A model generated the notes under the pieces. The model saw only the letters and a program-made list of their open reading frames with translations, ran no database searches and had not been told where the DNA came from. Position numbers and translations under genes: made by a program. Shown here one piece after another: positions 1-64,000 of a stretch of 64,000 nucleotides of DNA. This DNA comes from Pontibacter rufus (GTDB lineage: Bacteria; Bacteroidota; Bacteroidia; Cytophagales; Hymenobacteraceae): NCBI RefSeq assembly GCF_015694705.1, contig NZ_JADQDR010000010.1, positions 1 to 64,000 on the forward strand, given 5' to 3'. The first letter of the stretch is position 1, and each line of letters begins with the position of its first letter.

Positions 1-32
1 TGCCTTTATCTCCTTCCTGCTAAATAGATTAA

Positions 33-167
33 AGCCCTCTAAAGCAAGAAATTGAAAAATTTCAAAACATACTCTTAGGTATTATAAATCTCTGCCAACG
101 TTCAAGTATTTATGAAGTTGTGGCATTTGAAAAAGGTTGGTTTCAATTAACCACAGAAGCAAAATAG
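33..167 (+). pseudogene. possible 3' gene remnant, no start codon
   Basis: An open frame of 44 codons runs from just after an in-frame stop at 30-32 to TAG at 165-167, with no start codon. Its tail (LCQRSSIYEVVAFEKGW and following) looks like the compact C-terminus of a real protein. A second frame, open from the window edge to about 55, overlaps it and could be the upstream part of the same gene after a single frameshift. I do not recognise the family. It may equally be chance in AT-rich DNA. Confidence 0.2.
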
Positions 168-187
168 TGATTTAAAGTTGAAAGCTT

Positions 188-227
188 AACGTCAAGCCGC
201 AATTTTATAAACATACTGTTGGACGTT
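188..227 (-). repeat. attC-like hairpin A
   Basis: Outer arms AACGTC (188-193) and GACGTT (222-227) flank an AT-rich centre. Read on the minus strand the element begins 6 nt after the stop of the membrane protein gene at 234-908. That is the same placement as hairpin B after its gene. The inner part pairs poorly, so this is the weakest of the three hairpins. It may be a recombination site, a terminator or a chance palindrome. Confidence 0.4.
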
Positions 228-233
228 CGTTTT

Positions 234-908
234 TTATCTTGGAAGGGAATTAAATCTTTTTGTGTCAGAGCCATGCTGATAATAAACTTCAGGTTCGAGT
301 CCTACCATTTGTCTATTAAATACAAGAAAAATTCCGTCCATTCCTTGGTAGTCAGATGAGAAATGTCTTAACTGCCAACCCTGTCTTGTCCAATATTGAA
401 TAACCCTTGCTATTGAACCAGTTATATTGTCACCCCTTTCATAAATTGTATTAATCAAGAAGTCACTGTTTGCTAGGTCGCCAATTACTTGACTTATTTG
501 GTTGTTTTGATGTACAATAGAGTCTTCGATTTTTGAAACTGCATCTTTAAGGTGCTGTATGTTTTTATTAATGTCCCGTCCAGCAACATCTCCTCCGACT
601 TGTCCAGATACATCTACTGAACTTCCTTCACCTTTCTCTTTTTTGGGGATTTTTGAGGCTCCAGCTCCGACCAAAACTCCAATCAAAACTTTCAATATGT
701 CAGCAGTCCATTCTTGCGGTTTAAATAAATGAACGATTAAAAGAGTTACAAATAAAAAGGAAGAAACAAATAGCAAAATGTTGCTTCCTGTATATTCTTT
801 GTCGAAGATTTTGTCACCAAACTTTTGTAAAATAATTATTACAATGGTCATTATTGATAGCAAAATCAGCATACCAGGAAGATAATCCCAAAATTCAGTT
901 GTGTCCAT
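234..908 (-). CDS. hypothetical three-helix membrane protein
   Basis: The product has 224 residues and I do not recognise the family. Three hydrophobic segments lie at about residues 10-30, 42-62 and 70-85. A glycine-rich stretch follows (GQVGGDVAGRDINKN, about 103-117), then a predicted amphipathic helix or coiled coil (about 118-145). The C-terminal domain (about 150-224) contains WTRQGWQLRHFSSDYQGMDG and vaguely recalls small DUF4177-like domains. The topology suggests a membrane anchor with a cytoplasmic sensor or effector part. The gene is AT-rich compared with the rest of the window, is on the same strand as the next gene, and is bounded by hairpins A and B. This fits an acquired cassette-like gene. 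Function unknown. Confidence 0.75.
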   Translation of the reverse strand: MDTTEFWDYLPGMLILLSIMTIVIIILQKFGDKIFDKEYTGSNILLFVSSFLFVTLLIVHLFKPQEWTADILKVLIGVLVGAGASKIPKKEKGEGSSVDVSGQVGGDVAGRDINKNIQHLKDAVSKIEDSIVHQNNQISQVIGDLANSDFLINTIYERGDNITGSIARVIQYWTRQGWQLRHFSSDYQGMDGIFLVFNRQMVGLEPEVYYQHGSDTKRFNSLPR

Positions 909-928
909 AAGTAGTTAGTTTAAAAATG

Positions 929-987
929 ACGCCCAACGTACTTGCCTAAACAAAGGCGTAGCTTATGTTTAGGTGTGGTTATGGCGT
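929..987 (-). repeat. attC-like hairpin B
   Basis: Outer arms ACGCC (929-933) and GGCGT (983-987) enclose inner arms CCTAAAC (945-951) and GTTTAGG (967-973). Read on the minus strand the element starts 7 nt after the stop of the gene at 994-1596 and ends in GTTGGGC, which fits the integron R' consensus GTTRRRY. The opposite end, GCCATAAC, only partly fits R'' (RYYYAAC). Two nested arms separated by unpaired bases are the architecture of an attC site. No integrase is visible in the window. Confidence 0.5.
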
Positions 988-993
988 GTTGTA

Positions 994-1596
994 TTAGTAT
1001 TTTGTTTTCCAGTCGATGTACAAGTTACCGTTTAAGGGAGTATAAATTATAGAACCAAAATTCTGTTCAGTTTCCACCTTTTGGAGTTCATACATTATAT
1101 CAGGAGTCAGGGTACCAGCATATTCAAGTGGTATAGTTTTTATCAAACCAAAGGTGAGAGAGTCACTTCCACAGCTCGTCTTTACGTGTAGCCTACTTGG
1201 TATAAATTCCACTTCATATTCTAACTCCCCTTTCTCATTGTAGTATTTCCATTTACCATCCCTATACATGTAATAATCACTACAAAGTCCACCCGTACAA
1301 CATTGCAAAAAGGAACCAAGTTTGTAATTACCCTCACTCTTCAGGTTTCCATTTTCATGATATTCTTTCCAATATCCTGCCTTCAGATTACTTGAAGTAT
1401 TATCATCAGCTAAAGCGTAATTGCCAATAGCCTTTACTTTTCTACTTTCATAGTTTATGGTAACTGTTGAATCCAAATCTGGTAAGCCATCAGACAAGTC
1501 ACCATATCTAAACTCATTAGTTACTACAGCATAATTCTTGGGGCTACATGATGCTACAACTACTAAAAGTAAAGAAACAAATAAGTTTATTCTCAT
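994..1596 (-). CDS. YwqK-like MORN-variant lipoprotein
   Basis: The product has 200 residues. It starts with a lipoprotein signal (MRINLFVSLLLVVVASC, lipid-attachment Cys at about 17), so it should be anchored in a membrane facing the periplasm or surface. Two MORN-variant repeats are visible: GYWKEYHENGNLKSEGNYK (about 74-92) and DGKWKYYNEKGELEYEVEF (about 112-130). This pattern is typical of proteins annotated as the YwqK family. The molecular role of that family in Bacteroidota is not known, and the antitoxin label often given to it is not supported by anything here. The gene is AT-rich, and hairpins lie just after its stop and 17 nt before its start, as in a mobile cassette. Confidence 0.75.
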   Translation of the reverse strand: MRINLFVSLLLVVVASCSPKNYAVVTNEFRYGDLSDGLPDLDSTVTINYESRKVKAIGNYALADDNTSSNLKAGYWKEYHENGNLKSEGNYKLGSFLQCCTGGLCSDYYMYRDGKWKYYNEKGELEYEVEFIPSRLHVKTSCGSDSLTFGLIKTIPLEYAGTLTPDIMYELQKVETEQNFGSIIYTPLNGNLYIDWKTKY

Positions 1597-1612
1597 CTAT
1601 TATTTCTATTTG

Positions 1613-1663
1613 CCATAACTATAGTGTATAAGGAGCTATTCCGGTTATTGGCCTTATATATGG
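1613..1663 (-). repeat. attC-like hairpin C
   Basis: CCATA (1613-1617) and TATGG (1659-1663) form the outer arms. TATAAGG (1627-1633) and CCTTATA (1652-1658) form the inner arms, with an 18-nt loop. GCCATAAC at 1612-1619 repeats the octamer found (reverse complemented) in hairpin B at 978-985. The element lies upstream of the start of the MORN lipoprotein gene, where the recombination site of a preceding cassette would be expected. Confidence 0.4.
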
Positions 1664-2087
1664 AGTAGCTTTGCCCATTTTACTGTTGCTTTTCGGCCCT
1701 GCTATATAGATCATTATCCACTTCATACTTTTGCATAACTAATATAGCATTTTCGATTGGTTATCTAATAGCTTGACGTTCTAAAGTATAAATATTACCG
1801 CCTAATTCTCAATTGCTTCCTTCTTAAAGCCCGAGTATCATGCCCCAAAACCTTTCTAGGCATTTATACTTTATCCATCCTTAAATCCAGCAAACCCTAA
1901 TTCAGACAACACCTTGGTAGCAGCCAGTATTTTCCGGAGATGAAAGAAGCAAATCTGAAAAATAAATGAGAATTTTATACTTCCTCAGGCAACCTCCGGG
2001 GATGTTGCGACATCTAAGGTACAAAGGGCAGCAAACAAGCGCCTGACAAAGCCAAAAAAGCAGATTTGATATAAACTTTTACCCAGC
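1664..2087. other. intergenic spacer before the sigma factor operon
   Basis: No convincing gene was found in these 424 bases. The spacer marks the boundary between the AT-rich accessory end and the core-like region. It holds the first three copies of the AAGTATA/TATACTT heptamer (1784, 1865 and 1977). It should contain the promoter of the sigma factor operon, but I could not identify a clear TAnnTTTG element. Confidence 0.5.
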
Positions 2088-2624
2088 GTGACGGAAGCAG
2101 AACTAATAGCAGGATGCCAGCGGGCAGACAGCAAGGCGCAAAAGCACCTGTACGAGCGTTTTGCGCCCCAGATGCTGGGCGTTTGCCGGCGCTATCTCAA
2201 AAATGAGATGGATGCAGAAGAAGCGCTGCTGAACGGGTTTATGAAAATATACCGCAACATCGGCCAGTTCGAAAACAAAGGCAGCTTTGAAGGCTGGATG
2301 CGCCGCATTATGGTAAACGAAGCGCTGGCTTTCCTGCGCAAAAAAGAGCCCCTGCACCTGGCCATAGAAGACAGCCACGTACAGGTGGCCGGTACCGGCA
2401 GCGCCGATCAGGATTTGGCAGAAGGCGAACTGCTGGCCTTGCTGGGCACACTGCCAGCAGGTTACAGGGCCGTATTTAACCTGTATGCCATAGAAGGATA
2501 TGCACACCAGGAGATAGCCGATATGCTGGGAATTACAGAAGGCACGTCTAAATCGCAGTTGAGCAAGGCCCGCGCCATGCTGCAACGCCGCCTGACGGGC
2601 CAGGAAGTTATCACCACCAACTAA
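2088..2624 (+). CDS. ECF RNA polymerase sigma factor
   Basis: The product has 178 residues, usual for extracytoplasmic-function sigma factors. Region 2 spans about 20-90 (YERFAPQMLGVCRRYL, then AEEALLNGFMKIYRNI and GSFEGWMRRIMVNEALAFLRK). Region 4 spans about 118-170 (LPAGYRAVFNLYAIEGYAH, QEIADMLGITEGTSKSQLSK, the helix-turn-helix that reads the -35 region). It starts at GTG: an in-frame stop at 2067-2069 leaves no earlier start. It directs RNA polymerase to a specific regulon. It is first in a three-gene operon with an anti-sigma-like membrane protein and an outer-membrane barrel, which suggests an envelope-stress circuit. Confidence 0.93.
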   Translation: MTEAELIAGCQRADSKAQKHLYERFAPQMLGVCRRYLKNEMDAEEALLNGFMKIYRNIGQFENKGSFEGWMRRIMVNEALAFLRKKEPLHLAIEDSHVQVAGTGSADQDLAEGELLALLGTLPAGYRAVFNLYAIEGYAHQEIADMLGITEGTSKSQLSKARAMLQRRLTGQEVITTN

Positions 2625-2625
2625 A

Positions 2626-2632
2626 AAGGAGG
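2626..2632 (+). promoter_or_regulatory. strong Shine-Dalgarno before the anti-sigma gene
   Basis: AAGGAGG lies 5 nt before the ATG at 2638. Such a complete Shine-Dalgarno sequence is unusual in Bacteroidota, where most genes here lack one. It suggests a high and independent translation rate for the anti-sigma-like protein relative to the GTG-initiated sigma factor. Confidence 0.7.
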
Positions 2633-2637
2633 AAGAC

Positions 2638-3519
2638 ATGAGACCAGAAGACATCGATAAGTTATTTAAGGAGCGCCTGGGCAACAGCGCCCCCACTCCT
2701 TCCGGCGACCTATGGAGCCGGCTGCAGGAGCGCATCGGAGAGGAAATGCCCGCGCAACAGAAAGAGAAGCAGCTCGGCTTTATGTGGGTGCGCTACTCCG
2801 TGGCTGCCGTTATCGGACTGTTGCTGGCGGTAGGCCTGGTATTTTACAACATGCAGCACAAGGCGCCAGGTATAAATGGCACGGTGGCGCAGCAGCCGGC
2901 AACAGAACAGCCACAGCAAGCGCCTGACTTTGCGCCCAAAGCTTTGGAGGAACAGGCTGCACCGGCCAGTATAGCGGATGCTGCTACAGATGAAAAAGAA
3001 AATAATTTACCGGCCCAGGCAACCGAAGTAAAGCCAGACGCATCTAATCCTGCAAAGGCCATCGCCCATACTGCTGAACCGGCCGCCCAACCTGAATCTG
3101 TTATGAAAAAATCGACTATACCAGCAAAAGCTTCTGTTAAGTCTCCTGCCATGGCCCAGACTGTTCCGGCAAACAAGCCAGCTCAGGAGCCTGCTGCAAC
3201 TTCTGAGAACGTGGCCGGGACGGAGCCGTTGATGGCAGCTGCTTTAGCCTCTTCCGAAGAACCGGAGGCCATGACCAATACTGCACCCGTTGAAATTATT
3301 ATAAAGCGTGCTGTGACCACCCAAACTGTTTCAGCCAAGGCAGGCGAGCCGAACGGATTGGAAAAGAAAGCAAAACTCGCCAAAAACATTTTTAAGCAGG
3401 TACGCAAACTCAGCAACGGCGAGCCGGTGGAGTTGGCAGACCTGGGCATTAAAGCCGATAAAATTGCTGTCGGAACCACCATCGGAAACCAGAAATTCTC
3501 TAAAGTTATCAACCTCTAA
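2638..3519 (+). CDS. anti-sigma-factor-like single-pass membrane protein
   Basis: The product has 293 residues. A short cytoplasmic N-terminus (MRPEDIDKLFKERLGN..., DLWSRLQERIGEEMP) recalls the sigma-binding helices of anti-sigma factors. One transmembrane helix follows at about 50-69. A long Ala/Pro/Glu-rich linker (about 75-225) could span the periplasm, and a more ordered C-terminus runs from about 235 to 293. No catalytic motif is visible. It sits 13 bp after the sigma gene, so a regulatory role towards that sigma factor is the natural inference. I see no recognisable zinc anti-sigma (HxxxCxxC) motif. Confidence 0.7.
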   Translation: MRPEDIDKLFKERLGNSAPTPSGDLWSRLQERIGEEMPAQQKEKQLGFMWVRYSVAAVIGLLLAVGLVFYNMQHKAPGINGTVAQQPATEQPQQAPDFAPKALEEQAAPASIADAATDEKENNLPAQATEVKPDASNPAKAIAHTAEPAAQPESVMKKSTIPAKASVKSPAMAQTVPANKPAQEPAATSENVAGTEPLMAAALASSEEPEAMTNTAPVEIIIKRAVTTQTVSAKAGEPNGLEKKAKLAKNIFKQVRKLSNGEPVELADLGIKADKIAVGTTIGNQKFSKVINL

Positions 3520-3531
3520 CTCTCCAAAACC

Positions 3532-4656
3532 ATGAAACGATTGCTACTTATCACAGCCATTTGCATGGCTGCCGTTACCGGTGTGTTTGCCAAAGGCGAT
3601 CTTACCGTAGGTCAGCGCCTCGGCGACCAGGACACCATCATCATTAAAATGGCCAACGGCGCTAAACTGACGCTGCTGCTCCAGAACAAAGAGCAACTGA
3701 AAGCTTTCCAGCATTATAGCCTCGATTCGCTAATGCGCAAGCTGAACCTGTATGTGCTGCAGGTAGACAGCCTGGAGCAGTCCAGCACCAACATGGACTC
3801 TGACGAAATGACCGTCACTTTCAGCTCTTCAGACTCAACCAGCGCGGATGGATCGGAACAGGTAACCGTTACAGTGCAGGAATCGGGCGGCAAAGAAGGC
3901 AACAAGGAACACCACGAAATCCGCATCAACAAGACCTTTAAGATTGAAGTGGATGTAGAGGAAGAGGACGGTAACACCAAAGTAAACGTGAACGTGCCGG
4001 ATAAAGAAGAACAGGACAGCATACAGGTAACCGAGGAGCATTACAGACCGACCAAGTTCAACTTTGATATAGATTTAGGTCTCAACAATTTTATAAATTC
4101 CGACATAGATGACCTGGTTGATCTGAAGCCGCTTGGCTCCCGATACGTAAGCCTGAACATGCACCTGAATTCGCAGATAGGTGGCCGCAGAAGTCCGCTG
4201 CACCTGATTTCAGGCATAGAGTTCTCTTTTAACAACTATATGTTTGATGATAATGTGTTTGTGGAGAATATCGACAACTATACTTACTTCAACAATACAG
4301 GCGACATCAACTACGAAAAATCAAAGTTGACGCATTCGGCCATCAACATCCCGCTGATGCCGGTACTGCAGTTCAGGCGCGAAAACGACAAAGACGGGTT
4401 CATCATCGGTGCAGGTGGTTTTGTAGGCTACGGGCTGGGCAGCCATGCCAAACTGAAGTATGAAGAAGGCGGCAAAACACAGAAAGATAAAATCCGCGAC
4501 AACTATAACCTCTCTGATTTTCAGTATGGCCTGGAAGGTGTGTTAGGTTATGGATCAGTGAACCTGTTTGTGAAGTATAACATGAACGACCTGTTCAAAG
4601 ACAACCGCGGCCCGCAGGCAAATGTCATCAGTTTTGGCCTGCGCCTGCTGGAATAA
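3532..4656 (+). CDS. outer-membrane beta-barrel protein of the sigma operon
   Basis: The product has 374 residues with a cleavable signal peptide (MKRLLLITAICMAAVTGVFA). Residues about 25-175 are periplasmic and very acidic, rich in Ser/Asp/Glu and Val. Residues about 180-374 show alternating hydrophobic strands typical of a PorT/OmpW-size barrel (SRYVSLNMHLNSQIGGR, GFIIGAGGFVGYGLG, FQYGLEGVLGYGSVNLFV), ending in NVISFGLRLLE. It is 12 bp after the anti-sigma-like gene and ends the operon at a strong terminator. It may be a sensor or target of the sigma circuit. Function is inferred from context only. Confidence 0.75.
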   Translation: MKRLLLITAICMAAVTGVFAKGDLTVGQRLGDQDTIIIKMANGAKLTLLLQNKEQLKAFQHYSLDSLMRKLNLYVLQVDSLEQSSTNMDSDEMTVTFSSSDSTSADGSEQVTVTVQESGGKEGNKEHHEIRINKTFKIEVDVEEEDGNTKVNVNVPDKEEQDSIQVTEEHYRPTKFNFDIDLGLNNFINSDIDDLVDLKPLGSRYVSLNMHLNSQIGGRRSPLHLISGIEFSFNNYMFDDNVFVENIDNYTYFNNTGDINYEKSKLTHSAINIPLMPVLQFRRENDKDGFIIGAGGFVGYGLGSHAKLKYEEGGKTQKDKIRDNYNLSDFQYGLEGVLGYGSVNLFVKYNMNDLFKDNRGPQANVISFGLRLLE

Positions 4657-4681
4657 GTATAAAGCCTTTCTGATAAATCTT

Positions 4682-4724
4682 AAGTAAGAAAAGGAGCGCC
4701 TGCCCGGTGCTCCTTTTCTTACTT
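4682..4724. terminator. bidirectional terminator
   Basis: A perfect 16-bp stem (4682-4697 with 4709-4724) has an 11-nt loop, an A-rich left flank and T-rich right flank. It lies between the converging barrel and methyltransferase genes, and its right arm touches the stop codon of the latter. Confidence 0.9.
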
Positions 4725-5476
4725 TATTTCCTATCGGAGCGCCGGAAGTTATCTATAATAATGGCGGTGGCCGTAGCAACATTTAAGGACTCTGCCTGGC
4801 CGAAAGCAGGAATTTTAATCAGCTTGTTAACGTGTTGCGCCACTTCCGGCCTGATGCCGTTGGCTTCGTTGCCCATCACCACAATGCCCTGCGGATTGAG
4901 TTGCATGGTATGAATGTTGTCGCCGTCGAGCGAGGCGCCGTATATACGGTAGCCGCTGCCTAACTGCTGCAGCCAGCCGGCCAGATCCAGAAAGTATACC
5001 TGTACCCGCGTAAAAGAGCCCATGGTAGCGGAGATAACTTTGGGGTTGTAAAAGTCGGCACAGGTTTCTGAACAGACTACTTTGGTGATGCCGTACCAGT
5101 CGGCAATACGGATGATGGTGCCCAGGTTGCCGGGGTCGCGGATATCATCGAGGGCCAGCACCAGTTCCTGCGGCTTTACTTCCAGGGGCGGCAGTTCGCG
5201 CATACTTGCAACGGCTAAGGCAGCGTTGTTGGAGGTATAGGTACCCGCCCGCACCAGGTCGTCTTCCTTCACGATATCGAACTGAAAACCTTTGTCGAGC
5301 AGATGCGCATGTTGGTTGTAAAAGGCTTCCGTAACAAAAAGGTGCTCCAGCCTGAAATCAGCTTGCAGCAGCTCCAGCACGCTTTTGGCGCCCTCCACCA
5401 CAAAGGCTTGGTGTTGGCTGCGGTATTTTTTTACTTGCAGGGATTTAATGTACTTTACAACTGCTTTTGACAACAT
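4724..5476 (-). CDS. TrmH/SpoU-family RNA 2'-O-methyltransferase
   Basis: The product has 250 residues. An N-terminal substrate-binding domain (SLQVKKYRSQHQAFVVEG...) precedes a SPOUT knot domain with the three family motifs: LDDIRDPGNLGTIIRIADW (motif 1), IVVMGNEANGI (motif 2) and KIPAFGQAESLNVATATAI (motif 3). It methylates ribose 2'-OH in rRNA or tRNA using S-adenosylmethionine; the target base cannot be told from sequence. I chose the ATG at 5476 (MLSKAVVKYIKSLQ), the usual family N-terminus. An upstream start at 5500 would overlap the divergent tamL gene, whose start is 14 bp away. Confidence 0.92.
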   Translation of the reverse strand: MLSKAVVKYIKSLQVKKYRSQHQAFVVEGAKSVLELLQADFRLEHLFVTEAFYNQHAHLLDKGFQFDIVKEDDLVRAGTYTSNNAALAVASMRELPPLEVKPQELVLALDDIRDPGNLGTIIRIADWYGITKVVCSETCADFYNPKVISATMGSFTRVQVYFLDLAGWLQQLGSGYRIYGASLDGDNIHTMQLNPQGIVVMGNEANGIRPEVAQHVNKLIKIPAFGQAESLNVATATAIIIDNFRRSDRK

Positions 5477-5490
5477 AGCCGGATAAAGGT

Positions 5491-7935
5491 TTGAGATCAC
5501 GATTATACATATACGCCCTCGTATTTACAATTTTATGTTTGAGTAGCTGCGTGCCCACCAAACATCTGGGTCCGAACGAGAAGCTGCTGGTCAGCATAGA
5601 ACCAAAGGGGCTGCAGCACATCGATCCGGCTGCCATTGAGGCACTTTACCAGCAGGAACCTAACCGGATGGTACTGGGATCTACTCCCTACTTATCGCTG
5701 TACTACTTCGGACAAAAGTTTTTCGATCCGCTTAAAATTCAGCAGCGCATTGAAGGGATGAAGCAGAAAATAGCCCGCAAGGTAGCAGCTGCCGGCAGCG
5801 ACTCCACCAAAGCCCGCAAAATCCGTGACCGCATCAACAACCGTATCGACCGGCTGGAAGAGAAAAAGAAAGAAGGCAATTTCCTGATGCAGGTGGGCGA
5901 GCCGCCGGCCATTTACGACTCTACGCTGATGGCCGAAACCATGGAGCAGATTGACATTTACCTTAACGCCAAAGGCTACTTTAATCACACAGCTACTTAT
6001 CAGAAGGACATCAAAAAAGATAAGCTGGTATACATCACCATCAATATTGACGAGAACGATCCTTACCGCTATGCCAATTTCAGCTACGGCATACCCGATA
6101 CGGCTGTCCTGAACCTGGTAAAATCTGCCGAAGAAAATTCTTTGCTTCAGCCCCACGAAATATATGATGAAGCTGTTCTGACGCTGGAGCGGGACAGGCT
6201 GTATGAACTGATGAAGAACCGCGGCTATTATGATTTTGCCCGCGCCTATATCTCCTTTGAGGTGGATACCAGCTATGCCGGCCACACGGCGCAGGTGAAA
6301 ACGCTCATTCAAAACCCGGAAAACGATTCGACACACCATGTATACAAGCTGAACAAAGTATACTTTAAAAGCGATGCCGACCGCTTTGGTATTGCCCGCG
6401 ACACGGTTACGTTCAACAACATCCGGTATATAGCTTACGATCTGAAGTATGCCCCGAAGGTACTGGACCAGAAAATCATCATTTATCCGGGGCAGCTCTA
6501 CAGCCAGGTGCGTACCAGTGTGACGCAGCGCCAACTGGCCGACCTGGATGTCTTCCAGTTCAACAACGTGCTCTACAACAAGATAACGGACCCCAGAGAT
6601 TCTACGAACACGTACCTGCTGAATGCTTTTATCAATGCCATACCTGCTAAGAAGTACCAGGAAACAGCAGAACTCGGATTAAACTATACCGAAGCCGTGC
6701 CGGGGCCGTTCAGTAGTATAAACCTGCGCATACGTAATATTTTTGGTGGCGCAGAAAACCTGGATCTGGGCCTGCACGGTGGCCTGGAAGGACAGCTGAG
6801 CCTCGAAGATCCGGATAAAACAGTTTTATCGAAGCAGTATGGCGCTAACCTGGGACTCACTTTCCCGACGATACTGCTTCCATTCGGCGGCCCCAGCATT
6901 CTCTCGGCGAATAACCCGAAAACCCGTGTGCTCACCAGTTTTACCAGCATCGACAGGGACGAGTACAAGCGCACAAATTACCAGCTCAGTTACGATTACA
7001 TCTGGCAGAAAGCCCGCACCACCCTGCAAATACCAACACAGCAACTCATTTTTTCGCCGGTGAACCTGAGCATTGTGCAGACTGACCGCATTTCCAATGA
7101 GTTTATAGCCAGCCTGGAGAAGTATAGCCAGGGCAGCAAATCGCTTATCGAAAGTTTCAGGAGCGCCTTTTTGTCCTACATGGCTTTCAATTTTATTTAT
7201 AACACCAACGACTTCACCCAAACACTTAATGCCCGCTACTTCCGGACGCTGCTGGAAGTAGGCGGCCTGACAAAAGAACTCGGCCTGAACATCAAGCTCG
7301 GCGACTTACAGACGTTTCAATACGCTAAAGCTAACCCCGACTACAGGCGCTATATTCCGCTTGGAGGCGAACAATACTTTGTTTACAGGATTAATGCAGG
7401 CGTGGCTACACCGCTATTTAACACTGATGTGCTGCCTTACGATAAATATTTCTTTGCAGGCGGCGCCTCCAGCGTACGCGCCTGGCAGTCCAGGAGGCTG
7501 GGACCGGGCTCGTATGCGACAGAAGATGTGGTATTTGAAAACGGCGAGCTGGTGCGCAAGCGCGATTTCGCTTTAGAACAGCCCGGTGAAGTATTGCTGG
7601 AAGGCAGTGCCGAATATCGCTTTAATATGTTCAGCTTTATTAACGGCGCTTTTTTTGTAGATGCCGGTAATGTATGGTGGCTTAAAAAAGACGAAACAAA
7701 GCCCGGCGCTGACTTTGCCTTTAACCGCTTTTACAAAGAGCTGGCGGTGGGTACCGGCTTCGGCATCCGCTTTGATTTGGCCGTTGTGGTTTTGCGCTTC
7801 GACCTGGCTACCAAAGTATACGATCCGGCAGGCATTAACGGGGAAAAGTTTGTGCTGGATAATTTCAGCTTCTCCGAGTTCTTCACCCGCAACAACCAAA
7901 GTACCCTAAACATCGGCATCGGCTATCCTTTCTGA
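5491..7935 (+). CDS. tamL: TamL: TamA-like outer-membrane lipoprotein (BamA superfamily)
   Basis: The product has 814 residues. It begins with a lipoprotein signal (LYIYALVFTILCLSSC), followed by POTRA-like modules (about 25-330) and a C-terminal Omp85 barrel (about 370-814, with KYFFAGGASSVRAWQSRRLG and the final strand NIGIGYPF). TamL is the Bacteroidota lipoprotein form of TamA and acts in outer-membrane protein or lipid assembly with TamB. No tamB gene is adjacent here. Translation must start at TTG 5491: a stop precedes it in frame at 5476 and later ATG codons would remove the signal. The divergent methyltransferase next door is a common neighbour of this gene. Confidence 0.88.
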   Translation: MRSRLYIYALVFTILCLSSCVPTKHLGPNEKLLVSIEPKGLQHIDPAAIEALYQQEPNRMVLGSTPYLSLYYFGQKFFDPLKIQQRIEGMKQKIARKVAAAGSDSTKARKIRDRINNRIDRLEEKKKEGNFLMQVGEPPAIYDSTLMAETMEQIDIYLNAKGYFNHTATYQKDIKKDKLVYITINIDENDPYRYANFSYGIPDTAVLNLVKSAEENSLLQPHEIYDEAVLTLERDRLYELMKNRGYYDFARAYISFEVDTSYAGHTAQVKTLIQNPENDSTHHVYKLNKVYFKSDADRFGIARDTVTFNNIRYIAYDLKYAPKVLDQKIIIYPGQLYSQVRTSVTQRQLADLDVFQFNNVLYNKITDPRDSTNTYLLNAFINAIPAKKYQETAELGLNYTEAVPGPFSSINLRIRNIFGGAENLDLGLHGGLEGQLSLEDPDKTVLSKQYGANLGLTFPTILLPFGGPSILSANNPKTRVLTSFTSIDRDEYKRTNYQLSYDYIWQKARTTLQIPTQQLIFSPVNLSIVQTDRISNEFIASLEKYSQGSKSLIESFRSAFLSYMAFNFIYNTNDFTQTLNARYFRTLLEVGGLTKELGLNIKLGDLQTFQYAKANPDYRRYIPLGGEQYFVYRINAGVATPLFNTDVLPYDKYFFAGGASSVRAWQSRRLGPGSYATEDVVFENGELVRKRDFALEQPGEVLLEGSAEYRFNMFSFINGAFFVDAGNVWWLKKDETKPGADFAFNRFYKELAVGTGFGIRFDLAVVVLRFDLATKVYDPAGINGEKFVLDNFSFSEFFTRNNQSTLNIGIGYPF

Positions 7936-8003
7936 TTTCGTGCACCTTACATCAGAATCAAAGTGTTTATACTTTCCCATTTCCCGTTTTCATGGCTACT
8001 TTT

Positions 8004-8072
8004 GCTGGTGCGAGCTTGCAGCTCGTACTTCTTCTGTAGATGTAAAGGCACGAGCTGCAAGCTCGCACCAGC
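8004..8072. repeat. REPIN-like inverted repeat
   Basis: Two arms of 23 nt (8004-8026 and 8050-8072) are perfect reverse complements, separated by 23 nt. Each arm is itself partly palindromic (CGAGCTTGCAGCTCG). This is the layout of paired REP sequences moved by RAYT (IS200-like) transposases. It lies between two converging genes, 6 bp past the end of the E1 gene, a typical REP site, and could also end transcription. Confidence 0.8.
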
Positions 8073-8078
8073 GGGTGC

Positions 8079-10157
8079 TTAATAGTTCAGCAATTCTTCT
8101 ATGGCAGTGGCTACTTTCCGGGCATTAGGGAGCATCATCTTTTCGAGATCCACATTCAGCGGAATGGCGGGCAGACTTTCGGCTCCTAAAGTATAAACCG
8201 GAGCATCTAGTTTCTGAAAGCAGTCCCTGGACAGACGGCCGGCCAATGACTCGGCAAAGGAATTGAGCAGCGGCTCTTCGGTGAGCACCAGCGCTTTGCC
8301 GTGGCGTTCTACCGCGGCTTTTACTGTTTCATAGTCCAGCGGATTGAGCGTGCGCAGATCTACAATTTCTATACTTCCGGGGAATTGTTTTGAGGCAGTT
8401 TTGGCCCAGTACACGCCTATGCCGTAGGTGATAAGGGCCATACTGTTGCCTTTGCTAACCTGTTCATCACTTGCCTGCTGTACTATGTTGGCTTTGCCCA
8501 GCGGCAGGATATAGTTTTCGTCCGGTTCTATGGTTTTGGCATCCTCAGTGCCCGGCACCCTTGACCAGTAAATACCTTTATGCTCCAGCATTATTACCGG
8601 ATTCGGGTCCAGGAAAGCAGCTTTCATCAGGCCTTTCATATCGGCAGCATTGCTTGGGAATACAACTTTAATACCTCTGATGTTCAGCAGCGTGGATTCT
8701 ATACTTCCGGAATGGTAAGGACCGCCGCCACCGTAGGCGCCAATTGGTACGCGTATAAGCGTCTGCACCGGAAACTGGCCGTTAGACAGGTAGCAGCTCT
8801 TTGAAAGCTCCTCAACCAGCTGATTCATACCCGGCCAGACATAATCAGCAAACTGAATCTCCACGATGGCTTTCGCGCCTACAGCCGACATACCCGCCGT
8901 AGAGCCTATAATGTATGCCTCCTGAATGGGTGTATTGAACACGCGCGCATCGCCATGCTTTTTGGCCAGCAGCGCCGCTTCCCGGAACACCCCCCCCAGT
9001 TCACCGCCCACATCCTGACCGTAAAATAAAGCTTCCGGGTAAGTCCGCAGGATATCATCTACGGCATGCAGGGCAGCATCCACCATAATGATTTTCTCAG
9101 CGCCGGCCGGGCTGCGCTCACCTTTCTCTTCCGTTACAGGCGTGGGAGCAAACATGTGCGTATCGAAAGTGGCCGGATCAGGGCCGGGGGCCTGCCGGGC
9201 ACGCTGAAAGTCATTGGTCACGGTTTGTATGGCTTCCTGCTCCAACTGCGCTATTTCATCCGGTGTTATAGCTGCATCCAGCAACGCCTGCCGCAGCTTG
9301 GGAATCGGGTCTTCCTGGGCATGTTGTTTCAGGTTATCGCCACGGTACCACTCCCGGCGCACCCCCGACGTATGGTGTCCCAGCAGCGGGCAGCGGGCAT
9401 GCACCAGTACAGGCTTTCGGACCTGGCGGGCATAATCAAATGCAACCCGCATGCCCTCATATGCCTCTGCAAAGTCAGAGCCATCCACGCGCAGGCGCTC
9501 CAACCCTTTAAAGCCTGCTACATACTCGTAAGCATCCATGGCACGCATCTCTTTGCCCGTAGCCGAAATACCCCAGTCGTTGTCCTGCACCAGGTATACA
9601 ATAGGTAGCTCCTTCAGCACCGCCATCTGAAATGCTTCGGCCACTTCGCCCTCGGTAACGGCGCCATCGCCCATCGAACAGAGCACCACCGGTTTCTCCT
9701 CTCCTTTCAGCAGCCCCTGTCCTTCCAGGTAAGCTATGCCGTGCGCCATACCAGTAGCCGGAATAACCTGCATGCCTGTGGCGGAGCTCTGATGTGGTAT
9801 AGTCGGGAAACCTGCTCTTCGGAGCGATGGATGACCATAGTAGGTGCGGCCGCCCGAAAAAGGATCGTCCGCTTTCGCCATCAGTTGTAACATGAGTTCG
9901 TAAGGTTGTAACCCAATGCCGAGCAGCAGGGAATCATCACGGTAATAAGGTGAAGCGTAATCGTAAGGTTGTAACTGGAAGGCGGCTGCCAGTTGTATGG
10001 CCTCGTGGCCGCGTGAGGTGCTGTGTACATACCTGCTGCAAACAGCTTTGTTTTCTTCGTAAGTATCTGCCATGTTTTTGGCAGTTAGCATCAGTAGGTA
10101 AGCCTTTTTAAGCAGGGTGATGTCCAGCTTTACGGCCTCCATTATATCTTTAGACAT
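8079..10157 (-). CDS. fused 2-oxo acid dehydrogenase E1 (alpha-beta), branched-chain type
   Basis: About 692 residues from the ATG at 10157; a GTG at 10175 would add six. The N-terminal half is the E1 alpha domain with the thiamine diphosphate motif GDGAVTEGEVAEAFQ...VYLVQDNDWGIS (about 160-200). A linker near 325-350 leads to the E1 beta domain (LFYGQDVGGELGGVFREAALL, GPYHSGSIESTLLNIRGIKV). E1 decarboxylates 2-oxo acids and passes the acyl group to lipoyl-E2. The closest functional type appears to be 2-oxoisovalerate (branched-chain) dehydrogenase, supplying primers for iso-branched fatty acids. No E2 or E3 gene is adjacent. A second, longer fused E1 lies at 27506-29914. Confidence 0.88.
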   Translation of the reverse strand: MSKDIMEAVKLDITLLKKAYLLMLTAKNMADTYEENKAVCSRYVHSTSRGHEAIQLAAAFQLQPYDYASPYYRDDSLLLGIGLQPYELMLQLMAKADDPFSGGRTYYGHPSLRRAGFPTIPHQSSATGMQVIPATGMAHGIAYLEGQGLLKGEEKPVVLCSMGDGAVTEGEVAEAFQMAVLKELPIVYLVQDNDWGISATGKEMRAMDAYEYVAGFKGLERLRVDGSDFAEAYEGMRVAFDYARQVRKPVLVHARCPLLGHHTSGVRREWYRGDNLKQHAQEDPIPKLRQALLDAAITPDEIAQLEQEAIQTVTNDFQRARQAPGPDPATFDTHMFAPTPVTEEKGERSPAGAEKIIMVDAALHAVDDILRTYPEALFYGQDVGGELGGVFREAALLAKKHGDARVFNTPIQEAYIIGSTAGMSAVGAKAIVEIQFADYVWPGMNQLVEELSKSCYLSNGQFPVQTLIRVPIGAYGGGGPYHSGSIESTLLNIRGIKVVFPSNAADMKGLMKAAFLDPNPVIMLEHKGIYWSRVPGTEDAKTIEPDENYILPLGKANIVQQASDEQVSKGNSMALITYGIGVYWAKTASKQFPGSIEIVDLRTLNPLDYETVKAAVERHGKALVLTEEPLLNSFAESLAGRLSRDCFQKLDAPVYTLGAESLPAIPLNVDLEKMMLPNARKVATAIEELLNY

Positions 10158-10252
10158 GTTTAGATCGGTTTGCACGAAAGTACGAAATAAGGAGCTCTTT
10201 CTAAAATACAGAGTAGGCGGTGGTAGAACGGCTATAATTCGGTAATTTTGCC

Positions 10253-10304
10253 CATCCAGATACTGTTACGAAAGTATATGGGACGATATCTGGATGATTT
10301 TTTT
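10253..10304 (+). terminator. hairpin with T-run in the hemF leader
   Basis: CATCCAGATA (10253-10262) pairs with TATCTGGATG (10287-10296), followed by A and eight Ts. The 24-nt loop contains one heptamer copy. It sits about 150 bp before hemF, so it could attenuate hemF transcription or end an upstream transcript. No known riboswitch was recognised. Confidence 0.45.
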
Positions 10305-10446
10305 CAACTTGCATTACCAGCAAGCATACTTTTTCTGGTTAACAGTTAGCCATCAGGTATAGCCATATTTACGGCAGAAAACTGCTGCTACTTTTAACAA
10401 GCAATTTTTGTCTAAAATCTAATATCCAGCATCTAACCTCTAAAAT

Positions 10447-11346
10447 ATGTTCAGAGAAGAAGTAGAAGCGTTTATGCGCCGGTTTCAGTCCGATTTATGT
10501 GAAGCGCTTGAGCGCTGCGATGGTGGCGCTACTTTCAGCACCGACACTTGGAAACATGAGGAAGAAGGCGGCGGTATTTCGCGCGTGATCCAGGGTGGCA
10601 ACGTGCTGGAAAAAGGCGGCGTAAACTTTTCGGCAGTGCGGGGCCAGTTGTCGCCTCAGTTTCTGAAGATGCTGGAAATGCCGGATGCCAACTACTTTGC
10701 CACAGGCGTATCGGTGGTGCTGCACCCACATAGCCCGATGGTGCCCATCACACACATGAACGTACGCTACTTTGAGGCCGGCAACGGGCAGGCCTGGTTT
10801 GGCGGCGGCATCGATCTGACCCCCATCTATGTAAACCCGGAGCAGGCACGGGAATTTCACCGGCTGATGAAAGAAGTATGCGATCGGCACCACCCAACTT
10901 ATTATGCGGAGTTTAAGAAGTGGGCGGATGATTATTTTTACAACCAGCACCGTGAGGAAACGCGCGGCGTGGGAGGCATTTTCTTCGACAGGCTGATGGC
11001 TACAGACGAGATAAGTATAGCCGACCGCCTGGCCTTTGTGCACGATGTGGCTTATGCCTTTGCGCCTTTTTATACGCGCATTATGAACGAGAACCGCGAT
11101 TTGCCTTACGGCGAGCGCGAAAAGCAATGGCAGTTGATGCGCCGCGGCCGTTATGTGGAATTTAACCTGGTTTATGATCGCGGCACCAAGTTCGGGCTGC
11201 ACACCAAAGGCCGCATCGAATCCATCCTGATGAGTTTGCCCACGCTTGCCTCCTGGCAGTATAATTTTACGCCGGAACCCGGCAGCCTGGAAGCGCAAAC
11301 GCAGCAGTATCTCAAAAAAGACATCGACTGGCTTAACGTGCAGTAA
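10447..11346 (+). CDS. hemF: oxygen-dependent coproporphyrinogen III oxidase
   Basis: The product has 299 residues, standard for the family. It converts coproporphyrinogen III to protoporphyrinogen IX by two oxidative decarboxylations in haem synthesis. Hallmark sequences are GGGISRVIQGGNVLEKGGVN (about 41-60), HPHSPMVPITHMNVRYFE (about 98-115), WFGGGIDLTPIYV (about 121-133) and GVGGIFFDRL (about 174-183). The C-terminal YNFTPEPGS and YLKKDIDWLN also fit. The enzyme implies an aerobic life. A PAP2 phosphatase gene follows after 2 bp. Confidence 0.97.
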   Translation: MFREEVEAFMRRFQSDLCEALERCDGGATFSTDTWKHEEEGGGISRVIQGGNVLEKGGVNFSAVRGQLSPQFLKMLEMPDANYFATGVSVVLHPHSPMVPITHMNVRYFEAGNGQAWFGGGIDLTPIYVNPEQAREFHRLMKEVCDRHHPTYYAEFKKWADDYFYNQHREETRGVGGIFFDRLMATDEISIADRLAFVHDVAYAFAPFYTRIMNENRDLPYGEREKQWQLMRRGRYVEFNLVYDRGTKFGLHTKGRIESILMSLPTLASWQYNFTPEPGSLEAQTQQYLKKDIDWLNVQ

Positions 11347-11348
11347 GT

Positions 11349-11924
11349 ATGATAGAAGCGCTGGAGAAGCTCGACAAGGAACTGTTTGTCTACATCAATG
11401 GCCTGCATAGTCCGTTTTGGGACGGCATTATGATTTTTATGTCGGAAAAGCTGGTCTGGATTCCGTTTTACCTGGCTATTATCGGTTATGTGGTTTACCG
11501 CTACCGCCGGCAGGGCTTTCTGATGCTGTTGCTGGCTGGCGCTGCCATCGGACTGGCTGACTTCATAGCTTCCGGCATTTTCAAAGCAACTTTCGCCCGC
11601 CTCCGCCCCTGCCACGACCCGACCCTGGATGCCGTTATCAATGTGGTGCATGGCTGCGGCGGACAATTCGGATTTATGTCGTCGCATGCGGCTACTACAT
11701 TTGCCCTGGCCGTTTTCTTTAACCTCATCTTATCCGGCCGCTACCTCCTGTTTAAGATAATACTGGTTACCTGGGCGGTGCTTATCTGTTACAGCCGCGT
11801 GTACCTGGGCGTACATTTCCCAATGGACGTTATCGGAGGCGCTTTGCTGGGGGCATTGCTCGCTTACCTGGCCACGCTTGTTTATAATTTGCTGTTGAAC
11901 AGATATCCGGCCTTAAAGCGTTAA
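11349..11924 (+). CDS. PAP2-family membrane phosphatase
   Basis: The product has 191 residues and about five or six membrane helices. All three PAP2 motifs are present: KATFARLRP (about 77-85), SSHAATT (about 115-121, the His of the usual PSGH) and SRVYLGVHFPMDVIGG (about 141-156, His nucleophile and Asp). Such enzymes dephosphorylate lipids such as phosphatidic acid or undecaprenyl diphosphate at the outer face of the inner membrane; the exact substrate is open. It is probably co-transcribed with hemF, with no obvious functional link. Confidence 0.9.
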   Translation: MIEALEKLDKELFVYINGLHSPFWDGIMIFMSEKLVWIPFYLAIIGYVVYRYRRQGFLMLLLAGAAIGLADFIASGIFKATFARLRPCHDPTLDAVINVVHGCGGQFGFMSSHAATTFALAVFFNLILSGRYLLFKIILVTWAVLICYSRVYLGVHFPMDVIGGALLGALLAYLATLVYNLLLNRYPALKR

Positions 11925-11934
11925 ACCTTTAGCC

Positions 11935-14364
11935 ATGCCAGCTGTTCTCGTGGTGTTTAGAGGAGCCTGCGGTTTGCAAATTATAACTATCAACTTCCAC
12001 AACAAGAGATTATACCTGCTTTGTTTTGTGCTGCTGCTGGCTTTGCCTGCGGCTGCACAGGAGCGCTTTCGTTTATCCGGTAAAGTAACAGACGCCGCTA
12101 CCGGCGAGGCGCTGGCCGGCGCCACTGTTGCCTTGCAGGAAATAGCAGGTACAGGTGCTATAACAGATGCGCAGGGAAATTATAATTTCTCAGCTCCTGG
12201 CGGCGCCTATACGCTTACGGCAAAGTACATTGGGTACGAAAACTGGCAGCGGGATATACAAGTAAGCAGCGATGTGCAGCAAAATATCCGCCTGAGCGCC
12301 GCAGCTTATGGTGTGCAGGAGGTAGAAATAACGGCCAACCGGCAACCGCCCATTACCGAATCGGCGGCCATGGGCCAGTTGGAACTGCCCCTCGAAACCA
12401 TCAAGTCGCTGCCGGTGCTGTTCGGCGAAAACGACATTCTTAAAACCATACAGCTGCTGCCGGGCGTAACATCAGGTGGCGAAGGCAACACGGGCTTTTA
12501 TGTGCGCGGCGGCGGGGCCGATCAGAACCTGGTCCTGCTTGATGGCGCTACGGTTTACAATCCAGGCCACCTGCTCAACTTTTTCTCTGTCTTTAACGCT
12601 GATGCGCTGCAAAGCACAACCCTCATCAAAGGCAATATGCCTGTCCGCTACGGCGGTCGCCTTTCCTCTGTGCTCGATATCAACATGAAGGACGGTAACC
12701 AGACAAAGTACAAAGCGGAGGGCGGCATCGGGCTCATTTCTTCGCGCCTTACCCTGCAAGGCCCTATTGCCAAAGAAAAGGCATCTTTCCTGCTTTCGGG
12801 CAGGCGGACGTACATGGATGTGCTGTTTAATCCTTTTCTCAAAAATACGGAACAGGGTGGCGTGCCTTTTTATTTTTATGACCTGAACGGGAAGCTGACC
12901 TATACTTTGTCGGCCAAAGACCGCCTGTACCTGAGTGGTTACTATGGCCGCGATGCCGGCAGCCTGAAGCTCTCTGATGGTCGTTTTTCCTCAGATTTCG
13001 GCTGGGGCAATGCCACCGCTACACTTCGCTGGAACCACCTGTTTAACGACAAGCTTTTCCTCAACCTGTCCGGCTTATACAGCAGGTATACGTTCGATTT
13101 TGGCTGGGATTATGGCGGCTTTAATACCCTGGTGCAAACCGGTGTGCAGGATTATGGCGTCCGCCTTGGGTTTGATTATACACCCAATGTGCGCCATCAC
13201 ATCGAATATGGATTGGATTATACTTTCCACCGGCTGGAACCGCGCTCGGGAGAAGCGCAGAACCAGGAGGGACAAAGCTTTTCCACCAACCGCGTTCTGG
13301 CCAAGTATGGGCATGAGGCTGCTTTGTATGTTTCTGATGACTGGAACGTGACCGATAAGCTGCTGCTGAGCATCGGCCTGCGAAGCAGTTATTTTGAACA
13401 GGTGGGGCCGTTCCATCTTTACCAGTTTAATGAAAGCCAGGCTGTTACGGACTCAACGATCTATGGCCGTGGTGAAAAAGTAATTTCATATCAGGCACTG
13501 GAGCCGCGCGTGTCGTTGCGGTATGAACTTAACAGGTTATCCTCCCTCAAAGCTGCTTTCACGCAATCGGCACAGTACGTGCACCTGGTTTCCAATGCCT
13601 ATACTACTTTGCCGCTGGATGTGTGGGTGCCGAGTTCGGCATTGGTGGAGCCGCAACGGGCCACGCAATATGCGTTGGGATATTTCCGGAGTATACATGA
13701 AAACAAGTATGAGGGCTCGGTAGAAGTATACTTTAAAGCGATGAAGAATCAGTTGGAGTACCGCGAAGGCTTCTCGCCGGGGCCCAGCAACCGCGATTTA
13801 GAGTATGAATTTGTAACAGGCAACGGCAAGTCTTACGGAGTGGAGTTTTTTCTGCGGAAAAATTACGGTAATCTGCAGGGCTGGCTTGGCTATACCCTCT
13901 CCCGCACCACCCGCACCTTCCCGGCCCTGAATAATGGCGAAACCTTCCCGGCCCGCTTCGACCGGCGGCACGATCTTTCGCTGGTGGCCAGTTATAAGTA
14001 TAACAAACGCTGGACATTTGGCGGCACGTTTGTTTATGGCACCGGTCAGGCCACTACCCTGCCGGCCCGGCGCTATTTTATCGAAGGCAATATTGCGTAC
14101 CAGTACGGCGACCGCAACAGCTTCCGGATGCAGCCTTTTCACCGCCTTGATCTGGCTGCTACGCTGGAAGGCAGGCAGCACAGCAATATGAAATCGAGCT
14201 GGACTTTTTCGGTTTACAACGTGTATGGCCGCCGGAATCCATTTTTATACTATATCGACAGCGAGGGAGAACCTTATAGCGGCAATGTGCAGTTACAGGC
14301 GAAGAAGGTATCTGTTATCCCTTTTCCTCTGCCCTCTGTTACCTGGAACTTCAGCTGGTTATGA
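11935..14364 (+). CDS. TonB-dependent outer-membrane receptor
   Basis: Up to 809 residues. A signal peptide (KRLYLLCFVLLLALPAAAQ, about 24-42) is followed by a carboxypeptidase-like regulatory beta-sandwich (FRLSGKVTDAATGEALAGA, about 45-125). A TonB plug follows (about 135-260, with GFYVRGGGADQNLVLLDGA and VRYGGRLSSVLDINMKDG), then a beta-barrel ending VTWNFSWL. It imports an unknown large ligand using TonB energy. The 23 residues before the signal core are atypical, so the true start may be a non-ATG codon downstream of 11935. It overlaps the DUF4249 gene by 4 bp, a frequent pairing in Cytophagales. Confidence 0.92.
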   Translation: MPAVLVVFRGACGLQIITINFHNKRLYLLCFVLLLALPAAAQERFRLSGKVTDAATGEALAGATVALQEIAGTGAITDAQGNYNFSAPGGAYTLTAKYIGYENWQRDIQVSSDVQQNIRLSAAAYGVQEVEITANRQPPITESAAMGQLELPLETIKSLPVLFGENDILKTIQLLPGVTSGGEGNTGFYVRGGGADQNLVLLDGATVYNPGHLLNFFSVFNADALQSTTLIKGNMPVRYGGRLSSVLDINMKDGNQTKYKAEGGIGLISSRLTLQGPIAKEKASFLLSGRRTYMDVLFNPFLKNTEQGGVPFYFYDLNGKLTYTLSAKDRLYLSGYYGRDAGSLKLSDGRFSSDFGWGNATATLRWNHLFNDKLFLNLSGLYSRYTFDFGWDYGGFNTLVQTGVQDYGVRLGFDYTPNVRHHIEYGLDYTFHRLEPRSGEAQNQEGQSFSTNRVLAKYGHEAALYVSDDWNVTDKLLLSIGLRSSYFEQVGPFHLYQFNESQAVTDSTIYGRGEKVISYQALEPRVSLRYELNRLSSLKAAFTQSAQYVHLVSNAYTTLPLDVWVPSSALVEPQRATQYALGYFRSIHENKYEGSVEVYFKAMKNQLEYREGFSPGPSNRDLEYEFVTGNGKSYGVEFFLRKNYGNLQGWLGYTLSRTTRTFPALNNGETFPARFDRRHDLSLVASYKYNKRWTFGGTFVYGTGQATTLPARRYFIEGNIAYQYGDRNSFRMQPFHRLDLAATLEGRQHSNMKSSWTFSVYNVYGRRNPFLYYIDSEGEPYSGNVQLQAKKVSVIPFPLPSVTWNFSWL

Positions 14365-15302
14365 GCATGAAAAACGTATTTTATAAACTTATACTTTTGA
14401 TATTTACTGTTTTGACCGGCTGCGAGCAAAACCTGACGCTGGACTTGCCTGAGGGCCAAGAACAACTGGTGGTAGAAGGCCATATTGAACAGGATGCGCC
14501 ACCTGTGCTTATACTTACCCGCACTACACCTGTATTTTCGGCATTTAACGCGGAGGAGCTGGCCGGGAATTTCGTACATAACGCAAACATCGTTGTAAGC
14601 ACGCAAGGACGCGATTATACTTTGCAGGAAGTTCCTTCCCCGGCCTTTTCTGAAGCGATGAGACAGGCAGTTTCGGCACAGTTAAGTATACCAGAGCAGT
14701 TGCTGATTTCAGGCAGCGGCTTTGTGGTGTATGTTTATACTTCGGATGAGCTGAAAGGAAAGCTGGGAGAAACCTACAAGTTGCGCATCAGCCATGAGGG
14801 CAGAACCCTCACCGCCTCCACCACCATTCCGCAACTAAATCCCATCGATTCGCTCTGGACGGTGCCGCACCCGGATGCAGCGCAGGACAGCCTCGTAACA
14901 TTATACTACCGCTACAACGACCCCGACACGCTGGGAAACAGCATCCGGTACTTTACCAAACGCAACAGCGAGCCTTATTATCCCGGCTATTTTACATCCG
15001 TTTTTAACGACGAACTCATCAACGGCGGCACTATCAGTTTTCCGTTGGAGCGCGGGGAGCCCAAAGGACAGGCAGAACTGGATCAGGACAAGTATGGCTA
15101 TTTTGGTAAGGGTGACACGATTACAGTCCGCTGGGCCGCCATCGACATCGCACATTTCCGTTTCTGGAGCAGCCTGGAGGCCGAGCAAAGTAACAACGGC
15201 AGCCCTGTTGGTTCGCCCGGTGCCGTGCAGTCCAACATCAGCGGCGGCTACGGCATCTGGGGCGGATATGCGGTAACCTATCATACATTGGTTGTGCAAT
15301 AA
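14361..15302 (+). CDS. DUF4249 lipoprotein
   Basis: The product has 313 residues, with a lipoprotein signal (LILLIFTVLTGC) and the DUF4249 pattern LPEGQEQLVVEGHIEQDAPP near the N-terminus. The middle part (about 50-160) looks like an immunoglobulin-like beta-sandwich. DUF4249 proteins accompany TonB receptors and probably act as surface ligand-capturing partners, similar in role to SusD but unrelated in sequence. The 4-bp overlap with the receptor (ATGA) indicates translational coupling. The ligand is unknown. Confidence 0.88.
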   Translation: MSMKNVFYKLILLIFTVLTGCEQNLTLDLPEGQEQLVVEGHIEQDAPPVLILTRTTPVFSAFNAEELAGNFVHNANIVVSTQGRDYTLQEVPSPAFSEAMRQAVSAQLSIPEQLLISGSGFVVYVYTSDELKGKLGETYKLRISHEGRTLTASTTIPQLNPIDSLWTVPHPDAAQDSLVTLYYRYNDPDTLGNSIRYFTKRNSEPYYPGYFTSVFNDELINGGTISFPLERGEPKGQAELDQDKYGYFGKGDTITVRWAAIDIAHFRFWSSLEAEQSNNGSPVGSPGAVQSNISGGYGIWGGYAVTYHTLVVQ

Positions 15303-15442
15303 TCCGGAATCATTAGGCCTGGCTGATAGCAAGATATGTCCTTTCACGCACCTGTAAGCTCTATTTTCAGCAGGATTTTAGCCGTTTCTGTTTAATAGTC
15401 GTTTATAAATATATAGTTCATATACTTTAAACAGCTATAGCC

Positions 15443-15904
15443 ATGGAACTAACCCACGAAGTACAGCACACCAGGCGCATCAACAGCGCCAGCAACCCCG
15501 TCTGGATGGATGGGCTGCGTATCGCCCTCGGACTTTTTCTCTTCATCAAAGGCATCCTCTTTTTAGAGCATACCACTGATGTTTTCTACATGTTCAGCCA
15601 GCACCAGGATATTATCAGTATCCGGAAAGCATCTATGTTTACGAGTGCTGTGCACATCATCGGCGGCCTGATGATAGCTTTTGGCTTTTTAACACGCCTG
15701 GCGCTGCTCTGCCAGATACCAGTATTGCTGGGAGCAGTGCTGGTGGTAAACCCGCAACGCGGCGTTGACATGGGCAATGCAGAACTCTGGCTGTCTGTTA
15801 TAGTGCTGGGGCTGCTGGTTTTTTTCATGATTGTGGGCCCAGGCCGCTATTCCATAGACAATAAAATCTTACGGCCCAAACAACCCGCTCCGCCCGCAGT
15901 ATAG
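15443..15904 (+). CDS. DoxX-family membrane protein (paralog 1)
   Basis: The product has 153 residues and four predicted membrane helices. The DoxX-like core RIALGLFLFIKGILFLEHT (about 26-44) and a later IGGLMIAFGFLTRLALL are visible. The family is linked to quinone- or thiol-related redox steps, but biochemical roles are mostly unproven. A second copy follows at 16099 with clear similarity (PVWMDGLRIALG against PIWIDFIRVGLG). Separate upstream regions with heptamer copies suggest the two are transcribed separately. Confidence 0.85.
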   Translation: MELTHEVQHTRRINSASNPVWMDGLRIALGLFLFIKGILFLEHTTDVFYMFSQHQDIISIRKASMFTSAVHIIGGLMIAFGFLTRLALLCQIPVLLGAVLVVNPQRGVDMGNAELWLSVIVLGLLVFFMIVGPGRYSIDNKILRPKQPAPPAV

Positions 15905-16098
15905 CTACCGAAAGCTCCCGTTTATACTTCCGGAAAGTATGCTGTAACATGCCAGGTCTGAAGCAGGTTTTGCCCGAATTATCAGTGCTTTAGATGAAGT
16001 TATACCTTTGGGCAGCTTTGTAAAAGACAGTCGTGCAATTTGTGTCCGGTTCATGTTTTAGATCGTTTAAGTAAAATATAACAGTAGTTTCATCCTAA

Positions 16099-16563
16099 AT
16101 GATTACAGCCATGAACTTAATTCAAAACATGAACCGCGTGGACCGCTGGAGCGAAATGCGCCATCCGATCTGGATTGACTTTATCCGCGTTGGCCTTGGC
16201 CTTTTTATACTTGCCAAGGGCATAATGTTTATTCAGCACACAGAAACGATACGGAACATTATGGAGCATAGCCAGTTCCGATGGCTGGCTTTCGGGTTAG
16301 CGCATTACGTGGCGATGGTCCATATTTCCGGCGGTGTTCTTATCGCACTGGGCCTCATTACGCGCATAGCCATTTTGTTTCAGCTGCCTATTCTGCTCGG
16401 GGCCGTTATTTTTGTAAATTCCAAACAGGGCTTTTACGTCGAAAACTCTGAACTGTGGGTATCAGTACTGGTGCTGGTACTGTTGATTTTTTTCCTGTTT
16501 TTTGGCTCCGGCCGTTTCTCCTTCGATTACTACATGCGGGTGCATAAAGAAGGAACCTATTAA
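16099..16563 (+). CDS. DoxX-family membrane protein (paralog 2)
   Basis: The product has 154 residues and four predicted membrane helices, similar throughout to the gene at 15443. Shared landmarks include GLFILAKGIMFIQHT, VHISGGVLIALGLITRIAILFQ and ELWVSVLVLVLLIFF. The start could be ATG 16099 or the internal ATG at 16111 (MNLIQNMNRVDRW). The tandem arrangement suggests gene duplication. Substrate and partners are unknown. Confidence 0.85.
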   Translation: MITAMNLIQNMNRVDRWSEMRHPIWIDFIRVGLGLFILAKGIMFIQHTETIRNIMEHSQFRWLAFGLAHYVAMVHISGGVLIALGLITRIAILFQLPILLGAVIFVNSKQGFYVENSELWVSVLVLVLLIFFLFFGSGRFSFDYYMRVHKEGTY

Positions 16564-16760
16564 ATTACAAGTATAAACACCCTGTTATCGGTAATAGCTG
16601 CGGTTTCCGCAGCCAGACGGGTATGGCTGGCCCCGACCGAATCAAATATTTAGCATCATCCATACTTTCAGCAATCAGAAACTGGCGGCTGGCTTTAAAC
16701 AATGGCACTAATGTTGTAATTTTACAGCAGAAGCGGCCTGTCCGCCTCCCTTTTTCTGAT

Positions 16761-17873
16761 ATGACTGACAAATCTCTTCTCCTCAACGGCAAGAAATTTT
16801 ATTATGATGAAATTGCCGCTTATTCTTTCCGCAACAGCATTCCGCTGAACGGCTATGAAAGCAAGACACTGGAGTTCTGCCGCAGCTGGCTCACCGGCAT
16901 ACAGGAATTCCCGATACAGACGTCCGGCTCTACGGGTACGCCCAAAGTCATGCACCTGACCCGGCAGCAAATGGAAGCAAGCGCCCGCCGCACCATTAAA
17001 ATTCTTAACCTGCAGTCCGGCGACCGCATGCTGGCCTGCCTCAACACCGAATATATTGCCGGTATGATGATGCTCGCCCGCGGTTTTATAGCAGACCTGG
17101 AAATGGTTATTGTCGATCCTGTGAGCAACCCGCTGGCGCTGGCTCCTGCTGATGAGCAGATAGATTTTTCTTCTTTTGTGCCGATGCAGATCCAGACTAT
17201 TCTGCAGGATATGCCGGCGGCGCTCCCACAGCTGAACCACATGAAAGGCATCCTGGTAGGCGGCGCTCCTGTGAGTCCGATGTTACAGCGCGAATTGCGC
17301 AGTATAAAAAGCCCCGTTTATCATACTTACGGCATGACGGAAACTGCGTCGCACATTGCCCTGCGCCGCCTGAGCGGGCCGGAGGCAGCCGAATATTACG
17401 AGGTGCTCGACGACATAAGTGTAGGTATCGACAGGCGCGGCTGCCTTACCATCAAAGGCGACATCACCAACAACGAGCTCCTGGTTACCAACGACATTGT
17501 AGAACTGCTCACGCCTACGCGTTTCCGCTGGATTGGCCGTGCCGATAACACCATTAATACAGGCGGCGTGAAAGTGCAGATAGAGAAAGTAGAACTGGCC
17601 GTGGCAGAAGCCCTTATCGATTGGGACAGCGCGCCGCGTTCGTTTGTGGCGCCGCAGCCGGACGAGCTGCTGGGAGAAAAAATCGTACTGGTGCTGGAAG
17701 GTAATCCCCTGGAAGCAGGCAAAGAGCAGGAGTTGCTGAAAACCCTGCGTAAGTTCCTCAAAAGGTTTGAAATGCCCAAAGAGCTATACTATATCCCGGC
17801 TTTTACGGAAACTGCTACCGGTAAGATCTCGCGCCAGCGCACGCTCAAAAAGCTAGGCCTCTATACCGGTTAA
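16761..17873 (+). CDS. menE: O-succinylbenzoate-CoA ligase (AMP-binding)
   Basis: The product has 370 residues from ATG 16761; the frame stays open further upstream, but that part is not family-like. ANL-superfamily motifs are the P-loop TSGSTGTPK (about 54-62), YGMTETASH (about 189-197), RWIGRADNTINTGGVKVQ and a C-terminal TATGKISR with the catalytic Lys. The short length and N-terminus (LLLNGKKFYYDEI) match Bacteroidota MenE, which makes o-succinylbenzoyl-CoA in menaquinone synthesis. No other men gene is adjacent, so a different carboxylate substrate cannot be excluded. Confidence 0.8.
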   Translation: MTDKSLLLNGKKFYYDEIAAYSFRNSIPLNGYESKTLEFCRSWLTGIQEFPIQTSGSTGTPKVMHLTRQQMEASARRTIKILNLQSGDRMLACLNTEYIAGMMMLARGFIADLEMVIVDPVSNPLALAPADEQIDFSSFVPMQIQTILQDMPAALPQLNHMKGILVGGAPVSPMLQRELRSIKSPVYHTYGMTETASHIALRRLSGPEAAEYYEVLDDISVGIDRRGCLTIKGDITNNELLVTNDIVELLTPTRFRWIGRADNTINTGGVKVQIEKVELAVAEALIDWDSAPRSFVAPQPDELLGEKIVLVLEGNPLEAGKEQELLKTLRKFLKRFEMPKELYYIPAFTETATGKISRQRTLKKLGLYTG

Positions 17874-18019
17874 GCCTGCCAAAGTATAACAGGGTTTGAT
17901 AGCAAATTGCAGGATGATTATACTTAACTGCAGGTTTGCAAACCAGGAAGATGAAAGCAGTTAATCTGGCCCCAAATATGCAGTAGCAAACGCAACTCCT
18001 ATACTTTACCGTTAAACAA

Positions 18020-18439
18020 ATGATGATGAAGCATAAGTATAGCCTGGTATTTGCCGCGCTGCTACCGTTTATAACTGTTCTGATTCCTGCTGCCTCGGCA
18101 CAAGTGCACAAAACGCCTATGCCTGTGCAGGAAAACAAGTATATTCTTGTAAAAGCTGAGGAAGCTCTACCCACAGCCACGCAGGAAACGCTCTCCGGCA
18201 TCAAGTTATATCCCGCTAAAAAAGGCACTTTTCAGCTTGATCTGGAGCAGGTACTTAAAGCAGATGGCCAGTTGAAGATTACGAATACCGCCGGGAAGCT
18301 CGTTTACCATAAGCCGCTAAGTATGGCTGGCAGTAAAAAACGGCGGCACTACAACGTCGGCAGGCTGCAGCGCGACACCTACTTAATTGAAGTAGTTACC
18401 GGCGCTACTACTTACTGGACAAAGTTTAAAGTGAAGTAG
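18020..18439 (+). CDS. small secreted protein with degenerate type IX-like sorting tail
   Basis: The product has 139 residues and a signal peptide ending near AASAQ (about 28). The rest resembles a type A sorting domain: LYPAKKGTFQLDL in place of LYPNPA...L.I, then TNTAGKLVYHKPL, VGRLQRDTYLIEVVTGATTYWTKFKVK. Such domains route proteins through the type IX secretion system. The Asn-Pro of the first motif is missing and there is no cargo domain, so it may be a stand-alone secreted domain. Function unknown. Confidence 0.7.
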   Translation: MMMKHKYSLVFAALLPFITVLIPAASAQVHKTPMPVQENKYILVKAEEALPTATQETLSGIKLYPAKKGTFQLDLEQVLKADGQLKITNTAGKLVYHKPLSMAGSKKRRHYNVGRLQRDTYLIEVVTGATTYWTKFKVK

Positions 18440-18474
18440 CAGTTCCTGTGGATGAAGCAGTTAACATTATTTGC

Positions 18475-19254
18475 CTAATCTGTTAGTTCTACTTTTTGTA
18501 ACTTCCTTTTTATCTTTCTTCTTCTGTAATGCAGGTACTGGTAAGCCGGGAAAATTTTATTCTTATCAATAAAAGCAGCTAACTTTCCTCTCAGCGAACC
18601 CGGAGGTACATAATCTATTGAACTCTTGAAATCAGCTGTATCAATGGGCATTGGGTAAACACATCTGATGCTTTTGATGATACCTTCCCTTAAAAAGCGG
18701 TTCCACTCATCCGAAGAGCCGCGTACCGGCAGCAGGAAACCGGATAAGTTGCGGCAAGCTTCCCTGGTGATAACGTAGGCCACAGCCGATCCCAAAGAAT
18801 ATGGCTTCTGTGGTTCATAAAGGCGGTATTTTCCTGTTAGTTGCGTGCTCCTCGCTTGTGCAAGGTGTATGGTTTTCCAGCTTCTGTAATGAAGTAAAAC
18901 CACTTCGTTTAAAGCCAGGTTGTGAGCTAAATCTTCGAGTATAAAAGCTGTGGTGTTGTCTAAAAGGCAATCATCTTCGAGTACGAGTGCATAATCCAAG
19001 TCCTGGCGGACAATCATTTCATACACCTTAAGATGACTAAGCGCGCAGCCAATTGCCCCTTTCGTCAACCATTTAACTTTAGGAGCAATTGCCGCTTCAT
19101 CTACAAGTTCCTTGTAAACAGCTGGAGTTAAACCCAATACATCTATTGCTTCAACCAGCGTAAAATTAAGGCCCAGGGAGTTTAAGTGATTTGTAATAAA
19201 TACGTTCCGAGCAAAATCACGCTTTAAGTTGATGACAAATATTTTGTAGCGCAT
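18475..19254 (-). CDS. glycosyltransferase family 25 protein
   Basis: About 259 residues. The N-terminal YKIFVINLKRDFARN and KGAIGCALSHLKVYE, and ALVLEDDCLL (about 93-102, the metal-binding DD), are the GT25 signature seen in LPS galactosyltransferases. It probably adds a sugar to lipopolysaccharide or another surface glycan. Three ATG codons cluster at the start (ends 19266, 19257, 19254); the last gives the family-like MRYKIFVINLKRD. No other glycan gene is adjacent. Confidence 0.85.
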   Translation of the reverse strand: MRYKIFVINLKRDFARNVFITNHLNSLGLNFTLVEAIDVLGLTPAVYKELVDEAAIAPKVKWLTKGAIGCALSHLKVYEMIVRQDLDYALVLEDDCLLDNTTAFILEDLAHNLALNEVVLLHYRSWKTIHLAQARSTQLTGKYRLYEPQKPYSLGSAVAYVITREACRNLSGFLLPVRGSSDEWNRFLREGIIKSIRCVYPMPIDTADFKSSIDYVPPGSLRGKLAAFIDKNKIFPAYQYLHYRRRKIKRKLQKVELTD

Positions 19255-19359
19255 CATTGCAGGCATCCGGATAAACTTAATTTTTGTTCCGCAGGCATTC
19301 TTTAAAATTTTAGCCAGCTTTTATACTTACTTAAAAGATCTCTGATGCTGATGTTTAGC

Positions 19360-20334
19360 TTATACTTTGCTCCACTCCTGCACCACATAATATAGCAAAG
19401 TGGCTCCTAATTTAGCGGTGCGGTTGTCGATGTCATAAGCCGGGTTGAGTTCCGCCACATCCAGGCTCAGCAACTTTCCGCTGCGTGCCACCTGCCTCAG
19501 CAACTCTACTACAATTTCAGGTTGCAGCCCCAGCGGGTTTACGGCGCTCACTCCCGGCGCGTACCCTGCAGCAAACACATCCATATCGATGGTTACATAA
19601 ACAGCATCTACCTGAGCCAGGAAGCCGGTCAGCTGCTCTTCTAGCACAGCGAGGTTATGGCACTGCACTTCCGCCGCCAAAGTATACTTTATTTGTAGCC
19701 TCTCAGCAGTTTGGAACAGGATACGCGTGTTGCCGAATTCCTGCAGGCCTATCACGTTATACTTGAAATGGTGACCTTTTGCAATCTGCCTTTCAGCAAT
19801 TTGGAGAAATGGTGTGCCTGAGCTGGGTTGCTTCTCGTAACTGCGCAAATCGAAATGCGCATCAAAGTTAATGATTCCGAGTTGTTGCTGTGTCGTGGCC
19901 TGTGCCAGACCCAGGAAATGCCCGTAAGCTGTTTCGTGACCGCCGCCGAGCACCAAGGGGCGATAGCCTTTCTGCAGCAACAGCGCTACTTTTTTCCCGA
20001 GCTGTTCCTGTGCTTCATCCAGGTTCTGGTTGGTGCAAATTACATCACCGGCATCGCAAAGTATAACCTGGGCCAGCAGGTGATGCGCGAAAGAAGCCAT
20101 TGCAGCGCGCAAAGCTGCAGGAGCGGCTGCGGCTCCCACCCTGCCCTGGTTGCGCCGCACACCCTCGTCGCAGCAAAACCCTAAAAAAGCGAAAGCAGTC
20201 TGGCCCCTGCTTACTTCAGGTAAATTTTGAGAGAGATCCAATAACTTTACCGCCTGGTGCCACCGCAATCCCAAAGCACCATCATGCGCATCTACTCTGC
20301 CTTTCCAGGCTCCGTTGGTGCTTGGTTTATACAT
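19360..20334 (-). CDS. hutG: formimidoylglutamase
   Basis: About 324 residues of the arginase/ureohydrolase family. The metal-binding motifs are GGGHETAYGH, NFDAHFDLR and TIDMDVFAAGYAPGVSA. CCDEGVRRNQGRVGAAAAP is typical of HutG. It hydrolyses N-formimidoyl-glutamate to glutamate and formamide, the last step of histidine breakdown. The ATG at 20334 (MYKPSTNGAW) is preferred; a start at 20400 would add 22 unlikely residues. It follows hutU and hutI on the same strand, which supports this substrate over arginine or agmatine. Confidence 0.88.
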   Translation of the reverse strand: MYKPSTNGAWKGRVDAHDGALGLRWHQAVKLLDLSQNLPEVSRGQTAFAFLGFCCDEGVRRNQGRVGAAAAPAALRAAMASFAHHLLAQVILCDAGDVICTNQNLDEAQEQLGKKVALLLQKGYRPLVLGGGHETAYGHFLGLAQATTQQQLGIINFDAHFDLRSYEKQPSSGTPFLQIAERQIAKGHHFKYNVIGLQEFGNTRILFQTAERLQIKYTLAAEVQCHNLAVLEEQLTGFLAQVDAVYVTIDMDVFAAGYAPGVSAVNPLGLQPEIVVELLRQVARSGKLLSLDVAELNPAYDIDNRTAKLGATLLYYVVQEWSKV

Positions 20335-20484
20335 ACTTTTCTTTTTAAGCCACGGGAGATTAAGTAAAAACACCTTAAATGATTCTTTCCGGAAGAACAA
20401 TCAGGATTAATTTTATACTTTAAAGTAATTTATCTTAAGGCATTATACTACAATAATTTATGTTATACTACCCGCACAATCTAT

Positions 20485-21744
20485 TCAAGTCCTGCCTGAA
20501 ATTCTGTTCCCTTTTTTCCAGATAATCTTTGGTTTTAACTTACCCTGGAAGTATAAAATCTCCTTGTAATTTTCTGTCGGGAAGGCAATCATGTCGGCCA
20601 GCTTTCCTGTGGCAAGTATGCCGCGGTCGGTGAGATAGAGGGCGTGTGCGGCACGTGAGGTGATGGCCGCAAGCGTTTCGGCGGTCATAAGCTTTTCGGA
20701 AGCACCCAGCAAAGCAGCCTGTAACAGCAAATCACCCATTGGTGCAGAGCCGGGGTTCCAGTCAGTAGCTATTGCGAGACAAAGGCCGCCGTCGAGCATT
20801 TTGCGTGCGGGCGCATAGCGCATGCCCAGCCCCAGCGATGCACCCGGCAAGACAGTGGCCACCGTTCCGGCTTCCTGCAGCAACGCTATTTCCACTTCGG
20901 TGCTGGCCTCCAGGTGATCGGCGCTTACGGATCCTGCCTCTGCTGCCACCCTGCTGCCACCGGTGCTGAACTGATCGGCATGCACGGTCAAGTCAAACCC
21001 CATATCTTTTGCTGCCAGCAGGTATTTGGTGGCGGCCTTCTCCGTAAAAGCTGTATCCTCCACAAAAATATCCACGCGGCCGGCTAAATCCTGCTCCAGC
21101 ACCTGCGGCAACAGCTCGCTTACTATGTGCGCTAAGTATACTTCGGCATCTGTGAATTCGGGGGGCAGCATGTGCGCAGCCAGGCAGGTCGGAACCAGAT
21201 CCAGGGCGTGGTGCCTGTTCACCAGTCTGATAACTTCCAGCATCTTCAATTCATCGTCCACCGTCAGGCCATAGCCGCTTTTTACCTCGCAGGTGGTTAC
21301 GCCTTCAGACAGATGCCGGTCGCAACGCCTTTTCAGCAACTCCACCAGTTCTACTATAGAGGCGTCACGGGTTTTGCGCACGCTATCCAGTATGCCGCCG
21401 CCAGTGCGGGCAATCTCCAGGTATGATTTCCCGGCGACACGCAGGGCGTAATCGCTGGCACGTGAACCGGCAAAGCACATGTGGGTATGGGCGTCAATAA
21501 GGCCGGGCAGTAGCACCATCGGCTCCCGGATCAATTCCAGTTTATACTTGTGTTCCACCGCCTCATGGTGCAGTTGCGTGTACCTGCCAGTTTTAATAAT
21601 TTTCTCCCCCTGCACCAGCACACCGCCCTGCTCCAGCACCTGTAACCGGCCATCAGCTATCGGCCCAGCAACCGGCAGGTTTTCCATCGTCAGGATTTGA
21701 CTGAAAGGGCCGATAAGGGTATGGTTTGTGTCTGTTGATTTCAT
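20485..21744 (-). CDS. hutI: imidazolonepropionase
   Basis: The product has 419 residues. The amidohydrolase fold shows DAHTHMCFAGSRASDYALR (metal-binding HxH and the family FAGSR), KSGYGL, TVHADQFS (metal His) and AIATDWNPGS (metal Asp). It opens the imidazolone ring to N-formimidoyl-L-glutamate. It lies 61 bp after hutU and before hutG, so the three probably form one transcript. Confidence 0.96.
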   Translation of the reverse strand: MKSTDTNHTLIGPFSQILTMENLPVAGPIADGRLQVLEQGGVLVQGEKIIKTGRYTQLHHEAVEHKYKLELIREPMVLLPGLIDAHTHMCFAGSRASDYALRVAGKSYLEIARTGGGILDSVRKTRDASIVELVELLKRRCDRHLSEGVTTCEVKSGYGLTVDDELKMLEVIRLVNRHHALDLVPTCLAAHMLPPEFTDAEVYLAHIVSELLPQVLEQDLAGRVDIFVEDTAFTEKAATKYLLAAKDMGFDLTVHADQFSTGGSRVAAEAGSVSADHLEASTEVEIALLQEAGTVATVLPGASLGLGMRYAPARKMLDGGLCLAIATDWNPGSAPMGDLLLQAALLGASEKLMTAETLAAITSRAAHALYLTDRGILATGKLADMIAFPTENYKEILYFQGKLKPKIIWKKGNRISGRT

Positions 21745-21805
21745 CTAGTGCAAAGGAAAAACAATGTCGTTTCAGTTATTCTTAAAATCGGAAGTAAAAG
21801 CGTGC

Positions 21806-23518
21806 TTAGAGCGTTAACCGGAACTGCGCTGCATTTTCCTGTGCGGTTTCGTAGCCCGCATCAGCATGGCGGAAAATGCCGAGTGCCGGATCGTTGTAGA
21901 GCACGCGGCGCAGGCAACGTTCGGCGCGGTCAGTGCCATCGGCCAGTATAACCATGCCGGCATGTTGCGAATACCCAATGCCCACACCGCCGCCATGGTG
22001 AAAGGACACCCACGTAGCGCCGCCGGCTGTGTTAGCCATCAGGTTAAGTAGTGGCCAGTCGGATATGGCATCGGAGCCGTCTTTCATGCCTTCTGTTTCG
22101 CGGTAGGGTGAAGCCACGGAGCCGCAGTCCAGGTGGTCGCGGCCAATAACAATAGGTGCTTTCACCTTTCCAGTACGCACCAGCTGGTTAAACAGCAGCC
22201 CGGCTTTTTCGCGCTCACCCATGCCCAACCAGCAAATGCGGCACGGCAACCCCTGAAAAGTAACTTTCTCCTCCGCCTCATCCAGCCAGTGGATCATGTG
22301 CCTGTTTTCCGGGAACAGCTCTTTCAATGCCTCGTCTGTTACCCGGATATCTTCGGGATCACCGGAAAGTGCTGCCCAGCGGAATGGCCCTTTACCTTCG
22401 CAGAACAGCGGGCGGATATACTCCGGCACAAAACCAGGAATCTGAAAAGCATCGGACGCACCGCCCTGCTGTGCAAATTCGCGGAGGTTGTTGCCATAAT
22501 CGAAGGTGATGCTGCCACGCCGCTGCAGCGCCAGCATAAAATTAATTTGCCGGGCCATACTTTGCAGCGAAAGCGCTTTATACTTGTCCGGATCCTGCAT
22601 GCGCAGTTCTTTAGCTTTCTTCAGGGATAATCCGTTGGGTATGTAGCCGTTCAACGGGTCATGTGCTGAAGTCTGGTCGGTCAGGATGTCGGGCGTGATG
22701 TTGTCCTGTAGCAGGCGCTCCAGCACATCGCCGATGTCCCCTACCAAACCGACAGAAATGGCTTCTCCCCTTTCTTTCGCCTCCAGTACCCACCGCTTCG
22801 CTTCCTCATAATTGTAGGTCATTTTATCAATATAGCGGGTATCAAGGCGCTTTTGTATTCTATCGGGATTCACGTCCACACCCAGGAAAGTGGCGCCAGC
22901 TATGGTGGCTGCCAGCGGCTGTGCGCCGCCCATCCCGCCGAGTCCGCCTGTCACGAGCAGTTTGTGCCGCAAATCGCCGTTAAAGTGTTTCCTGCCACAG
23001 GCAGCAAAGGTTTCGTAAGTGCCCTGCAGTATACCCTGTGAACCAATGTAAATCCAGCTCCCCGCCGTCATCTGCCCATACATAATCAGGCCGCGCCGGC
23101 GCAGATCGTTAAAGTATTCCCAGGTAGCCCAATGCGGTACCAGGTTGCTGTTGGCAATCAGCACACGCGGCGCTTCCGGGTGCGTGCGCACCTTACCAAC
23201 CGGCTTGCCCGACTGCACCAGCAAGCTTTCGTCTTCTTCCAGTTCCAGCAGCACTTCTATAATTTTGCGGGCATCTTCAGGCGTGCGGGCTGCCTGGCCC
23301 GTGCCCCCGTACACCACCAAATCCGCTGGCGATTCGGCCACTTCGTCGGTCAGGTTGTTGAGAAACATCCGCAGCGCCGCCTCACTTTGCCAGTTCTTAG
23401 CGTTTAGTTCCGGGCCCGTTGGTGGTATATAAGTAGGATGATGAGCATACTTCCAGACAAACTGTTCGGTAGTGAGACCGGCTTTGGGCGTTGGTGCAGG
23501 AGCAGTGTTTGGGTTCAT
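21806..23518 (-). CDS. hutU: urocanate hydratase
   Basis: The product has 570 residues, close to the family length. It adds water to urocanate using NAD+ as a bound electrophile. Characteristic parts are [40 protein letters not shown] (nucleotide-binding), [17 protein letters not shown] and [20 protein letters not shown], with the conserved Cys near residue 430. It is the first gene of hutU-hutI-hutG. hutH (histidine ammonia-lyase), which would supply urocanate, is not in the window. Confidence 0.97.
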
Positions 23519-23943
23519 AGTTAAAGCTTACTGACGTTATACCCAAGTTTGCGAAAATTTATTCAGAAAGTATAGCAGAAGCGGCATAAATTGGCGTTCC
23601 GTACGAAATCATAAAGTCAGGACTTATGCAATGAGAGCGATTCTCAACAGAAGCCGGCCATTGCTCAGGTATTTTCAGTATGATCGCTTAGGCGCTGCGA
23701 AAGCAAGTATAAACCATGCAATACGAATCAGGGGTTAGAAATTGTTTTCTTACGATAAATGAGGCTTTATCATAAGCATAGAGACACAGATACATTCGTC
23801 CCTTCTGTTATACTGAAATTATAGCGCAACCCAATTCTATACTTTCGGCAATTATGTGTATCTCTAAAAGATGTATTTTGGTTAATTAATTTCTTACTTT
23901 TGCTTAAATAAAGTCCAAAAAGAAGCAACACCGCACAACAGAT
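23519..23943. other. intergenic region between hutU and the TauE-type gene
   Basis: No gene was found in these 425 bases. Three heptamer copies occur near 23567, 23705 and 23838. The region should hold the divergent promoters of the hut operon and the exporter gene. Only the element at 23895 is recognisable. Confidence 0.5.
23895..23902 (+). promoter_or_regulatory. Bacteroidota -7 element TACTTTTG
   Basis: TACTTTTG fits TAnnTTTG. A TTTTG at 23876-23880 is a possible -33 box, although the 14-nt gap is shorter than usual. It would start a transcript near 23910, just before the TauE-type exporter frame. Confidence 0.4.
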
Positions 23944-23965
23944 ATGGTTTTTGCTCCATCTTTAA

Positions 23966-24715
23966 ACAAATACCAACATAGATCCCCTAACGCTATATGT
24001 TTTAATCGTCATTTTCCTGGCTACATTAGTCCGGTCGGCTTTCGGATTTGGCGAATCATTGATTGCAGTTCCGTTACTGGCGTTTCGTATTCCTCTTGAG
24101 GTAGCTGCTCCGCTCTCCGTTCTCATCTCCATTACAGTGGCAAGTATTGTTGTGGTGCAGGACTGGAAAAAAATTCATGTAGGCAGCGCCAGCTGGCTGA
24201 TACTTTCTACACTTGCAGGAATACCGCTGGGTCTGCTGATGCTCACGTCCGGTAATGATCTTATCGTGAAGGCTGGTCTAGGTGTAATCATCATTGCATT
24301 CTCCATATACTCACTAACTGGGCGAAAGGCCGTAGCGGTTAAAGCCGGCGGCTGGAGCTGGCTGCTCGGATGTGGGTTCTGTGCAGGAATTCTTGGTGGA
24401 GCCTATGGATTGAACGGGCCGCCGCTCGTAATATACGGAGCTATGCGCCGCTGGACGGCACAGCACTTTCGGGCGACCCTACAAGGATATTTTTTGCCTG
24501 CCAGCATTGTCGGGATGGTTGGCTACTGGCTGGCTGGCCTCTGGGTGCCCGCCGTAACGTACTATTATTTAATTTCCTTGCCCTTAGCGTTGCCAGCAAT
24601 TTTCCTCGGCAGAATATTGAATCACCGCCTGCACGGAGAAAGCTTTTATAAATATATCTATATGGGCCTTTTAGCTATAGGAATATCTTTTCTGTTCCAG
24701 GCTATAAGCAGTTAA
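23966..24715 (+). CDS. TauE/SafE-family membrane exporter, start unresolved
   Basis: The frame is open from 23966 and gives up to about 249 residues with seven or eight membrane helices. The first helix (LYVLIVIFLATLVRSAFGFG) and FGESLIAVPLLAFRIP are clearly TauE-like, as is the second-half repeat LLGCGFCAGILGGAYGLNGPP. These proteins export sulfite or other organosulfur anions. No ATG, GTG or TTG lies in frame before TTG 24059, which would remove helix 1. An ATG at 23944 is in another frame and would need a +1 shift. Either a rare start codon (ATA, ATT, ATC or CTG) is used, or the gene carries an indel. Confidence 0.8.
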   Translation, partial: TNTNIDPLTLYVLIVIFLATLVRSAFGFGESLIAVPLLAFRIPLEVAAPLSVLISITVASIVVVQDWKKIHVGSASWLILSTLAGIPLGLLMLTSGNDLIVKAGLGVIIIAFSIYSLTGRKAVAVKAGGWSWLLGCGFCAGILGGAYGLNGPPLVIYGAMRRWTAQHFRATLQGYFLPASIVGMVGYWLAGLWVPAVTYYYLISLPLALPAIFLGRILNHRLHGESFYKYIYMGLLAIGISFLFQAISS

Positions 24716-24751
24716 CATTAACCGAAGGGAAATTACGTATACATCTATACT

Positions 24752-25672
24752 TTACGCAGCCACGCCGCGCTTTTGCCAACAACAGTTTTTATACTTATCG
24801 CCGCTGCCGCAGGGGCAAGGCTCGTTGCGGCCCACACGCTTGCCATACGGGTTTAGTAACTGCCTGAAATTGATACTGAAACGTTTCCGCGGCTTCTGGT
24901 GAAAAATCTTTGTAAGGAGTTCATACAACTTCGGATGGTTCTCAGCCAGTTGGCCTGGTTTCTCAAAAAAGTATTCTGTCACCACCGCGAAAAACTCAGC
25001 TTCTGAGGTGCCGCCGTAATCGTTGATGTCCGAATCGCCACTATGTATACTTTTAATTTCGCGCAGCATCAGCTCCTGCCAGGGCCGCACCAACTCGTCG
25101 GGCAAGTAAGCTTTTGGTATGCCGTCAATTTCACCATCCGCCTGGTCCAGCATGTGCGCAAACTCATGTATGCCCACGTTCCTGCGATCCTGCATGTCGT
25201 TGAAGCCGCGCTCCAGCGCCGGTTTTGAGAGGGTTACGTAGTGGTCGTTCTGGAAAGGATTTACACGCCCCAGCATCTCTGCTACAACTTCATTCTGCTC
25301 ATTTTCATACCGTTTTATACTTCCCGGAAATACCAGCACTTCACCTAAATTCTGGTATTCCCAGTCCTGAAAACCGAAAATAGGAATGATGGCGCTCGAA
25401 GCGACAAGTATTTTCGTCAGATCGTCAATCGCTGTTTCGATGCCCGTAATGCGCTTTTCCGCCAGAAAGAGCTGCAGCATTTTCTCAAAGCGTGCTTTAC
25501 CTTCTGTATCCAAAGTATGATAAAACCCAATCCTATCCTGCAGGATCTTACGCCATTCTGCCGGAAACTCCTGCTTAATCACCTGCCTGCGCCGTCGCTC
25601 CCTTCGTGTAGCCCACCTGTAAAAGGCAAAACACAAAGCCACCACCAGTACGCCAAAGAAAATGTATCCCAT
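24752..25672 (-). CDS. MtfA-like zinc peptidase (M90) with SEC-C tail
   Basis: The product has 306 residues. An N-terminal membrane helix (GYIFFGVLVVALCFAFY) anchors it. The gluzincin motif HEFAHMLD (about 169-176) and downstream AEFFAVVTEYFFE (third ligand Glu) match the MtfA/M90 family; E. coli MtfA controls the glucose PTS through Mlc. The last 25 residues form a SEC-C zinc motif (GRNEPCPCGSGDKYKNCC) of the kind found in SecA. That tail suggests protein or ribosome binding. It is probably transcribed together with the LuxE-like gene 34 bp upstream. Confidence 0.88.
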   Translation of the reverse strand: MGYIFFGVLVVALCFAFYRWATRRERRRRQVIKQEFPAEWRKILQDRIGFYHTLDTEGKARFEKMLQLFLAEKRITGIETAIDDLTKILVASSAIIPIFGFQDWEYQNLGEVLVFPGSIKRYENEQNEVVAEMLGRVNPFQNDHYVTLSKPALERGFNDMQDRRNVGIHEFAHMLDQADGEIDGIPKAYLPDELVRPWQELMLREIKSIHSGDSDINDYGGTSEAEFFAVVTEYFFEKPGQLAENHPKLYELLTKIFHQKPRKRFSINFRQLLNPYGKRVGRNEPCPCGSGDKYKNCCWQKRGVAA

Positions 25673-25706
25673 AAGCAGCTTAAACGGCCTTCAGACAGGA
25701 AGGATG

Positions 25707-26702
25707 CTAGGCGATGAGCAAATTACAACCCCTGATATCGGAATTATCGAAACGGCCCAGCACTTCAAAGCTACCGTCCGGGTGCTGGCGGCCAATATCT
25801 TTGGTTTCAATAAATGCGCAGGAGTCTACATTAGCTAAATCGATAATATTGATACCGCCGGAACAATGGTGCATCCCTATATCGAAAGGATCGTTGAGAT
25901 CGCGGAGGAGGAGGCGCATGGTATAACCGGGCCGGAAAATGCCTTCACCTTTTGAATAAGCCTGCGAGAGGAGTTCCGTCATACCATATTCTGAGTGGAT
26001 GGCATCAACACCGAAGCCTTGCCTGAGATACCGGTGGAGTTCTTCGCGGATCATTTCACGGCGGCGCCCTTTCATGCCGCCCGTTTCCATTATCGTCACG
26101 CCGCTGAAATCTTCGCTGCCCTGTAACTTTTGTGCCCAGTCGAGCAGCGCGTACGAAACACCAATGAGGAGCACCTGTTTGCCGCGCTGCCGGGCTTGCT
26201 TTATACTTTGCAGCAGTTTGCCGTGCGCATGTAGGTAAAAGCCTTCTTCCGGTTGGCCCGTTTGCTGCACAAAATAAGCAACCATGGCTACCAGGCTGGA
26301 GCTGCCCTGTTCCAGGTAAGATGGCAGCAAAGCCAGCACCACATAATCCAGCAACGGACCGTATGCCTGCTCAAATATGAGCTTTGTGGTAGTAGTATAC
26401 CAGCTGAGGTGAGAAACAAAATGCCGGCTGCGGCTTTGCTGGGTGGTACCGCTGCTGTAAAATGTTACTTCCGGAGCAAAACCGTCTGTTATCACTTCGT
26501 GGCTCTTGAAGAACTCAATGGGCAGAAAAGGGATCTGCTCCAGCGCTTTTATTTCCTGCGGTAACACTCTAAGTTGCTGCAGGTATGATTTATAAACGGG
26601 GTTATGCTGCGCCTGATAATGGAACAGTTCAAGGGCTTTCGCTGTGAAGTCAAACTCTTGGTTATGGTGCAATTGCCCGATAAATTCGGCTTTAAAATCC
26701 AT
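25707..26702 (-). CDS. LuxE/PaaK-like acyltransferase (acyl-protein synthetase)
   Basis: The product has 331 residues. It resembles LuxE: QIPFLPIEFFKSHEV near the N-terminus, an adenylate-type loop FYSSGTTQQSRSRH (about 82-95), METGGMKGRRREMIREEL (about 203-220), IHSEYGMTELLSQAYS (about 235-250) and a C-terminal IGRQHPDGSFEVLGRFDNSD. LuxE activates fatty acids as acyl-AMP and takes the acyl group on a Cys. No LuxC or LuxD partner is near. Family members outside bioluminescence often act in surface polysaccharide or lipid pathways; the true substrate is unknown. Confidence 0.85.
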   Translation of the reverse strand: MDFKAEFIGQLHHNQEFDFTAKALELFHYQAQHNPVYKSYLQQLRVLPQEIKALEQIPFLPIEFFKSHEVITDGFAPEVTFYSSGTTQQSRSRHFVSHLSWYTTTTKLIFEQAYGPLLDYVVLALLPSYLEQGSSSLVAMVAYFVQQTGQPEEGFYLHAHGKLLQSIKQARQRGKQVLLIGVSYALLDWAQKLQGSEDFSGVTIMETGGMKGRRREMIREELHRYLRQGFGVDAIHSEYGMTELLSQAYSKGEGIFRPGYTMRLLLRDLNDPFDIGMHHCSGGINIIDLANVDSCAFIETKDIGRQHPDGSFEVLGRFDNSDIRGCNLLIA

Positions 26703-26777
26703 TTATATAAAGTTACAACAAATGCTATATTGTGTGCGTTTCTTTAGTAAATTTAGCTTCATTTTCGGATATCCCAC

Positions 26778-27332
26778 ATGAAATATTTGCTAACCTATAG
26801 CCTTGCCCTGCTGTCGCCGGTGCTGCTTTTCAGTTCGTGCCGCAAGGAGCCAAATTATCCAGACACGCCGCAGATAGAATTCCGGCGCGTAGAACAGACA
26901 ACGGATCAGGAAAATGGCATTTTGCATGATGATCTGACGCTGGTGATAGGTTACAAGGATGGTGACGGCAACCTGGGACTTTCCAAAACAGATACTGCTT
27001 CCGGGGATTTTAACCCGCCGTTTGATTTGAAATCGCCCTATTTCAATAACTTTTTTGCTGACTTACAGGTGAAGCGCGGCAACACGTACGTGCCTTATTT
27101 CGAAAACACGGCGCTGAACTTCAACGGCCGCTTCCCTAGGCTATCGGGTGACGGGCGCGAGGAGGCGCTGGAAGGAGAGATAAAGTATACCATCTCCAGC
27201 TTTTATTCTGACGTATTTGATGCAAGCGATACCATCCGCTTTGAAATTTATATTTACGACAGAGCCCTCAACAAAAGCAATGTGGTGTATACCGACGATA
27301 TCGTATTATTTACCGGCCAGCCTAAGTTGTAA
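26778..27332 (+). CDS. hypothetical lipoprotein
   Basis: The product has 184 residues, starting with a lipoprotein signal (LALLSPVLLFSSC, Cys at about 21). The remainder is beta-rich with an acidic GYKDGDGNLGLSKTD loop (about 56-70) and later IYIYDRALNKSNVVYTDDI. It has no motif I can name and recalls immunoglobulin-like lipoproteins common in Cytophagales. It is a single gene ending at a strong terminator. Confidence 0.75.
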   Translation: MKYLLTYSLALLSPVLLFSSCRKEPNYPDTPQIEFRRVEQTTDQENGILHDDLTLVIGYKDGDGNLGLSKTDTASGDFNPPFDLKSPYFNNFFADLQVKRGNTYVPYFENTALNFNGRFPRLSGDGREEALEGEIKYTISSFYSDVFDASDTIRFEIYIYDRALNKSNVVYTDDIVLFTGQPKL

Positions 27333-27361
27333 TTTGCTCCTTTATAAAGTATACCCTATTC

Positions 27362-27407
27362 AAGTATAAAATCCCTGTTAGTTCAAGCTAACAGGGATTT
27401 TATACTT
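27362..27407. terminator. terminator whose stem base is the heptamer pair
   Basis: A perfect 20-bp stem (27362-27381 with 27388-27407) has a 6-nt loop TTCAAG. The outermost seven base pairs are AAGTATA and TATACTT. It lies between the lipoprotein gene and the converging E1 gene, and can work in both directions. Confidence 0.88.
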
Positions 27408-27505
27408 TATTCAACTTAGGCTGCGCGGCGATAAGCTGATTTTACCAGCCCTGTGAAGCCTCTGAAGAAGTAAGCAAGCTTTTTCTCACCTTGCTTTATT
27501 TATAC

Positions 27506-29914
27506 TTAGTAAATCTTCGGATAAGTTTTCGGATCGGCCTCATGCAGGATGTCGTATACGGCTTCAAAAACATCCTCTACATTTGGTTTGGAAAAATAAT
27601 CGCCGTCGGAGCCGTACGGTGGGCGATGCGGCTGTGCCGACAGGCATTGAGGCTTGGAATCCAGCCACTGGTAGGCGCCATGCTCATCTACTACCTGCTG
27701 CAGCATAAAGGCGGTTGCACCACCCGGCACATCTTCGTCAGTAAACAGCACACGGCTGGTTTTACGGATGGAGTCTGCGATAATATGCTCTAGGTCGAAG
27801 GGCAGCAGCGTCTGCACGTCTATCACCTCTGCCGAAATGCCGAATTCCTCCAGTTGCTTCGCGGCTTCCAGCACAATGCGGCACATGGAGCCATACGTTA
27901 CCACCGTTATATCTGTGCCTGGCTTCAGCACTTCGGGCTGACCGAGCGGCACTGTAAATTCGCCAATGTTGTGTGGGATACGTTCTTTCAGGCGATACCC
28001 GTTCAGGCACTCGATAACTAAGGCAGGCTCATCAGACTGCATCAGCGTATTGTAAAATCCGGCAGCCTGTGTCATGTTGCGGGGTACAAGCACATGCATA
28101 CCACGTATGGCGTTGATTATCATCCCGATAGGAGAACCGGAATGCCAGATTCCCTCCAGCCGGTGCCCGCGGGTGCGCACAATCAGTGGCGCTTTTTGTC
28201 CGCCTTTGGTGCGGTATTGCAGCGGTGCCAAATCATCAGAGAGAATTTGGATGGCATACAGCAGGTAGTCCAAATACTGTATTTCGGCGATGGGGCGCAG
28301 GCCGCGCAGTGCAGCGCCTATGCCTTGGCCTATGATAGTACATTCCCGTATGCCGGTGTCAGTTACGCGCAGTTCGCCATACTTCTCCTGCAAACCGGCG
28401 AAAGCCTGATTCACATCGCCAATCCTGCCTACGTCTTCGCCAATCGCAAATATGCGCGCATCCCGGGCCAGCATCGCATCAAAACAGGCCTGCAACACTT
28501 CGCGGCCGTCTACCAGAGGTGCATTCTCGTCGAACGAAGGTTTAATTTCCGCTACAAGCAGAGCCGCCTCATCAGACTGGCTATATAAGTATGAATTATA
28601 TCTATCGGCATTTTCGCCCTGTGTCTGCTCCAGCCAGCCGATGAGCGCCCGTTTCGCTTCACTGTGCTCATCCCGCACATAGCGCAAGGCTTTGCGCACC
28701 GTTCGCACGGCATCACTCCGGATAGGATTACTGGTTTTTTGCAACTCGTCCGTAAGCATGCTCAGTTCTGTGATATGCTCACTTGATCTGGCCAGGTTAT
28801 TCAGCAGGCGTAGCGCCTCTTCCTGATCTACTTTGATAGAATCGGCAAAATCTGTCCAGGCGGCGCTTCTGGCAGCACGCACGGTATCTTTGGCTTCGCT
28901 TTCTATCTGATCCAACTGCTCGGCCGTGGCAATATCGTTCTCCAGAATCCATTCGCGCATCTTCTTCAGGCAGTCCAGCCCGGCTTCCCACTCCAGGCGC
29001 TCTCTGGGTTTATAACGCTCATGCGAACCTGAGGTAGAATGGCCCTGCGGCTGTGTCATTTCTTCTACATGCACAAGCACCGGCACGTGCTGCTCGCGGC
29101 ATACACGCACGGCAGCCTCATAGGTTTCGCAGAGCGCAGCATAATCCCAGCCCTTTACTTTAAAAATCTCATAGCCCTGTTCGTCTTCACTGTTGCGCTG
29201 AAAGCCAGACAGTATCTCAGAAATGCTGCCTTTGGTGGTTTGGTACTCGGCGGGCACAGAGATACCGTAGCCATCGTCCCAGACAGAAACCAGCATCGGA
29301 ATCTGCAGCACGCCACCGGCATTAATAGCTTCAAAAAACATGCCTTCTGAAGTGGAGGCATTGCCAATGGTGCCAAACGCTACTTCGTTGCCGTTAACGG
29401 AGAATTCCTGAAACTGATGAAGTCCGGGGTTTTGCCGATAAAGTTTAGAGGCATAGGCCAGGCCCACCAGGCGGGGCATTTGCGCCGCAGTGGGCGATAT
29501 ATCCGCGCTTGAGTTCTTTTGCTCCATCAGGTTTTTCCAGTGGCCTTCGTCGTCTAAAGAACGGGTACCAAAGTGGCCGTTCATGGCCCGCCCGGCTGTA
29601 GAAGGGTCTGCGGCAACATCAGTATGGGCATAAAGCTGAGCAAAATACTGCTGCAATGTCAACTCTCCGATAGCAAACATAAACGTCTGGTCACGATAGT
29701 AGCCCGAGCGGAAGTCGCCGGGCATAAAGTATTTGGCCATTGCCAGCTGCGCCACCTCCTTGCCGTCACCAAAAATGCCGAACTTTGCCTTACCCATAAA
29801 CACCTCCTTGCGGCCCGACAGGCTGGCCTGCCGGCTCTCCCACCCGATGCGGTAATCGTTCAGGATTTCTTCTGTCGTTATTTTTTGAGTGATAGATGCT
29901 TCAGCAGTCTGCAT
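27506..29914 (-). CDS. fused 2-oxo acid dehydrogenase E1 (alpha-beta), second paralog
   Basis: The product has 802 residues. The alpha half (1 to about 400) carries the cofactor region FGTIGNASTSEGMFFEAINA...VSVWDDGYGIS. GNA...DD replaces the canonical GDG...NN, a variant I associate with this Bacteroidota subfamily. A helical linker (about 340-470) includes LRYVRDEHSEAKRALIGWL. The beta half has IFAIGEDVGRIGDVNQAF, RGHRLEGIWHSGSPIGM and LFTDEDVPGGATAFML. The substrate is unassigned: pyruvate, branched-chain or another 2-oxo acid. The protein is about 110 residues longer than the E1 at 8079 and only distantly similar. No E2 is adjacent. Confidence 0.87.
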   Translation of the reverse strand: MQTAEASITQKITTEEILNDYRIGWESRQASLSGRKEVFMGKAKFGIFGDGKEVAQLAMAKYFMPGDFRSGYYRDQTFMFAIGELTLQQYFAQLYAHTDVAADPSTAGRAMNGHFGTRSLDDEGHWKNLMEQKNSSADISPTAAQMPRLVGLAYASKLYRQNPGLHQFQEFSVNGNEVAFGTIGNASTSEGMFFEAINAGGVLQIPMLVSVWDDGYGISVPAEYQTTKGSISEILSGFQRNSEDEQGYEIFKVKGWDYAALCETYEAAVRVCREQHVPVLVHVEEMTQPQGHSTSGSHERYKPRERLEWEAGLDCLKKMREWILENDIATAEQLDQIESEAKDTVRAARSAAWTDFADSIKVDQEEALRLLNNLARSSEHITELSMLTDELQKTSNPIRSDAVRTVRKALRYVRDEHSEAKRALIGWLEQTQGENADRYNSYLYSQSDEAALLVAEIKPSFDENAPLVDGREVLQACFDAMLARDARIFAIGEDVGRIGDVNQAFAGLQEKYGELRVTDTGIRECTIIGQGIGAALRGLRPIAEIQYLDYLLYAIQILSDDLAPLQYRTKGGQKAPLIVRTRGHRLEGIWHSGSPIGMIINAIRGMHVLVPRNMTQAAGFYNTLMQSDEPALVIECLNGYRLKERIPHNIGEFTVPLGQPEVLKPGTDITVVTYGSMCRIVLEAAKQLEEFGISAEVIDVQTLLPFDLEHIIADSIRKTSRVLFTDEDVPGGATAFMLQQVVDEHGAYQWLDSKPQCLSAQPHRPPYGSDGDYFSKPNVEDVFEAVYDILHEADPKTYPKIY

Positions 29915-30048
29915 GTCTTCTCAGTATAGTCGGTAAGTACATTTTATAACCAAAAGTATTTAAAATTCCCCTGAAATCAAATTCTGCGGAGGTAGCGGCG
30001 CTAATTTTGGCATAGTATTAGATTGTACCTTTTTGACGAAAGATTGCT

Positions 30049-30056
30049 TATCTTTG
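30049..30056 (+). promoter_or_regulatory. Bacteroidota -7 element TATCTTTG
   Basis: TATCTTTG is an exact TAnnTTTG match. A TTG at 30023-30025 gives a 23-nt spacer. Transcription would start near 30063, about 50 nt before the DUF1573 gene. Confidence 0.6.
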
Positions 30057-30114
30057 TTGACTTGTTTTCCTGATAAAATTTAATTTATATTGCTTCGTCG
30101 GCTTTTACCTGATT

Positions 30115-30879
30115 ATGAAACTAAATTTTTACTTTCTGGCGCTGTTCTGTTTTATATGGCAAGGCTATTCTGCGCATGCACAGGGCGAACTGGAGTATGA
30201 ATTTGACAGCCATGACTTTGGTACTTTTGCAGAAGGTACACAGGCGACTTACAATTTCAGGGTAAGAAATACGGGTACAGAGCCCGTTGCAATTACAAAT
30301 GTGCAGCCCTCCTGCGGTTGTACAACCCCTGAATGGACCAAAACGCCGTTAAAGCCAGGTGAAATTGGTTATATCAAGGTAATATACAACAGCACGGGCC
30401 GGCCGGGACCGTTTAATAAATCAATAACCGTTACCTCTGATGCAGCCACGCCCACGCATATTTTGTACATAAAAGGCAACGTTGGCCTGGCTGACACGAA
30501 AAAAGATCATACACCGGAACAAAAAGCATTGTCCCCGCGTTTGGCAGTCGGAAGCACTAGTTATAACTTTGGAAAACTTGAAAAAGGACAAAAAGCTGTA
30601 ACTAAATTCCTGATAAAAAATACTGGTCGGCAGGACCTTATTATCAAGGGTGTTCGTTCAGCCTGCAACTGTGTGAGCTACCGTATGTCGGAACCGGCTT
30701 TAAAACCCGGACAGACAGCAACTTTGGAACTTACCTTTATCCCAACAATGTTAAAGGAGCAAAACGAAGTTGTAACTATTATTTCGAATGATATAGTGAT
30801 GCCGGATCTCCGCCTGACACTTAAAGCGGATGTAGTGGAGAGCCCGGCTCCTCAAAATATGCTAAAGGAAGGCAACTAG
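30115..30879 (+). CDS. secreted protein with two DUF1573 domains
   Basis: The product has 254 residues. A signal peptide ends at SAHAQ (about 23). Two ASH/MSP-like beta-sandwich domains follow, at about 28-125 (FDSHDFGTFAEGTQATYNFRVRN...PSCGCTTPEW) and about 142-240 (YNFGKLEKGQKAVTKFLIKN...SACNCVSY). Each has the CxC hallmark of DUF1573. Such proteins are abundant periplasmic or surface proteins of Bacteroidota without a fixed role. It is a single gene between a good promoter and a terminator. Confidence 0.88.
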   Translation: MKLNFYFLALFCFIWQGYSAHAQGELEYEFDSHDFGTFAEGTQATYNFRVRNTGTEPVAITNVQPSCGCTTPEWTKTPLKPGEIGYIKVIYNSTGRPGPFNKSITVTSDAATPTHILYIKGNVGLADTKKDHTPEQKALSPRLAVGSTSYNFGKLEKGQKAVTKFLIKNTGRQDLIIKGVRSACNCVSYRMSEPALKPGQTATLELTFIPTMLKEQNEVVTIISNDIVMPDLRLTLKADVVESPAPQNMLKEGN

Positions 30880-30926
30880 CCCATTCCTTTCAGATAGTTT
30901 TTTTCATAGTTTTATTTTGTACTAAT

Positions 30927-30954
30927 GGCAGTGATTTTATCACTGCCTTTTTTT
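30927..30954 (+). terminator. rho-independent terminator
   Basis: GGCAGTGAT and ATCACTGCC (30927-30935, 30939-30947) form a 9-bp stem with a 3-nt loop, followed by a run of seven Ts. It lies 47 bp after the DUF1573 gene. Confidence 0.9.
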
Positions 30955-31080
30955 ATTTTACCCCTCCCCTTTGTCCGGCTGTTTATGCCGCTCTCTGGCA
31001 ACAGAACTGGCTTTTTTTCTTCCCAAATCATACCTGCAGCAAGCCTTTCCGTTTAAGCTTTTATATCAGGTAACTTATAG

Positions 31081-31088
31081 TATCTTTG
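31081..31088 (+). promoter_or_regulatory. Bacteroidota -7 element TATCTTTG before ald
   Basis: An exact TAnnTTTG match 30 nt before the ald start codon. No clear TTTG -33 box is present; GTTTAAG at 31051 is at a suitable distance. Transcription would start near 31095. Confidence 0.6.
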
Positions 31089-31118
31089 CGCAGTTTTTCA
31101 AAATAAAACACAAAAAAC

Positions 31119-32231
31119 ATGATAATTGGTGTTCCAAAGGAGATTAAGAATAACGAAAACCGTGTGGGTGTTACGCCTGCCGGCGTAATCGAGTTGATTC
31201 GCAATGGCCATACCGTATATGTGCAGGCAAGTGCCGGCGAGGGTAGCGGTTTTGCCGACGGAGAGTACGCCAAGGCCGGCGCATCTGTACTTCCGGGCAT
31301 TGAAGATGTGTATGGCATTGCCGATATGATTATCAAAGTAAAAGAGCCCATCGAATCAGAATATAACCTGATCCGGGAAGGCCAGTTGCTGTTTACGTAC
31401 TTTCACTTTGCCTCTTACGAGCCGCTTACCAGAGCAATGATAGAGCGCAAAGCTACCTGCCTAGCTTACGAAACTGTTGAGAAAGCAGATCGCAGCCTGC
31501 CCCTGCTGGTGCCGATGTCGGAGGTTGCCGGCCGGATGGCCGTGCAGGAAGGAGCCAAATACCTGGAAAAGCCCCTGAAAGGTCGTGGTATTCTGCTGGG
31601 TGGCGTGCCGGGTGTGCGTCCTGCCAAAGTGCTTATACTTGGTGGTGGTGTAGTAGGCTCCAATGCCGCCAAAATTGCTTCAGGCATGGGCGCCGACGTT
31701 ACTATTATGGATAACAACCTGCAGCGCCTGCGCTACCTCGATGATATTATGCCGGCGAATGTAAACACCTTCATGTCGAATGAATACAACATCCGGGAGC
31801 TGCTTCCGACCCATGATTTGATCATAGGCGCTGTGCTGATCCCGGGAGCCAAAGCCCCGCACCTAATCACACGCGACATGCTGAAGGAGATGCGCCCGGG
31901 AACGGTGCTGGTAGACGTGGCAGTAGATCAGGGTGGCTGCATCGAAACCTGCAAACCAACTACACACGAAAACCCGACCTATATTATTGATGACGTGGTG
32001 CATTATTGTGTGGCAAACATGCCGGGCGCTGTGCCTTATACTTCTACGCTGGCCCTGACGAACGCAACCCTGCCTTTCGCCCTCCTGTTAGCCAACAAGG
32101 GCTGGCAACAGGCTTGTAGTGAGAACCAGGAGCTCCGCAAAGGCCTGAATGTAGTAGATGGCAAAGTAGTATACAAAGGTGTGGCAGAAGCCTTTAACCT
32201 GGATTATACACCTGTAGAAAGCATACTGTAA
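31119..32231 (+). CDS. ald: alanine dehydrogenase
   Basis: The product has 370 residues, the usual length. It interconverts L-alanine and pyruvate plus ammonia with NAD+. The N-terminal [20 protein letters not shown] (substrate Arg and Lys region), [27 protein letters not shown] (about 169-188, Rossmann loop) and a later [13 protein letters not shown] with catalytic Asp are diagnostic. It is a single gene with its own promoter and terminator. Confidence 0.97.
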
Positions 32232-32254
32232 GCACCATTTATTAAAGTATAAAT

Positions 32255-32296
32255 ATAAAAGCGCCTTTCCGACATCTGTCAGAAAGGCGCTTTTAT
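32255..32296. terminator. bidirectional terminator
   Basis: A 15-bp stem (32255-32269 with 32282-32296) has a 12-nt loop and A/T-rich flanks. It lies between the converging ald and HsdR-N genes, and a heptamer copy lies just upstream near 32245. Confidence 0.88.
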
Positions 32297-32377
32297 TTCT
32301 AATTAAAGTATGGCTTATAGCTGCCTTGTTGATTTATATGCACCGGATCAGGTTTACCGGCAAGTAGCATTAAACTA

Positions 32378-32842
32378 TTATACATCAGTTGCTGGGCCGG
32401 GCAGAAAAGCGGGGATATCCTGCAGCGGCGTATAGCTCCTTGTTTCAAAATCTACCTGCCAGCAGTAATGCTGCAGGCCATTGGTGATAACCACAAAGCC
32501 GGCCTGCACCGACTGGTTATAAACGGAAGCCTGTTTCACCACTTCCTGTGTGATCGGCACATGTGCAGCCTTGCACTCTACGAGCAGGTGCGGGTTTCCT
32601 TCGTTGTTGTACACGCATAAATCCATGCGCTTCTGCAGCCTGTTATAGTTGGCGCCACGCTCAATGCTTATCAGGCTTTTAGGATAGCGAAGTTGTTGTA
32701 TCAGGTAATGCACAAAGTGCTGCCGCACCCACTCCTCCGGCGTTAGCACCACATATTTTTTCCGAAGCACATCAAAGATCAATGAATTGGCGCCAGAATT
32801 CTTAATTTTGTAATCAAATGGTGGCAGATTCAACCTTTCCAT
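32378..32842 (-). CDS. HsdR N-terminal-like nuclease-fold protein
   Basis: The product has 154 residues and matches the stand-alone type I restriction HsdR_N domain common in Bacteroidota. The PD-(D/E)XK-like core is visible as RMDLCVYNNEGNPHLLVECKA (about 84-104: Asp, then ECK). No methylase, specificity subunit or helicase is near, so it is not part of a type I system here. Many genomes carry this single-domain protein beside core genes. Its cellular role is unknown; it could be a nuclease or a DNA-binding relic. Confidence 0.85.
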   Translation of the reverse strand: MERLNLPPFDYKIKNSGANSLIFDVLRKKYVVLTPEEWVRQHFVHYLIQQLRYPKSLISIERGANYNRLQKRMDLCVYNNEGNPHLLVECKAAHVPITQEVVKQASVYNQSVQAGFVVITNGLQHYCWQVDFETRSYTPLQDIPAFLPGPATDV

Positions 32843-32931
32843 CCTGCTAATTTATACTTTTTTGCTGCTCCGCCCAAGTAGTTACAACTGCCGAGGCGGC
32901 TTTTTTATATCTGATTACCTATATTTATAGT

Positions 32932-33705
32932 ATGAAAACAAAAGAAGAGATTGTAAGTGACTGGTTGCCCCGCTACACGGGAGTTCCGCTGGATGAATTT
33001 GGCGAGTACATTCTACTGACTAACTTTATAAACTATGTGCGCATGTTTGCCGACCGCTTCGGTGTGGAGATGAAAGGCCTCGACAAACCCATGCAGACGG
33101 CTACGGCAAACAACATCACCATCATCAATTTTGGTATGGGAAGCGCCATGGCTGCCACCGTGATGGATCTGCTCTCCGCTATCACACCCAAAGCAGCGCT
33201 CTTTCTGGGCAAATGCGGCGGCCTGAAAAAGAAGACCCAGGTTGGGGATCTAATCCTTCCGATTGCAGCTATTCGTGGCGAAGGCACATCAGACGATTAC
33301 CTGCCGGCTGAAATTCCGGCCCTGCCCTCCTTCCGTTTGCAGCGTGCTGTTTCGTCTATGATAAAAAAACATGAGATGGATTACTGGACAGGCACCGTGT
33401 ATACCACCAACCGGCGCGTATGGGAGCACGACGAAGAATTTAAGGAATACCTGCGCCAGATACGGGCCATGGGTGTGGACATGGAAACGGCCACCCTCTT
33501 TACCGTCGGTTTTATCAATGGCATCCCGCATGGCGCACTTCTGCTGGTGTCTGACAACCCGATGGTTCCCGAAGGCGTGAAAACATCAGAAAGCGATAAG
33601 CTGGTTACGTCTTCCTTTGTTGAGAAACACCTAAGCATCGGCATCGACTCCCTGCTGGAACTTATCAACTCCGGCGAATCCGTAAAACACATGCGCTTTG
33701 AATAA
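32932..33705 (+). CDS. amn: AMP nucleosidase
   Basis: The product has 257 residues of the phosphorylase/nucleosidase fold. It includes NITIINFGMGSAMAATVMDLL (phosphate-loop type), LFLGKCGGLKKKTQVGDLILP, MGVDMETATLFTVGF (the VxMExA-like ribose-binding motif) and LLLVSDNPMVPEGVKT with the catalytic Asp. The enzyme splits AMP to adenine and ribose 5-phosphate; the short Bacteroidota form lacks the N-terminal domain of E. coli Amn. A purine-nucleoside role cannot be fully excluded. The amidohydrolase gene follows after 9 bp. Confidence 0.88.
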   Translation: MKTKEEIVSDWLPRYTGVPLDEFGEYILLTNFINYVRMFADRFGVEMKGLDKPMQTATANNITIINFGMGSAMAATVMDLLSAITPKAALFLGKCGGLKKKTQVGDLILPIAAIRGEGTSDDYLPAEIPALPSFRLQRAVSSMIKKHEMDYWTGTVYTTNRRVWEHDEEFKEYLRQIRAMGVDMETATLFTVGFINGIPHGALLLVSDNPMVPEGVKTSESDKLVTSSFVEKHLSIGIDSLLELINSGESVKHMRFE

Positions 33706-33714
33706 GTTATCCTC

Positions 33715-35364
33715 ATGAAAAATTCTTACAGAACAATTGCTGCCGCCATACTTTTTGGCGGCATCTTTTTTAGCAGCTGCACCAGTAGCCAAACGGCTGA
33801 TCTGATAGTATACAACGGCAACGTGTATACAGTAAATGATAATTTTGATAAAGCTGAAGCTTTTGCTGTAAAGGATGGCAAAATTATAGCGGTCGGCACT
33901 ACGGCGGATATCCGTCAGAAGTATAAAGCCACCGAAATGCTGGATGCTGAAGGCAAAACCATTTACCCCGGCCTGATAGATGCGCACACCCATTTTTTCC
34001 GTTATGGCCTGGGCCTGCAGTCCGCAGATCTGGATGGCACGGATTCGTTTAAGGAAGTGGTACAGCAGGTCGTGGAACATCGGCAAAAATACCCCGATAC
34101 AGAATGGCTTACCGGCCGCGGCTGGGATCAGAATGACTGGGCGGTAAAAGAGTTTCCCTCCAAAGACACTTTGGACCTGCTCTTCCCGGACACGCCCGTT
34201 ATACTTACCCGCGTAGACGGCCATGCTGCGCTCGTGAACCAGGAAGCGCTTGATTTGGCTGGGATTAGTCCTGAGACAAAGATGGTTGGAGGCGCGGTAG
34301 AAGTAAAAAACGGGCATATGACGGGCATTTTGATTGATAATGCTGTGGATCTGGTAACTACAAAGATTCCTGCTCCCTCCGAAGCGGTGCAACGAACAGC
34401 TCTGAAAACTGCCGAACAAAACTGCTTTGCGGTTGGCCTGACGACCGTTGATGATGCGGGCCTGGATAAAGCTACTGTGGATCTGATAGATGCGATGCAG
34501 CAAAAAGGAGAACTGCAGATGCGGGTGTATGCCATGATGAACCCAACACAGGAGAACAAAGATTATTATTTTAAAAATGGTCCTTATAAAACAGACAGGC
34601 TGCATGTCTGCTCCTTTAAAATTTATGCTGACGGTGCTTTAGGATCCCGGGGAGCGAATCTGCTGGAACCTTATGCTGACAGGGCCGGGCACTATGGCTT
34701 TCTGCTCTCGTCAGAGCAGGAGTTCCGGGATGTGGCCAGGCAACTCAACGAACATGGCTTCCAGATGAACACCCATGCCATTGGCGACTCAGCCAACCGC
34801 CTGCTGCTGGATATATATGGTGAGGTGCTGGGCGGCAAAAACGACAAACGCTGGCGCATCGAGCACGCCCAAATTGTAGATCCGGCTGACATGAACAAGT
34901 TCGGCAAGTATAGCATTGTGCCTTCTGTACAACCCACGCACGCCACTTCAGACATGTACTGGGCCGGAGACCGGCTGGGCAGCGAACGGCTGACACATGC
35001 CTATCCCTACAGGGAGATGTTGCAGCAAACAGGTTACTTGGCTTTAGGCACCGACTTTCCGGTAGAAAGCATCAATCCGTTTTATACTTTCCACGCAGCG
35101 GTAGCCCGGCAGGATGCAGAGAATTATCCGGCCGGCGGCTTCCAGATGGAAAATGCACTTACGCGCGAGCAGACCTTGCGTGGCATGACGATCTGGGCCG
35201 CAAAATCAAACTTCGAAGAAAAAGAGAAAGGAAGTATAGAAGAAGGTAAATTCGCTGACTTTATACTTACAGACCGCGACCTGACGACCATAGCACCGGA
35301 GCAGATGCGGGCTACGCAGGTGCTCCGTACTTACCTGAACGGGAAACTTGTATATAAGAAGTAG
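33715..35364 (+). CDS. YtcJ-like amidohydrolase lipoprotein
   Basis: The product has 549 residues. It starts with a lipoprotein signal (AAAILFGGIFFSSC). The metal-dependent hydrolase core has GLIDAHTHFFRYG (HxH, about 88-100), DGALGSRGA, NTHAIGDSANR (His, about 352), RIEHAQIV (His) and LALGTDFPVE (Asp). Family members hydrolyse amides or imides of small molecules; the natural substrate of the YtcJ group is unknown. It is probably co-transcribed with amn. Confidence 0.88.
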   Translation: MKNSYRTIAAAILFGGIFFSSCTSSQTADLIVYNGNVYTVNDNFDKAEAFAVKDGKIIAVGTTADIRQKYKATEMLDAEGKTIYPGLIDAHTHFFRYGLGLQSADLDGTDSFKEVVQQVVEHRQKYPDTEWLTGRGWDQNDWAVKEFPSKDTLDLLFPDTPVILTRVDGHAALVNQEALDLAGISPETKMVGGAVEVKNGHMTGILIDNAVDLVTTKIPAPSEAVQRTALKTAEQNCFAVGLTTVDDAGLDKATVDLIDAMQQKGELQMRVYAMMNPTQENKDYYFKNGPYKTDRLHVCSFKIYADGALGSRGANLLEPYADRAGHYGFLLSSEQEFRDVARQLNEHGFQMNTHAIGDSANRLLLDIYGEVLGGKNDKRWRIEHAQIVDPADMNKFGKYSIVPSVQPTHATSDMYWAGDRLGSERLTHAYPYREMLQQTGYLALGTDFPVESINPFYTFHAAVARQDAENYPAGGFQMENALTREQTLRGMTIWAAKSNFEEKEKGSIEEGKFADFILTDRDLTTIAPEQMRATQVLRTYLNGKLVYKK

Positions 35365-35376
35365 TTATACTTCCCA

Positions 35377-35415
35377 AAATAAAAAGAGCCGCTTATACAG
35401 CGGCTCTTTTTATTT
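35377..35415. terminator. bidirectional terminator
   Basis: A perfect 16-bp stem (35377-35392 with 35400-35415) has a 7-nt loop, with A and T tracts inside the stem. It lies between the converging amidohydrolase and MFS genes. Confidence 0.9.
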
Positions 35416-35425
35416 CTGAACAGGT

Positions 35426-36754
35426 TTAAAGCGGAGCTGTAGTCTTCTCGGGTTCATCTGGCTGCATCAGCTTACGCCACCGCACCATTGATAGGAATAC
35501 CAGCCCAAGTACAAAGAATACCACCAAGGCCCGCACGCTGTTGCGCATGGAGCCTGTTGCCTGTGCAATGGCGCCATAGGCCAGCGTTCCGAGAACAATG
35601 GATATTTTTTCTGTTACATCATAGAAGCTGAAAAAGGAAGCATGATCAGTTGTATGTGCCGGTATGAGCTTGGAATAGGTTGAACGCGACAGCGATTGTA
35701 TCCCTCCCATAACAGAGCCAACCACGGCAGCCAATATATAAAAATCATAAGCTCCCTGGATAAAATAAGCGCCTATACAAATCCCAATCCAGATAACGAC
35801 TGCCACGATTAGCGCCCTAATGTTACCGACTCTTTTCGAAAGTACTGCAAACCCGTACGCCCCGGCTATGGCAACCAGCTGAATAATAAGTATGGTAAGT
35901 ATAAGCGCATCGTCAGGCAACTTCAGTTCTTCTATTCCGAAAATGGTAGCCACATACATGACAGTCTGCACCCCCATGTTGTAAAAGAAGTAAGCCAGTA
36001 AAAAGCGTTTCAGCAGCGGCAAATGCTGCACCTGCGCCAGTACCTTCTTTAGTTCGCGGAAGCCATTCAGCAACCAGCTGCCCTCCGGCTTGCGGTGGTA
36101 TACATTGCCTGGCAGATGGTAAAAAGTATACTGGGCAAAGCCAAACCACCAGAGGCCTGTCGTTAAAAATGCAATGCGCGGCGGCAGGCTGGTGTTATTA
36201 GCTGCAATGCCAAACCAGCCAGGCTTCAGAATCATGGCAAGGTTAAAAATAAGCAACAACACACTGCCGATGTAGCCCATGGCAAAACCGCGGGCGCTCA
36301 GTTTATCATACTGATCTTCGGTTGCGATTTCGGGCAGGTAGGCATTGTAAAAAACGATGCTCCCGCTGTAGCCGATAGAAGCCAGCACAAAAAGTATGAC
36401 CGAGAACGTAAAGGTTTCTTTGGTAAAGAAGTATAAGCCCACACAGGACAGGGACCCCAGGTAACAAAAAAGCTGCATAAACAACTTCTTACGTCCGCTG
36501 TAATCGGCAATAGAAGTCAGAAAAGGGCTAAGGGCGGCAATAATTAGAAAAGAGGCCGAAACGGCATAAGAGAAAAGCACCGCACTCTCCAGCTGCAATC
36601 CCAGGAAATCAACAGCCGTAGCACCAGAAGGGCTTCTGGCAACGGCGCTATAGTAAATCGGGAAAATGGTTGATGTAATAACGAGTGAGTAAACAGAATT
36701 AGCCCAGTCGTAAAAGCACCAGGCTCTGGTGGTGGCAGGGTTGTTTTTTTGCAT
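35426..36754 (-). CDS. UMF1-type MFS transporter
   Basis: The product has 442 residues with about 12 membrane helices. The N-terminal WCFYDWANSVYSLVITSTIFPIYY is the signature of the UMF1/Atg22-like branch. SLSRSTYSKLIPAHTTDHASFFSFYDV and ISIVLGTLAYGAIAQATGS also fit. Transported substrates are not established; related yeast proteins export amino acids from the vacuole. It is a single gene. Confidence 0.88.
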   Translation of the reverse strand: MQKNNPATTRAWCFYDWANSVYSLVITSTIFPIYYSAVARSPSGATAVDFLGLQLESAVLFSYAVSASFLIIAALSPFLTSIADYSGRKKLFMQLFCYLGSLSCVGLYFFTKETFTFSVILFVLASIGYSGSIVFYNAYLPEIATEDQYDKLSARGFAMGYIGSVLLLIFNLAMILKPGWFGIAANNTSLPPRIAFLTTGLWWFGFAQYTFYHLPGNVYHRKPEGSWLLNGFRELKKVLAQVQHLPLLKRFLLAYFFYNMGVQTVMYVATIFGIEELKLPDDALILTILIIQLVAIAGAYGFAVLSKRVGNIRALIVAVVIWIGICIGAYFIQGAYDFYILAAVVGSVMGGIQSLSRSTYSKLIPAHTTDHASFFSFYDVTEKISIVLGTLAYGAIAQATGSMRNSVRALVVFFVLGLVFLSMVRWRKLMQPDEPEKTTAPL

Positions 36755-36830
36755 CCGGTAATTTAATAAAAACTCCTGTTGTGCCTACCGGTTTTGGCGC
36801 GTAATAAATTATGTTCCCGCAAATGCAGGT

Positions 36831-38315
36831 TTATTTCCTTAGTAAACCATCATATACCTGTTCCCAAAGATGCTCGTAAGGCACAATCTCGAGCTCCGCA
36901 AAGATGTCGTCGGGCTTGGTGGCTGCTGATAACTTCTCCAGTAAGAGCTTGCTCTTTACTTTAATCTGCCTGAAATTGCCGTCTTCTTTCACCACCAGAA
37001 GCAAGAGCCTGAGGAAAACCCGTACGCGCTCCGCTTTGTTCCCTTTAAGATTTCTTGAAATATATTTACTGATAAGTTCCGGCTGGTTTTCTAATACATC
37101 ATACTTCTTTTTAAGCAAGCTGTCAACTAGGTCAAAGACAATGATGGCTAAATTAGCGCCTTCTTTATCTGCACTCAATATTTTGATTGCGCATATTTCT
37201 TTTTTCAGGAAGCCGGGTGCTTCTTCTTTTATAGCTGCATAGCATAGCAGCAGGTATCTTCGGTGCAGTTCCCATCGTTCCTGCTTGTTTCTGCTCAAAC
37301 TGTTAAAGTAATTATTGTCTTTTACCTGCTTCATCAGCTCCACAGCCAGCTTGTACTTCCTGCTGTATATAGCTAACTGCATGTAGTTCTCCATAAAAGC
37401 AAACCAGTTAAAGCTTTTGGGGTTATAATCTGTCCAATGCTCCTGCGCAAAGGCCAGTCCAAGTTCATACTGGTTTGTGCGGATATAAGCGTATGTCTTG
37501 ATAAAATTATTAAACCTTGCATTATACCATTTAGGATTTAATTTGCCTTGCTCCAACAGTTTCTCTGCTTCTTCAATGGCTCCAAAAATGCCTTCATAAT
37601 TACCTGTCAGCTCAAGCCAGGTTATGGTAAGAGAATGATAAAAATTAAAAATCTTAGAGGCATTTGTTTGTTCCCATAATGCGCCTAATTCTTTAAGGAC
37701 AGTTATGATCTGCGGCAGGTACTTATTTCTGGAAGTGGCTTTTCCTGAAAGCTCCATTTTAGCTGTATAGAATAACATTTCTGCCTTGCGCTCCGCTGTC
37801 TCCTGTAAATAATATTTCTGGAGTTCAACGCTTAAATAAGCATACTTAGGCTTGTCATGTATCAGCAGGCAGACATCCCTTTGGTATTCCAGTGCTTTGA
37901 TTGTGAATTCTGTTAATTCTGCAGAAATAGAAATGAGCAGAATTTGTTCTGTCAGCTTCTGAGCCGCTTTGTACTCTCCAGAATTTGAGAGCTTCCTGGC
38001 TTGGTGAAGCATTATACCACACTCGCTAATTTCATGCGCGCATATTTTAAATTTATTGGGATGTGCCTGTTCCAGGAAAATAAAACTATTCAACACTTTT
38101 TTCCGCAGGCGGGATTTGAGCATGCGGTAGCTTGCGCTCAAATTAGCACTTCCATAAATATAAGCGGCAGCTTCTTCATCTGTTGTGACGGCTCCCTCAT
38201 TTATAGCATCAAAAAGTTTCTTTTCAAAGCTGTCTTCTTCCTGTTGCGTGATAAGGGGCGATGCTTTACCTGACTGTTCAGCAACCAGTTTAACCAATCG
38301 TTTCAGCTCCTTCAT
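36831..38315 (-). CDS. helical-repeat protein, paralog A (unknown family)
   Basis: The product has 494 residues. I do not recognise the family. It has no signal peptide or membrane helix and is almost entirely helical, with TPR-like repeats such as GEYKAAQKLTEQILLIS, NQYELGLAFAQEHW and RKYKLAVELMKQV. It is paralogous end to end with the next gene: both share YRMLKSRLRKK near residue 65, NWFAFMENYM/F in the middle, and a nearly identical C-terminal EIVPYEHLWE. No HTH or enzyme motif is visible. It is likely a cytoplasmic scaffold or ligand-binding protein, and it is 62 bp downstream of paralog B. Only one heptamer copy occurs in this 3-kb pair. Confidence 0.8.
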   Translation of the reverse strand: MKELKRLVKLVAEQSGKASPLITQQEEDSFEKKLFDAINEGAVTTDEEAAAYIYGSANLSASYRMLKSRLRKKVLNSFIFLEQAHPNKFKICAHEISECGIMLHQARKLSNSGEYKAAQKLTEQILLISISAELTEFTIKALEYQRDVCLLIHDKPKYAYLSVELQKYYLQETAERKAEMLFYTAKMELSGKATSRNKYLPQIITVLKELGALWEQTNASKIFNFYHSLTITWLELTGNYEGIFGAIEEAEKLLEQGKLNPKWYNARFNNFIKTYAYIRTNQYELGLAFAQEHWTDYNPKSFNWFAFMENYMQLAIYSRKYKLAVELMKQVKDNNYFNSLSRNKQERWELHRRYLLLCYAAIKEEAPGFLKKEICAIKILSADKEGANLAIIVFDLVDSLLKKKYDVLENQPELISKYISRNLKGNKAERVRVFLRLLLLVVKEDGNFRQIKVKSKLLLEKLSAATKPDDIFAELEIVPYEHLWEQVYDGLLRK

Positions 38316-38377
38316 CTATGTTAAACTAAAACAAGCAAAATTATATACCCTGAACAATGATTATATTAAATACTTAT

Positions 38378-39859
38378 TTAATGTTTTTCCTCCAGTATAG
38401 AAAGAATATGCTCCCAGAGATGCTCATACGGCACAATTTCAATTTCTGCATAAGCATCGCCGGGCGGCGGCGTTTGAATCAACTTCTGGTATAGCCTTTC
38501 CCCTTTCGCCTTGCAAGCCACCGCATCAAAATCTTCTGTAACAGTGAGGATCAAAAGTTTTAAGAAAGTTTTACTCCGAAGGCTAAAAGCATCCTTCAGG
38601 TGTGTATTGATGTATTTTTTCAGGCTTTCAATTTTATACAGCAGCAGTTCCTTATCACCTTTCTTAAGAAAGATAATAAACTGAAGAATCAGGATAGCCA
38701 CATTATAGCCCTGCTTATCTTTGCTGTATTCCGGCGAGGAGGTTATGTCAAAAAAGCTGGCACCGGGTTTAGCAGGTATAGGCTCTGTACAATAGAGATG
38801 CAAATAGGCACTGTATAAGCCCCACCTCTCTTTCGAAGCACCTGAAGTTCTCGCAAAAGCATTGTTATGATAAACTTTGCTGATAAGATGATGGGCTAAT
38901 TTGTAGCGCCTGGAGTGAACAGCCAGCAGGAAGTAATTTTCCATGTAAGCAAACCAGTTGAGCAAACGCTCATTAAAATTATTCAGGTACTCTTCAGCGT
39001 AAAGTAGCCCATCTTCAAGCTTGCGAGCTAAAAGGTGCGCATAAACAAGTATAAATTTATTAAAATTGGAATCAAACCGAAGTTTATTAACGCTGTTTTC
39101 GTTAACTAACTTCTCAGACACTACTGTTAGATCGGCAATTTTTGAAAATTCACCAATAGACTCATAATATAGGATGGAGACTTTATAAAAAGAGTTAAAA
39201 GCATCAAAAGTACCCGCAGCCTTCCAGTACCTATGGAGCCTTTTTATATCTTCAGGCAGGTTTGGCAAATAGGCCTTTCTTGCTTTAATTGATTTATTAA
39301 ATAAAGTTTTAATATACTGAAACAGGCTTACAGCTTTTCTTTCGTAAGCTTTCTGGTGAAGCTTTAGCGTAAGCAAGGCGTCTGTCTCATTAAATTGCTT
39401 TAAAAGTCCTTGTTCTGAATAGGCCCTTAGCCTGAGTTCCAAGGCAGCAATTGAGATATTAGTAAGATCAAACTCCTCTGCAGTTGCAAGAATCCTGCTG
39501 GTTAAGCTAAGTACCAAATTATAGTTCGGCTGGGTGATAAGAATGTTTACATGATGCAACAACTGGAAACACTCATTTTCTTTATGCATAAATGCCCCAG
39601 CCCTAAGCTTAGGATACTCCATGAAAAGCAACCTGTTATAAAGCTTTTTTCTGAGCCTGTGCTTAAGCATTTTGTAGCGTACATCATCCGGCTGAGCCTT
39701 ATACAGATCAAAAGCGGCATCGGCATCATTAGAATAATTATTATTTCGTAAATTAGCCAGGAAGAGGCCTTCTTTGCTCTCCTTCTTTTCGTTTGGCAGA
39801 TAGTTGCTTATCCGCTTGCTTGATGTTACTAATCTGGCTAATATCTTTAACTCTTCCAT
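38378..39859 (-). CDS. helical-repeat protein, paralog B (unknown family)
   Basis: The product has 493 residues and the same architecture as paralog A: MEELKILARLV N-terminus, YKMLKHRLRKKLYNRLLF (about 66-83), repeated amphipathic helices, GLLYAEEYL, LNWFAYMENYFLLAVHSRRYKLAHHLIS, and C-terminal YAEIEIVPYEHLWEHIL. The two differ widely outside these landmarks, so the duplication is old. The gene starts next to a 343-bp AT-rich region, across which a small secreted peptide is encoded divergently. By analogy with RRNPP receptors (TPR proteins that bind imported signalling peptides) it could be a peptide sensor, but there is no direct evidence. Confidence 0.8.
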   Translation of the reverse strand: MEELKILARLVTSSKRISNYLPNEKKESKEGLFLANLRNNNYSNDADAAFDLYKAQPDDVRYKMLKHRLRKKLYNRLLFMEYPKLRAGAFMHKENECFQLLHHVNILITQPNYNLVLSLTSRILATAEEFDLTNISIAALELRLRAYSEQGLLKQFNETDALLTLKLHQKAYERKAVSLFQYIKTLFNKSIKARKAYLPNLPEDIKRLHRYWKAAGTFDAFNSFYKVSILYYESIGEFSKIADLTVVSEKLVNENSVNKLRFDSNFNKFILVYAHLLARKLEDGLLYAEEYLNNFNERLLNWFAYMENYFLLAVHSRRYKLAHHLISKVYHNNAFARTSGASKERWGLYSAYLHLYCTEPIPAKPGASFFDITSSPEYSKDKQGYNVAILILQFIIFLKKGDKELLLYKIESLKKYINTHLKDAFSLRSKTFLKLLILTVTEDFDAVACKAKGERLYQKLIQTPPPGDAYAEIEIVPYEHLWEHILSILEEKH

Positions 39860-40202
39860 TCAATAATGCGTTTAAAGAAACATTTAGATAATGAATTCTA
39901 ATTTAATCCAATAAATTATTAGATAAATCTCTGTTACTTTTTAACTAATTAATTCATTTGTAAACTTACGTTTAATTTTTAACTTTATACTTCATATACT
40001 GCAAAACAAGGTTACTATAGCCGTTTTTGATACAGCGCCTTCTACCAAAGAAGCTGCAAGGGGGTCCTTTTTTGTTTATTTTCATGTAAAGAATCTATTA
40101 AAGTATATTATTTTCACAGTTACTTTTAATAGTAAATCTTCCTTTCACACCTCATTATTATGCGCCATCTTTGCTATATATATTTAACTAAATTATAAAA
40201 AT
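39860..40202. other. AT-rich divergent intergenic region
   Basis: This 343-bp spacer separates paralog B from the small secreted peptide. It is clearly richer in A and T than the neighbouring genes, and carries heptamer copies near 39984 and 40100. CATCTTTG near 40165 is one base off TAnnTTTG and could drive the peptide gene. I see no further gene. Confidence 0.5.
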
Positions 40203-40343
40203 ATGATAGCTGTACTTTTCTCCCTGATGCTTAATTTGTCTCTGGCCACCAACCCACAGGCACCTGCTGCAACGACTACACAAGTAAGCCCTACCGATGC
40301 AGTATGTGGCGGCGTTCTGACCTGGAATGAAGATCAAGAATAA
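40203..40343 (+). CDS. 46-residue secreted peptide
   Basis: ATG 40203 to TAA 40341-40343. The N-terminal MIAVLFSLMLNLSLA is a short signal-like hydrophobic stretch, giving a mature peptide of about 31 residues starting TNPQAP. The tail DAVCGGVLTWNEDQE has the only Cys and a double Gly. No homolog comes to mind. The frame stays open for the whole length, starts about 30 nt after a plausible -7 element, and is followed after 60 bp by an oligopeptide-transport operon. It could be a pheromone or peptide precursor, a leader peptide, or a non-gene. Confidence 0.5.
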   Translation: MIAVLFSLMLNLSLATNPQAPAATTTQVSPTDAVCGGVLTWNEDQE

Positions 40344-40403
40344 AGAATTAATACTTTTCCCTATCTTGCCCTTTAAAGGCCATTTGCCAAAAAGGCTTAA
40401 CGG

Positions 40404-42122
40404 ATGAGGAAATTACAAATACTGGGTTACAGTTTACTGCTTCTGCTTTGTTTCTGCAGCAAGCCGAATCGGGTACCCGATGAAGTGCGAGTGCGGCTTA
40501 CCAGTGATCCTGAAACACTAAACCCGGTCAGTTATACTACTGCCGGATCCTTACAGGTTATCAACCTGCTGTTTCAAAGCCTTATGGCAATTGACCTGGC
40601 AGATGATAAGATTAAGCCGGCACTAGCTGCTACAAAACCTAGTATAGTACAGCAGGATTCGCTGACCTATATTACTTACCAGTTACGGCCGGAAGCGCAA
40701 TGGACAAATGGCAGCCCCGTAACCGCAGCAGATGTTGCTTTTACCCTTAAGGTGCTGAAAGCGCCCTTGCTGAACAACGAGCGGATGAAACCGCAAGTAG
40801 CATTTATCCATGATATCATCATTGACAAGGCCGACAAAAGAAAGTTCACGTTTGTCTGTGATGGTTTTACGCCGGAGATGGAATTGCTGACAGGAGACTT
40901 TTTTATCCTGCCTGCTTACCTGTTTGATCCGGAAGGTAAGATGGAAGCTTTTACAGTTTCTGATTTTGCCGGTGATAATTCCGCACGGGAGAATGACGAA
41001 GGCTTGCAAAATTTTGCTGCCCATTACAATAGCGCAGAATATGCCCGCAGCAAAGATTTGCTGCAAGGCAGCGGTGGCTACGTAATAACAGCGTGGGAAC
41101 AAGGACAGTATCTGACCCTGAAGCGCAAAGATGATTGGTGGGGCAACCATGTTGACGATAACACACATGCCTTAACTGCAAATCCGCTTCAAATCAGTTT
41201 TAAGATAATACCGGATAATACCACAGCACTTTTAGCGCTGAAAAACCAGCAACTGGATGTACTTGAAAATATTCCGGCGGCAGAATTCAATCAGCTAAAG
41301 GCAGATAAGTCCTTTACAGAGGATTATGCACTCTATACGCCGAACTCGTATGAGTTCGCCTATATTGGTCTCAACAGCAGGCTGCCAAAACTTTCGGATA
41401 AGCGCACCCGTCAGGCTATAGCCAATTTGCTTGACATAAACAGCTTTATAAAGGTATCGCAGCAATCGTATGCTACGCCTACAGTAGGCCCGGTGCCTCC
41501 TTCCATAAAGCCGTATTACAACAACAAACTTAAGCCTTACTCCTACAACTTACAAAAGGCAACTGCCCTGCTACAGGCTGCAGGCTGGCAACGCAAAGCG
41601 GATGGCTGGTTTAAAACCATCAATGGCCAGCAGCAGCAGCTTACGCTCGAAGTAAGCTATCGGGCAGGTAATACGGTTTTTGAGAATGCAGCTCTCATTT
41701 TTCAGCAGGGCGCTGCCAAAGCCGGTATCCCGGTAACCGTGCAGGCACAGGAAGGAAGCCTCTTCAGCCAGAAAGCGAAAGCACATGATTTTGACATGTT
41801 CTTCCGGGCGCTATCGGGCAATCCCTTTGTATTCAATTTCAAACCGCTCTTTTATACTTCTTATGCCAATGATGGCGCTAACTATACCGGCTTCGGCACG
41901 CCGGAAAGCGACAGTATACTGGATGCGTACAATGTGGCTGAAGATGATAAGGAGAAAGCGCGTCTCCTGAAAAGGCTACAGGAGATCCTGCACGAAGAAG
42001 CTGCTTTTATTGCACTTTATTACCAGAAAGATCGGCTGGCGGTGCATCGCCGGTTCACCAATCTTAAAATCTCCGGCTTGGAGCCCAACTATGATGTAAG
42101 CTCCTTTAAGCTGCAAGAATAA
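40404..42122 (+). CDS. ABC-type oligopeptide-binding lipoprotein (SBP family 5)
   Basis: The product has 572 residues with a lipoprotein signal (LGYSLLLLLCFC) near the N-terminus. The family 5 pattern is clear: RLTSDPETLNPVSYTTAG, YQLRPEAQWTNGSPVTAADVAFTLKVL, then LQGSGGYVITAWEQGQYLTLKR, FAYIGLNSRLPKLSDKRTRQAIANLLD and LHEEAAFIALYYQKDRLAVHRR. It should capture peptides or similar solutes in the periplasm for the two permeases that follow after 8 bp. Ligand unknown. Confidence 0.93.
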   Translation: MRKLQILGYSLLLLLCFCSKPNRVPDEVRVRLTSDPETLNPVSYTTAGSLQVINLLFQSLMAIDLADDKIKPALAATKPSIVQQDSLTYITYQLRPEAQWTNGSPVTAADVAFTLKVLKAPLLNNERMKPQVAFIHDIIIDKADKRKFTFVCDGFTPEMELLTGDFFILPAYLFDPEGKMEAFTVSDFAGDNSARENDEGLQNFAAHYNSAEYARSKDLLQGSGGYVITAWEQGQYLTLKRKDDWWGNHVDDNTHALTANPLQISFKIIPDNTTALLALKNQQLDVLENIPAAEFNQLKADKSFTEDYALYTPNSYEFAYIGLNSRLPKLSDKRTRQAIANLLDINSFIKVSQQSYATPTVGPVPPSIKPYYNNKLKPYSYNLQKATALLQAAGWQRKADGWFKTINGQQQQLTLEVSYRAGNTVFENAALIFQQGAAKAGIPVTVQAQEGSLFSQKAKAHDFDMFFRALSGNPFVFNFKPLFYTSYANDGANYTGFGTPESDSILDAYNVAEDDKEKARLLKRLQEILHEEAAFIALYYQKDRLAVHRRFTNLKISGLEPNYDVSSFKLQE

Positions 42123-42130
42123 AGCACCTG

Positions 42131-43510
42131 ATGCGCTACTACCTGCTTAAGCGACTATTCCTGGCGATACCCGTATTATGGCTGCTGGCCACGCTGGTGT
42201 TTATGCTCAGCAGGTTATTACCCGGTTCCTACGCCGCCGAGAGCATCTTGCAGGAAGGAAACGGCTACTACGCCAAAGGCTCGGCTGCAGACAGAGCCAC
42301 CGCATACCAGCAATACCTGATCAGAACAGGCCAGCATCTGCCTCTTTTCTATTTTAGTGTCAGCTCCGGCGCCACGCCGCCCGATTCGTTACTACGGCTG
42401 CTTCCGGAAGCAGCCCAGCATAACTTACAACAACTTGCCTGGCATATAGGAAACTGGCAGGAAGCTTACACTTTCTGGCGCACTCTACAGGAACTACAGC
42501 TGCATGCAGGTCCGGCAGAGTTACAGGCGCTTGCACCTTTTCTGCAGACTATTACCACCACGACCAACGTACAGCAAAGAGTTGAGGCAGCCAGGGCAAT
42601 TATAAAGTATGATACTGCTTCGCCACTTGCCCGGAAACTTTACCGCCTTGCTCTAAAATTGCAGCAGCAACATCGCTTGAGTTTTATGATTCCCTCCCTT
42701 CGGTGGCATGGCACCGCTAATCAGTACCACAAATGGCTCACAGGCATTCTGCACGGCAACTTGGGCAACTCTTACCGCGACAGCAGAAGTGTAACAGACA
42801 TCATCGTAGAGACCAGCGCAAATACTTTCTGGATTATTTTTATCAGCATGCTGCTCACGACTCTGGCAGCGCTGGAGCTAAGTATAAAACTGATGCAGCC
42901 CCGGTACAAGCAATGGCGCAAAGCCGTTATGCCGCTCCTCTTCCTGATAGATAGCATTCCCCTGTTCGTACTCGCGCTGCTGCTGCTGGTGCTGTTTGCA
43001 AGCCCGGCTTTTCTGCAACTCTTTCCGGTGTATGGCCTGGGGTATGGGTATGGCGGACAAACCCGGATTGAGCAAATCACTCACACGCTGCCATACCTGG
43101 TGCTGCCTATACTTTGCCTTTCGCTGGCCCATCTGCCTTATTTGGTTAACCAGTTTTATAATGCTTTATCAGCAGCGGAAAGTATGGATTATACACGCAC
43201 GGCACGAGCCAAGGGATTACCGTATGGGCTTATCATCCGGAAACACATGCTGCGAAATGCGCTTTTGCCTATCATTACACTGCTCTCGGATTTTTTGCCA
43301 GCACTGATTGCAGGGTCTGTGATCATCGAAACTATCTTTGCGATACCAGGTATGGGCAGGCTGCTGGTTACTTCGGTACAGGCAAGAGATTATCCGCTGC
43401 TGGTGGCGATTGTGCTGGTGGTTGCAGTTGCTAAAGTAGTCTCGCATGTGCTAGCTGATATTTGCTATGCCTACGCAGACCCGCGTATCCGTTACCAGTC
43501 CCAGGCATGA
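42131..43510 (+). CDS. DppB/OppB-type ABC permease with enlarged periplasmic domain
   Basis: The product has 459 residues, about 130-150 longer than usual DppB. Helix 1 (about 9-27) is followed by about 200 residues of periplasmic helical sequence. The typical permease core comes after it (GILHGNLGNSYRDSRSV, then five helices). The ATPase-coupling EAA loop is AAESMDYTRTARAKGLPYGL (about 350-369), and SVIIETIFAIPGMGRLLVTS is a family landmark. The extra domain may contact the binding protein. The next permease overlaps by 4 bp. Confidence 0.9.
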   Translation: MRYYLLKRLFLAIPVLWLLATLVFMLSRLLPGSYAAESILQEGNGYYAKGSAADRATAYQQYLIRTGQHLPLFYFSVSSGATPPDSLLRLLPEAAQHNLQQLAWHIGNWQEAYTFWRTLQELQLHAGPAELQALAPFLQTITTTTNVQQRVEAARAIIKYDTASPLARKLYRLALKLQQQHRLSFMIPSLRWHGTANQYHKWLTGILHGNLGNSYRDSRSVTDIIVETSANTFWIIFISMLLTTLAALELSIKLMQPRYKQWRKAVMPLLFLIDSIPLFVLALLLLVLFASPAFLQLFPVYGLGYGYGGQTRIEQITHTLPYLVLPILCLSLAHLPYLVNQFYNALSAAESMDYTRTARAKGLPYGLIIRKHMLRNALLPIITLLSDFLPALIAGSVIIETIFAIPGMGRLLVTSVQARDYPLLVAIVLVVAVAKVVSHVLADICYAYADPRIRYQSQA

Positions 43511-44592
43511 AGCGTCTTCTTTACAACTTCAGGCAACTATGGCTGGAGAAATTGATATTCCGGTTGGTAACTGTATACCTGGCTTTGTTGGTTGTGCTGG
43601 TGCTGGTGCTGCCATGGCTGCCGCTCCCCTTTGCACCCAATTATCTGGATCTGAACCATATTTTTCAGCCGCCTTTTGCCAATGTACAAGGTGCCGGTGC
43701 CGCACATTGGTTTGGCACAGACGCCCTTGGCCGGGATGTGCTGACGGAAACACTATATGGCGCCCGTACGGGGCTTTTCATAAGCCTGCCGGTGGTAATA
43801 ACATCCACTTTTATTGGATTGATGTTGGGCGCAGGCGCGGGCTTTTTCGGCGATAATCAATTAAGGATAAGCAGGGCTGCCCTGCTGCTGTCGCCTTTGC
43901 TGCTGTTTCCGCTGTTTTACTTCGGCCTGTACCTGCCGCTTCATATACAGCAATATCACCTGCCTGCAAGCTACATGTGGCTTAGTTGGGGTACACTTGC
44001 GCTGCTATTAGGTATTTCCTGGCTGCTGCACCTTGTTTTGCAAAGATTAGCCTGGTTTAGATATAAAGCCGCATTCCCGCTTGACATGTTGATAATACGT
44101 GTTATAGAAGTTGTTTCGAGTGTGCCCTGGCTGATACTGGTGTTGCTGCTGGCCTCATTTATGCCTCCTTCTGTTATGTTACTTTCACTTATTCTGATAT
44201 TCACCAACTGGACCCATACTGCGCGGCTTGCCCGGGCGGAAATGCTGCGCATAAAAGCGATGCCGTACATGGAGGCTGGCCGGGCCTTGGGCTTTACGGA
44301 TGCCCGGCTTGTGCTGAAGCAGGCACTTCCCAACATGATGGGGCCGGTTTTAGTCGCATTCGGTTTCAGCCTGGCCGCCCTTCTGACGCTGGAATCAACC
44401 TTATCTTTTTTAGGTATAGGATTGCCTCCTACTATTGTAAGCTGGGGCAGAACCATTACAGGTATCCGATCCAATACCTCTGCCTGGTGGCTCGTAGCCT
44501 TTCCGGGAGGATTTTTAGCCTTAACAGTACTTGCTCTTCAAACTTTTAGCTACTATTTGAGATTAATGCTACAAAATAATTCGAAAATATAA
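43507..44592 (+). CDS. DppC/OppC-type ABC permease
   Basis: The product has 361 residues from the ATG overlapping the previous stop (ATGA). The frame extends upstream, but MKRLLYNFRQLW is the natural start. The core has HWFGTDALGRDVLTETLYGARTGL (family hallmark), about six helices and the EAA loop MPYMEAGRALGFTDARLVLK. The last helix region contains ESTLSFLGIGLPPTIVSWG. It forms the channel with the DppB-type partner. No dppD/dppF ATPase genes follow, so these must be supplied from elsewhere. Confidence 0.93.
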   Translation: MKRLLYNFRQLWLEKLIFRLVTVYLALLVVLVLVLPWLPLPFAPNYLDLNHIFQPPFANVQGAGAAHWFGTDALGRDVLTETLYGARTGLFISLPVVITSTFIGLMLGAGAGFFGDNQLRISRAALLLSPLLLFPLFYFGLYLPLHIQQYHLPASYMWLSWGTLALLLGISWLLHLVLQRLAWFRYKAAFPLDMLIIRVIEVVSSVPWLILVLLLASFMPPSVMLLSLILIFTNWTHTARLARAEMLRIKAMPYMEAGRALGFTDARLVLKQALPNMMGPVLVAFGFSLAALLTLESTLSFLGIGLPPTIVSWGRTITGIRSNTSAWWLVAFPGGFLALTVLALQTFSYYLRLMLQNNSKI

Positions 44593-44850
44593 CTGCTTAG
44601 AATGTTACTTATTAGATTTTTGAGCAAGTTGTATATTTATATTTTCAATCAATATATTACAAATTATATCAAATTGAAATGTATTAGCCAAACCATATAC
44701 TTAGTAAAAGCTATAGAAGTACGCCTGGGGTCTTTATTATCAACTGGAATAAAGAACCTTAATTATGTTACTTTTATCAATAAAAGTTCCTGTTTATTGG
44801 TAATATAAGTAAGTAAACTTGTACAGTGATTAAACCTAAACCCATTGTAC

Positions 44851-45114
44851 ATGAATACAGTTTTACTTCAAATGCAACAACAGTTGGTTGATAGTGGCTA
44901 TAAGAGCAAAAATCTGGGTTCAAGTTTATCGAAGAAAGCTACTCCAACAGAAGAAGAGAAAGCTGCTTTCTCTACCATAGATGGTAGCGTGATTACTTTT
45001 AATGCAGGCAAGAATGCAGTAAGCAATGGGGCAGGCATATTTATTGGCGATTACTTTGTAGGTGTAGCCGATCATTTTTTATCTATCAGCAATACGCCTT
45101 TTGTGCGGTATTAA
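44851..45114 (+). CDS. hypothetical 87-residue protein
   Basis: The product has 87 residues from ATG 44851 (a TTG two codons earlier is less likely). I do not recognise it. The N-terminal part is polar and helical (NTVLLQMQQQLVDSGYKSKN, then LSKKATPTEEEKAAFSTID). The C-terminal part is apolar and glycine-rich (NAVSNGAGIFIGDYFVGVADHFL). Leader-like and core-like halves recall peptide precursors, but there is no double-Gly cleavage site or Cys. It stands alone, before a terminator and after AT-rich DNA next to the peptide transporter operon. Confidence 0.55.
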   Translation: MNTVLLQMQQQLVDSGYKSKNLGSSLSKKATPTEEEKAAFSTIDGSVITFNAGKNAVSNGAGIFIGDYFVGVADHFLSISNTPFVRY

Positions 45115-45189
45115 AAGGTAGAATTTACTAGTATAAAATTTTTATTATAAATTTTACAGGTTGTTGGTTGTTTGTGTTTAGTAGGCAAT

Positions 45190-45220
45190 AAGCCTTGTAG
45201 CTCCCACTACAGGGCTTTTG
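45190..45220 (+). terminator. rho-independent terminator
   Basis: An 11-bp stem (45190-45200 with 45207-45217, one G-U pair) has a 6-nt loop, followed by TTTTG. It lies about 75 bp after the 87-residue protein gene and supports that this gene is transcribed. Confidence 0.75.
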
Positions 45221-45270
45221 CTGTTTAAATACATGCAGTTTAAAGCAAAATCATCTGATTATCAGCCATC

Positions 45271-45318
45271 ATAAACCATATACCTTATACCTGGAAAGGT
45301 ATAAGGTATATGGTTTAT
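45271..45318. terminator. long perfect hairpin, probable bidirectional terminator
   Basis: A perfect 22-bp stem (45271-45292 with 45297-45318) has a GGAA loop. It is AT-rich with a T-run on the right side. It lies before the convergent end of the thioesterase gene. A second copy of the flanking sequence is described at 45328. Confidence 0.8.
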
Positions 45319-45327
45319 TTTACCCTG

Positions 45328-45430
45328 TGTAAAAGAACATAGGTAGCGAGGCATCAGGTATCAGATTTTCCTGCTTATACTTGGTAATCGGGCGCTTATA
45401 CTTCATAACAAGGTGCTTTAAATGCATCAT
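45328..45430. repeat. dispersed intergenic repeat, copy 1
   Basis: Shares long blocks with 48377-48455: GTAAAAGAACA then GTAGC, TATCAGATTT, and TTATACTTCATAA followed by AAG and TGCTT. Copy 1 carries an extra segment of about 25 bp. Both copies include the TATACTT heptamer. Confidence 0.7.
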
Positions 45431-45459
45431 GCCCCGCTGCCTTTATTCAATAGGTTAAT

Positions 45460-45831
45460 TTAAAGCACGCTCACCTGTGTCCTGCCATGTGGTGCCGGCA
45501 TACCGTCTTCACCTACATGCACAAATACCATCCTGTCGATGTGCAGTATCGTTTTTCTGGTTATCAGGTTTCTTACCTCACTGCGTAATGTAATAGAAGT
45601 TTTGCCAAAAGACACCACAGTCAAACCAAGTTCAATAATATCGCCCTGCCTGGCCGAACTGATAAAATTAATTTCGGATATGAGCTTGGTTACTACCCGC
45701 AGGCTGCCAAGCTGGCCAATGGCATAAATGGCAGCCTCTTCGTCGAGCCAGCGTAAAAGGCTGCCCCCGAACAGGCTTCCGTTGGGGTTCAGGTCCTCAG
45801 GCTTAATCCATTTTCTGCTATGGAAGTTCAT
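45460..45831 (-). CDS. YciA-like acyl-CoA thioesterase
   Basis: The product has 123 residues of the hotdog fold. LNPNGSLFGGSLLRWLDEEAAIYA (about 14-37) contains the Asn and the helix with catalytic Asp of the BACH/YciA group. VVTKLISEINFISSARQGDIIELG matches the central strand region. It hydrolyses acyl-CoA esters; chain-length preference cannot be read. The PQQ-type dehydrogenase lies 23 bp upstream on the same strand. Confidence 0.88.
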   Translation of the reverse strand: MNFHSRKWIKPEDLNPNGSLFGGSLLRWLDEEAAIYAIGQLGSLRVVTKLISEINFISSARQGDIIELGLTVVSFGKTSITLRSEVRNLITRKTILHIDRMVFVHVGEDGMPAPHGRTQVSVL

Positions 45832-45854
45832 AAAGTATAAAAGTAACGGTTCTC

Positions 45855-47015
45855 TTATTTCGCTTGGCTGCTCAGCCTGTAAACCTTGCCTTCTCCGCCG
45901 TAACTGAGCAGCAGCAACTCATTATTCTGATCCAGCCCGAATGAGGATATTGGAAACCCTGTGGTAAGCAGCAGTTCATTGCTGGCCTTGGTTCCGTCTT
46001 CGTTCAGGGTCAGGGCCCATACCTTGCCGCTGGCATAATCGCCATAAATATACTTGCCTTGCAGCGCCGGGATGTTCTTGCCCCGATATACATAGCCTCC
46101 TGTTACCGATACCCCATCAGCATGTTTGTATTCATGTACAGGTGCAATCAGGCCTGTTTTGTCGCAATTAGCTTCCGGCTTAAAGCAATCGGATGCTTCC
46201 ATTATGTTCCAGCCATAGTTGCCGCCATTCTGGATGATATCAATTTCTTCTATCTTGTTCTGGCCCACATCACCTGCCCATAGTCGCCCGTTCACCGTAT
46301 CAAAGCTGAAGCGCCAGGGGTTGCGCAGCCCATAGGCATAAATCTCCTCCCGGAAACCTTCTGTATTTTTTGCAAAAGGATTATCGGCCGGAATACCATA
46401 CTTGCGCCCGCCGGAAGGGTTGTTCACATCAATGCGCAGAATTTTACCCAGAAGCTTTGTTCTGTCCTGGGCATTGTTCTGCGGATCGCCGCCGCTGCCG
46501 CCGTCACCAACGGCAATGTACAGAAAGCCATCGGGCCCAAAGGCAACTTTGCCGCCATTGTGGTTACGGTATGGCTGCCTGTAAGTAAGCAACACAGACT
46601 CACTGGCCGGATCAACCTGTCCCTTCCCATCCTTTTTAAGCGTGAACCTGGAGATCCGTGTTTCGAGCGGATCGCCTGTGGTATAGTTCACATAAAAGTA
46701 CCCGTTGTTACGGAAATCCGGGTGGAAAGCAAGCCCCAGCAAACCCATTTCTCCGCCAGCCACTACCCGGTCCGTAATATCCAGCAGCAAATTTGCCTTT
46801 GTACTTTCGGCGTTGGCAGGCAACCAGAAAATCTTCCCCTGCTGATCAACAACATAAAGGCGGTTCTGCCCGTCAGCCGCAGTAACTGCCTCTACCGGAC
46901 TTTCGAATTCAATGTTCGGATAAGCCTCTTTTAACCCGTACTGTGCATCAACAGGCTCGGCACAACTTATAAGGAGAGCGCTCACCAGGAAGCAGCTTAT
47001 GTGATATAACTTCAT
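45855..47015 (-). CDS. PQQ-dependent sugar dehydrogenase-like lipoprotein
   Basis: About 386 residues from ATG 47015. A lipoprotein signal (YHISCFLVSALLISC) is followed by a six-bladed beta-propeller of the GSDH type. Landmarks are MGLLGLAFHPDFRNNGYFYV, RNHNGGKVAFGPDGFLYIAVGDGG (catalytic His region), GLRNPWRFSFD and WAGDVGQNKIEEID. Such enzymes oxidise aldose sugars with PQQ and feed electrons to the periplasm. The start at 47120 would add 35 residues before the signal and is unlikely. Confidence 0.9.
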   Translation of the reverse strand: MKLYHISCFLVSALLISCAEPVDAQYGLKEAYPNIEFESPVEAVTAADGQNRLYVVDQQGKIFWLPANAESTKANLLLDITDRVVAGGEMGLLGLAFHPDFRNNGYFYVNYTTGDPLETRISRFTLKKDGKGQVDPASESVLLTYRQPYRNHNGGKVAFGPDGFLYIAVGDGGSGGDPQNNAQDRTKLLGKILRIDVNNPSGGRKYGIPADNPFAKNTEGFREEIYAYGLRNPWRFSFDTVNGRLWAGDVGQNKIEEIDIIQNGGNYGWNIMEASDCFKPEANCDKTGLIAPVHEYKHADGVSVTGGYVYRGKNIPALQGKYIYGDYASGKVWALTLNEDGTKASNELLLTTGFPISSFGLDQNNELLLLSYGGEGKVYRLSSQAK

Positions 47016-47233
47016 ATAGATAAGGATTTTATTTATACAGGTTAATACGGCAGGCAAAGCACAGTGGCTGCCATACCAGTGTTTTATTATATTTTTATAC
47101 TCTGTAAATGCGAGAACCATGCAACCATACTCATATGAATGCCGGGATTTGTAAACGACTCTTACTTTACAGTTTATTTTAAGTATATTACTCCTTGTTT
47201 ATGGGAGGCCTTATATATACAATCGCTAAGGAT

Positions 47234-48319
47234 ATGAAATGTTTTCTGATTACCCTTATTTGTGTTCTGCTTGTAGAACAGGTATTTGCCAACACCCCGG
47301 TTAAGGTTGCGGTAGCAGGCCTCAGCCATGGACATGTAGACTGGATTTTCAACAGAGCGGGCAAAGATGACATTGTTATTGTAGGGATTTTTGAACCTGA
47401 TAAGGAACTGGCAGACAGGTATGCCAGGCACTACAAGCTTGATCAGAAACTGTTTTTCACCGATCTCGATCAAATGCTTGATAAAGTAAAGCCGGAAGCT
47501 GTATCAGCTTTCGGGGCAGTAAACGACCATATTACAGTTGTAAGGGCCTGCGCACCCCGGAAAATCCATGTAATGGTGGAAAAGCCCCTTGCCACCACCC
47601 TGGCTGATGCCAGAGAGATACAGTCGCTCGCGCAGAAAAACGCTATTCATGTACTTACAAATTTTGAAACCTCCTGGTACGCCAGTAACCAGCACGTAAA
47701 CAATCTGGTGGAGGAAGAAAAATTAGGTGACATCCGGAAAGTTATAGTAAACGACGGACATCAGGGCCCAAAAGAAATTGGTGTCAGCAAGGAATTCCTG
47801 GATATTTTAACTGACCCTGTTAAAAATGGCGCCGGCGCGCTGTTCGATTTTGGATGCTATGGCGCCAACCTGATGACGTGGCTTTTAAAAGGTGAAAAGC
47901 CGCTCTCAGTAACGGCAGTTGTGCATCAGAACAAGCCTGCCATTTACAAGGAAGTGGATGATGAAGCAACTATTATACTGCAATACCCTAAAGCCCAATG
48001 TATTATTCAGGGTTCCTGGAACTGGCCTTTTTCCCGGAAAGATATGGAGGTGTATGGCACCGAAGGCTATGCCATAGCAGTGAATCCAACTACCGTTCGT
48101 CAGCGCCTGGAAGAAAAATCTCCTGAAGAAGTTTTAAAACTGGACCCGCGGCCTGATCCTTATACAGACCCTTTTTCATTGCTGGCAGCGGTAGTAAGTG
48201 GCCAGTTAAAGCTGGATAAAAATGATATGTATGAGCTGCCCGTTAACGTTACGGCTGTAGAAATTCTGGAAGCCGCTAAAGAATCTGCCAGGCTGTATAA
48301 AACAATCTTCCTGCATTAA
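47234..48319 (+). CDS. exported Gfo/Idh/MocA-family oxidoreductase
   Basis: About 361 residues from ATG 47234, which places a signal peptide at the N-terminus (MKCFLITLICVLLVEQVFA). A Rossmann domain follows (KVAVAGLSHGHVDWIF; the usual GxGxxG is altered to GLSHGH), with KIHVMVEKPLATTLADA as the EKP motif. A Gfo-type C-terminal domain runs from about 150. Export with bound NAD(P) is typical of Tat or sugar-utilisation members of this family. The sugar is unknown. Confidence 0.82.
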   Translation: MKCFLITLICVLLVEQVFANTPVKVAVAGLSHGHVDWIFNRAGKDDIVIVGIFEPDKELADRYARHYKLDQKLFFTDLDQMLDKVKPEAVSAFGAVNDHITVVRACAPRKIHVMVEKPLATTLADAREIQSLAQKNAIHVLTNFETSWYASNQHVNNLVEEEKLGDIRKVIVNDGHQGPKEIGVSKEFLDILTDPVKNGAGALFDFGCYGANLMTWLLKGEKPLSVTAVVHQNKPAIYKEVDDEATIILQYPKAQCIIQGSWNWPFSRKDMEVYGTEGYAIAVNPTTVRQRLEEKSPEEVLKLDPRPDPYTDPFSLLAAVVSGQLKLDKNDMYELPVNVTAVEILEAAKESARLYKTIFLH

Positions 48320-48376
48320 ATTTTAGACAAGCTCCTGCCGGCTATCAAACAGGAATAAGTAAAATATACTTCCACA

Positions 48377-48455
48377 TGTAAAAGAACAGAAGTAGCAAGA
48401 TATCAGATTTATACCTGATGTTTATACTTCATAATAAGATGCTTAAATTGTATCG
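48377..48455. repeat. dispersed intergenic repeat, copy 2
   Basis: Shorter copy of the repeat at 45328-45430, with the same order of blocks and about 75-80 percent agreement by eye in the shared parts. It lies between the Gfo/Idh/MocA and SGNH genes. The spacer of 245 bp has no gene. Confidence 0.7.
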
Positions 48456-48564
48456 TTTATTTTGTCATGTTACTTACTTCATATAAGCTCTGCCAGCCTT
48501 ACTGCCTTGTTGTGTTTTATACATCTAAATAAATATTCTTTATCTAACAAATCTTTTCTATCTC

Positions 48565-49326
48565 ATGGTAAAACTTAAGTATACTTTGGCCCTGCTGCTG
48601 ACTTTTCTGTTCCTGGGGCACCTCTCTTACGCGCAGACATCTACCCAAAAAAGTGCACCGGATTCAGCAGCGATTAAGAAAGCTTATGAAGAATGGCTGC
48701 GGCTGGACTGGCCAAATTTTGCGCGTTACCGGGACGCCAATGAAAAGTTGGGATTGCCGGCCGCTGGCGAAAAACGTGTTGTGTTTATGGGTAATTCTAT
48801 TACAGATGGCTGGAGCAACGTTTCACCTGACTTTTTTAAAGGAAAACCTTATGTTAACCGCGGCATTAGCGGACAGACAACCCCGCAGATGCTGGTGCGT
48901 TTTCGGGCGGATGTTATTGACCTGAAGCCTGAAGCGGTAGTTATTCTGGCTGGCACCAACGACATTGCAGGTAACACCGGTCCCTCTACTCTCAAGATGA
49001 TTGAAGATAACCTTGCTTCTATGGCCGAACTGGCAAAAGCTCACGGCATTAAAGTTATACTTGCCTCCGTGCTTCCGGTTTATGATTATCCATGGAAGCC
49101 AGGCCTGCAGCCTGTAGCAAAAATTACTGCCCTGAATAACTGGATAAAAAACTATGCTGCACAGAATAATATGATTTACCTCGATTACTACTCCGCTATG
49201 GCAGATGAGCGCAAGGGACTTCCGGCCAAATACTCGAAAGATGGTGTGCATCCTAACGAGGCGGGCTACCATATAATGGAACCGCTGGCAGAGAAAGCAA
49301 TAGCCAAAGCGCTGAACCAAAAGTAA
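48565..49326 (+). CDS. secreted SGNH/GDSL hydrolase
   Basis: The product has 253 residues with a signal peptide ending at LSYAQ (about 24). SGNH blocks are VVFMGNSITDGW (catalytic Ser, about 73-84), NRGISGQTT (Gly block), ILAGTNDIAGN (Asn block) and KDGVHPNEAGYHIM (Asp and His). It is a lipase/esterase-type enzyme, often acting on acetylated sugars in Bacteroidota. Its neighbours in sugar metabolism make a carbohydrate esterase plausible. Confidence 0.93.
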   Translation: MVKLKYTLALLLTFLFLGHLSYAQTSTQKSAPDSAAIKKAYEEWLRLDWPNFARYRDANEKLGLPAAGEKRVVFMGNSITDGWSNVSPDFFKGKPYVNRGISGQTTPQMLVRFRADVIDLKPEAVVILAGTNDIAGNTGPSTLKMIEDNLASMAELAKAHGIKVILASVLPVYDYPWKPGLQPVAKITALNNWIKNYAAQNNMIYLDYYSAMADERKGLPAKYSKDGVHPNEAGYHIMEPLAEKAIAKALNQK

Positions 49327-49367
49327 TTTGCAGGTGGCTGAGGCGCCCAAACTAACCTGCTAAAAGT

Positions 49368-49427
49368 ATAAACAAGCCATACATACCTGCAGTACTTAGA
49401 TTTTGCAGGTATGTATGGCTTGTTTAT
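49368..49427. terminator. long-stem terminator
   Basis: A perfect 24-bp stem (49368-49391 with 49404-49427) has a 12-nt loop. One arm begins inside a heptamer copy. It follows the SGNH hydrolase gene by 41 bp. Confidence 0.85.
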
Positions 49428-49622
49428 TTATAAGTAGCTGAACAAAACAGATTGAAGTATAAACGGCTGCCGTCATTCCTGAAGAATGTTGTTGCAGTAT
49501 GGTCCTGCTGCTGCAATCAAAGTCACACTGCAAAAGCTCTTCCGTAAGCGCCGGGGTTAAGGTTCAGAACCATTTCTATGTGTTCTCACGTTAATGCTAA
49601 GCAACCTTAACCAGCCGAAGCA

Positions 49623-50075
49623 ATGGACAAACCTGAAGAAACAATACCCGAAAAAAAGATACCCGACGAAACAGCAGAAGAAGCGGAGGTGATTCTGCCT
49701 GATCCGAAAGCGATTGTACCGGATGCTTTGCAGGAGGGAAATGTATTATTTCTGGGCCCTGTGATGGATGGCTTCTTTCAGCCTTATCAGGACAAACTGC
49801 ATACGCCGCCGCGGTGGGAACAGGGAAACTATAGTATAACTGCTGATACCTGGCCACCTCCCAGCCTGGTTCCGAATCTGATGGATCTTACCTCCTATAA
49901 CGGATACGTGTTGCTGGTCATCGCCTCTGCCTGGGACAAGGAAGTGATAAGCCAGGCCAGAATTTTGGGCGTGATGGATGCTATGGCCGGTGACATCCTC
50001 AGCAAGTTCAGCTACCTGCACCTGCAGGAAAAAGAAGAGGAAATTGCAGCTTATACTTCTGGTTTAAGCAACTGA
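49623..50075 (+). CDS. hypothetical cytoplasmic protein
   Basis: The product has 150 residues without signal or membrane helix; I do not recognise it. The first 35 residues are acidic and proline-rich, probably disordered. The rest could be one alpha/beta domain (EGNVLFLGPVMDGFFQPYQD, LTSYNGYVLLVIASAWDKEV, ARILGVMDAMAGDILSKFSYL). It stands alone and converges on the next gene with a 44-bp gap. Confidence 0.6.
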   Translation: MDKPEETIPEKKIPDETAEEAEVILPDPKAIVPDALQEGNVLFLGPVMDGFFQPYQDKLHTPPRWEQGNYSITADTWPPPSLVPNLMDLTSYNGYVLLVIASAWDKEVISQARILGVMDAMAGDILSKFSYLHLQEKEEEIAAYTSGLSN

Positions 50076-50119
50076 CAGGCTTTGCCTGATGCCGGAATAC
50101 GGCGCTGGATAGTTGTGGT

Positions 50120-51034
50120 TCAGCCGGGAAGCGCAGTTAGCTTTTCTACAATACGTTCACAATATTCATGTGTCAGCAGGGCATCCTGGGCAGAAATCAT
50201 CGGCGTACCCTGGCCGGCAACAGCTTCAAGGAAATCTGTGATCATCTGCTCAAAGCCCCGCTTGTGCAAAGTGGATTCCCAGTCGCTGCCAACAAGATGC
50301 GTGATTGTCCTGTCCTGCTGGATGACCAGATCAGCGACATTATAAGCCACGCGTTTTTCTCCGGCACTCATCACCTCCACTTTTTCTTCCGTATGCCCGC
50401 CGTCGCGGTTCATGATGCCGATAGCCATCTGTCCGGCAGGCGCCACAAACTGAATAACCACCTGGTAAAGCAAATCGCCCTCCTTACGGCCACTGACCAA
50501 TAAATCTGCTATAGGGTATGGAAACAGAAAGCGCAGGGTATCCACCACGTGTACAAAATCATCTACAATAAAGCTTCTTAGTTCATCTGGCAGCGAGGTA
50601 CGGTTTTTTTGCATGATAATCATACTGGGTTCCGGCACCTCTTTCAGCTTGCGGTAAACGGGTGCAAACCGGCGGTTAAAACCTACCACAAACAGCAAAC
50701 CTTTTTGTGCGGCCAGGTCTACCAGGCGTTTAGACTGCTGGTAATACATGGTTATTGGCTTGTCCACGAACACGTGAATGTTATGTTGCAGCAAGGCCTC
50801 TACAATCTCAAAATGGGCATTGGTTGCAGCATGCACCATGGCGCCCTGTATGCCACTTTGCAGGAGCGATTCCAGGGAACTATGCAGGTAACTGAAGCGG
50901 TATTTTGCGCCTATATGTCGCAGCTTCTGTGCATCCCGCGAAAAGAGATGAAATTCAAATCCATCCCGGCTGTTCAGGACGGGCAGGTAAGCCTTTTGTG
51001 CAATGCCGCCCAAGCCGATAATGCCTATTTTCAT
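50120..51034 (-). CDS. Gfo/Idh/MocA-family oxidoreductase
   Basis: The product has 304 residues. The N-terminal MKIGIIGLGGIAQKAYLPVL is a GxGxxG Rossmann motif, and HVFVDKPITMYYQQSKRLV carries the DKP form of the catalytic Lys motif. GFNRRFAPVYRKL follows. It is an NAD(P)-dependent dehydrogenase of unknown sugar or cyclitol substrate. It lies downstream of the pentose-phosphate operon (89 bp after pgl) and may be read through from it. Confidence 0.88.
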   Translation of the reverse strand: MKIGIIGLGGIAQKAYLPVLNSRDGFEFHLFSRDAQKLRHIGAKYRFSYLHSSLESLLQSGIQGAMVHAATNAHFEIVEALLQHNIHVFVDKPITMYYQQSKRLVDLAAQKGLLFVVGFNRRFAPVYRKLKEVPEPSMIIMQKNRTSLPDELRSFIVDDFVHVVDTLRFLFPYPIADLLVSGRKEGDLLYQVVIQFVAPAGQMAIGIMNRDGGHTEEKVEVMSAGEKRVAYNVADLVIQQDRTITHLVGSDWESTLHKRGFEQMITDFLEAVAGQGTPMISAQDALLTHEYCERIVEKLTALPG

Positions 51035-51123
51035 ACTTCAAATGCTAAGTAGAGAAATTATATTTATACTAGTGTATAAAAGAGCTTGCGCAGCATAATT
51101 TCTGCGCTATAATAGAAACAGGC

Positions 51124-51849
51124 TTATTTATTTATCAACAAGGCGGCAGCAGCTTCATCCAAAAACCAGTGCACGTTTCCGTATAATGGCTGAATAAGTT
51201 GGGCCGGGTAAGTTGCTGTGTTCTTGTCTGCTTCGAGCACCTGCTGCACCGCTGCAGCTTTTGTAGCGCCATAAACCAGAAAGGCTATGTCGCGGGCCAG
51301 GTTGATCAGTGGAGCGGTAAGAGTGATGCGGTAAACGTCTTTATCTTTCAGATAAACGGATTTAGCAGTAGCTTCCTGCTCCTGCAAAACAGTCGTGCCC
51401 GGAAACAGAGAAGCGGTATGTGCATCATCGCCCAAGCCGAGTAAAACCAGGTCGAACCGTGCCGGCTCCGTAGTAAAGTGTTCTTTTATACTTCGGGCAT
51501 AAGCCGCAGCAGCTTCCTGCGGGCTAAGACTGGTATTTACCCGGTATACCTGCGCTTCCGGTATATTCAGCGGCTCAAACAAAGCTTTTTGTGCCATCAG
51601 CGCATTGTTGTCGGGGTCATCTGCCGGCACGTAGCGCTCATCGCCAAAAAAGAAGTATACTTTGCTCCAATCCACCTGATCGCGATAGTCCGCTGAAGCA
51701 AGTTTCTCATATAACTTTTTAGGAGAGCTGCCGCCCGACAGCGCTACCGAAAAAGTGCCATTATCGGAGATAGCCTTCCGGGCGCTTGCTATAAAAAAAC
51801 CGGCTAAAGCCGTAAGTAATTCGTCTGTGTTCTTATAAATATGCTGCAT
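51124..51849 (-). CDS. pgl: 6-phosphogluconolactonase
   Basis: The product has 241 residues. SVALSGGSSPKKLYEKLA (about 33-50), VYFFFGDERYVPADDPDNNALMA (about 65-87) and DLVLLGLGDDAHTASLFPGT (about 130-149) are the DevB-type signature. It hydrolyses 6-phosphogluconolactone in the oxidative branch. It follows zwf after 10 bp, so the two are transcribed together. Confidence 0.95.
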   Translation of the reverse strand: MQHIYKNTDELLTALAGFFIASARKAISDNGTFSVALSGGSSPKKLYEKLASADYRDQVDWSKVYFFFGDERYVPADDPDNNALMAQKALFEPLNIPEAQVYRVNTSLSPQEAAAAYARSIKEHFTTEPARFDLVLLGLGDDAHTASLFPGTTVLQEQEATAKSVYLKDKDVYRITLTAPLINLARDIAFLVYGATKAAAVQQVLEADKNTATYPAQLIQPLYGNVHWFLDEAAAALLINK

Positions 51850-51859
51850 CTGTCTAAAG

Positions 51860-53383
51860 CTATTTTTTGTTCTGAAGCGGCAGGGTTACCCAATGAAAGC
51901 CATCACGTGCTATCAGGGCCTCCGCTACTTCCGGACCCCACGAATCTGCCGAATAATTAGGAAAATTCAGGCTCTTTTTGGCGCCCCAGGCATGCAGAAT
52001 AGGCATGAGCAAATCCCAGGCGGCTTCTACCTGATCGGCACGCATAAACAAGGTCTGATCTCCCACCATGGTGTCGAGCAACAGGGTTTCGTAAGCTTCC
52101 GGCGCCTCAAATGTATAGGTTCCTTTATAATCGAATACCATGTCTACAGTGTTCAGCACCATATCCAGGCCCGGCCGCTTCGCCTGTAATTGCATGCGGA
52201 TGCTCATTTCCGGCTGTATGCTGATGATGAGCCTGTTCTGCTGCCAGGATTCTGTGGTTTCCGGCGGAAAAATAAAATGCGGCACATCCTTAAACTGTAT
52301 GGTGATGGTAGAGGCCGTCTGGTGCATGCGCTTGCCGGTTCTGACATAGAACGGAACACCCTGCCAGCGCCAGTTGTCAACAAAAAACTTTACCGCTGCA
52401 AACGTTTCGGTGTTCGACTGCGGATCCACACCTTCTTCTTCGCGGTATCCCGGCACTTCTTTGCCTTCTATCCAGCCCCGGCTGTACTGGCCCCGCACGG
52501 CATTCATCCGCACCTCTTCAGCCATAAACCGGCGCATGGCGTGCAGCACGTCCACTTTGCGGTTGCGTACTTCATCAGCTCCAAAGTTGGTGGGCGGTTC
52601 CATTGCGATCAGGCAGAGCAACTGCAATATATGGTTCTGCACCATGTCGCGGAGCGCCCCAGCGCCTTCATAATAGCCGCCCCGATCGCCTACGCCTAAC
52701 TGCTCGGTAACGGATATCTGCACATGCTCGATGTAGTTGCGGTTCCAGAGCGGCTCAAATAACGAATTTGCAAAACGGAAGGCCATGATGTTCTGCACCG
52801 TTTCTTTGCCCAGGTAATGATCAATGCGATAAATCTGCTTCTCTTCAAAAAGCTGCCCAAGCAGCTGGTTCAGGGCTTTTGCAGATTCCAGATCATGCCC
52901 GAAAGGTTTTTCTATTACAATCCGGACATTGTCGGGATTTTCTGAAAGACCTGCCTGTGCAATATTCTGGGCAATAACCGGGAAAAAGTTGGGCGAAACG
53001 GCCAGGTAGTAAATTACCTGCGGCTCCTGGTTCCATTCTGCCTGGTGCTTCTCAATTCTTGCGCCGAATTCCTGGTATGTTTCTGCTTTGTTCAGATCAG
53101 AAATCTGGTAGAAGATATGCTGCGAGAAACGCGCCCACTGCTCTTTTTCTGCTTTCCCTCTGCGCGAAAACTTATTTATGCCTTCCAGCAGGGTTTTTCT
53201 AAAATCCTCATCTGTGAGCTTTGTTCGGCCGGTGCCGATAATGGCAAACTCTTCAGGCAGACAATTTTCCAGAAACAGGTTATAGATGGCCGGGGCAAGC
53301 TTACGCCAGCTTAAATCGCCTGTTCCGCCAAAGATGATAAAAATAGTAGGCTGCGATTTTAAAGTCGATTTAATAGATTGCAT
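51860..53383 (-). CDS. zwf: glucose-6-phosphate 1-dehydrogenase
   Basis: The product has 507 residues. FIIFGGTGDLSWRKLAPAIY is the nucleotide-binding loop, VIEKPFGHD the cofactor-binding Lys motif, and RIDHYLGKETVQN the active-site His motif (about 180-192). WQGVPFYVRTGKRM is also family-specific. It oxidises glucose 6-phosphate to the lactone with NADP+ as the entry to the pathway. It lies 58 bp after gnd. Confidence 0.98.
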   Translation of the reverse strand: MQSIKSTLKSQPTIFIIFGGTGDLSWRKLAPAIYNLFLENCLPEEFAIIGTGRTKLTDEDFRKTLLEGINKFSRRGKAEKEQWARFSQHIFYQISDLNKAETYQEFGARIEKHQAEWNQEPQVIYYLAVSPNFFPVIAQNIAQAGLSENPDNVRIVIEKPFGHDLESAKALNQLLGQLFEEKQIYRIDHYLGKETVQNIMAFRFANSLFEPLWNRNYIEHVQISVTEQLGVGDRGGYYEGAGALRDMVQNHILQLLCLIAMEPPTNFGADEVRNRKVDVLHAMRRFMAEEVRMNAVRGQYSRGWIEGKEVPGYREEEGVDPQSNTETFAAVKFFVDNWRWQGVPFYVRTGKRMHQTASTITIQFKDVPHFIFPPETTESWQQNRLIISIQPEMSIRMQLQAKRPGLDMVLNTVDMVFDYKGTYTFEAPEAYETLLLDTMVGDQTLFMRADQVEAAWDLLMPILHAWGAKKSLNFPNYSADSWGPEVAEALIARDGFHWVTLPLQNKK

Positions 53384-53441
53384 TGGTTATATGTATGAGA
53401 GGAGCGGAAATAATTAAAGTATAATATTCTGATTTTCACCC

Positions 53442-54890
53442 TTAATCTACAGCATCAGGCAGCCATTCGGTGTGCAGGAATGTGCCTTCTTTGCCAATCA
53501 GTTCGTAAGTATGAGCGCCAAAATAATCGCGCTGTGCCTGTATCAGGTTAGATGGCATGTGCGCGTTACGGATGCTGTCGAAATAGCCGAGGCAGGCCGT
53601 AAAAGCAGGTATGGCAATGCCGGATGTAACTGCCGCTGCCACCACAGCCCGCATACCTGGCGCGGCTTCCTGCGCCAGCGCGCTCACCCGCTGGTCAAGC
53701 AGCAAATGCGCCAGGTCAGGTTTCTGCTGGTAAGCAGTATAAATGTCTTCCAGAAAAGCAGCCCGGATAATGCAGCCGCCCCGCCATATTTTTGCTATCT
53801 GATCGAGTTGTAGCTGGTAGTTGTAAGCCACGGACGCTTTAGCCAGCAAATGCATGCCTTGCGCATACGTTGTAATCATACTGAAATAAAAAGCCTGCTC
53901 CAGCTTCTGCAAAAAAGCATCCTGGCTTTCAGCTGCAAAGCCGGCCGGCAGCTTATTGCTATAGATCTCAGCTGCCTTTACCCGCAAAGCTTTATACTTC
54001 GACAGATCGCGCATCGACACGGCAATATCAATAGTCGGAACCGGCAGTTCCAGATCCATGGCTTCCTGTGAAGTCCATTTGCCTGTTCCCTTGGATCTGG
54101 CCACATCCAGCACATCATCTACCAAGTGATGGTCGGAGCCTTTTTCTTTATAGGTAAAGATATCACGCGTAATCTCCAGCAGGAAAGACTGCAGGCGGCC
54201 TTCGTTCCATTGCTTGAAAACCTGATTAATTGCTGCATTGTCCAGCTGTAGCCCTTTGCGCAGGATTTCGTATGTTTCGGCTATCAGCTGCATCAGGCCA
54301 TACTCAATGCCGTTGTGCACCATCTTCACAAAATGACCAGCCGCACCCGGGCCGATGTAGGTAACACAGGGCTCGCCGTTTACTTTGGCGGCAACCGCTT
54401 CAAAGATAGGTCTTACTACTTCGTAAGCCGCCTTGTCGCCGCCCGGCATCATGCTCGGGCCGCGTCGGGCTCCTTCCTCGCCGCCGGAAATTCCCATTCC
54501 GAAAAAGTGCAATCCTTTGGCTTCCAGCGCTTCTGCCCGCTGCGTGGTATCTTTAAAGTATGAGTTGCCACCATCAATCAGGATATCTCCTTTGTCCAGC
54601 AGCGGCAACAGATCAGCAATTACGCTGTCTACAATCGGGCCGGCCGGCACCAGCATCATAATGGCCCGGGGAGTTTGCAGGCTTTGAACAAAATCGGGCA
54701 AAGAATCAAAGCCTTTGACAGCTACATGCCGGCCTTCCTGCTCCAGAATATCTATTTTTGAAATATCTTTATCATAACCGGCTACCCTGAAGCCATGATC
54801 AGCCATGTTGAGCAGTAAACTACGGCCCATTGTACCCAGGCCAATCATACCGAAAACATAACCGGTATTACTGTTTTGTGCGGAATCCAT
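53442..54890 (-). CDS. gnd: 6-phosphogluconate dehydrogenase, decarboxylating
   Basis: The product has 482 residues of the long form. GMIGLGTMGRSLLLNMADHG is the Rossmann loop; FFGMGISGGEEGARRGPSMMPG is the substrate-binding block, and the catalytic FVKMVHNGIEYG (Lys, Asn) follows near residue 190. It makes ribulose 5-phosphate, CO2 and NADPH. Confidence 0.98.
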   Translation of the reverse strand: MDSAQNSNTGYVFGMIGLGTMGRSLLLNMADHGFRVAGYDKDISKIDILEQEGRHVAVKGFDSLPDFVQSLQTPRAIMMLVPAGPIVDSVIADLLPLLDKGDILIDGGNSYFKDTTQRAEALEAKGLHFFGMGISGGEEGARRGPSMMPGGDKAAYEVVRPIFEAVAAKVNGEPCVTYIGPGAAGHFVKMVHNGIEYGLMQLIAETYEILRKGLQLDNAAINQVFKQWNEGRLQSFLLEITRDIFTYKEKGSDHHLVDDVLDVARSKGTGKWTSQEAMDLELPVPTIDIAVSMRDLSKYKALRVKAAEIYSNKLPAGFAAESQDAFLQKLEQAFYFSMITTYAQGMHLLAKASVAYNYQLQLDQIAKIWRGGCIIRAAFLEDIYTAYQQKPDLAHLLLDQRVSALAQEAAPGMRAVVAAAVTSGIAIPAFTACLGYFDSIRNAHMPSNLIQAQRDYFGAHTYELIGKEGTFLHTEWLPDAVD

Positions 54891-55015
54891 TTTTTATAGC
54901 TTATTTTAATACATGTATGCAATACAAGTTAATCCGGCTCTGCCGGGCATCGCGTTTCTGTGCTGATGCCATGCGGCAGCCGGCATTTTATACTTTAGGG
55001 ATGCATGGAAAGGCA

Positions 55016-56131
55016 TCAGGATTTTTCGGATGCAAGCGCCTTCTTCTTTTGCTGGGCAATGGCATCCAGCAACTTGTTATAAGGATCATTAAACTTTTCT
55101 ATGCCTTCATCTTCCAGCTTTTGCGTAATGGCATCCAAATCGATACCTGCCTTTTTCAGCTGCGCCAGGGTGTCCGTAGCTTTGTCCAGGTTTTCTTCCA
55201 GACGGCTGGCCAACTGCCCGTGATCGCGGAAAGCTTCCAGCGTATCCATCGGAATGGTATTCACAGTGTTTGGCCCAATCAGCGCTTCCACATACTTGGT
55301 ATCCCGGAAACTAGGATTCTTGCTGCTGGTGCTGGCCCATAGCAATCGCTGTGGTTTGGCTCCTTTGGCTTCCAGCTTTTTAAAGCGCTCGCTGCCGAAT
55401 ACCCTTTTATAAATCTCGTAGGCTTTTTTGGCAGAAGCAATTGCTACTTCGCCCTGCAATTGTTCGAGGCCTTTTTCTTTCAGAATAGGATCGATGAGCA
55501 CATCAATGCGGCTCAGGAAAAAACTGGCAACAGAGGCAATATGACTGATAGGCTGATTGGCTTTCACCCGATCCTCCAGTCCCGCAATGTATGCTTCGGC
55601 TACTGCTTCGTAGCGTTCCAGACCGAAGAGCAGCGTTATGTTGATATTTATACCTTCGCTGATACATTGCCGGATAGCAGGCAAACCTTCTGCTGTGGCC
55701 GGTATTTTAATCATGACGTTTTCGCGATCCACGGCTTTCCATAGTTCCCTTGCCTGGCGGATAGTACCTTCTGTGTCACGGGCAAGCAGCGGCGATACTT
55801 CCAGGCTGATGTAACCATCCGCACCTCTCACTTCTTCCTCATAAACAGGTTTAAACAGATCTGCGGCACGCTGGATGTCGCTTATAGCCAGGCGGTAAAA
55901 TACTTCTTCATTGCTCAGGTCCTCCTGACTCAGTTCTTTGATATCAGCATCATAATCCGAGCTGCTGCTGATGGCTTTGGCAAAAATAGCCGGATTGGAG
56001 GTAACCCCCCGCACGCCGTCTTCATCAATCAGCCGTTGCAACTCGCCTGAATCCATGATCTGGCGATCTATAAAATCAAGCCAGATACTCTGGCCAAGAT
56101 CATGTATGCTTTTTACTTTGTTCTTTTCCAT
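55016..56131 (-). CDS. tal: transaldolase
   Basis: The product has 371 residues, matching the Tal subfamily of about 370 residues rather than short TalB. LGQSIWLDFIDRQ and GVRGVTSNPAIFAKAI are near the N-terminus; MIKIPATAEGLPAI contains the Schiff-base Lys (about 138). LWASTSSKNPSFRDTKYVE and NTIPMDTLEAF follow. It transfers dihydroxyacetone units between sugar phosphates in the non-oxidative branch. It is 13 bp after rpiB in the same transcript. Confidence 0.95.
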   Translation of the reverse strand: MEKNKVKSIHDLGQSIWLDFIDRQIMDSGELQRLIDEDGVRGVTSNPAIFAKAISSSSDYDADIKELSQEDLSNEEVFYRLAISDIQRAADLFKPVYEEEVRGADGYISLEVSPLLARDTEGTIRQARELWKAVDRENVMIKIPATAEGLPAIRQCISEGININITLLFGLERYEAVAEAYIAGLEDRVKANQPISHIASVASFFLSRIDVLIDPILKEKGLEQLQGEVAIASAKKAYEIYKRVFGSERFKKLEAKGAKPQRLLWASTSSKNPSFRDTKYVEALIGPNTVNTIPMDTLEAFRDHGQLASRLEENLDKATDTLAQLKKAGIDLDAITQKLEDEGIEKFNDPYNKLLDAIAQQKKKALASEKS

Positions 56132-56144
56132 GTTTTATCGTGTT

Positions 56145-56594
56145 TTAATGTTTATGCTCTAATTGCTCTACTTTCTGTAATCTTCGCAGGTGCCGCTCTG
56201 CCCCCGTAAAACGGGCTTTCAGAAAAGCAAGAATCAGCTCTTCTGCTGCCATGTTGCCGGTTACGCGACCACCGAGACAAAGCAGGTTCATGTCATCGTC
56301 TTCCACGCCCTGGTGGGCTGAAAAATGGTCATGAATCAGGGCGGCACGCACGCCTGCCACTTTGTTTGCCACGATAGCGGCCCCTACCCCGCTGCCGCAA
56401 ATAGCAATTCCCCGCTCGACTTCGTTACCGGCTACGGCTTTCGCCAGCGGCACCACAAAATCCGGGTAGTCATCCTTGTTGTTCTCGCTGTAAGCGCCAA
56501 AGTCAGTTACTTCGTGCCCCGCTTCGGTTAAGAAAGGATGAATGACTTGTTTTAAGGCGAAACCGCCATGATCAGCTGCGATACCTATTTTCAT
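56145..56594 (-). CDS. rpiB: ribose 5-phosphate isomerase B
   Basis: The product has 149 residues. MKIGIAADHGGFALK, the GIAICGSGVGAAIVANKV loop (about 63-80, active-site Cys) and DDMNLLCLGGRV are standard RpiB/LacAB. It interconverts ribose and ribulose 5-phosphate. Two overlapping heptamer copies lie at 56598-56610, directly before its start codon. Confidence 0.96.
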   Translation of the reverse strand: MKIGIAADHGGFALKQVIHPFLTEAGHEVTDFGAYSENNKDDYPDFVVPLAKAVAGNEVERGIAICGSGVGAAIVANKVAGVRAALIHDHFSAHQGVEDDDMNLLCLGGRVTGNMAAEELILAFLKARFTGAERHLRRLQKVEQLEHKH

Positions 56595-56762
56595 TTTTAT
56601 ACTTATACTTTAATTATCTGCAGGGCCTCTGCAATCTTCACTGCTTTTGTTTGTTCAAACAACAACCCAACAGGATTTTATACCTGTTTTTTCTGTGCAA
56701 TACCATGGGCACCGATGGTTACTTTCATCAGACAAGCCCGTTGTACTTTAGCAGATCAGGGA

Positions 56763-58766
56763 TCAGAACAACAGGGCTTTGGCCTGCTTCACCACATTGT
56801 CTACGGTGAAACCAAACTCCTCGAACAATTCTGCAGCCGGCGCCGACTCACCAAATGTAGTCATGCCAATAATGCTGCCTTCGTCGGTTACATACTTGTG
56901 CCAGCCCAAGGTAGATCCTGCTTCTACTGCCAGCCGCTTTTTCAGATTACCTGGAAATATCTTTTCCTTGTAAGCGGCATCCTGCTTCTCGAAAAGCTCC
57001 CAACTCGGCATGCTGATAACGCGGGCGGCAATTGAGGCTGCCTTCAGTTTTTCCTGCGCTGCCAGAACGAGGGATACTTCGGAACCGGTGCCAATCAAAA
57101 GCAATTGCGGGTCTGCGGCATCAGAAAGAATATACGCGCCGCGTTCAAGCCCGCTGGCGCTGGCATACTTCTCCTGATCAAGCACGGGCAGTTCCTGTCT
57201 GGATAGCACCAGGGCTACCGGGCCGTCAGCATGCTCCAGCGCCACGCGCCAGGCCTGTACGGTCTCGTTGGCATCTGCCGGCCGGATAACAATCAGGTTA
57301 GGTATGGCGCGCAAAGAAATAAGCTGCTCTATAGGCTGATGTGTGGTGCCGTCTTCGCCCAGCCCGATGCTGTCGTGGGTATAGATAAAGATGGGCTTGA
57401 TTTTCATGATAGCTGCCAGGCGGATAGGCGGCCGCATGTAAGACGAAAATATCAGGAAAGTGGCGCCGAAAGGTATAAGACCCTCCGTCAGCGCCATGCC
57501 GTTCATTACAGCGCCCATGGCGTGCTCGCGTATGCCAAAATGGAAGTTACGGCCGCCGGGGGTATCCGCTGAAAAAGAATCATATCCTTTCAGCTCGGTA
57601 CCTGTTGAAGGTGACAAATCCGCTGAACCACCCAGCAGGTTAGGCAGTTTACCGGCAATGGTGTTAAGCATTTTGCCGGAGGCTTTGCGCGTGGCTATCT
57701 CGCCTTCACCAGCCTTAAAAACCGGCAGGTTGTCTTTCCAGCCATCAGGTAATTTTCCGCTGCGAAGCAACTCATACTCAGCAGCCAGTTCCGGGTACTG
57801 CGCTTTATAAGCTTGGTACAACTCGTTCCATTCCTGTTCTTTGGCTACACCTTTCTTCCCGATGCTTCGGTAATATTCTAAAACTTCGTCTGGCACTACA
57901 AAAGACTTATCAGGATCGAAGCCGAGGTTTTCTTTCACCAGCCTGACTTCCTCTTTGCCGAGCGGTGATCCATGTGAACCCGCTGTATCCACTTTGTTGG
58001 GGCTGCCGTAGGCAATGTGGGTGCGTACCTTTATCAGGGATGGCCGCCCTGTTTCCTGCTTTGCCCTGTTAACAGCCTCCGTTAATGCTTCCAGATCGTT
58101 ACCATCTTCCACTACCTGCACATGCCATTTGTAAGCATCAAATCGCTTGGCTACATCTTCGTCAAAAGCCAGTCCTGTGCTGCCTTCTATCGAAATGTGG
58201 TTATCATCATACAAATAAATGAGGTTACCCAGCCGCAAGTGCCCCGCCATCGAAGCAGCCTCGGCCGTAACACCCTCCATCATGTCGCCGTCGCTGCAGA
58301 TGGCGTAGATGTTATAGTCGAAAAGGGTAAAACCGGGTTTGTTGTACCGGGCAGCCAGGTACCGCTGGGCAATGGCAAAACCGACACCGTTGGCAAAGCC
58401 CTGCCCCAGCGGGCCGGTTGTGATTTCGATGCCCGGCGTGATGCCATACTCGGGGTGCCCAGGTGTTTTGCTGTGCAGCTGCCGGAAATTCTTGAGATCA
58501 TCCAGCGTGAGATCGTAACCCGCCAGGTATAAATAACAATATTGCAGCAGGCAGCCATGCCCGGCAGACAAAATAAAGCGGTCACGGTTGGCCCACTTCG
58601 GGTTGCGGGGATTGTAATTCATACTTTCCGACCAGAGCACATGGCCCATGGGCGCAGCGCCCATGGGCATACCCGGATGGCCGGAGTTTGCTTTTTGTAC
58701 CGCATCGGCAGCCAGTACTCGCACGGTATCAATTCCTAACTGTTCAATAGATTGTGTTGTATTCAT
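56763..58766 (-). CDS. tkt: transketolase
   Basis: The product has 667 residues. [19 protein letters not shown] at the start, the thiamine diphosphate motif [20 protein letters not shown]...LIYLYDDN (about 155-190), [16 protein letters not shown] and [20 protein letters not shown] are all present. It moves two-carbon units between sugar phosphates and uses thiamine diphosphate. It follows the ROK kinase gene by 52 bp. Confidence 0.98.
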
Positions 58767-58818
58767 AGTTTTGGTAATGGGGCTTTATTATAATAACGGG
58801 TAAATGCGCAGGAGGATG

Positions 58819-59529
58819 CTAAACTGTAAATTCGTCCTGCCAGAGCCGGGCGCCTCCTTTGATGCCGTCGATGTTGGAAACGATGCTGATGTGCTCTCCA
58901 AGTTCAAAACTGAGTTTGCTGGAGTTGCCGCCGCTGATGTATAAATGGTCGTAGTTAAAAACCGTCTTCAGGATTTCCAGCACGCGTTCCATCCGGACAT
59001 TCCACTTCTCCCTGCCAATTGTTTCCAGCGCTTTGTCTCCGATGTACTGGTCATAATCTTTTTTCTTGGTCACGGGATGATGCGCCAGTTCCAGGTGGGG
59101 CAACAGGTATCCGTCCAGCAACAACGCCGTGCCAAAGCCGGTACCCAGGGTAATGACGATCTCCAGTCCTTTGCCGCTAACCACGCCAAGGCCCTGTAAA
59201 TCGGCATCGTTTACGACCCTCACAGGCGCCTGCAACACCTCTGTAAGCTTCTGCTGCAGGTCAAAGTCTTTCCATAACTCGTTGCCCAGGTTTGGCGCTG
59301 TTATGACGCAGCCCCCTTTTACATAGCCCGGAAACCCGACTGATACCTTGTTATACCCCGGAAAATCCTGAAGCAGGATTCTGATTGCTTCAATAACGCT
59401 TCCGGGCGAGGACGGTACCGGGGTGGCTATTCTTTTGTAATCTACCTGGAGCTGTCCTGCCTGGTTCAGGATGGTTGCTTTGATGTGAGATCCGCCAATG
59501 TCGATGGTTAATATTCTACTTTCGGCCAT
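58819..59529 (-). CDS. ROK-family sugar kinase, PpgK/glucokinase-like
   Basis: About 236 residues from ATG 59529 (MAESRILTIDIGGSHIKAT); ATG 59541 and 59571 are alternatives. DIGGSHIK is the ATP loop, and FPGYVKGG, LGTGFGTALLLDG and YISGGNSSKL follow. Short ROK proteins of this form are often polyphosphate or ATP glucokinases. Position at the head of the pentose-phosphate operon supports a glucose substrate, giving the glucose 6-phosphate used by Zwf. Confidence 0.82.
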   Translation of the reverse strand: MAESRILTIDIGGSHIKATILNQAGQLQVDYKRIATPVPSSPGSVIEAIRILLQDFPGYNKVSVGFPGYVKGGCVITAPNLGNELWKDFDLQQKLTEVLQAPVRVVNDADLQGLGVVSGKGLEIVITLGTGFGTALLLDGYLLPHLELAHHPVTKKKDYDQYIGDKALETIGREKWNVRMERVLEILKTVFNYDHLYISGGNSSKLSFELGEHISIVSNIDGIKGGARLWQDEFTV

Positions 59530-59934
59530 GCTATTTGTCATAGGTTTTTTACAGAATAATAGGTTTATCAATGCAATATAGGGATTAAAAGATTAGGTGC
59601 GATTGCTTAAGGCATTTTATGCTGTAAGTATACGGAGCAAAGCCAGCAATTAATCACGCTTATACTTCCATTGATAAAAGACAACAATTGGTACAGTAGC
59701 CGGCCGGCAAAGCAGATCCGGCAGAAAGCAATGCGTTCTGAAGCTATAATTTAGAAGAACAATTAATTTCATGCTAGAATATCTGAAATGTATGGTTTAA
59801 TTTGTCGGGCAGCCAGCTCAGAGCAGAATATCTGGCAACGCAGTTATAAGCAGGCAGCAAACAGGCCCTGCTATTCATCATGTGCCTTTAGTTAAATGGC
59901 GGGCAATATTTTAAAGCGCAGTGAGATCAGAAAT
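59530..59934. other. divergent intergenic region before the pentose-phosphate operon
   Basis: No gene was found apart from the possible N-terminal extension of the DACNV gene (59896-59934). Heptamer copies lie near 59627 and 59660. The promoters of the minus-strand operon and the plus-strand sensor gene should both be here; TTTAATTTG near 59796 is a poor match to the -7 element. Confidence 0.45.
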
Positions 59935-61077
59935 ATGACTGATAAAGCAACGTACGAGGCAGCCCGGATGGTAGCTGCAACCACAGAAAAGCACTTTGCC
60001 CGCCATTTGGATGAGGCCCGGCAGCTCGGAGAAACAGATCTGGCTCCGGCCCCGCCTGCGCCTCTCATAGAAAAGATTATCGATACTGCTTTCTGGGCCA
60101 GCCTGCAGCGCGAGGAAGGGCAGCCGCCAAAAATATCGCTGGCTTTTTTCCCGCCCGAACAGGTAAGCCAGCCGCTCTTATTTGAGCAGCGGCTCCCGTT
60201 CAGCCCGGGCATTCTTACCAAATTGGCGCCGGGTGTTGAGCGTGCCGGCATACATGTAGGCGTGTGGCATGATGCAGGTAAGCTGTATATATGGGGTACT
60301 ACACGCATTATACCCAAACTATGCTTTGTTGTTGATGTTTCCGAACCCGGATTGCTCGTAATCAAGCACCGGCGCATTGGTGGGTTTGGAAAGTTTGCCA
60401 ACGTAGCTGTGCTCAAAGGCGACCAGGTGAAAGTGGTGGACGAACAGAGTGCCAGCCTGCCCGACTGCCCCGCGCTCCTTACAACGCTACTTGGCTTTGC
60501 TTCGCCCGTATTCTGGGGAGACCCTACAAATGTGCTTGTGCAACTGGCAGTATCAATGCGTACCCATGGCCGCGGCGGCTCTCTGCTGATGGTGCCCGCT
60601 GGCACACAGGTATGGCGCCGATCAATCATACAACCTGTCAAGTATGCCATTTCGCCTGCTTTCTGCGGATTGGCGGATCTGATGCGGCAAAGCGAGCACG
60701 AACGGGGCCACAGCGCATGGCCGGCCGCTTTGCAGGGAGCCATAGACGGGCTGGCCGGTCTGACTGCAGTAGACGGCGCAACGGTGATCAATGATGCCTA
60801 TGAACTGCTTGCTTTTGGCGCTAAAATAGGCCGCCCCGAAGGAAATGCGCCGGTAGAGAAGATGGTGGTAACTGAGCCAATAGAAGGCAACGAGGCTGTC
60901 ATCATTCATCCTGCGCAAAGCGGTGGCACCAGGCACCTCTCTGCGGCGCAGTTCGTGCATGATCAGCGGGATGCGATTGCCCTGGTAGCCTCACAGGACG
61001 GCAACTTCACGATCTTTATGTGGTCGGTATGCGAAAATATGGTACACGCGCACCGCGTCGGCGCCTTGTTGCTGTAG
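59935..61077 (+). CDS. DACNV-type sensor-domain protein (DisA-like fold)
   Basis: About 380 residues from ATG 59935 (MTDKATYEAARMVAATTEKHF); ATG 59896 would add 13. The C-terminal half resembles diadenylate cyclases: VDGATVINDAYELLAFGAKI (DGA motif, about 280) and GGTRHLSAAQFVHDQRDAIALVASQDGNFTIFMWS (the RHxxA motif; about 332-365). The N-terminal part (about 20-240) is the extension typical of proteins annotated as DACNV sensor domains. Family members are thought to sense nucleotides; whether this one can make c-di-AMP is open. It stands alone. Confidence 0.75.
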   Translation: MTDKATYEAARMVAATTEKHFARHLDEARQLGETDLAPAPPAPLIEKIIDTAFWASLQREEGQPPKISLAFFPPEQVSQPLLFEQRLPFSPGILTKLAPGVERAGIHVGVWHDAGKLYIWGTTRIIPKLCFVVDVSEPGLLVIKHRRIGGFGKFANVAVLKGDQVKVVDEQSASLPDCPALLTTLLGFASPVFWGDPTNVLVQLAVSMRTHGRGGSLLMVPAGTQVWRRSIIQPVKYAISPAFCGLADLMRQSEHERGHSAWPAALQGAIDGLAGLTAVDGATVINDAYELLAFGAKIGRPEGNAPVEKMVVTEPIEGNEAVIIHPAQSGGTRHLSAAQFVHDQRDAIALVASQDGNFTIFMWSVCENMVHAHRVGALLL

Positions 61078-61158
61078 CAGTATTTTAAATCCGGCTCCGT
61101 CAACGGCTATCCGCCTTTCAGCATAACTCCTCCAAACGCATGTAGCAGCTCCCATCAG

Positions 61159-61206
61159 CAACAAGGACGAAGTGTATTGAAACAACAAGGACGAAGTGTA
61201 TTGAAA
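61159..61206. repeat. 24-bp perfect tandem duplication
   Basis: Two identical 24-nt units at 61159-61182 and 61183-61206, containing AAGGACGAAGTGTATTG. The unit lies in a 263-bp spacer without a gene. It looks like a recent slippage or duplication event. Confidence 0.85.
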
Positions 61207-61340
61207 CAATATGAGGCTTTACCTGTTAAACAACTTATAGCAGGCTGGTAAATCTGCCTGAATGGCAACATTGTTTCGAGGAACAACAACCATCCCGCGC
61301 CTGCTTATAAATATATGCCGCGAATTAAAAACAGATAAGC

Positions 61341-62045
61341 ATGACCAAGCAAAGTATAAAAATAGATATCGTATCTGATGTAAACTGCCCCTGGTGCTAT
61401 GTGGGCGATCAGCGCCTGAAAAAAGCCATCTCGGCGACCGATGACAAGTATGATTTTGAAATAAGTTTTAAGCCTTATGAGCTCAACCCTAACGTTCCGC
61501 AAACAGGCCAGGACAGAACCGATTACTTCACCAAAAATTATGGGCCGCAGTTTCTGTCCCAGATAAAGGCGATGAACGAGCGCCTGACTGAAGCTGGCAA
61601 GGCAGATGGTATAGATTTCAACTTTGATAAGCTGGATACGGTGAACAATACATTCAACGCGCATAGGCTCATTTGGCTGGCAGGCAAATGCGGCGTGCAG
61701 GCCCGCGTAGCCGAAGCCCTTTTCTACAGCTATTTTACTGAAGCGCTGAACATGAACGACACGCAGCTGCTGGCAGAAATCGGGACAGCCAATGGTATTC
61801 CGGCGGAGCGGCTGGAGGGCTTTTTTGATAGCGAAGAAGGTAAAACCGAAGTGCGTGAGATGGAGCAGTGGGCACAGTCGGCTGGTATTACGGGCGTACC
61901 CGCTTTCATCATCAACGACAAGTACCTGGTAAGCGGTGCACAGCCGGCTGAAACGTTTACACAAGTGTTTTCGCAGGTTGCGCCTGTTCTGGAAGAAATA
62001 AGCCTTTCAGGCGAGAGCTGTGGCATCGACGGCAACTGCCAGTAA
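61341..62045 (+). CDS. FrnE-like DsbA-family oxidoreductase
   Basis: The product has 234 residues. IDIVSDVNCPWCYVGDQRLKKA contains the CPWC active site (about 20-23). The insert helical domain lies in the middle, and the cis-Pro loop is GITGVPAFIINDKYLVSGAQPAE (about 178-200). There is no signal peptide, so it acts in the cytoplasm like FrnE, often linked to oxidative-stress tolerance. An extra Cys pair at the C-terminus (SCGIDGNC) may be a redox relay. Confidence 0.93.
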   Translation: MTKQSIKIDIVSDVNCPWCYVGDQRLKKAISATDDKYDFEISFKPYELNPNVPQTGQDRTDYFTKNYGPQFLSQIKAMNERLTEAGKADGIDFNFDKLDTVNNTFNAHRLIWLAGKCGVQARVAEALFYSYFTEALNMNDTQLLAEIGTANGIPAERLEGFFDSEEGKTEVREMEQWAQSAGITGVPAFIINDKYLVSGAQPAETFTQVFSQVAPVLEEISLSGESCGIDGNCQ

Positions 62046-62084
62046 AAAAGCTTTTGCAGATATAAAAACATAATTTTAAAATAA

Positions 62085-62136
62085 CAGGCATGATGGCCTC
62101 AGCAAGTGTTTTATACTTATGAGGTCATCATGCCTG
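62085..62136. terminator. terminator with heptamer in its loop
   Basis: A 17-bp stem (62085-62101 with 62120-62136, one G-T mismatch) has an 18-nt loop containing TATACTT. It is 40 bp after the DsbA-family gene. Confidence 0.8.
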
Positions 62137-62253
62137 CTTTATATACATCAGCCTTAAGCAAGCGTCAGCTTTTGTACGTTGCTTAAGCGCCGAGCCATTT
62201 AAGTACCGCCATGGCATTAACGGGCTGTATTTAAACTGAAATACAACAACATT

Positions 62254-63264
62254 ATGAGCAGCAAAAAACTTTCTGATATACCCTTCTCAATACTTGATCT
62301 GGTTCCTATCCTGTCAGACAAAACACCGGCCGACGCTTTCCGGAATAGCCTGGATCTTGCCCGTAACGCGGAACGCCTCGGCTTTAAACGCTACTGGATG
62401 GCAGAACACCACAACATGGCGGGCATTGCCAGTTCGGCCACCTCTGTGCTGATTGGCTACATTGCAGGCGGCACTGCTACCATCAGGGTTGGTTCGGGTG
62501 GAATTATGCTGCCGAATCATGCCCCGCTTGTGATAGCAGAGCAATTCGGCACACTGGAATCGCTGTACCCGGGCAGGATTGATCTGGGCCTGGGCCGCGC
62601 ACCCGGCACCGATCAGCTCACAGCCAGAGCCCTGCGGCGCGATTTGAGAGGAGCCGTGGACGACTTTCCGCAGAATGTGGAAGAAATCAGAAGCTATTTT
62701 GCCCCGGCAGATCCGGCTGCGCATGTACGTGCCGTGCCTGGCGAAGGGCTGGAAATTCCGATATGGATACTTGGCTCCAGCACCTACGGCGCGCAACTGG
62801 CGGCTATACTTGGCATGCCTTATGCTTTCGCCAGCCATTTCGCCCCGGCCAGCCTGCATGCTGCGCTCAAAGTATACCGCGATAATTTCAGGCCGTCTGT
62901 CAGCCTGAAAGAGCCCTATGCCATGGCTTGCGTAAATGTAGTTGCCGCAGACACAGATGCAGCAGCCATCCGTTTATCCACTACACTTTATACTTCTTTC
63001 CTGAACGTAATCAGAGGCACGGCAAAACCGCTGCAGCCGCCGGTTGCAAGTATGGACGACCTGTGGGATGGCTCAGAGAGGTATGCAGTGCACCAGATGC
63101 TCCGGTATTCGTTTATCGGCGGGCCCGGCACCGTGAAAGAAGAACTGCAGGCTTTTGCAAATGAAACGCAGGTAGATGAAATAATGGTTGCTTCCTCTGT
63201 TTTTGATCATACGGCCAGGGTACATTCTTATGAGATTCTTGCTGAACTGGGTAAACAGGTATAA
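62254..63264 (+). CDS. luciferase-like (LLM) flavin monooxygenase
   Basis: The product has 336 residues of the bacterial-luciferase TIM-barrel fold. [25 protein letters not shown] (about 46-55), [34 protein letters not shown] and [20 protein letters not shown] are characteristic of the MsnO8-like subgroup. It oxidises small molecules with reduced FMN and O2; the substrate is unknown. It precedes a peroxiredoxin, so a redox-stress context is likely. Confidence 0.9.
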
Positions 63265-63452
63265 ACCTATTCCTTATCTGTTGCCTAATCTTTTAAATTG
63301 GCCGTCCTTTTTCATACTAACAGCCTGGCCGCGCCAAAACAGCTATATGCTTTGCTTTGTTAAAGCACACGTCAGTGCCGCCCGTATATTAAGCAACCAA
63401 ATGGGGATGCTTGCGGTACACTTCTAAACTACATCTTAAAAAAACAACCTAT

Positions 63453-63929
63453 ATGCTGCTGGAAAAAGGTACTGCTGCTCCTGATTTTGAATTAAACGCC
63501 ACCCCTGATCAGAAGCTGAAATTAAGCGAATTAAAAGGAAAGCGCGTTGTTCTGGTTTTTTATCCGGCTGACTGGAGCCCCGTTTGTGGCGACCAGATAG
63601 CCCTGTACAACGAAATGCTGAAGTTCTTCCAGAAATACAACGCCCAGATAATCGGCATTTCTGTCGACAGCAAATGGTGCCATATGGCATTTGCAGATAA
63701 CAGAAACATCCATTTCCCGCTGCTGGCCGACTTTGAGCCTAAAGGTGAAGTATCGAAATTATATGGCGCTTATAATGAGGAAAATGGCAACAGCCGGCGC
63801 GCGCTCTTTGTTATAGATGAGGCGGGCATTATCCGGTGGAGTTATCTCTCTCCTGATGGCATCAACCCGGGTGCAGACGGCATACTGGAGGCGCTGGAGG
63901 AACTGGAAAATAATAAGGACAAAAAATAA
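63453..63929 (+). CDS. AhpE/BCP-like peroxiredoxin
   Basis: The product has 158 residues from ATG 63453 (MLLEKGTAAPDFEL), the normal family start; the open frame begins upstream without family support. The peroxidatic motif is YPADWSPVCGDQ (P-x3-S-x2-C, Cys at about 47). ALFVIDEAGIIRW and the overall 1-Cys or atypical 2-Cys layout fit. It reduces hydrogen peroxide and organic peroxides using thiol donors, perhaps the DsbA-like proteins coded nearby. Confidence 0.93.
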   Translation: MLLEKGTAAPDFELNATPDQKLKLSELKGKRVVLVFYPADWSPVCGDQIALYNEMLKFFQKYNAQIIGISVDSKWCHMAFADNRNIHFPLLADFEPKGEVSKLYGAYNEENGNSRRALFVIDEAGIIRWSYLSPDGINPGADGILEALEELENNKDKK

Positions 63930-63932
63930 ACC

Positions 63933-64000
63933 ATGGCAAACTTAAAACCACCGGTAAACGAACATGATCACTACACCGGCAACACGAATGCAAGTATAAC
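63933..64000 (+). CDS. DsbA-like thioredoxin-domain protein (5' end only)
   Basis: Only the first 22 codons are in the window (MANLKPPVNEHDHYTGNTNA and following). The pattern of LKPPV...DH..GN.NA.I at the start is typical of cytoplasmic DsbA-family proteins, whose CPxC motif would follow directly. It begins 3 bp after the peroxiredoxin stop, so the two form an operon. The last codons carry a heptamer copy (63992-63998). The active site lies outside the window. Confidence 0.65.
   Translation, partial: MANLKPPVNEHDHYTGNTNASI

Follow-up and report, generated by a model that had tools for sequence, protein, structure and literature searches.

The locus examined here probably forms a peptide-signalling circuit that works in the manner of the RRNPP systems of Gram-positive bacteria, and Bacteroidota of this family may communicate by short peptides. 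It lies in a 64,000-nucleotide window, the whole stretch of DNA that was analysed, from Pontibacter (Hymenobacteraceae, Cytophagales; contig NZ_JADQDR010000010.1, assembly GCF_015694705.1). Peptide signalling is supported by precursors that carry multiple copies of one core, by the joint loss of receptor and importer, and by linkage to Opp genes in other families. Since neither sequence homology to RRNPP proteins nor an HTH was detected, we describe the locus as RRNPP-like in its working rather than as an RRNPP member. Of the RRNPP parallel drawn in the original prediction, the conserved linkage of peptide, TPR and Opp genes and the TPR fold, as predicted from the model, have stood, whereas no sequence homology was found and the fold matches are weak.

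Gene arrangement and distribution

Two genes for TPR-like proteins lie in tandem on the minus strand, the distal paralogue TPRb (36831..38315) and the peptide-proximal TPRa (38378..39859), which is a candidate intracellular peptide receptor. They had been described as two paralogs of 494 residues; the tandem arrangement holds, while the lengths are 494 aa for TPRb and 493 aa for TPRa, with 34% mutual identity. TPRb is a fast-evolving copy that was duplicated within Pontibacter. An AT-rich divergent regulatory region of 343 bp (39860..40202, assigned to neither strand), as had been predicted, separates TPRa from a plus-strand gene for a 46-aa peptide precursor, MIAVLFSLMLNLSLATNPQAPAATTTQVSPTDAVCGGVLTWNEDQE (40203..40343), the candidate pheromone. 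The next plus-strand gene starts 60 bp after this ORF and encodes an oligopeptide-binding lipoprotein (40404..42122; Pfam match to SBP_bac_5) with a lipobox-like LCFCS, the sole SBP_bac_5 protein of the Pontibacter genome. It is followed by an OppB-like permease (BPD_transp_1; 42131..43510, plus strand), in which a long extra segment stands N-terminal to the transport domain at residues 259-454, and by an OppC-like permease (BPD_transp_1; 43507..44592, plus strand), whose listed ORF begins with TTG at 43462 and contains an in-frame ATG at 43507. A small conserved orphan protein of 89 aa (44845/44851..45114, plus strand) is encoded 3' of the Opp genes, in the predicted order, and is present in Pontibacter and at two Adhaeribacter loci. 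The description of these genes as an Opp-type uptake operon is correct for the SBP and the two permeases but not for the ATPase: no ABC ATPase gene was found in the peptide/Opp operon, and a fused OppDF-like protein of 647 aa is encoded on a different contig of the same genome.

We compared 55 loci from Hymenobacteraceae and Rhodocytophaga, which are related, so that the counts do not represent independent events. At all 55, a TPR-like gene of about 494 codons faces a peptide gene that is followed by Opp-type genes; a family occurring mostly apart from peptide genes, the pattern that had been named as speaking against the prediction, is thus not what the Hymenobacteraceae show. The order TPRa, then peptide, SBP and two permeases in the opposite direction, was found at 44 of 44 named loci from Pontibacter, Adhaeribacter, Rufibacter, Rhodocytophaga and Sabulibacter, and the gene order is identical in Hymenobacter and allied genera. 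A TPRa ortholog is present at every Hymenobacteraceae locus compared. The TPR family is nearly universal in the Hymenobacteraceae, and its distribution looks vertically inherited rather than patchy. In two Hymenobacter genomes both the TPR ortholog and the linked SBP are missing, and Hymenobacter genomes retain a second, generic SBP. Within the order, TPR and SBP_bac_5 genes co-occur with an odds ratio of 7.7 when their own family is left out. Divergent small ORFs with a hydrophobic start adjoin 70 of 99 TPR genes versus 13 of 372 other genes, in counts uncorrected for relatedness.

In other families and orders, relatives have only partly retained peptide or Opp genes beside them. Outside the Hymenobacteraceae, a neighbouring peptide gene was detected in only 6 of 22 relatives from the same order and 10 of 19 from other orders, and both peptide and Opp genes are missing from one subclade in other families. 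The Opp genes that adjoin TPR genes in other families comprise a full set including OppDF (L144), an OppDF fusion (L117 and L118) or an SBP (L164), and at the last three loci no peptide was detected. The peptides of three relatives (L166, L168 and L169) share C-termini of the form IDRxED. All relatives found belong to Bacteroidota; none from Firmicutes appeared in a genome-contig scan unrestricted by phylum, the other genome searches having been restricted to Bacteroidota. The TPR family matched no phage record and no viral contig, and PADLOC returned no defence match. Two relatives are plasmid-borne, both without Opp genes.

Peptide precursor and promoter region

The frame of the peptide is conserved at all 55 orthologous loci, and its codon substitutions indicate that the ORF is under purifying selection. 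A chance ORF, which was considered, is ruled out by these two observations, and the lack of conservation that would have told against the original prediction is not seen. At the loci compared, the N-terminus of the peptide is hydrophobic and uncharged, the linker after it varies, and the GGxGxW-type unit at the C-terminus is conserved. Pooled dN/dS values are 0.13 for the N-terminus, 0.22 for the Thr/Ser-rich linker, the least conserved part of the peptide, and 0.056 for the last 14 residues. The peptide had been credited with a signal sequence; the hydrophobic N-terminus is indeed present, but it has no positively charged n-region such as classical Sec signals have, as K or R occurs within residues 2-12 in only 1 of 57 homologous peptide ORFs. 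The mature part of the 46-aa precursor is probably the C-terminal CGGVLTW region.

In several Hymenobacter the GGxGxW-type unit is present 2-16 times per precursor, with 16 copies at L108, six at L111, five at L139, four at L110 and two at L115. These repeats delimit a unit of about 9-13 residues, and changes between the repeated cores are mostly synonymous. The L111 precursor contains six TGAGGWGGD nonapeptides that are identical as protein, differ synonymously in DNA and are separated by unrelated spacers; judged by its sequence, it is built like a multi-copy pheromone precursor. Because of their repeats, two Hymenobacter precursors exceed the length of small propeptides (10-100 aa). Three tandem peptide genes are found at another locus (L047). 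Candidate core peptides are CGGVLTWNEDQE and shorter forms in the window, and TGAGGWGGD and TGGGASGWGDGH in Hymenobacter.

Three GTTAC sites occur in the divergent region, at 39933, 40011 and 40119, and the last forms part of a conserved plus-strand promoter module, AGTTAC-N15-TTCCTTT (40118..40145). The start-to-start spacing from GTTAC to TTCCTTT is 20 bp in 21 loci. The plus-strand CATCTTTG (40166..40173), which stands 20 nt past TTCCTTT and is like the Bacteroidota -7 element TAnnTTTG, may serve as part of the promoter. In the 5-Mb genome the exact module has one site, at the peptide promoter; as there is no second exact copy, no regulon is visible. When up to one mismatch is allowed, the genome has 13 sites, compared with 8 when the pattern is reversed; of the 12 sites that carry one mismatch, at least 7 fall within long ORFs. 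A search of the region against Rfam found no RNA family.

Fold of the TPR-like proteins

Neither TPR-like protein of the window matches Pfam or NCBIfam, and some other family members give weak Pfam matches to TPR_12 or TPR_2. The structure prediction that had been proposed for these proteins bore out the expected fold: the AlphaFold2 model of TPRa (pLDDT 87) has an all-helical repeat architecture that forms a TPR superhelix. A profile search against all PDB chain sequences (E<=1) gave no match to solved RRNPP proteins and returned one designed helical protein only. When the TPRa model was compared with the PDB by Foldseek, AimR chains were frequent among the top weak matches, with TMt values of 0.39-0.49 and none below E 0.001.

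The N-terminal helices of the receptor lie at residues 29-38, 45-53 and 60-79 and include one conserved basic helix. By eye, this helix, YKMLKSRLRKKL, resembles the recognition helices of sigma region 4 or OmpR, and the best Foldseek match of the N-terminal domain by TM score is a sigma-4 domain, at E 3. However, in hhalign comparisons with 17 sigma-4 domains encoded in this genome it scored no better than column-shuffled controls, and the sigma-4/HTH reading was therefore dropped. No HTH was detected in the receptor by Pfam, Foldseek or sigma-4 profile comparison, in agreement with the earlier statement that the paralogs have none.

Interpretation and comparison with known systems

We propose that the divergent promoter would drive expression of the small precursor, whose hydrophobic N-terminus may direct it to the inner membrane or through it. 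Proteolysis would then release a peptide of about 9-12 residues with a GGxGxW-type core, as the multi-copy precursors suggest. It is possible that the co-encoded Opp SBP and permeases import this peptide into the cytoplasm, a step to which linkage and co-loss both point, with energy from the OppDF ATPase, whose gene lies elsewhere. There it may bind the TPR superhelix of TPRa, as the predicted fold would permit, and TPRa may act in a feedback loop on the peptide/opp promoter, using the GTTAC/TTCCTTT module directly or via a partner. TPRa probably acts on further targets too, and the TPRb paralogues may be lineage-specific extra sensors.

All the anatomical evidence is equally compatible with a different, rather unlikely explanation, in which the peptide is cut in the periplasm or membrane, re-imported by Opp and read by TPRa as a report on the proteolysis, envelope or export state of its own cell. 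The operon encodes no outer-membrane receptor or exporter, the precursor is without a classical Sec signal and an outer membrane stands between cells, all of which would suit such a self-reporter; however, up to 16 copies per precursor suggest that amount matters, as it does for diffusible pheromones. It is less likely still that the TPR proteins sense nutrient peptides generally and control Opp, with the small peptide assisting the transporter as an accessory regulator or as a partner in the membrane, and not serving as the ligand. Although TPR and Opp genes are tightly linked in several different arrangements, in some of which no peptide was detected, and the Pontibacter genome has a single SBP_bac_5 gene, the near-synonymous-only variation of the cores, the free spacers and the strongest constraint at the C-terminus point to a released unit, and the generic second SBP of Hymenobacter also speaks against this role.

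Multi-core precursors are known among modified peptides, and the conserved Trp/Gly core would fit a precursor with several such cores that yields a bacteriocin or a modified natural product, for which TPR and Opp proteins provide immunity or uptake. We regard this as improbable: the window neighbours examined include neither an identified modification enzyme nor a dedicated exporter, and the near-universal, vertical-looking family had no PADLOC match. Attenuation of the Opp operon by a translated leader, whose Thr/Ser stretch senses charged tRNA, appears very improbable. The linker is suitably rich in these residues and the ORF is directly upstream of the SBP gene, but that linker is the part under least constraint, the region has no Rfam match, and such a leader leaves no role for the C-terminal GGxGxW unit or the multi-copy forms.

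If the locus is indeed an RRNPP-like signalling circuit, Bacteroidota would have a species-specific language encoded in their genes, and the sensing of peptides by TPR proteins would have arisen, or survived, beyond the Firmicutes; the question of how a peptide passes through the outer membrane is raised as well. As the repeats spell the likely mature peptide, its synthesis and addition to cultures are feasible at once. More tentatively, we suggest that this is an independently evolved Gram-negative peptide-signalling family, in which the receptors have no kinship with RRNPP proteins, the Opp importer is encoded alongside the peptide and the prepro-pheromones carry up to 16 cores; its diverged relatives in other families and orders would use different peptides. 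We found no earlier description of this peptide/TPR/Opp system among the open-access papers that we searched, a coverage outside which subscription papers and preprints mostly fall.

Intracellularly sensed peptide pheromones have been described mainly from Gram-positive bacteria. The RRNPP(A) systems of Firmicutes (Rap-Phr, NprR, PlcR-PapR, PrgX, Rgg-SHP, ComR-ComS and AimR-AimP) share with the Pontibacter locus a gene for a cytoplasmic-type TPR protein next to one for a small precursor. Short precursors and the involvement of an oligopeptide permease are common to both, import by the Pontibacter Opp being suggested by linkage, and AimR has a weak fold resemblance to the TPRa model. In contrast, the Pontibacter locus belongs to two-membrane Bacteroidota, has no detectable sequence homology or recognisable HTH, and co-encodes the Opp SBP and permeases beside the peptide. 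Rgg carries an HTH, and the sequences of the ComR-ComS and Rgg-SHP systems are unrelated to those of the Pontibacter proteins. ComR also carries an HTH (PMC8605241). In these streptococcal systems, the precursor leaves the cell, is matured and returns through an oligopeptide transporter, and the pheromone promoter is under positive feedback (PMC8605241, PMC7564271). Their precursors resemble that of Pontibacter in having a leader and a C-terminal active part, in Pontibacter the candidate mature region, and a similar cycle of export and re-import may operate here; an importer co-encoded with the peptide, as in Pontibacter, is not a stated feature of them. Some RRNPP(A) propeptides contain multiple pheromones (PMC11343458), as the Hymenobacter precursors may do, and the latter differ in having up to 16 cores each. 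Published large-scale RRNPP detection covered complete Firmicutes genomes only (PMC10075063). Chemical signalling within the same phylum has been reported for N-acyl-cyclolysine (Linares-Otoya et al. 2025, cited in PMC13419125); as far as that citation describes it, this signal is a small molecule, whereas the signal proposed here is a gene-encoded peptide.

Conservation of the peptide, importer, and TPR-like gene order

The original prediction placed a pair of TPR-like genes, a small peptide gene, and Opp genes in succession within the window, and this gene order is correct. The window genome has just two members of the TPR-like family, TPRa (38378-39859, minus strand) and TPRb (36831-38315, minus strand), a single SBP_bac_5 gene, which is the one at the peptide locus (40404-42122), and one OppDF-like fused ATPase on a separate contig. 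The 494-aa family is present in 37/37 genomes drawn from the genus of the window, and matching loci in our named collection (L034-L077) come from Pontibacter, Adhaeribacter, Rufibacter, Sabulibacter, and Rhodocytophaga. The peptide-importer-TPR locus is conserved: the peptide-proximal TPR gene and an SBP-permease-permease array are divergently oriented at 44/44 named loci, and the gap between TPR and SBP at each of these loci holds a small ORF of like anatomy. The peptide also lies upstream in further members of the window's own genus, Hymenobacter and allied genera have the same gene order, and the peptide is found at 55/55 loci, a total made up of the window locus, the 44 named loci, and 10 others.

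Several neighboring features were observed as well. Genes for an amidohydrolase and an Atg22-like MFS protein (33715-36754) are consistently next to the TPR array in Pontibacter; in Rufibacter the distance is several kb. The OppB-like permease (42131-43510) has 459 aa, approximately 150 residues above most NCBIfam OppB models, with the additional residues N-terminal to the transport domain. A small protein without a family match is encoded 3' of the Opp genes (44851-45114). Its conservation covers Pontibacter and two Adhaeribacter loci, with the motif (A/S)TIDG...GxGIFIGDYFVG.

The TPR and SBP genes have also been lost together. The canonical TPR ortholog is absent from 2/47 Hymenobacter genomes drawn (G350 and G371), each of which has one SBP_bac_5 gene where other Hymenobacter genomes have two or three, and direct searches of these two and six others identified the missing gene as the linked SBP. 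This co-loss has a chance probability of about 1 in 1,000 if the two losses are independent, and represents one event if G350 and G371 are sisters. In other families, one locus (L144) unites peptide, TPR, permeases, SBP, and OppDF, two (L117 and L118) have an OppDF fusion directly 3' of TPR, L164 has an SBP near TPR, and L126 has permeases ~4.5 kb away. Among 391 genomes of the order, SBP_bac_5 occurs in 114/123 genomes with TPR, and the odds ratio of co-occurrence is 7.7 with the window's own family removed, both figures ignoring phylogeny.

The peptide precursor and its repeated core

The 46-aa window precursor (40203-40343, plus strand) is a single-copy, diverged form ending in AVCGGVLTWNEDQE. 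From N to C terminus, the peptides comprise a hydrophobic stretch of 12-16 residues without positive charge, a Ser/Thr-rich linker, and the core. Lysine or arginine occurs at residues 2-12 in 1/57 filter-picked ORFs and an acidic residue at positions 2-4 in 36/57, while a GG(x0-3)W-type motif lies close to the C-terminus in 54/57; two of the remainder are real exceptions that retain GW (L037 and L138) and the third is a spurious overlapping frame at L110. Pooled dN/dS between close species is 0.13 for the first 16 residues, 0.22 for the linker, and 0.056 for the last 14 residues, values that are descriptive because the species pairs overlap.

Multi-copy precursors occur in Hymenobacter, with 16 units of GSGGWGNSDV/GRGGWGSSDV in 237 aa (L108), six of TGAGGWGGD in 118 aa (L111), five of GGSGGWGTGIVAN (L139), four of GGGASGWGDGH (L110), and two of TVGSGGWGND (L115). 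All six L111 units have the same protein sequence and vary at synonymous positions only, and the spacers separating them (YKSAE, IVRAE, FAHVQ, VAYQG, and LASVE) are unrelated to one another. Thus, selection acts on the short C-terminal unit itself.

Promoter module and receptor candidate

The peptide gene has a dedicated, conserved promoter module. At 21 loci, AGTTAC is followed by TTCCTTT at 20 bp (GTTAC start to TTCCTTT start), and CAnCTTTG lies downstream with a spacing that we take to be that of the Bacteroidota -33/-7 promoter, a putative assignment. Many Pontibacter loci have two further upstream GTTAC sites at conserved distances of ~108 and ~77 bp. A single exact match to the module exists in the 5.0-Mb genome, at the peptide locus, which suggests that a dedicated factor acts on this promoter. 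We infer that this factor may be a TPR protein.

The TPR-like proteins have no family match in Pfam, NCBIfam, or PADLOC. The predicted TPRa model is all-helical (pLDDT 87, pTM 0.82) and gave no Foldseek match below E 0.001; AimR structures recur among the best 50 matches, all weak (E >0.001), with target TM-scores of at most 0.49. The best-conserved parts of TPRa include a basic helix (residues 60-79), the NWFAYMENYFLLA region (301-313), DKxGxN (381-386), and the C-terminal AEIEIVPYEHLWE (471-483). Phylogenetically, the peptide-proximal copy forms a single lineage with shorter branches; distal copies are long-branched and, among sampled loci, confined to Pontibacter.

Relatives in Bacteroidota and known signaling systems

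With a broader profile, relatives were found in 28/396 genomes drawn across the phylum. A divergent small ORF with a hydrophobic start lies upstream of 44/45 TPR genes at named loci. The corresponding figures are 10/13 for the remaining members of the window's own family, 6/22 for the order's other families, and 10/19 for further orders, compared with 13/372 for other genes at the same loci, a control set that includes ORFs antisense to peptide genes; the loci are mutually related rather than independent. In another group of the phylum, short hydrophobic-start peptides upstream of diverged TPR-family genes share the C-terminus IDRxED (L166, L168, and L169) or end in FDRYED (L165), and L166 has two IDRxED-type peptides in tandem. 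One subclade (L122-L125, L127, L134-L136, and L146) lacks both Opp genes and a convincing peptide, so signaling cannot be claimed for the whole TPR-like family. Three of its TPR-family genes (L122, L124, and L146) have a TatA-like gene nearby, recognized by eye.

Other arrangements were also observed. In another Bacteroidota order, adjacent ORFs of 164 and 135 aa (L161, 4816-5310 and 5368-5775), convergent with a TPR-family gene, contain 10 and 8 copies of IVVEDIITR, which differ only synonymously in the 164-aa ORF; these are possibly another multi-copy peptide precursor. At L133 (7902-8399), a weak 114-aa response-regulator receiver match (E 0.0012), reminiscent of Rap targets, comes after a peptide gene that is itself upstream of a TPR-family gene. 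An orphan TPR-family gene on a Hymenobacter sp. BRD128 plasmid (L178, 5896-8418) immediately precedes a tyrosine recombinase, with neither peptide nor Opp genes alongside.

We found no description of this peptide-importer-TPR locus among the open-access papers covered. N-acyl-cyclolysines were reported in 2025 as a small-molecule signal of Bacteroidota, as cited in PMC13419125. RRNPP(A) systems have been described in Firmicutes (PMC9765709), and a large-scale RRNPP detector was applied to complete Firmicutes genomes only (PMC10075063). Membership of the TPR-like family in RRNPP is not supported, as sequence homology was tested and none was found. Multi-pheromone propeptides exist in Rap-Phr systems (PMC11343458). 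The peptide would presumably be exported, matured, imported, and bound to produce an output, and the peptide-importer-TPR locus would, as such, work like RRNPP signaling.
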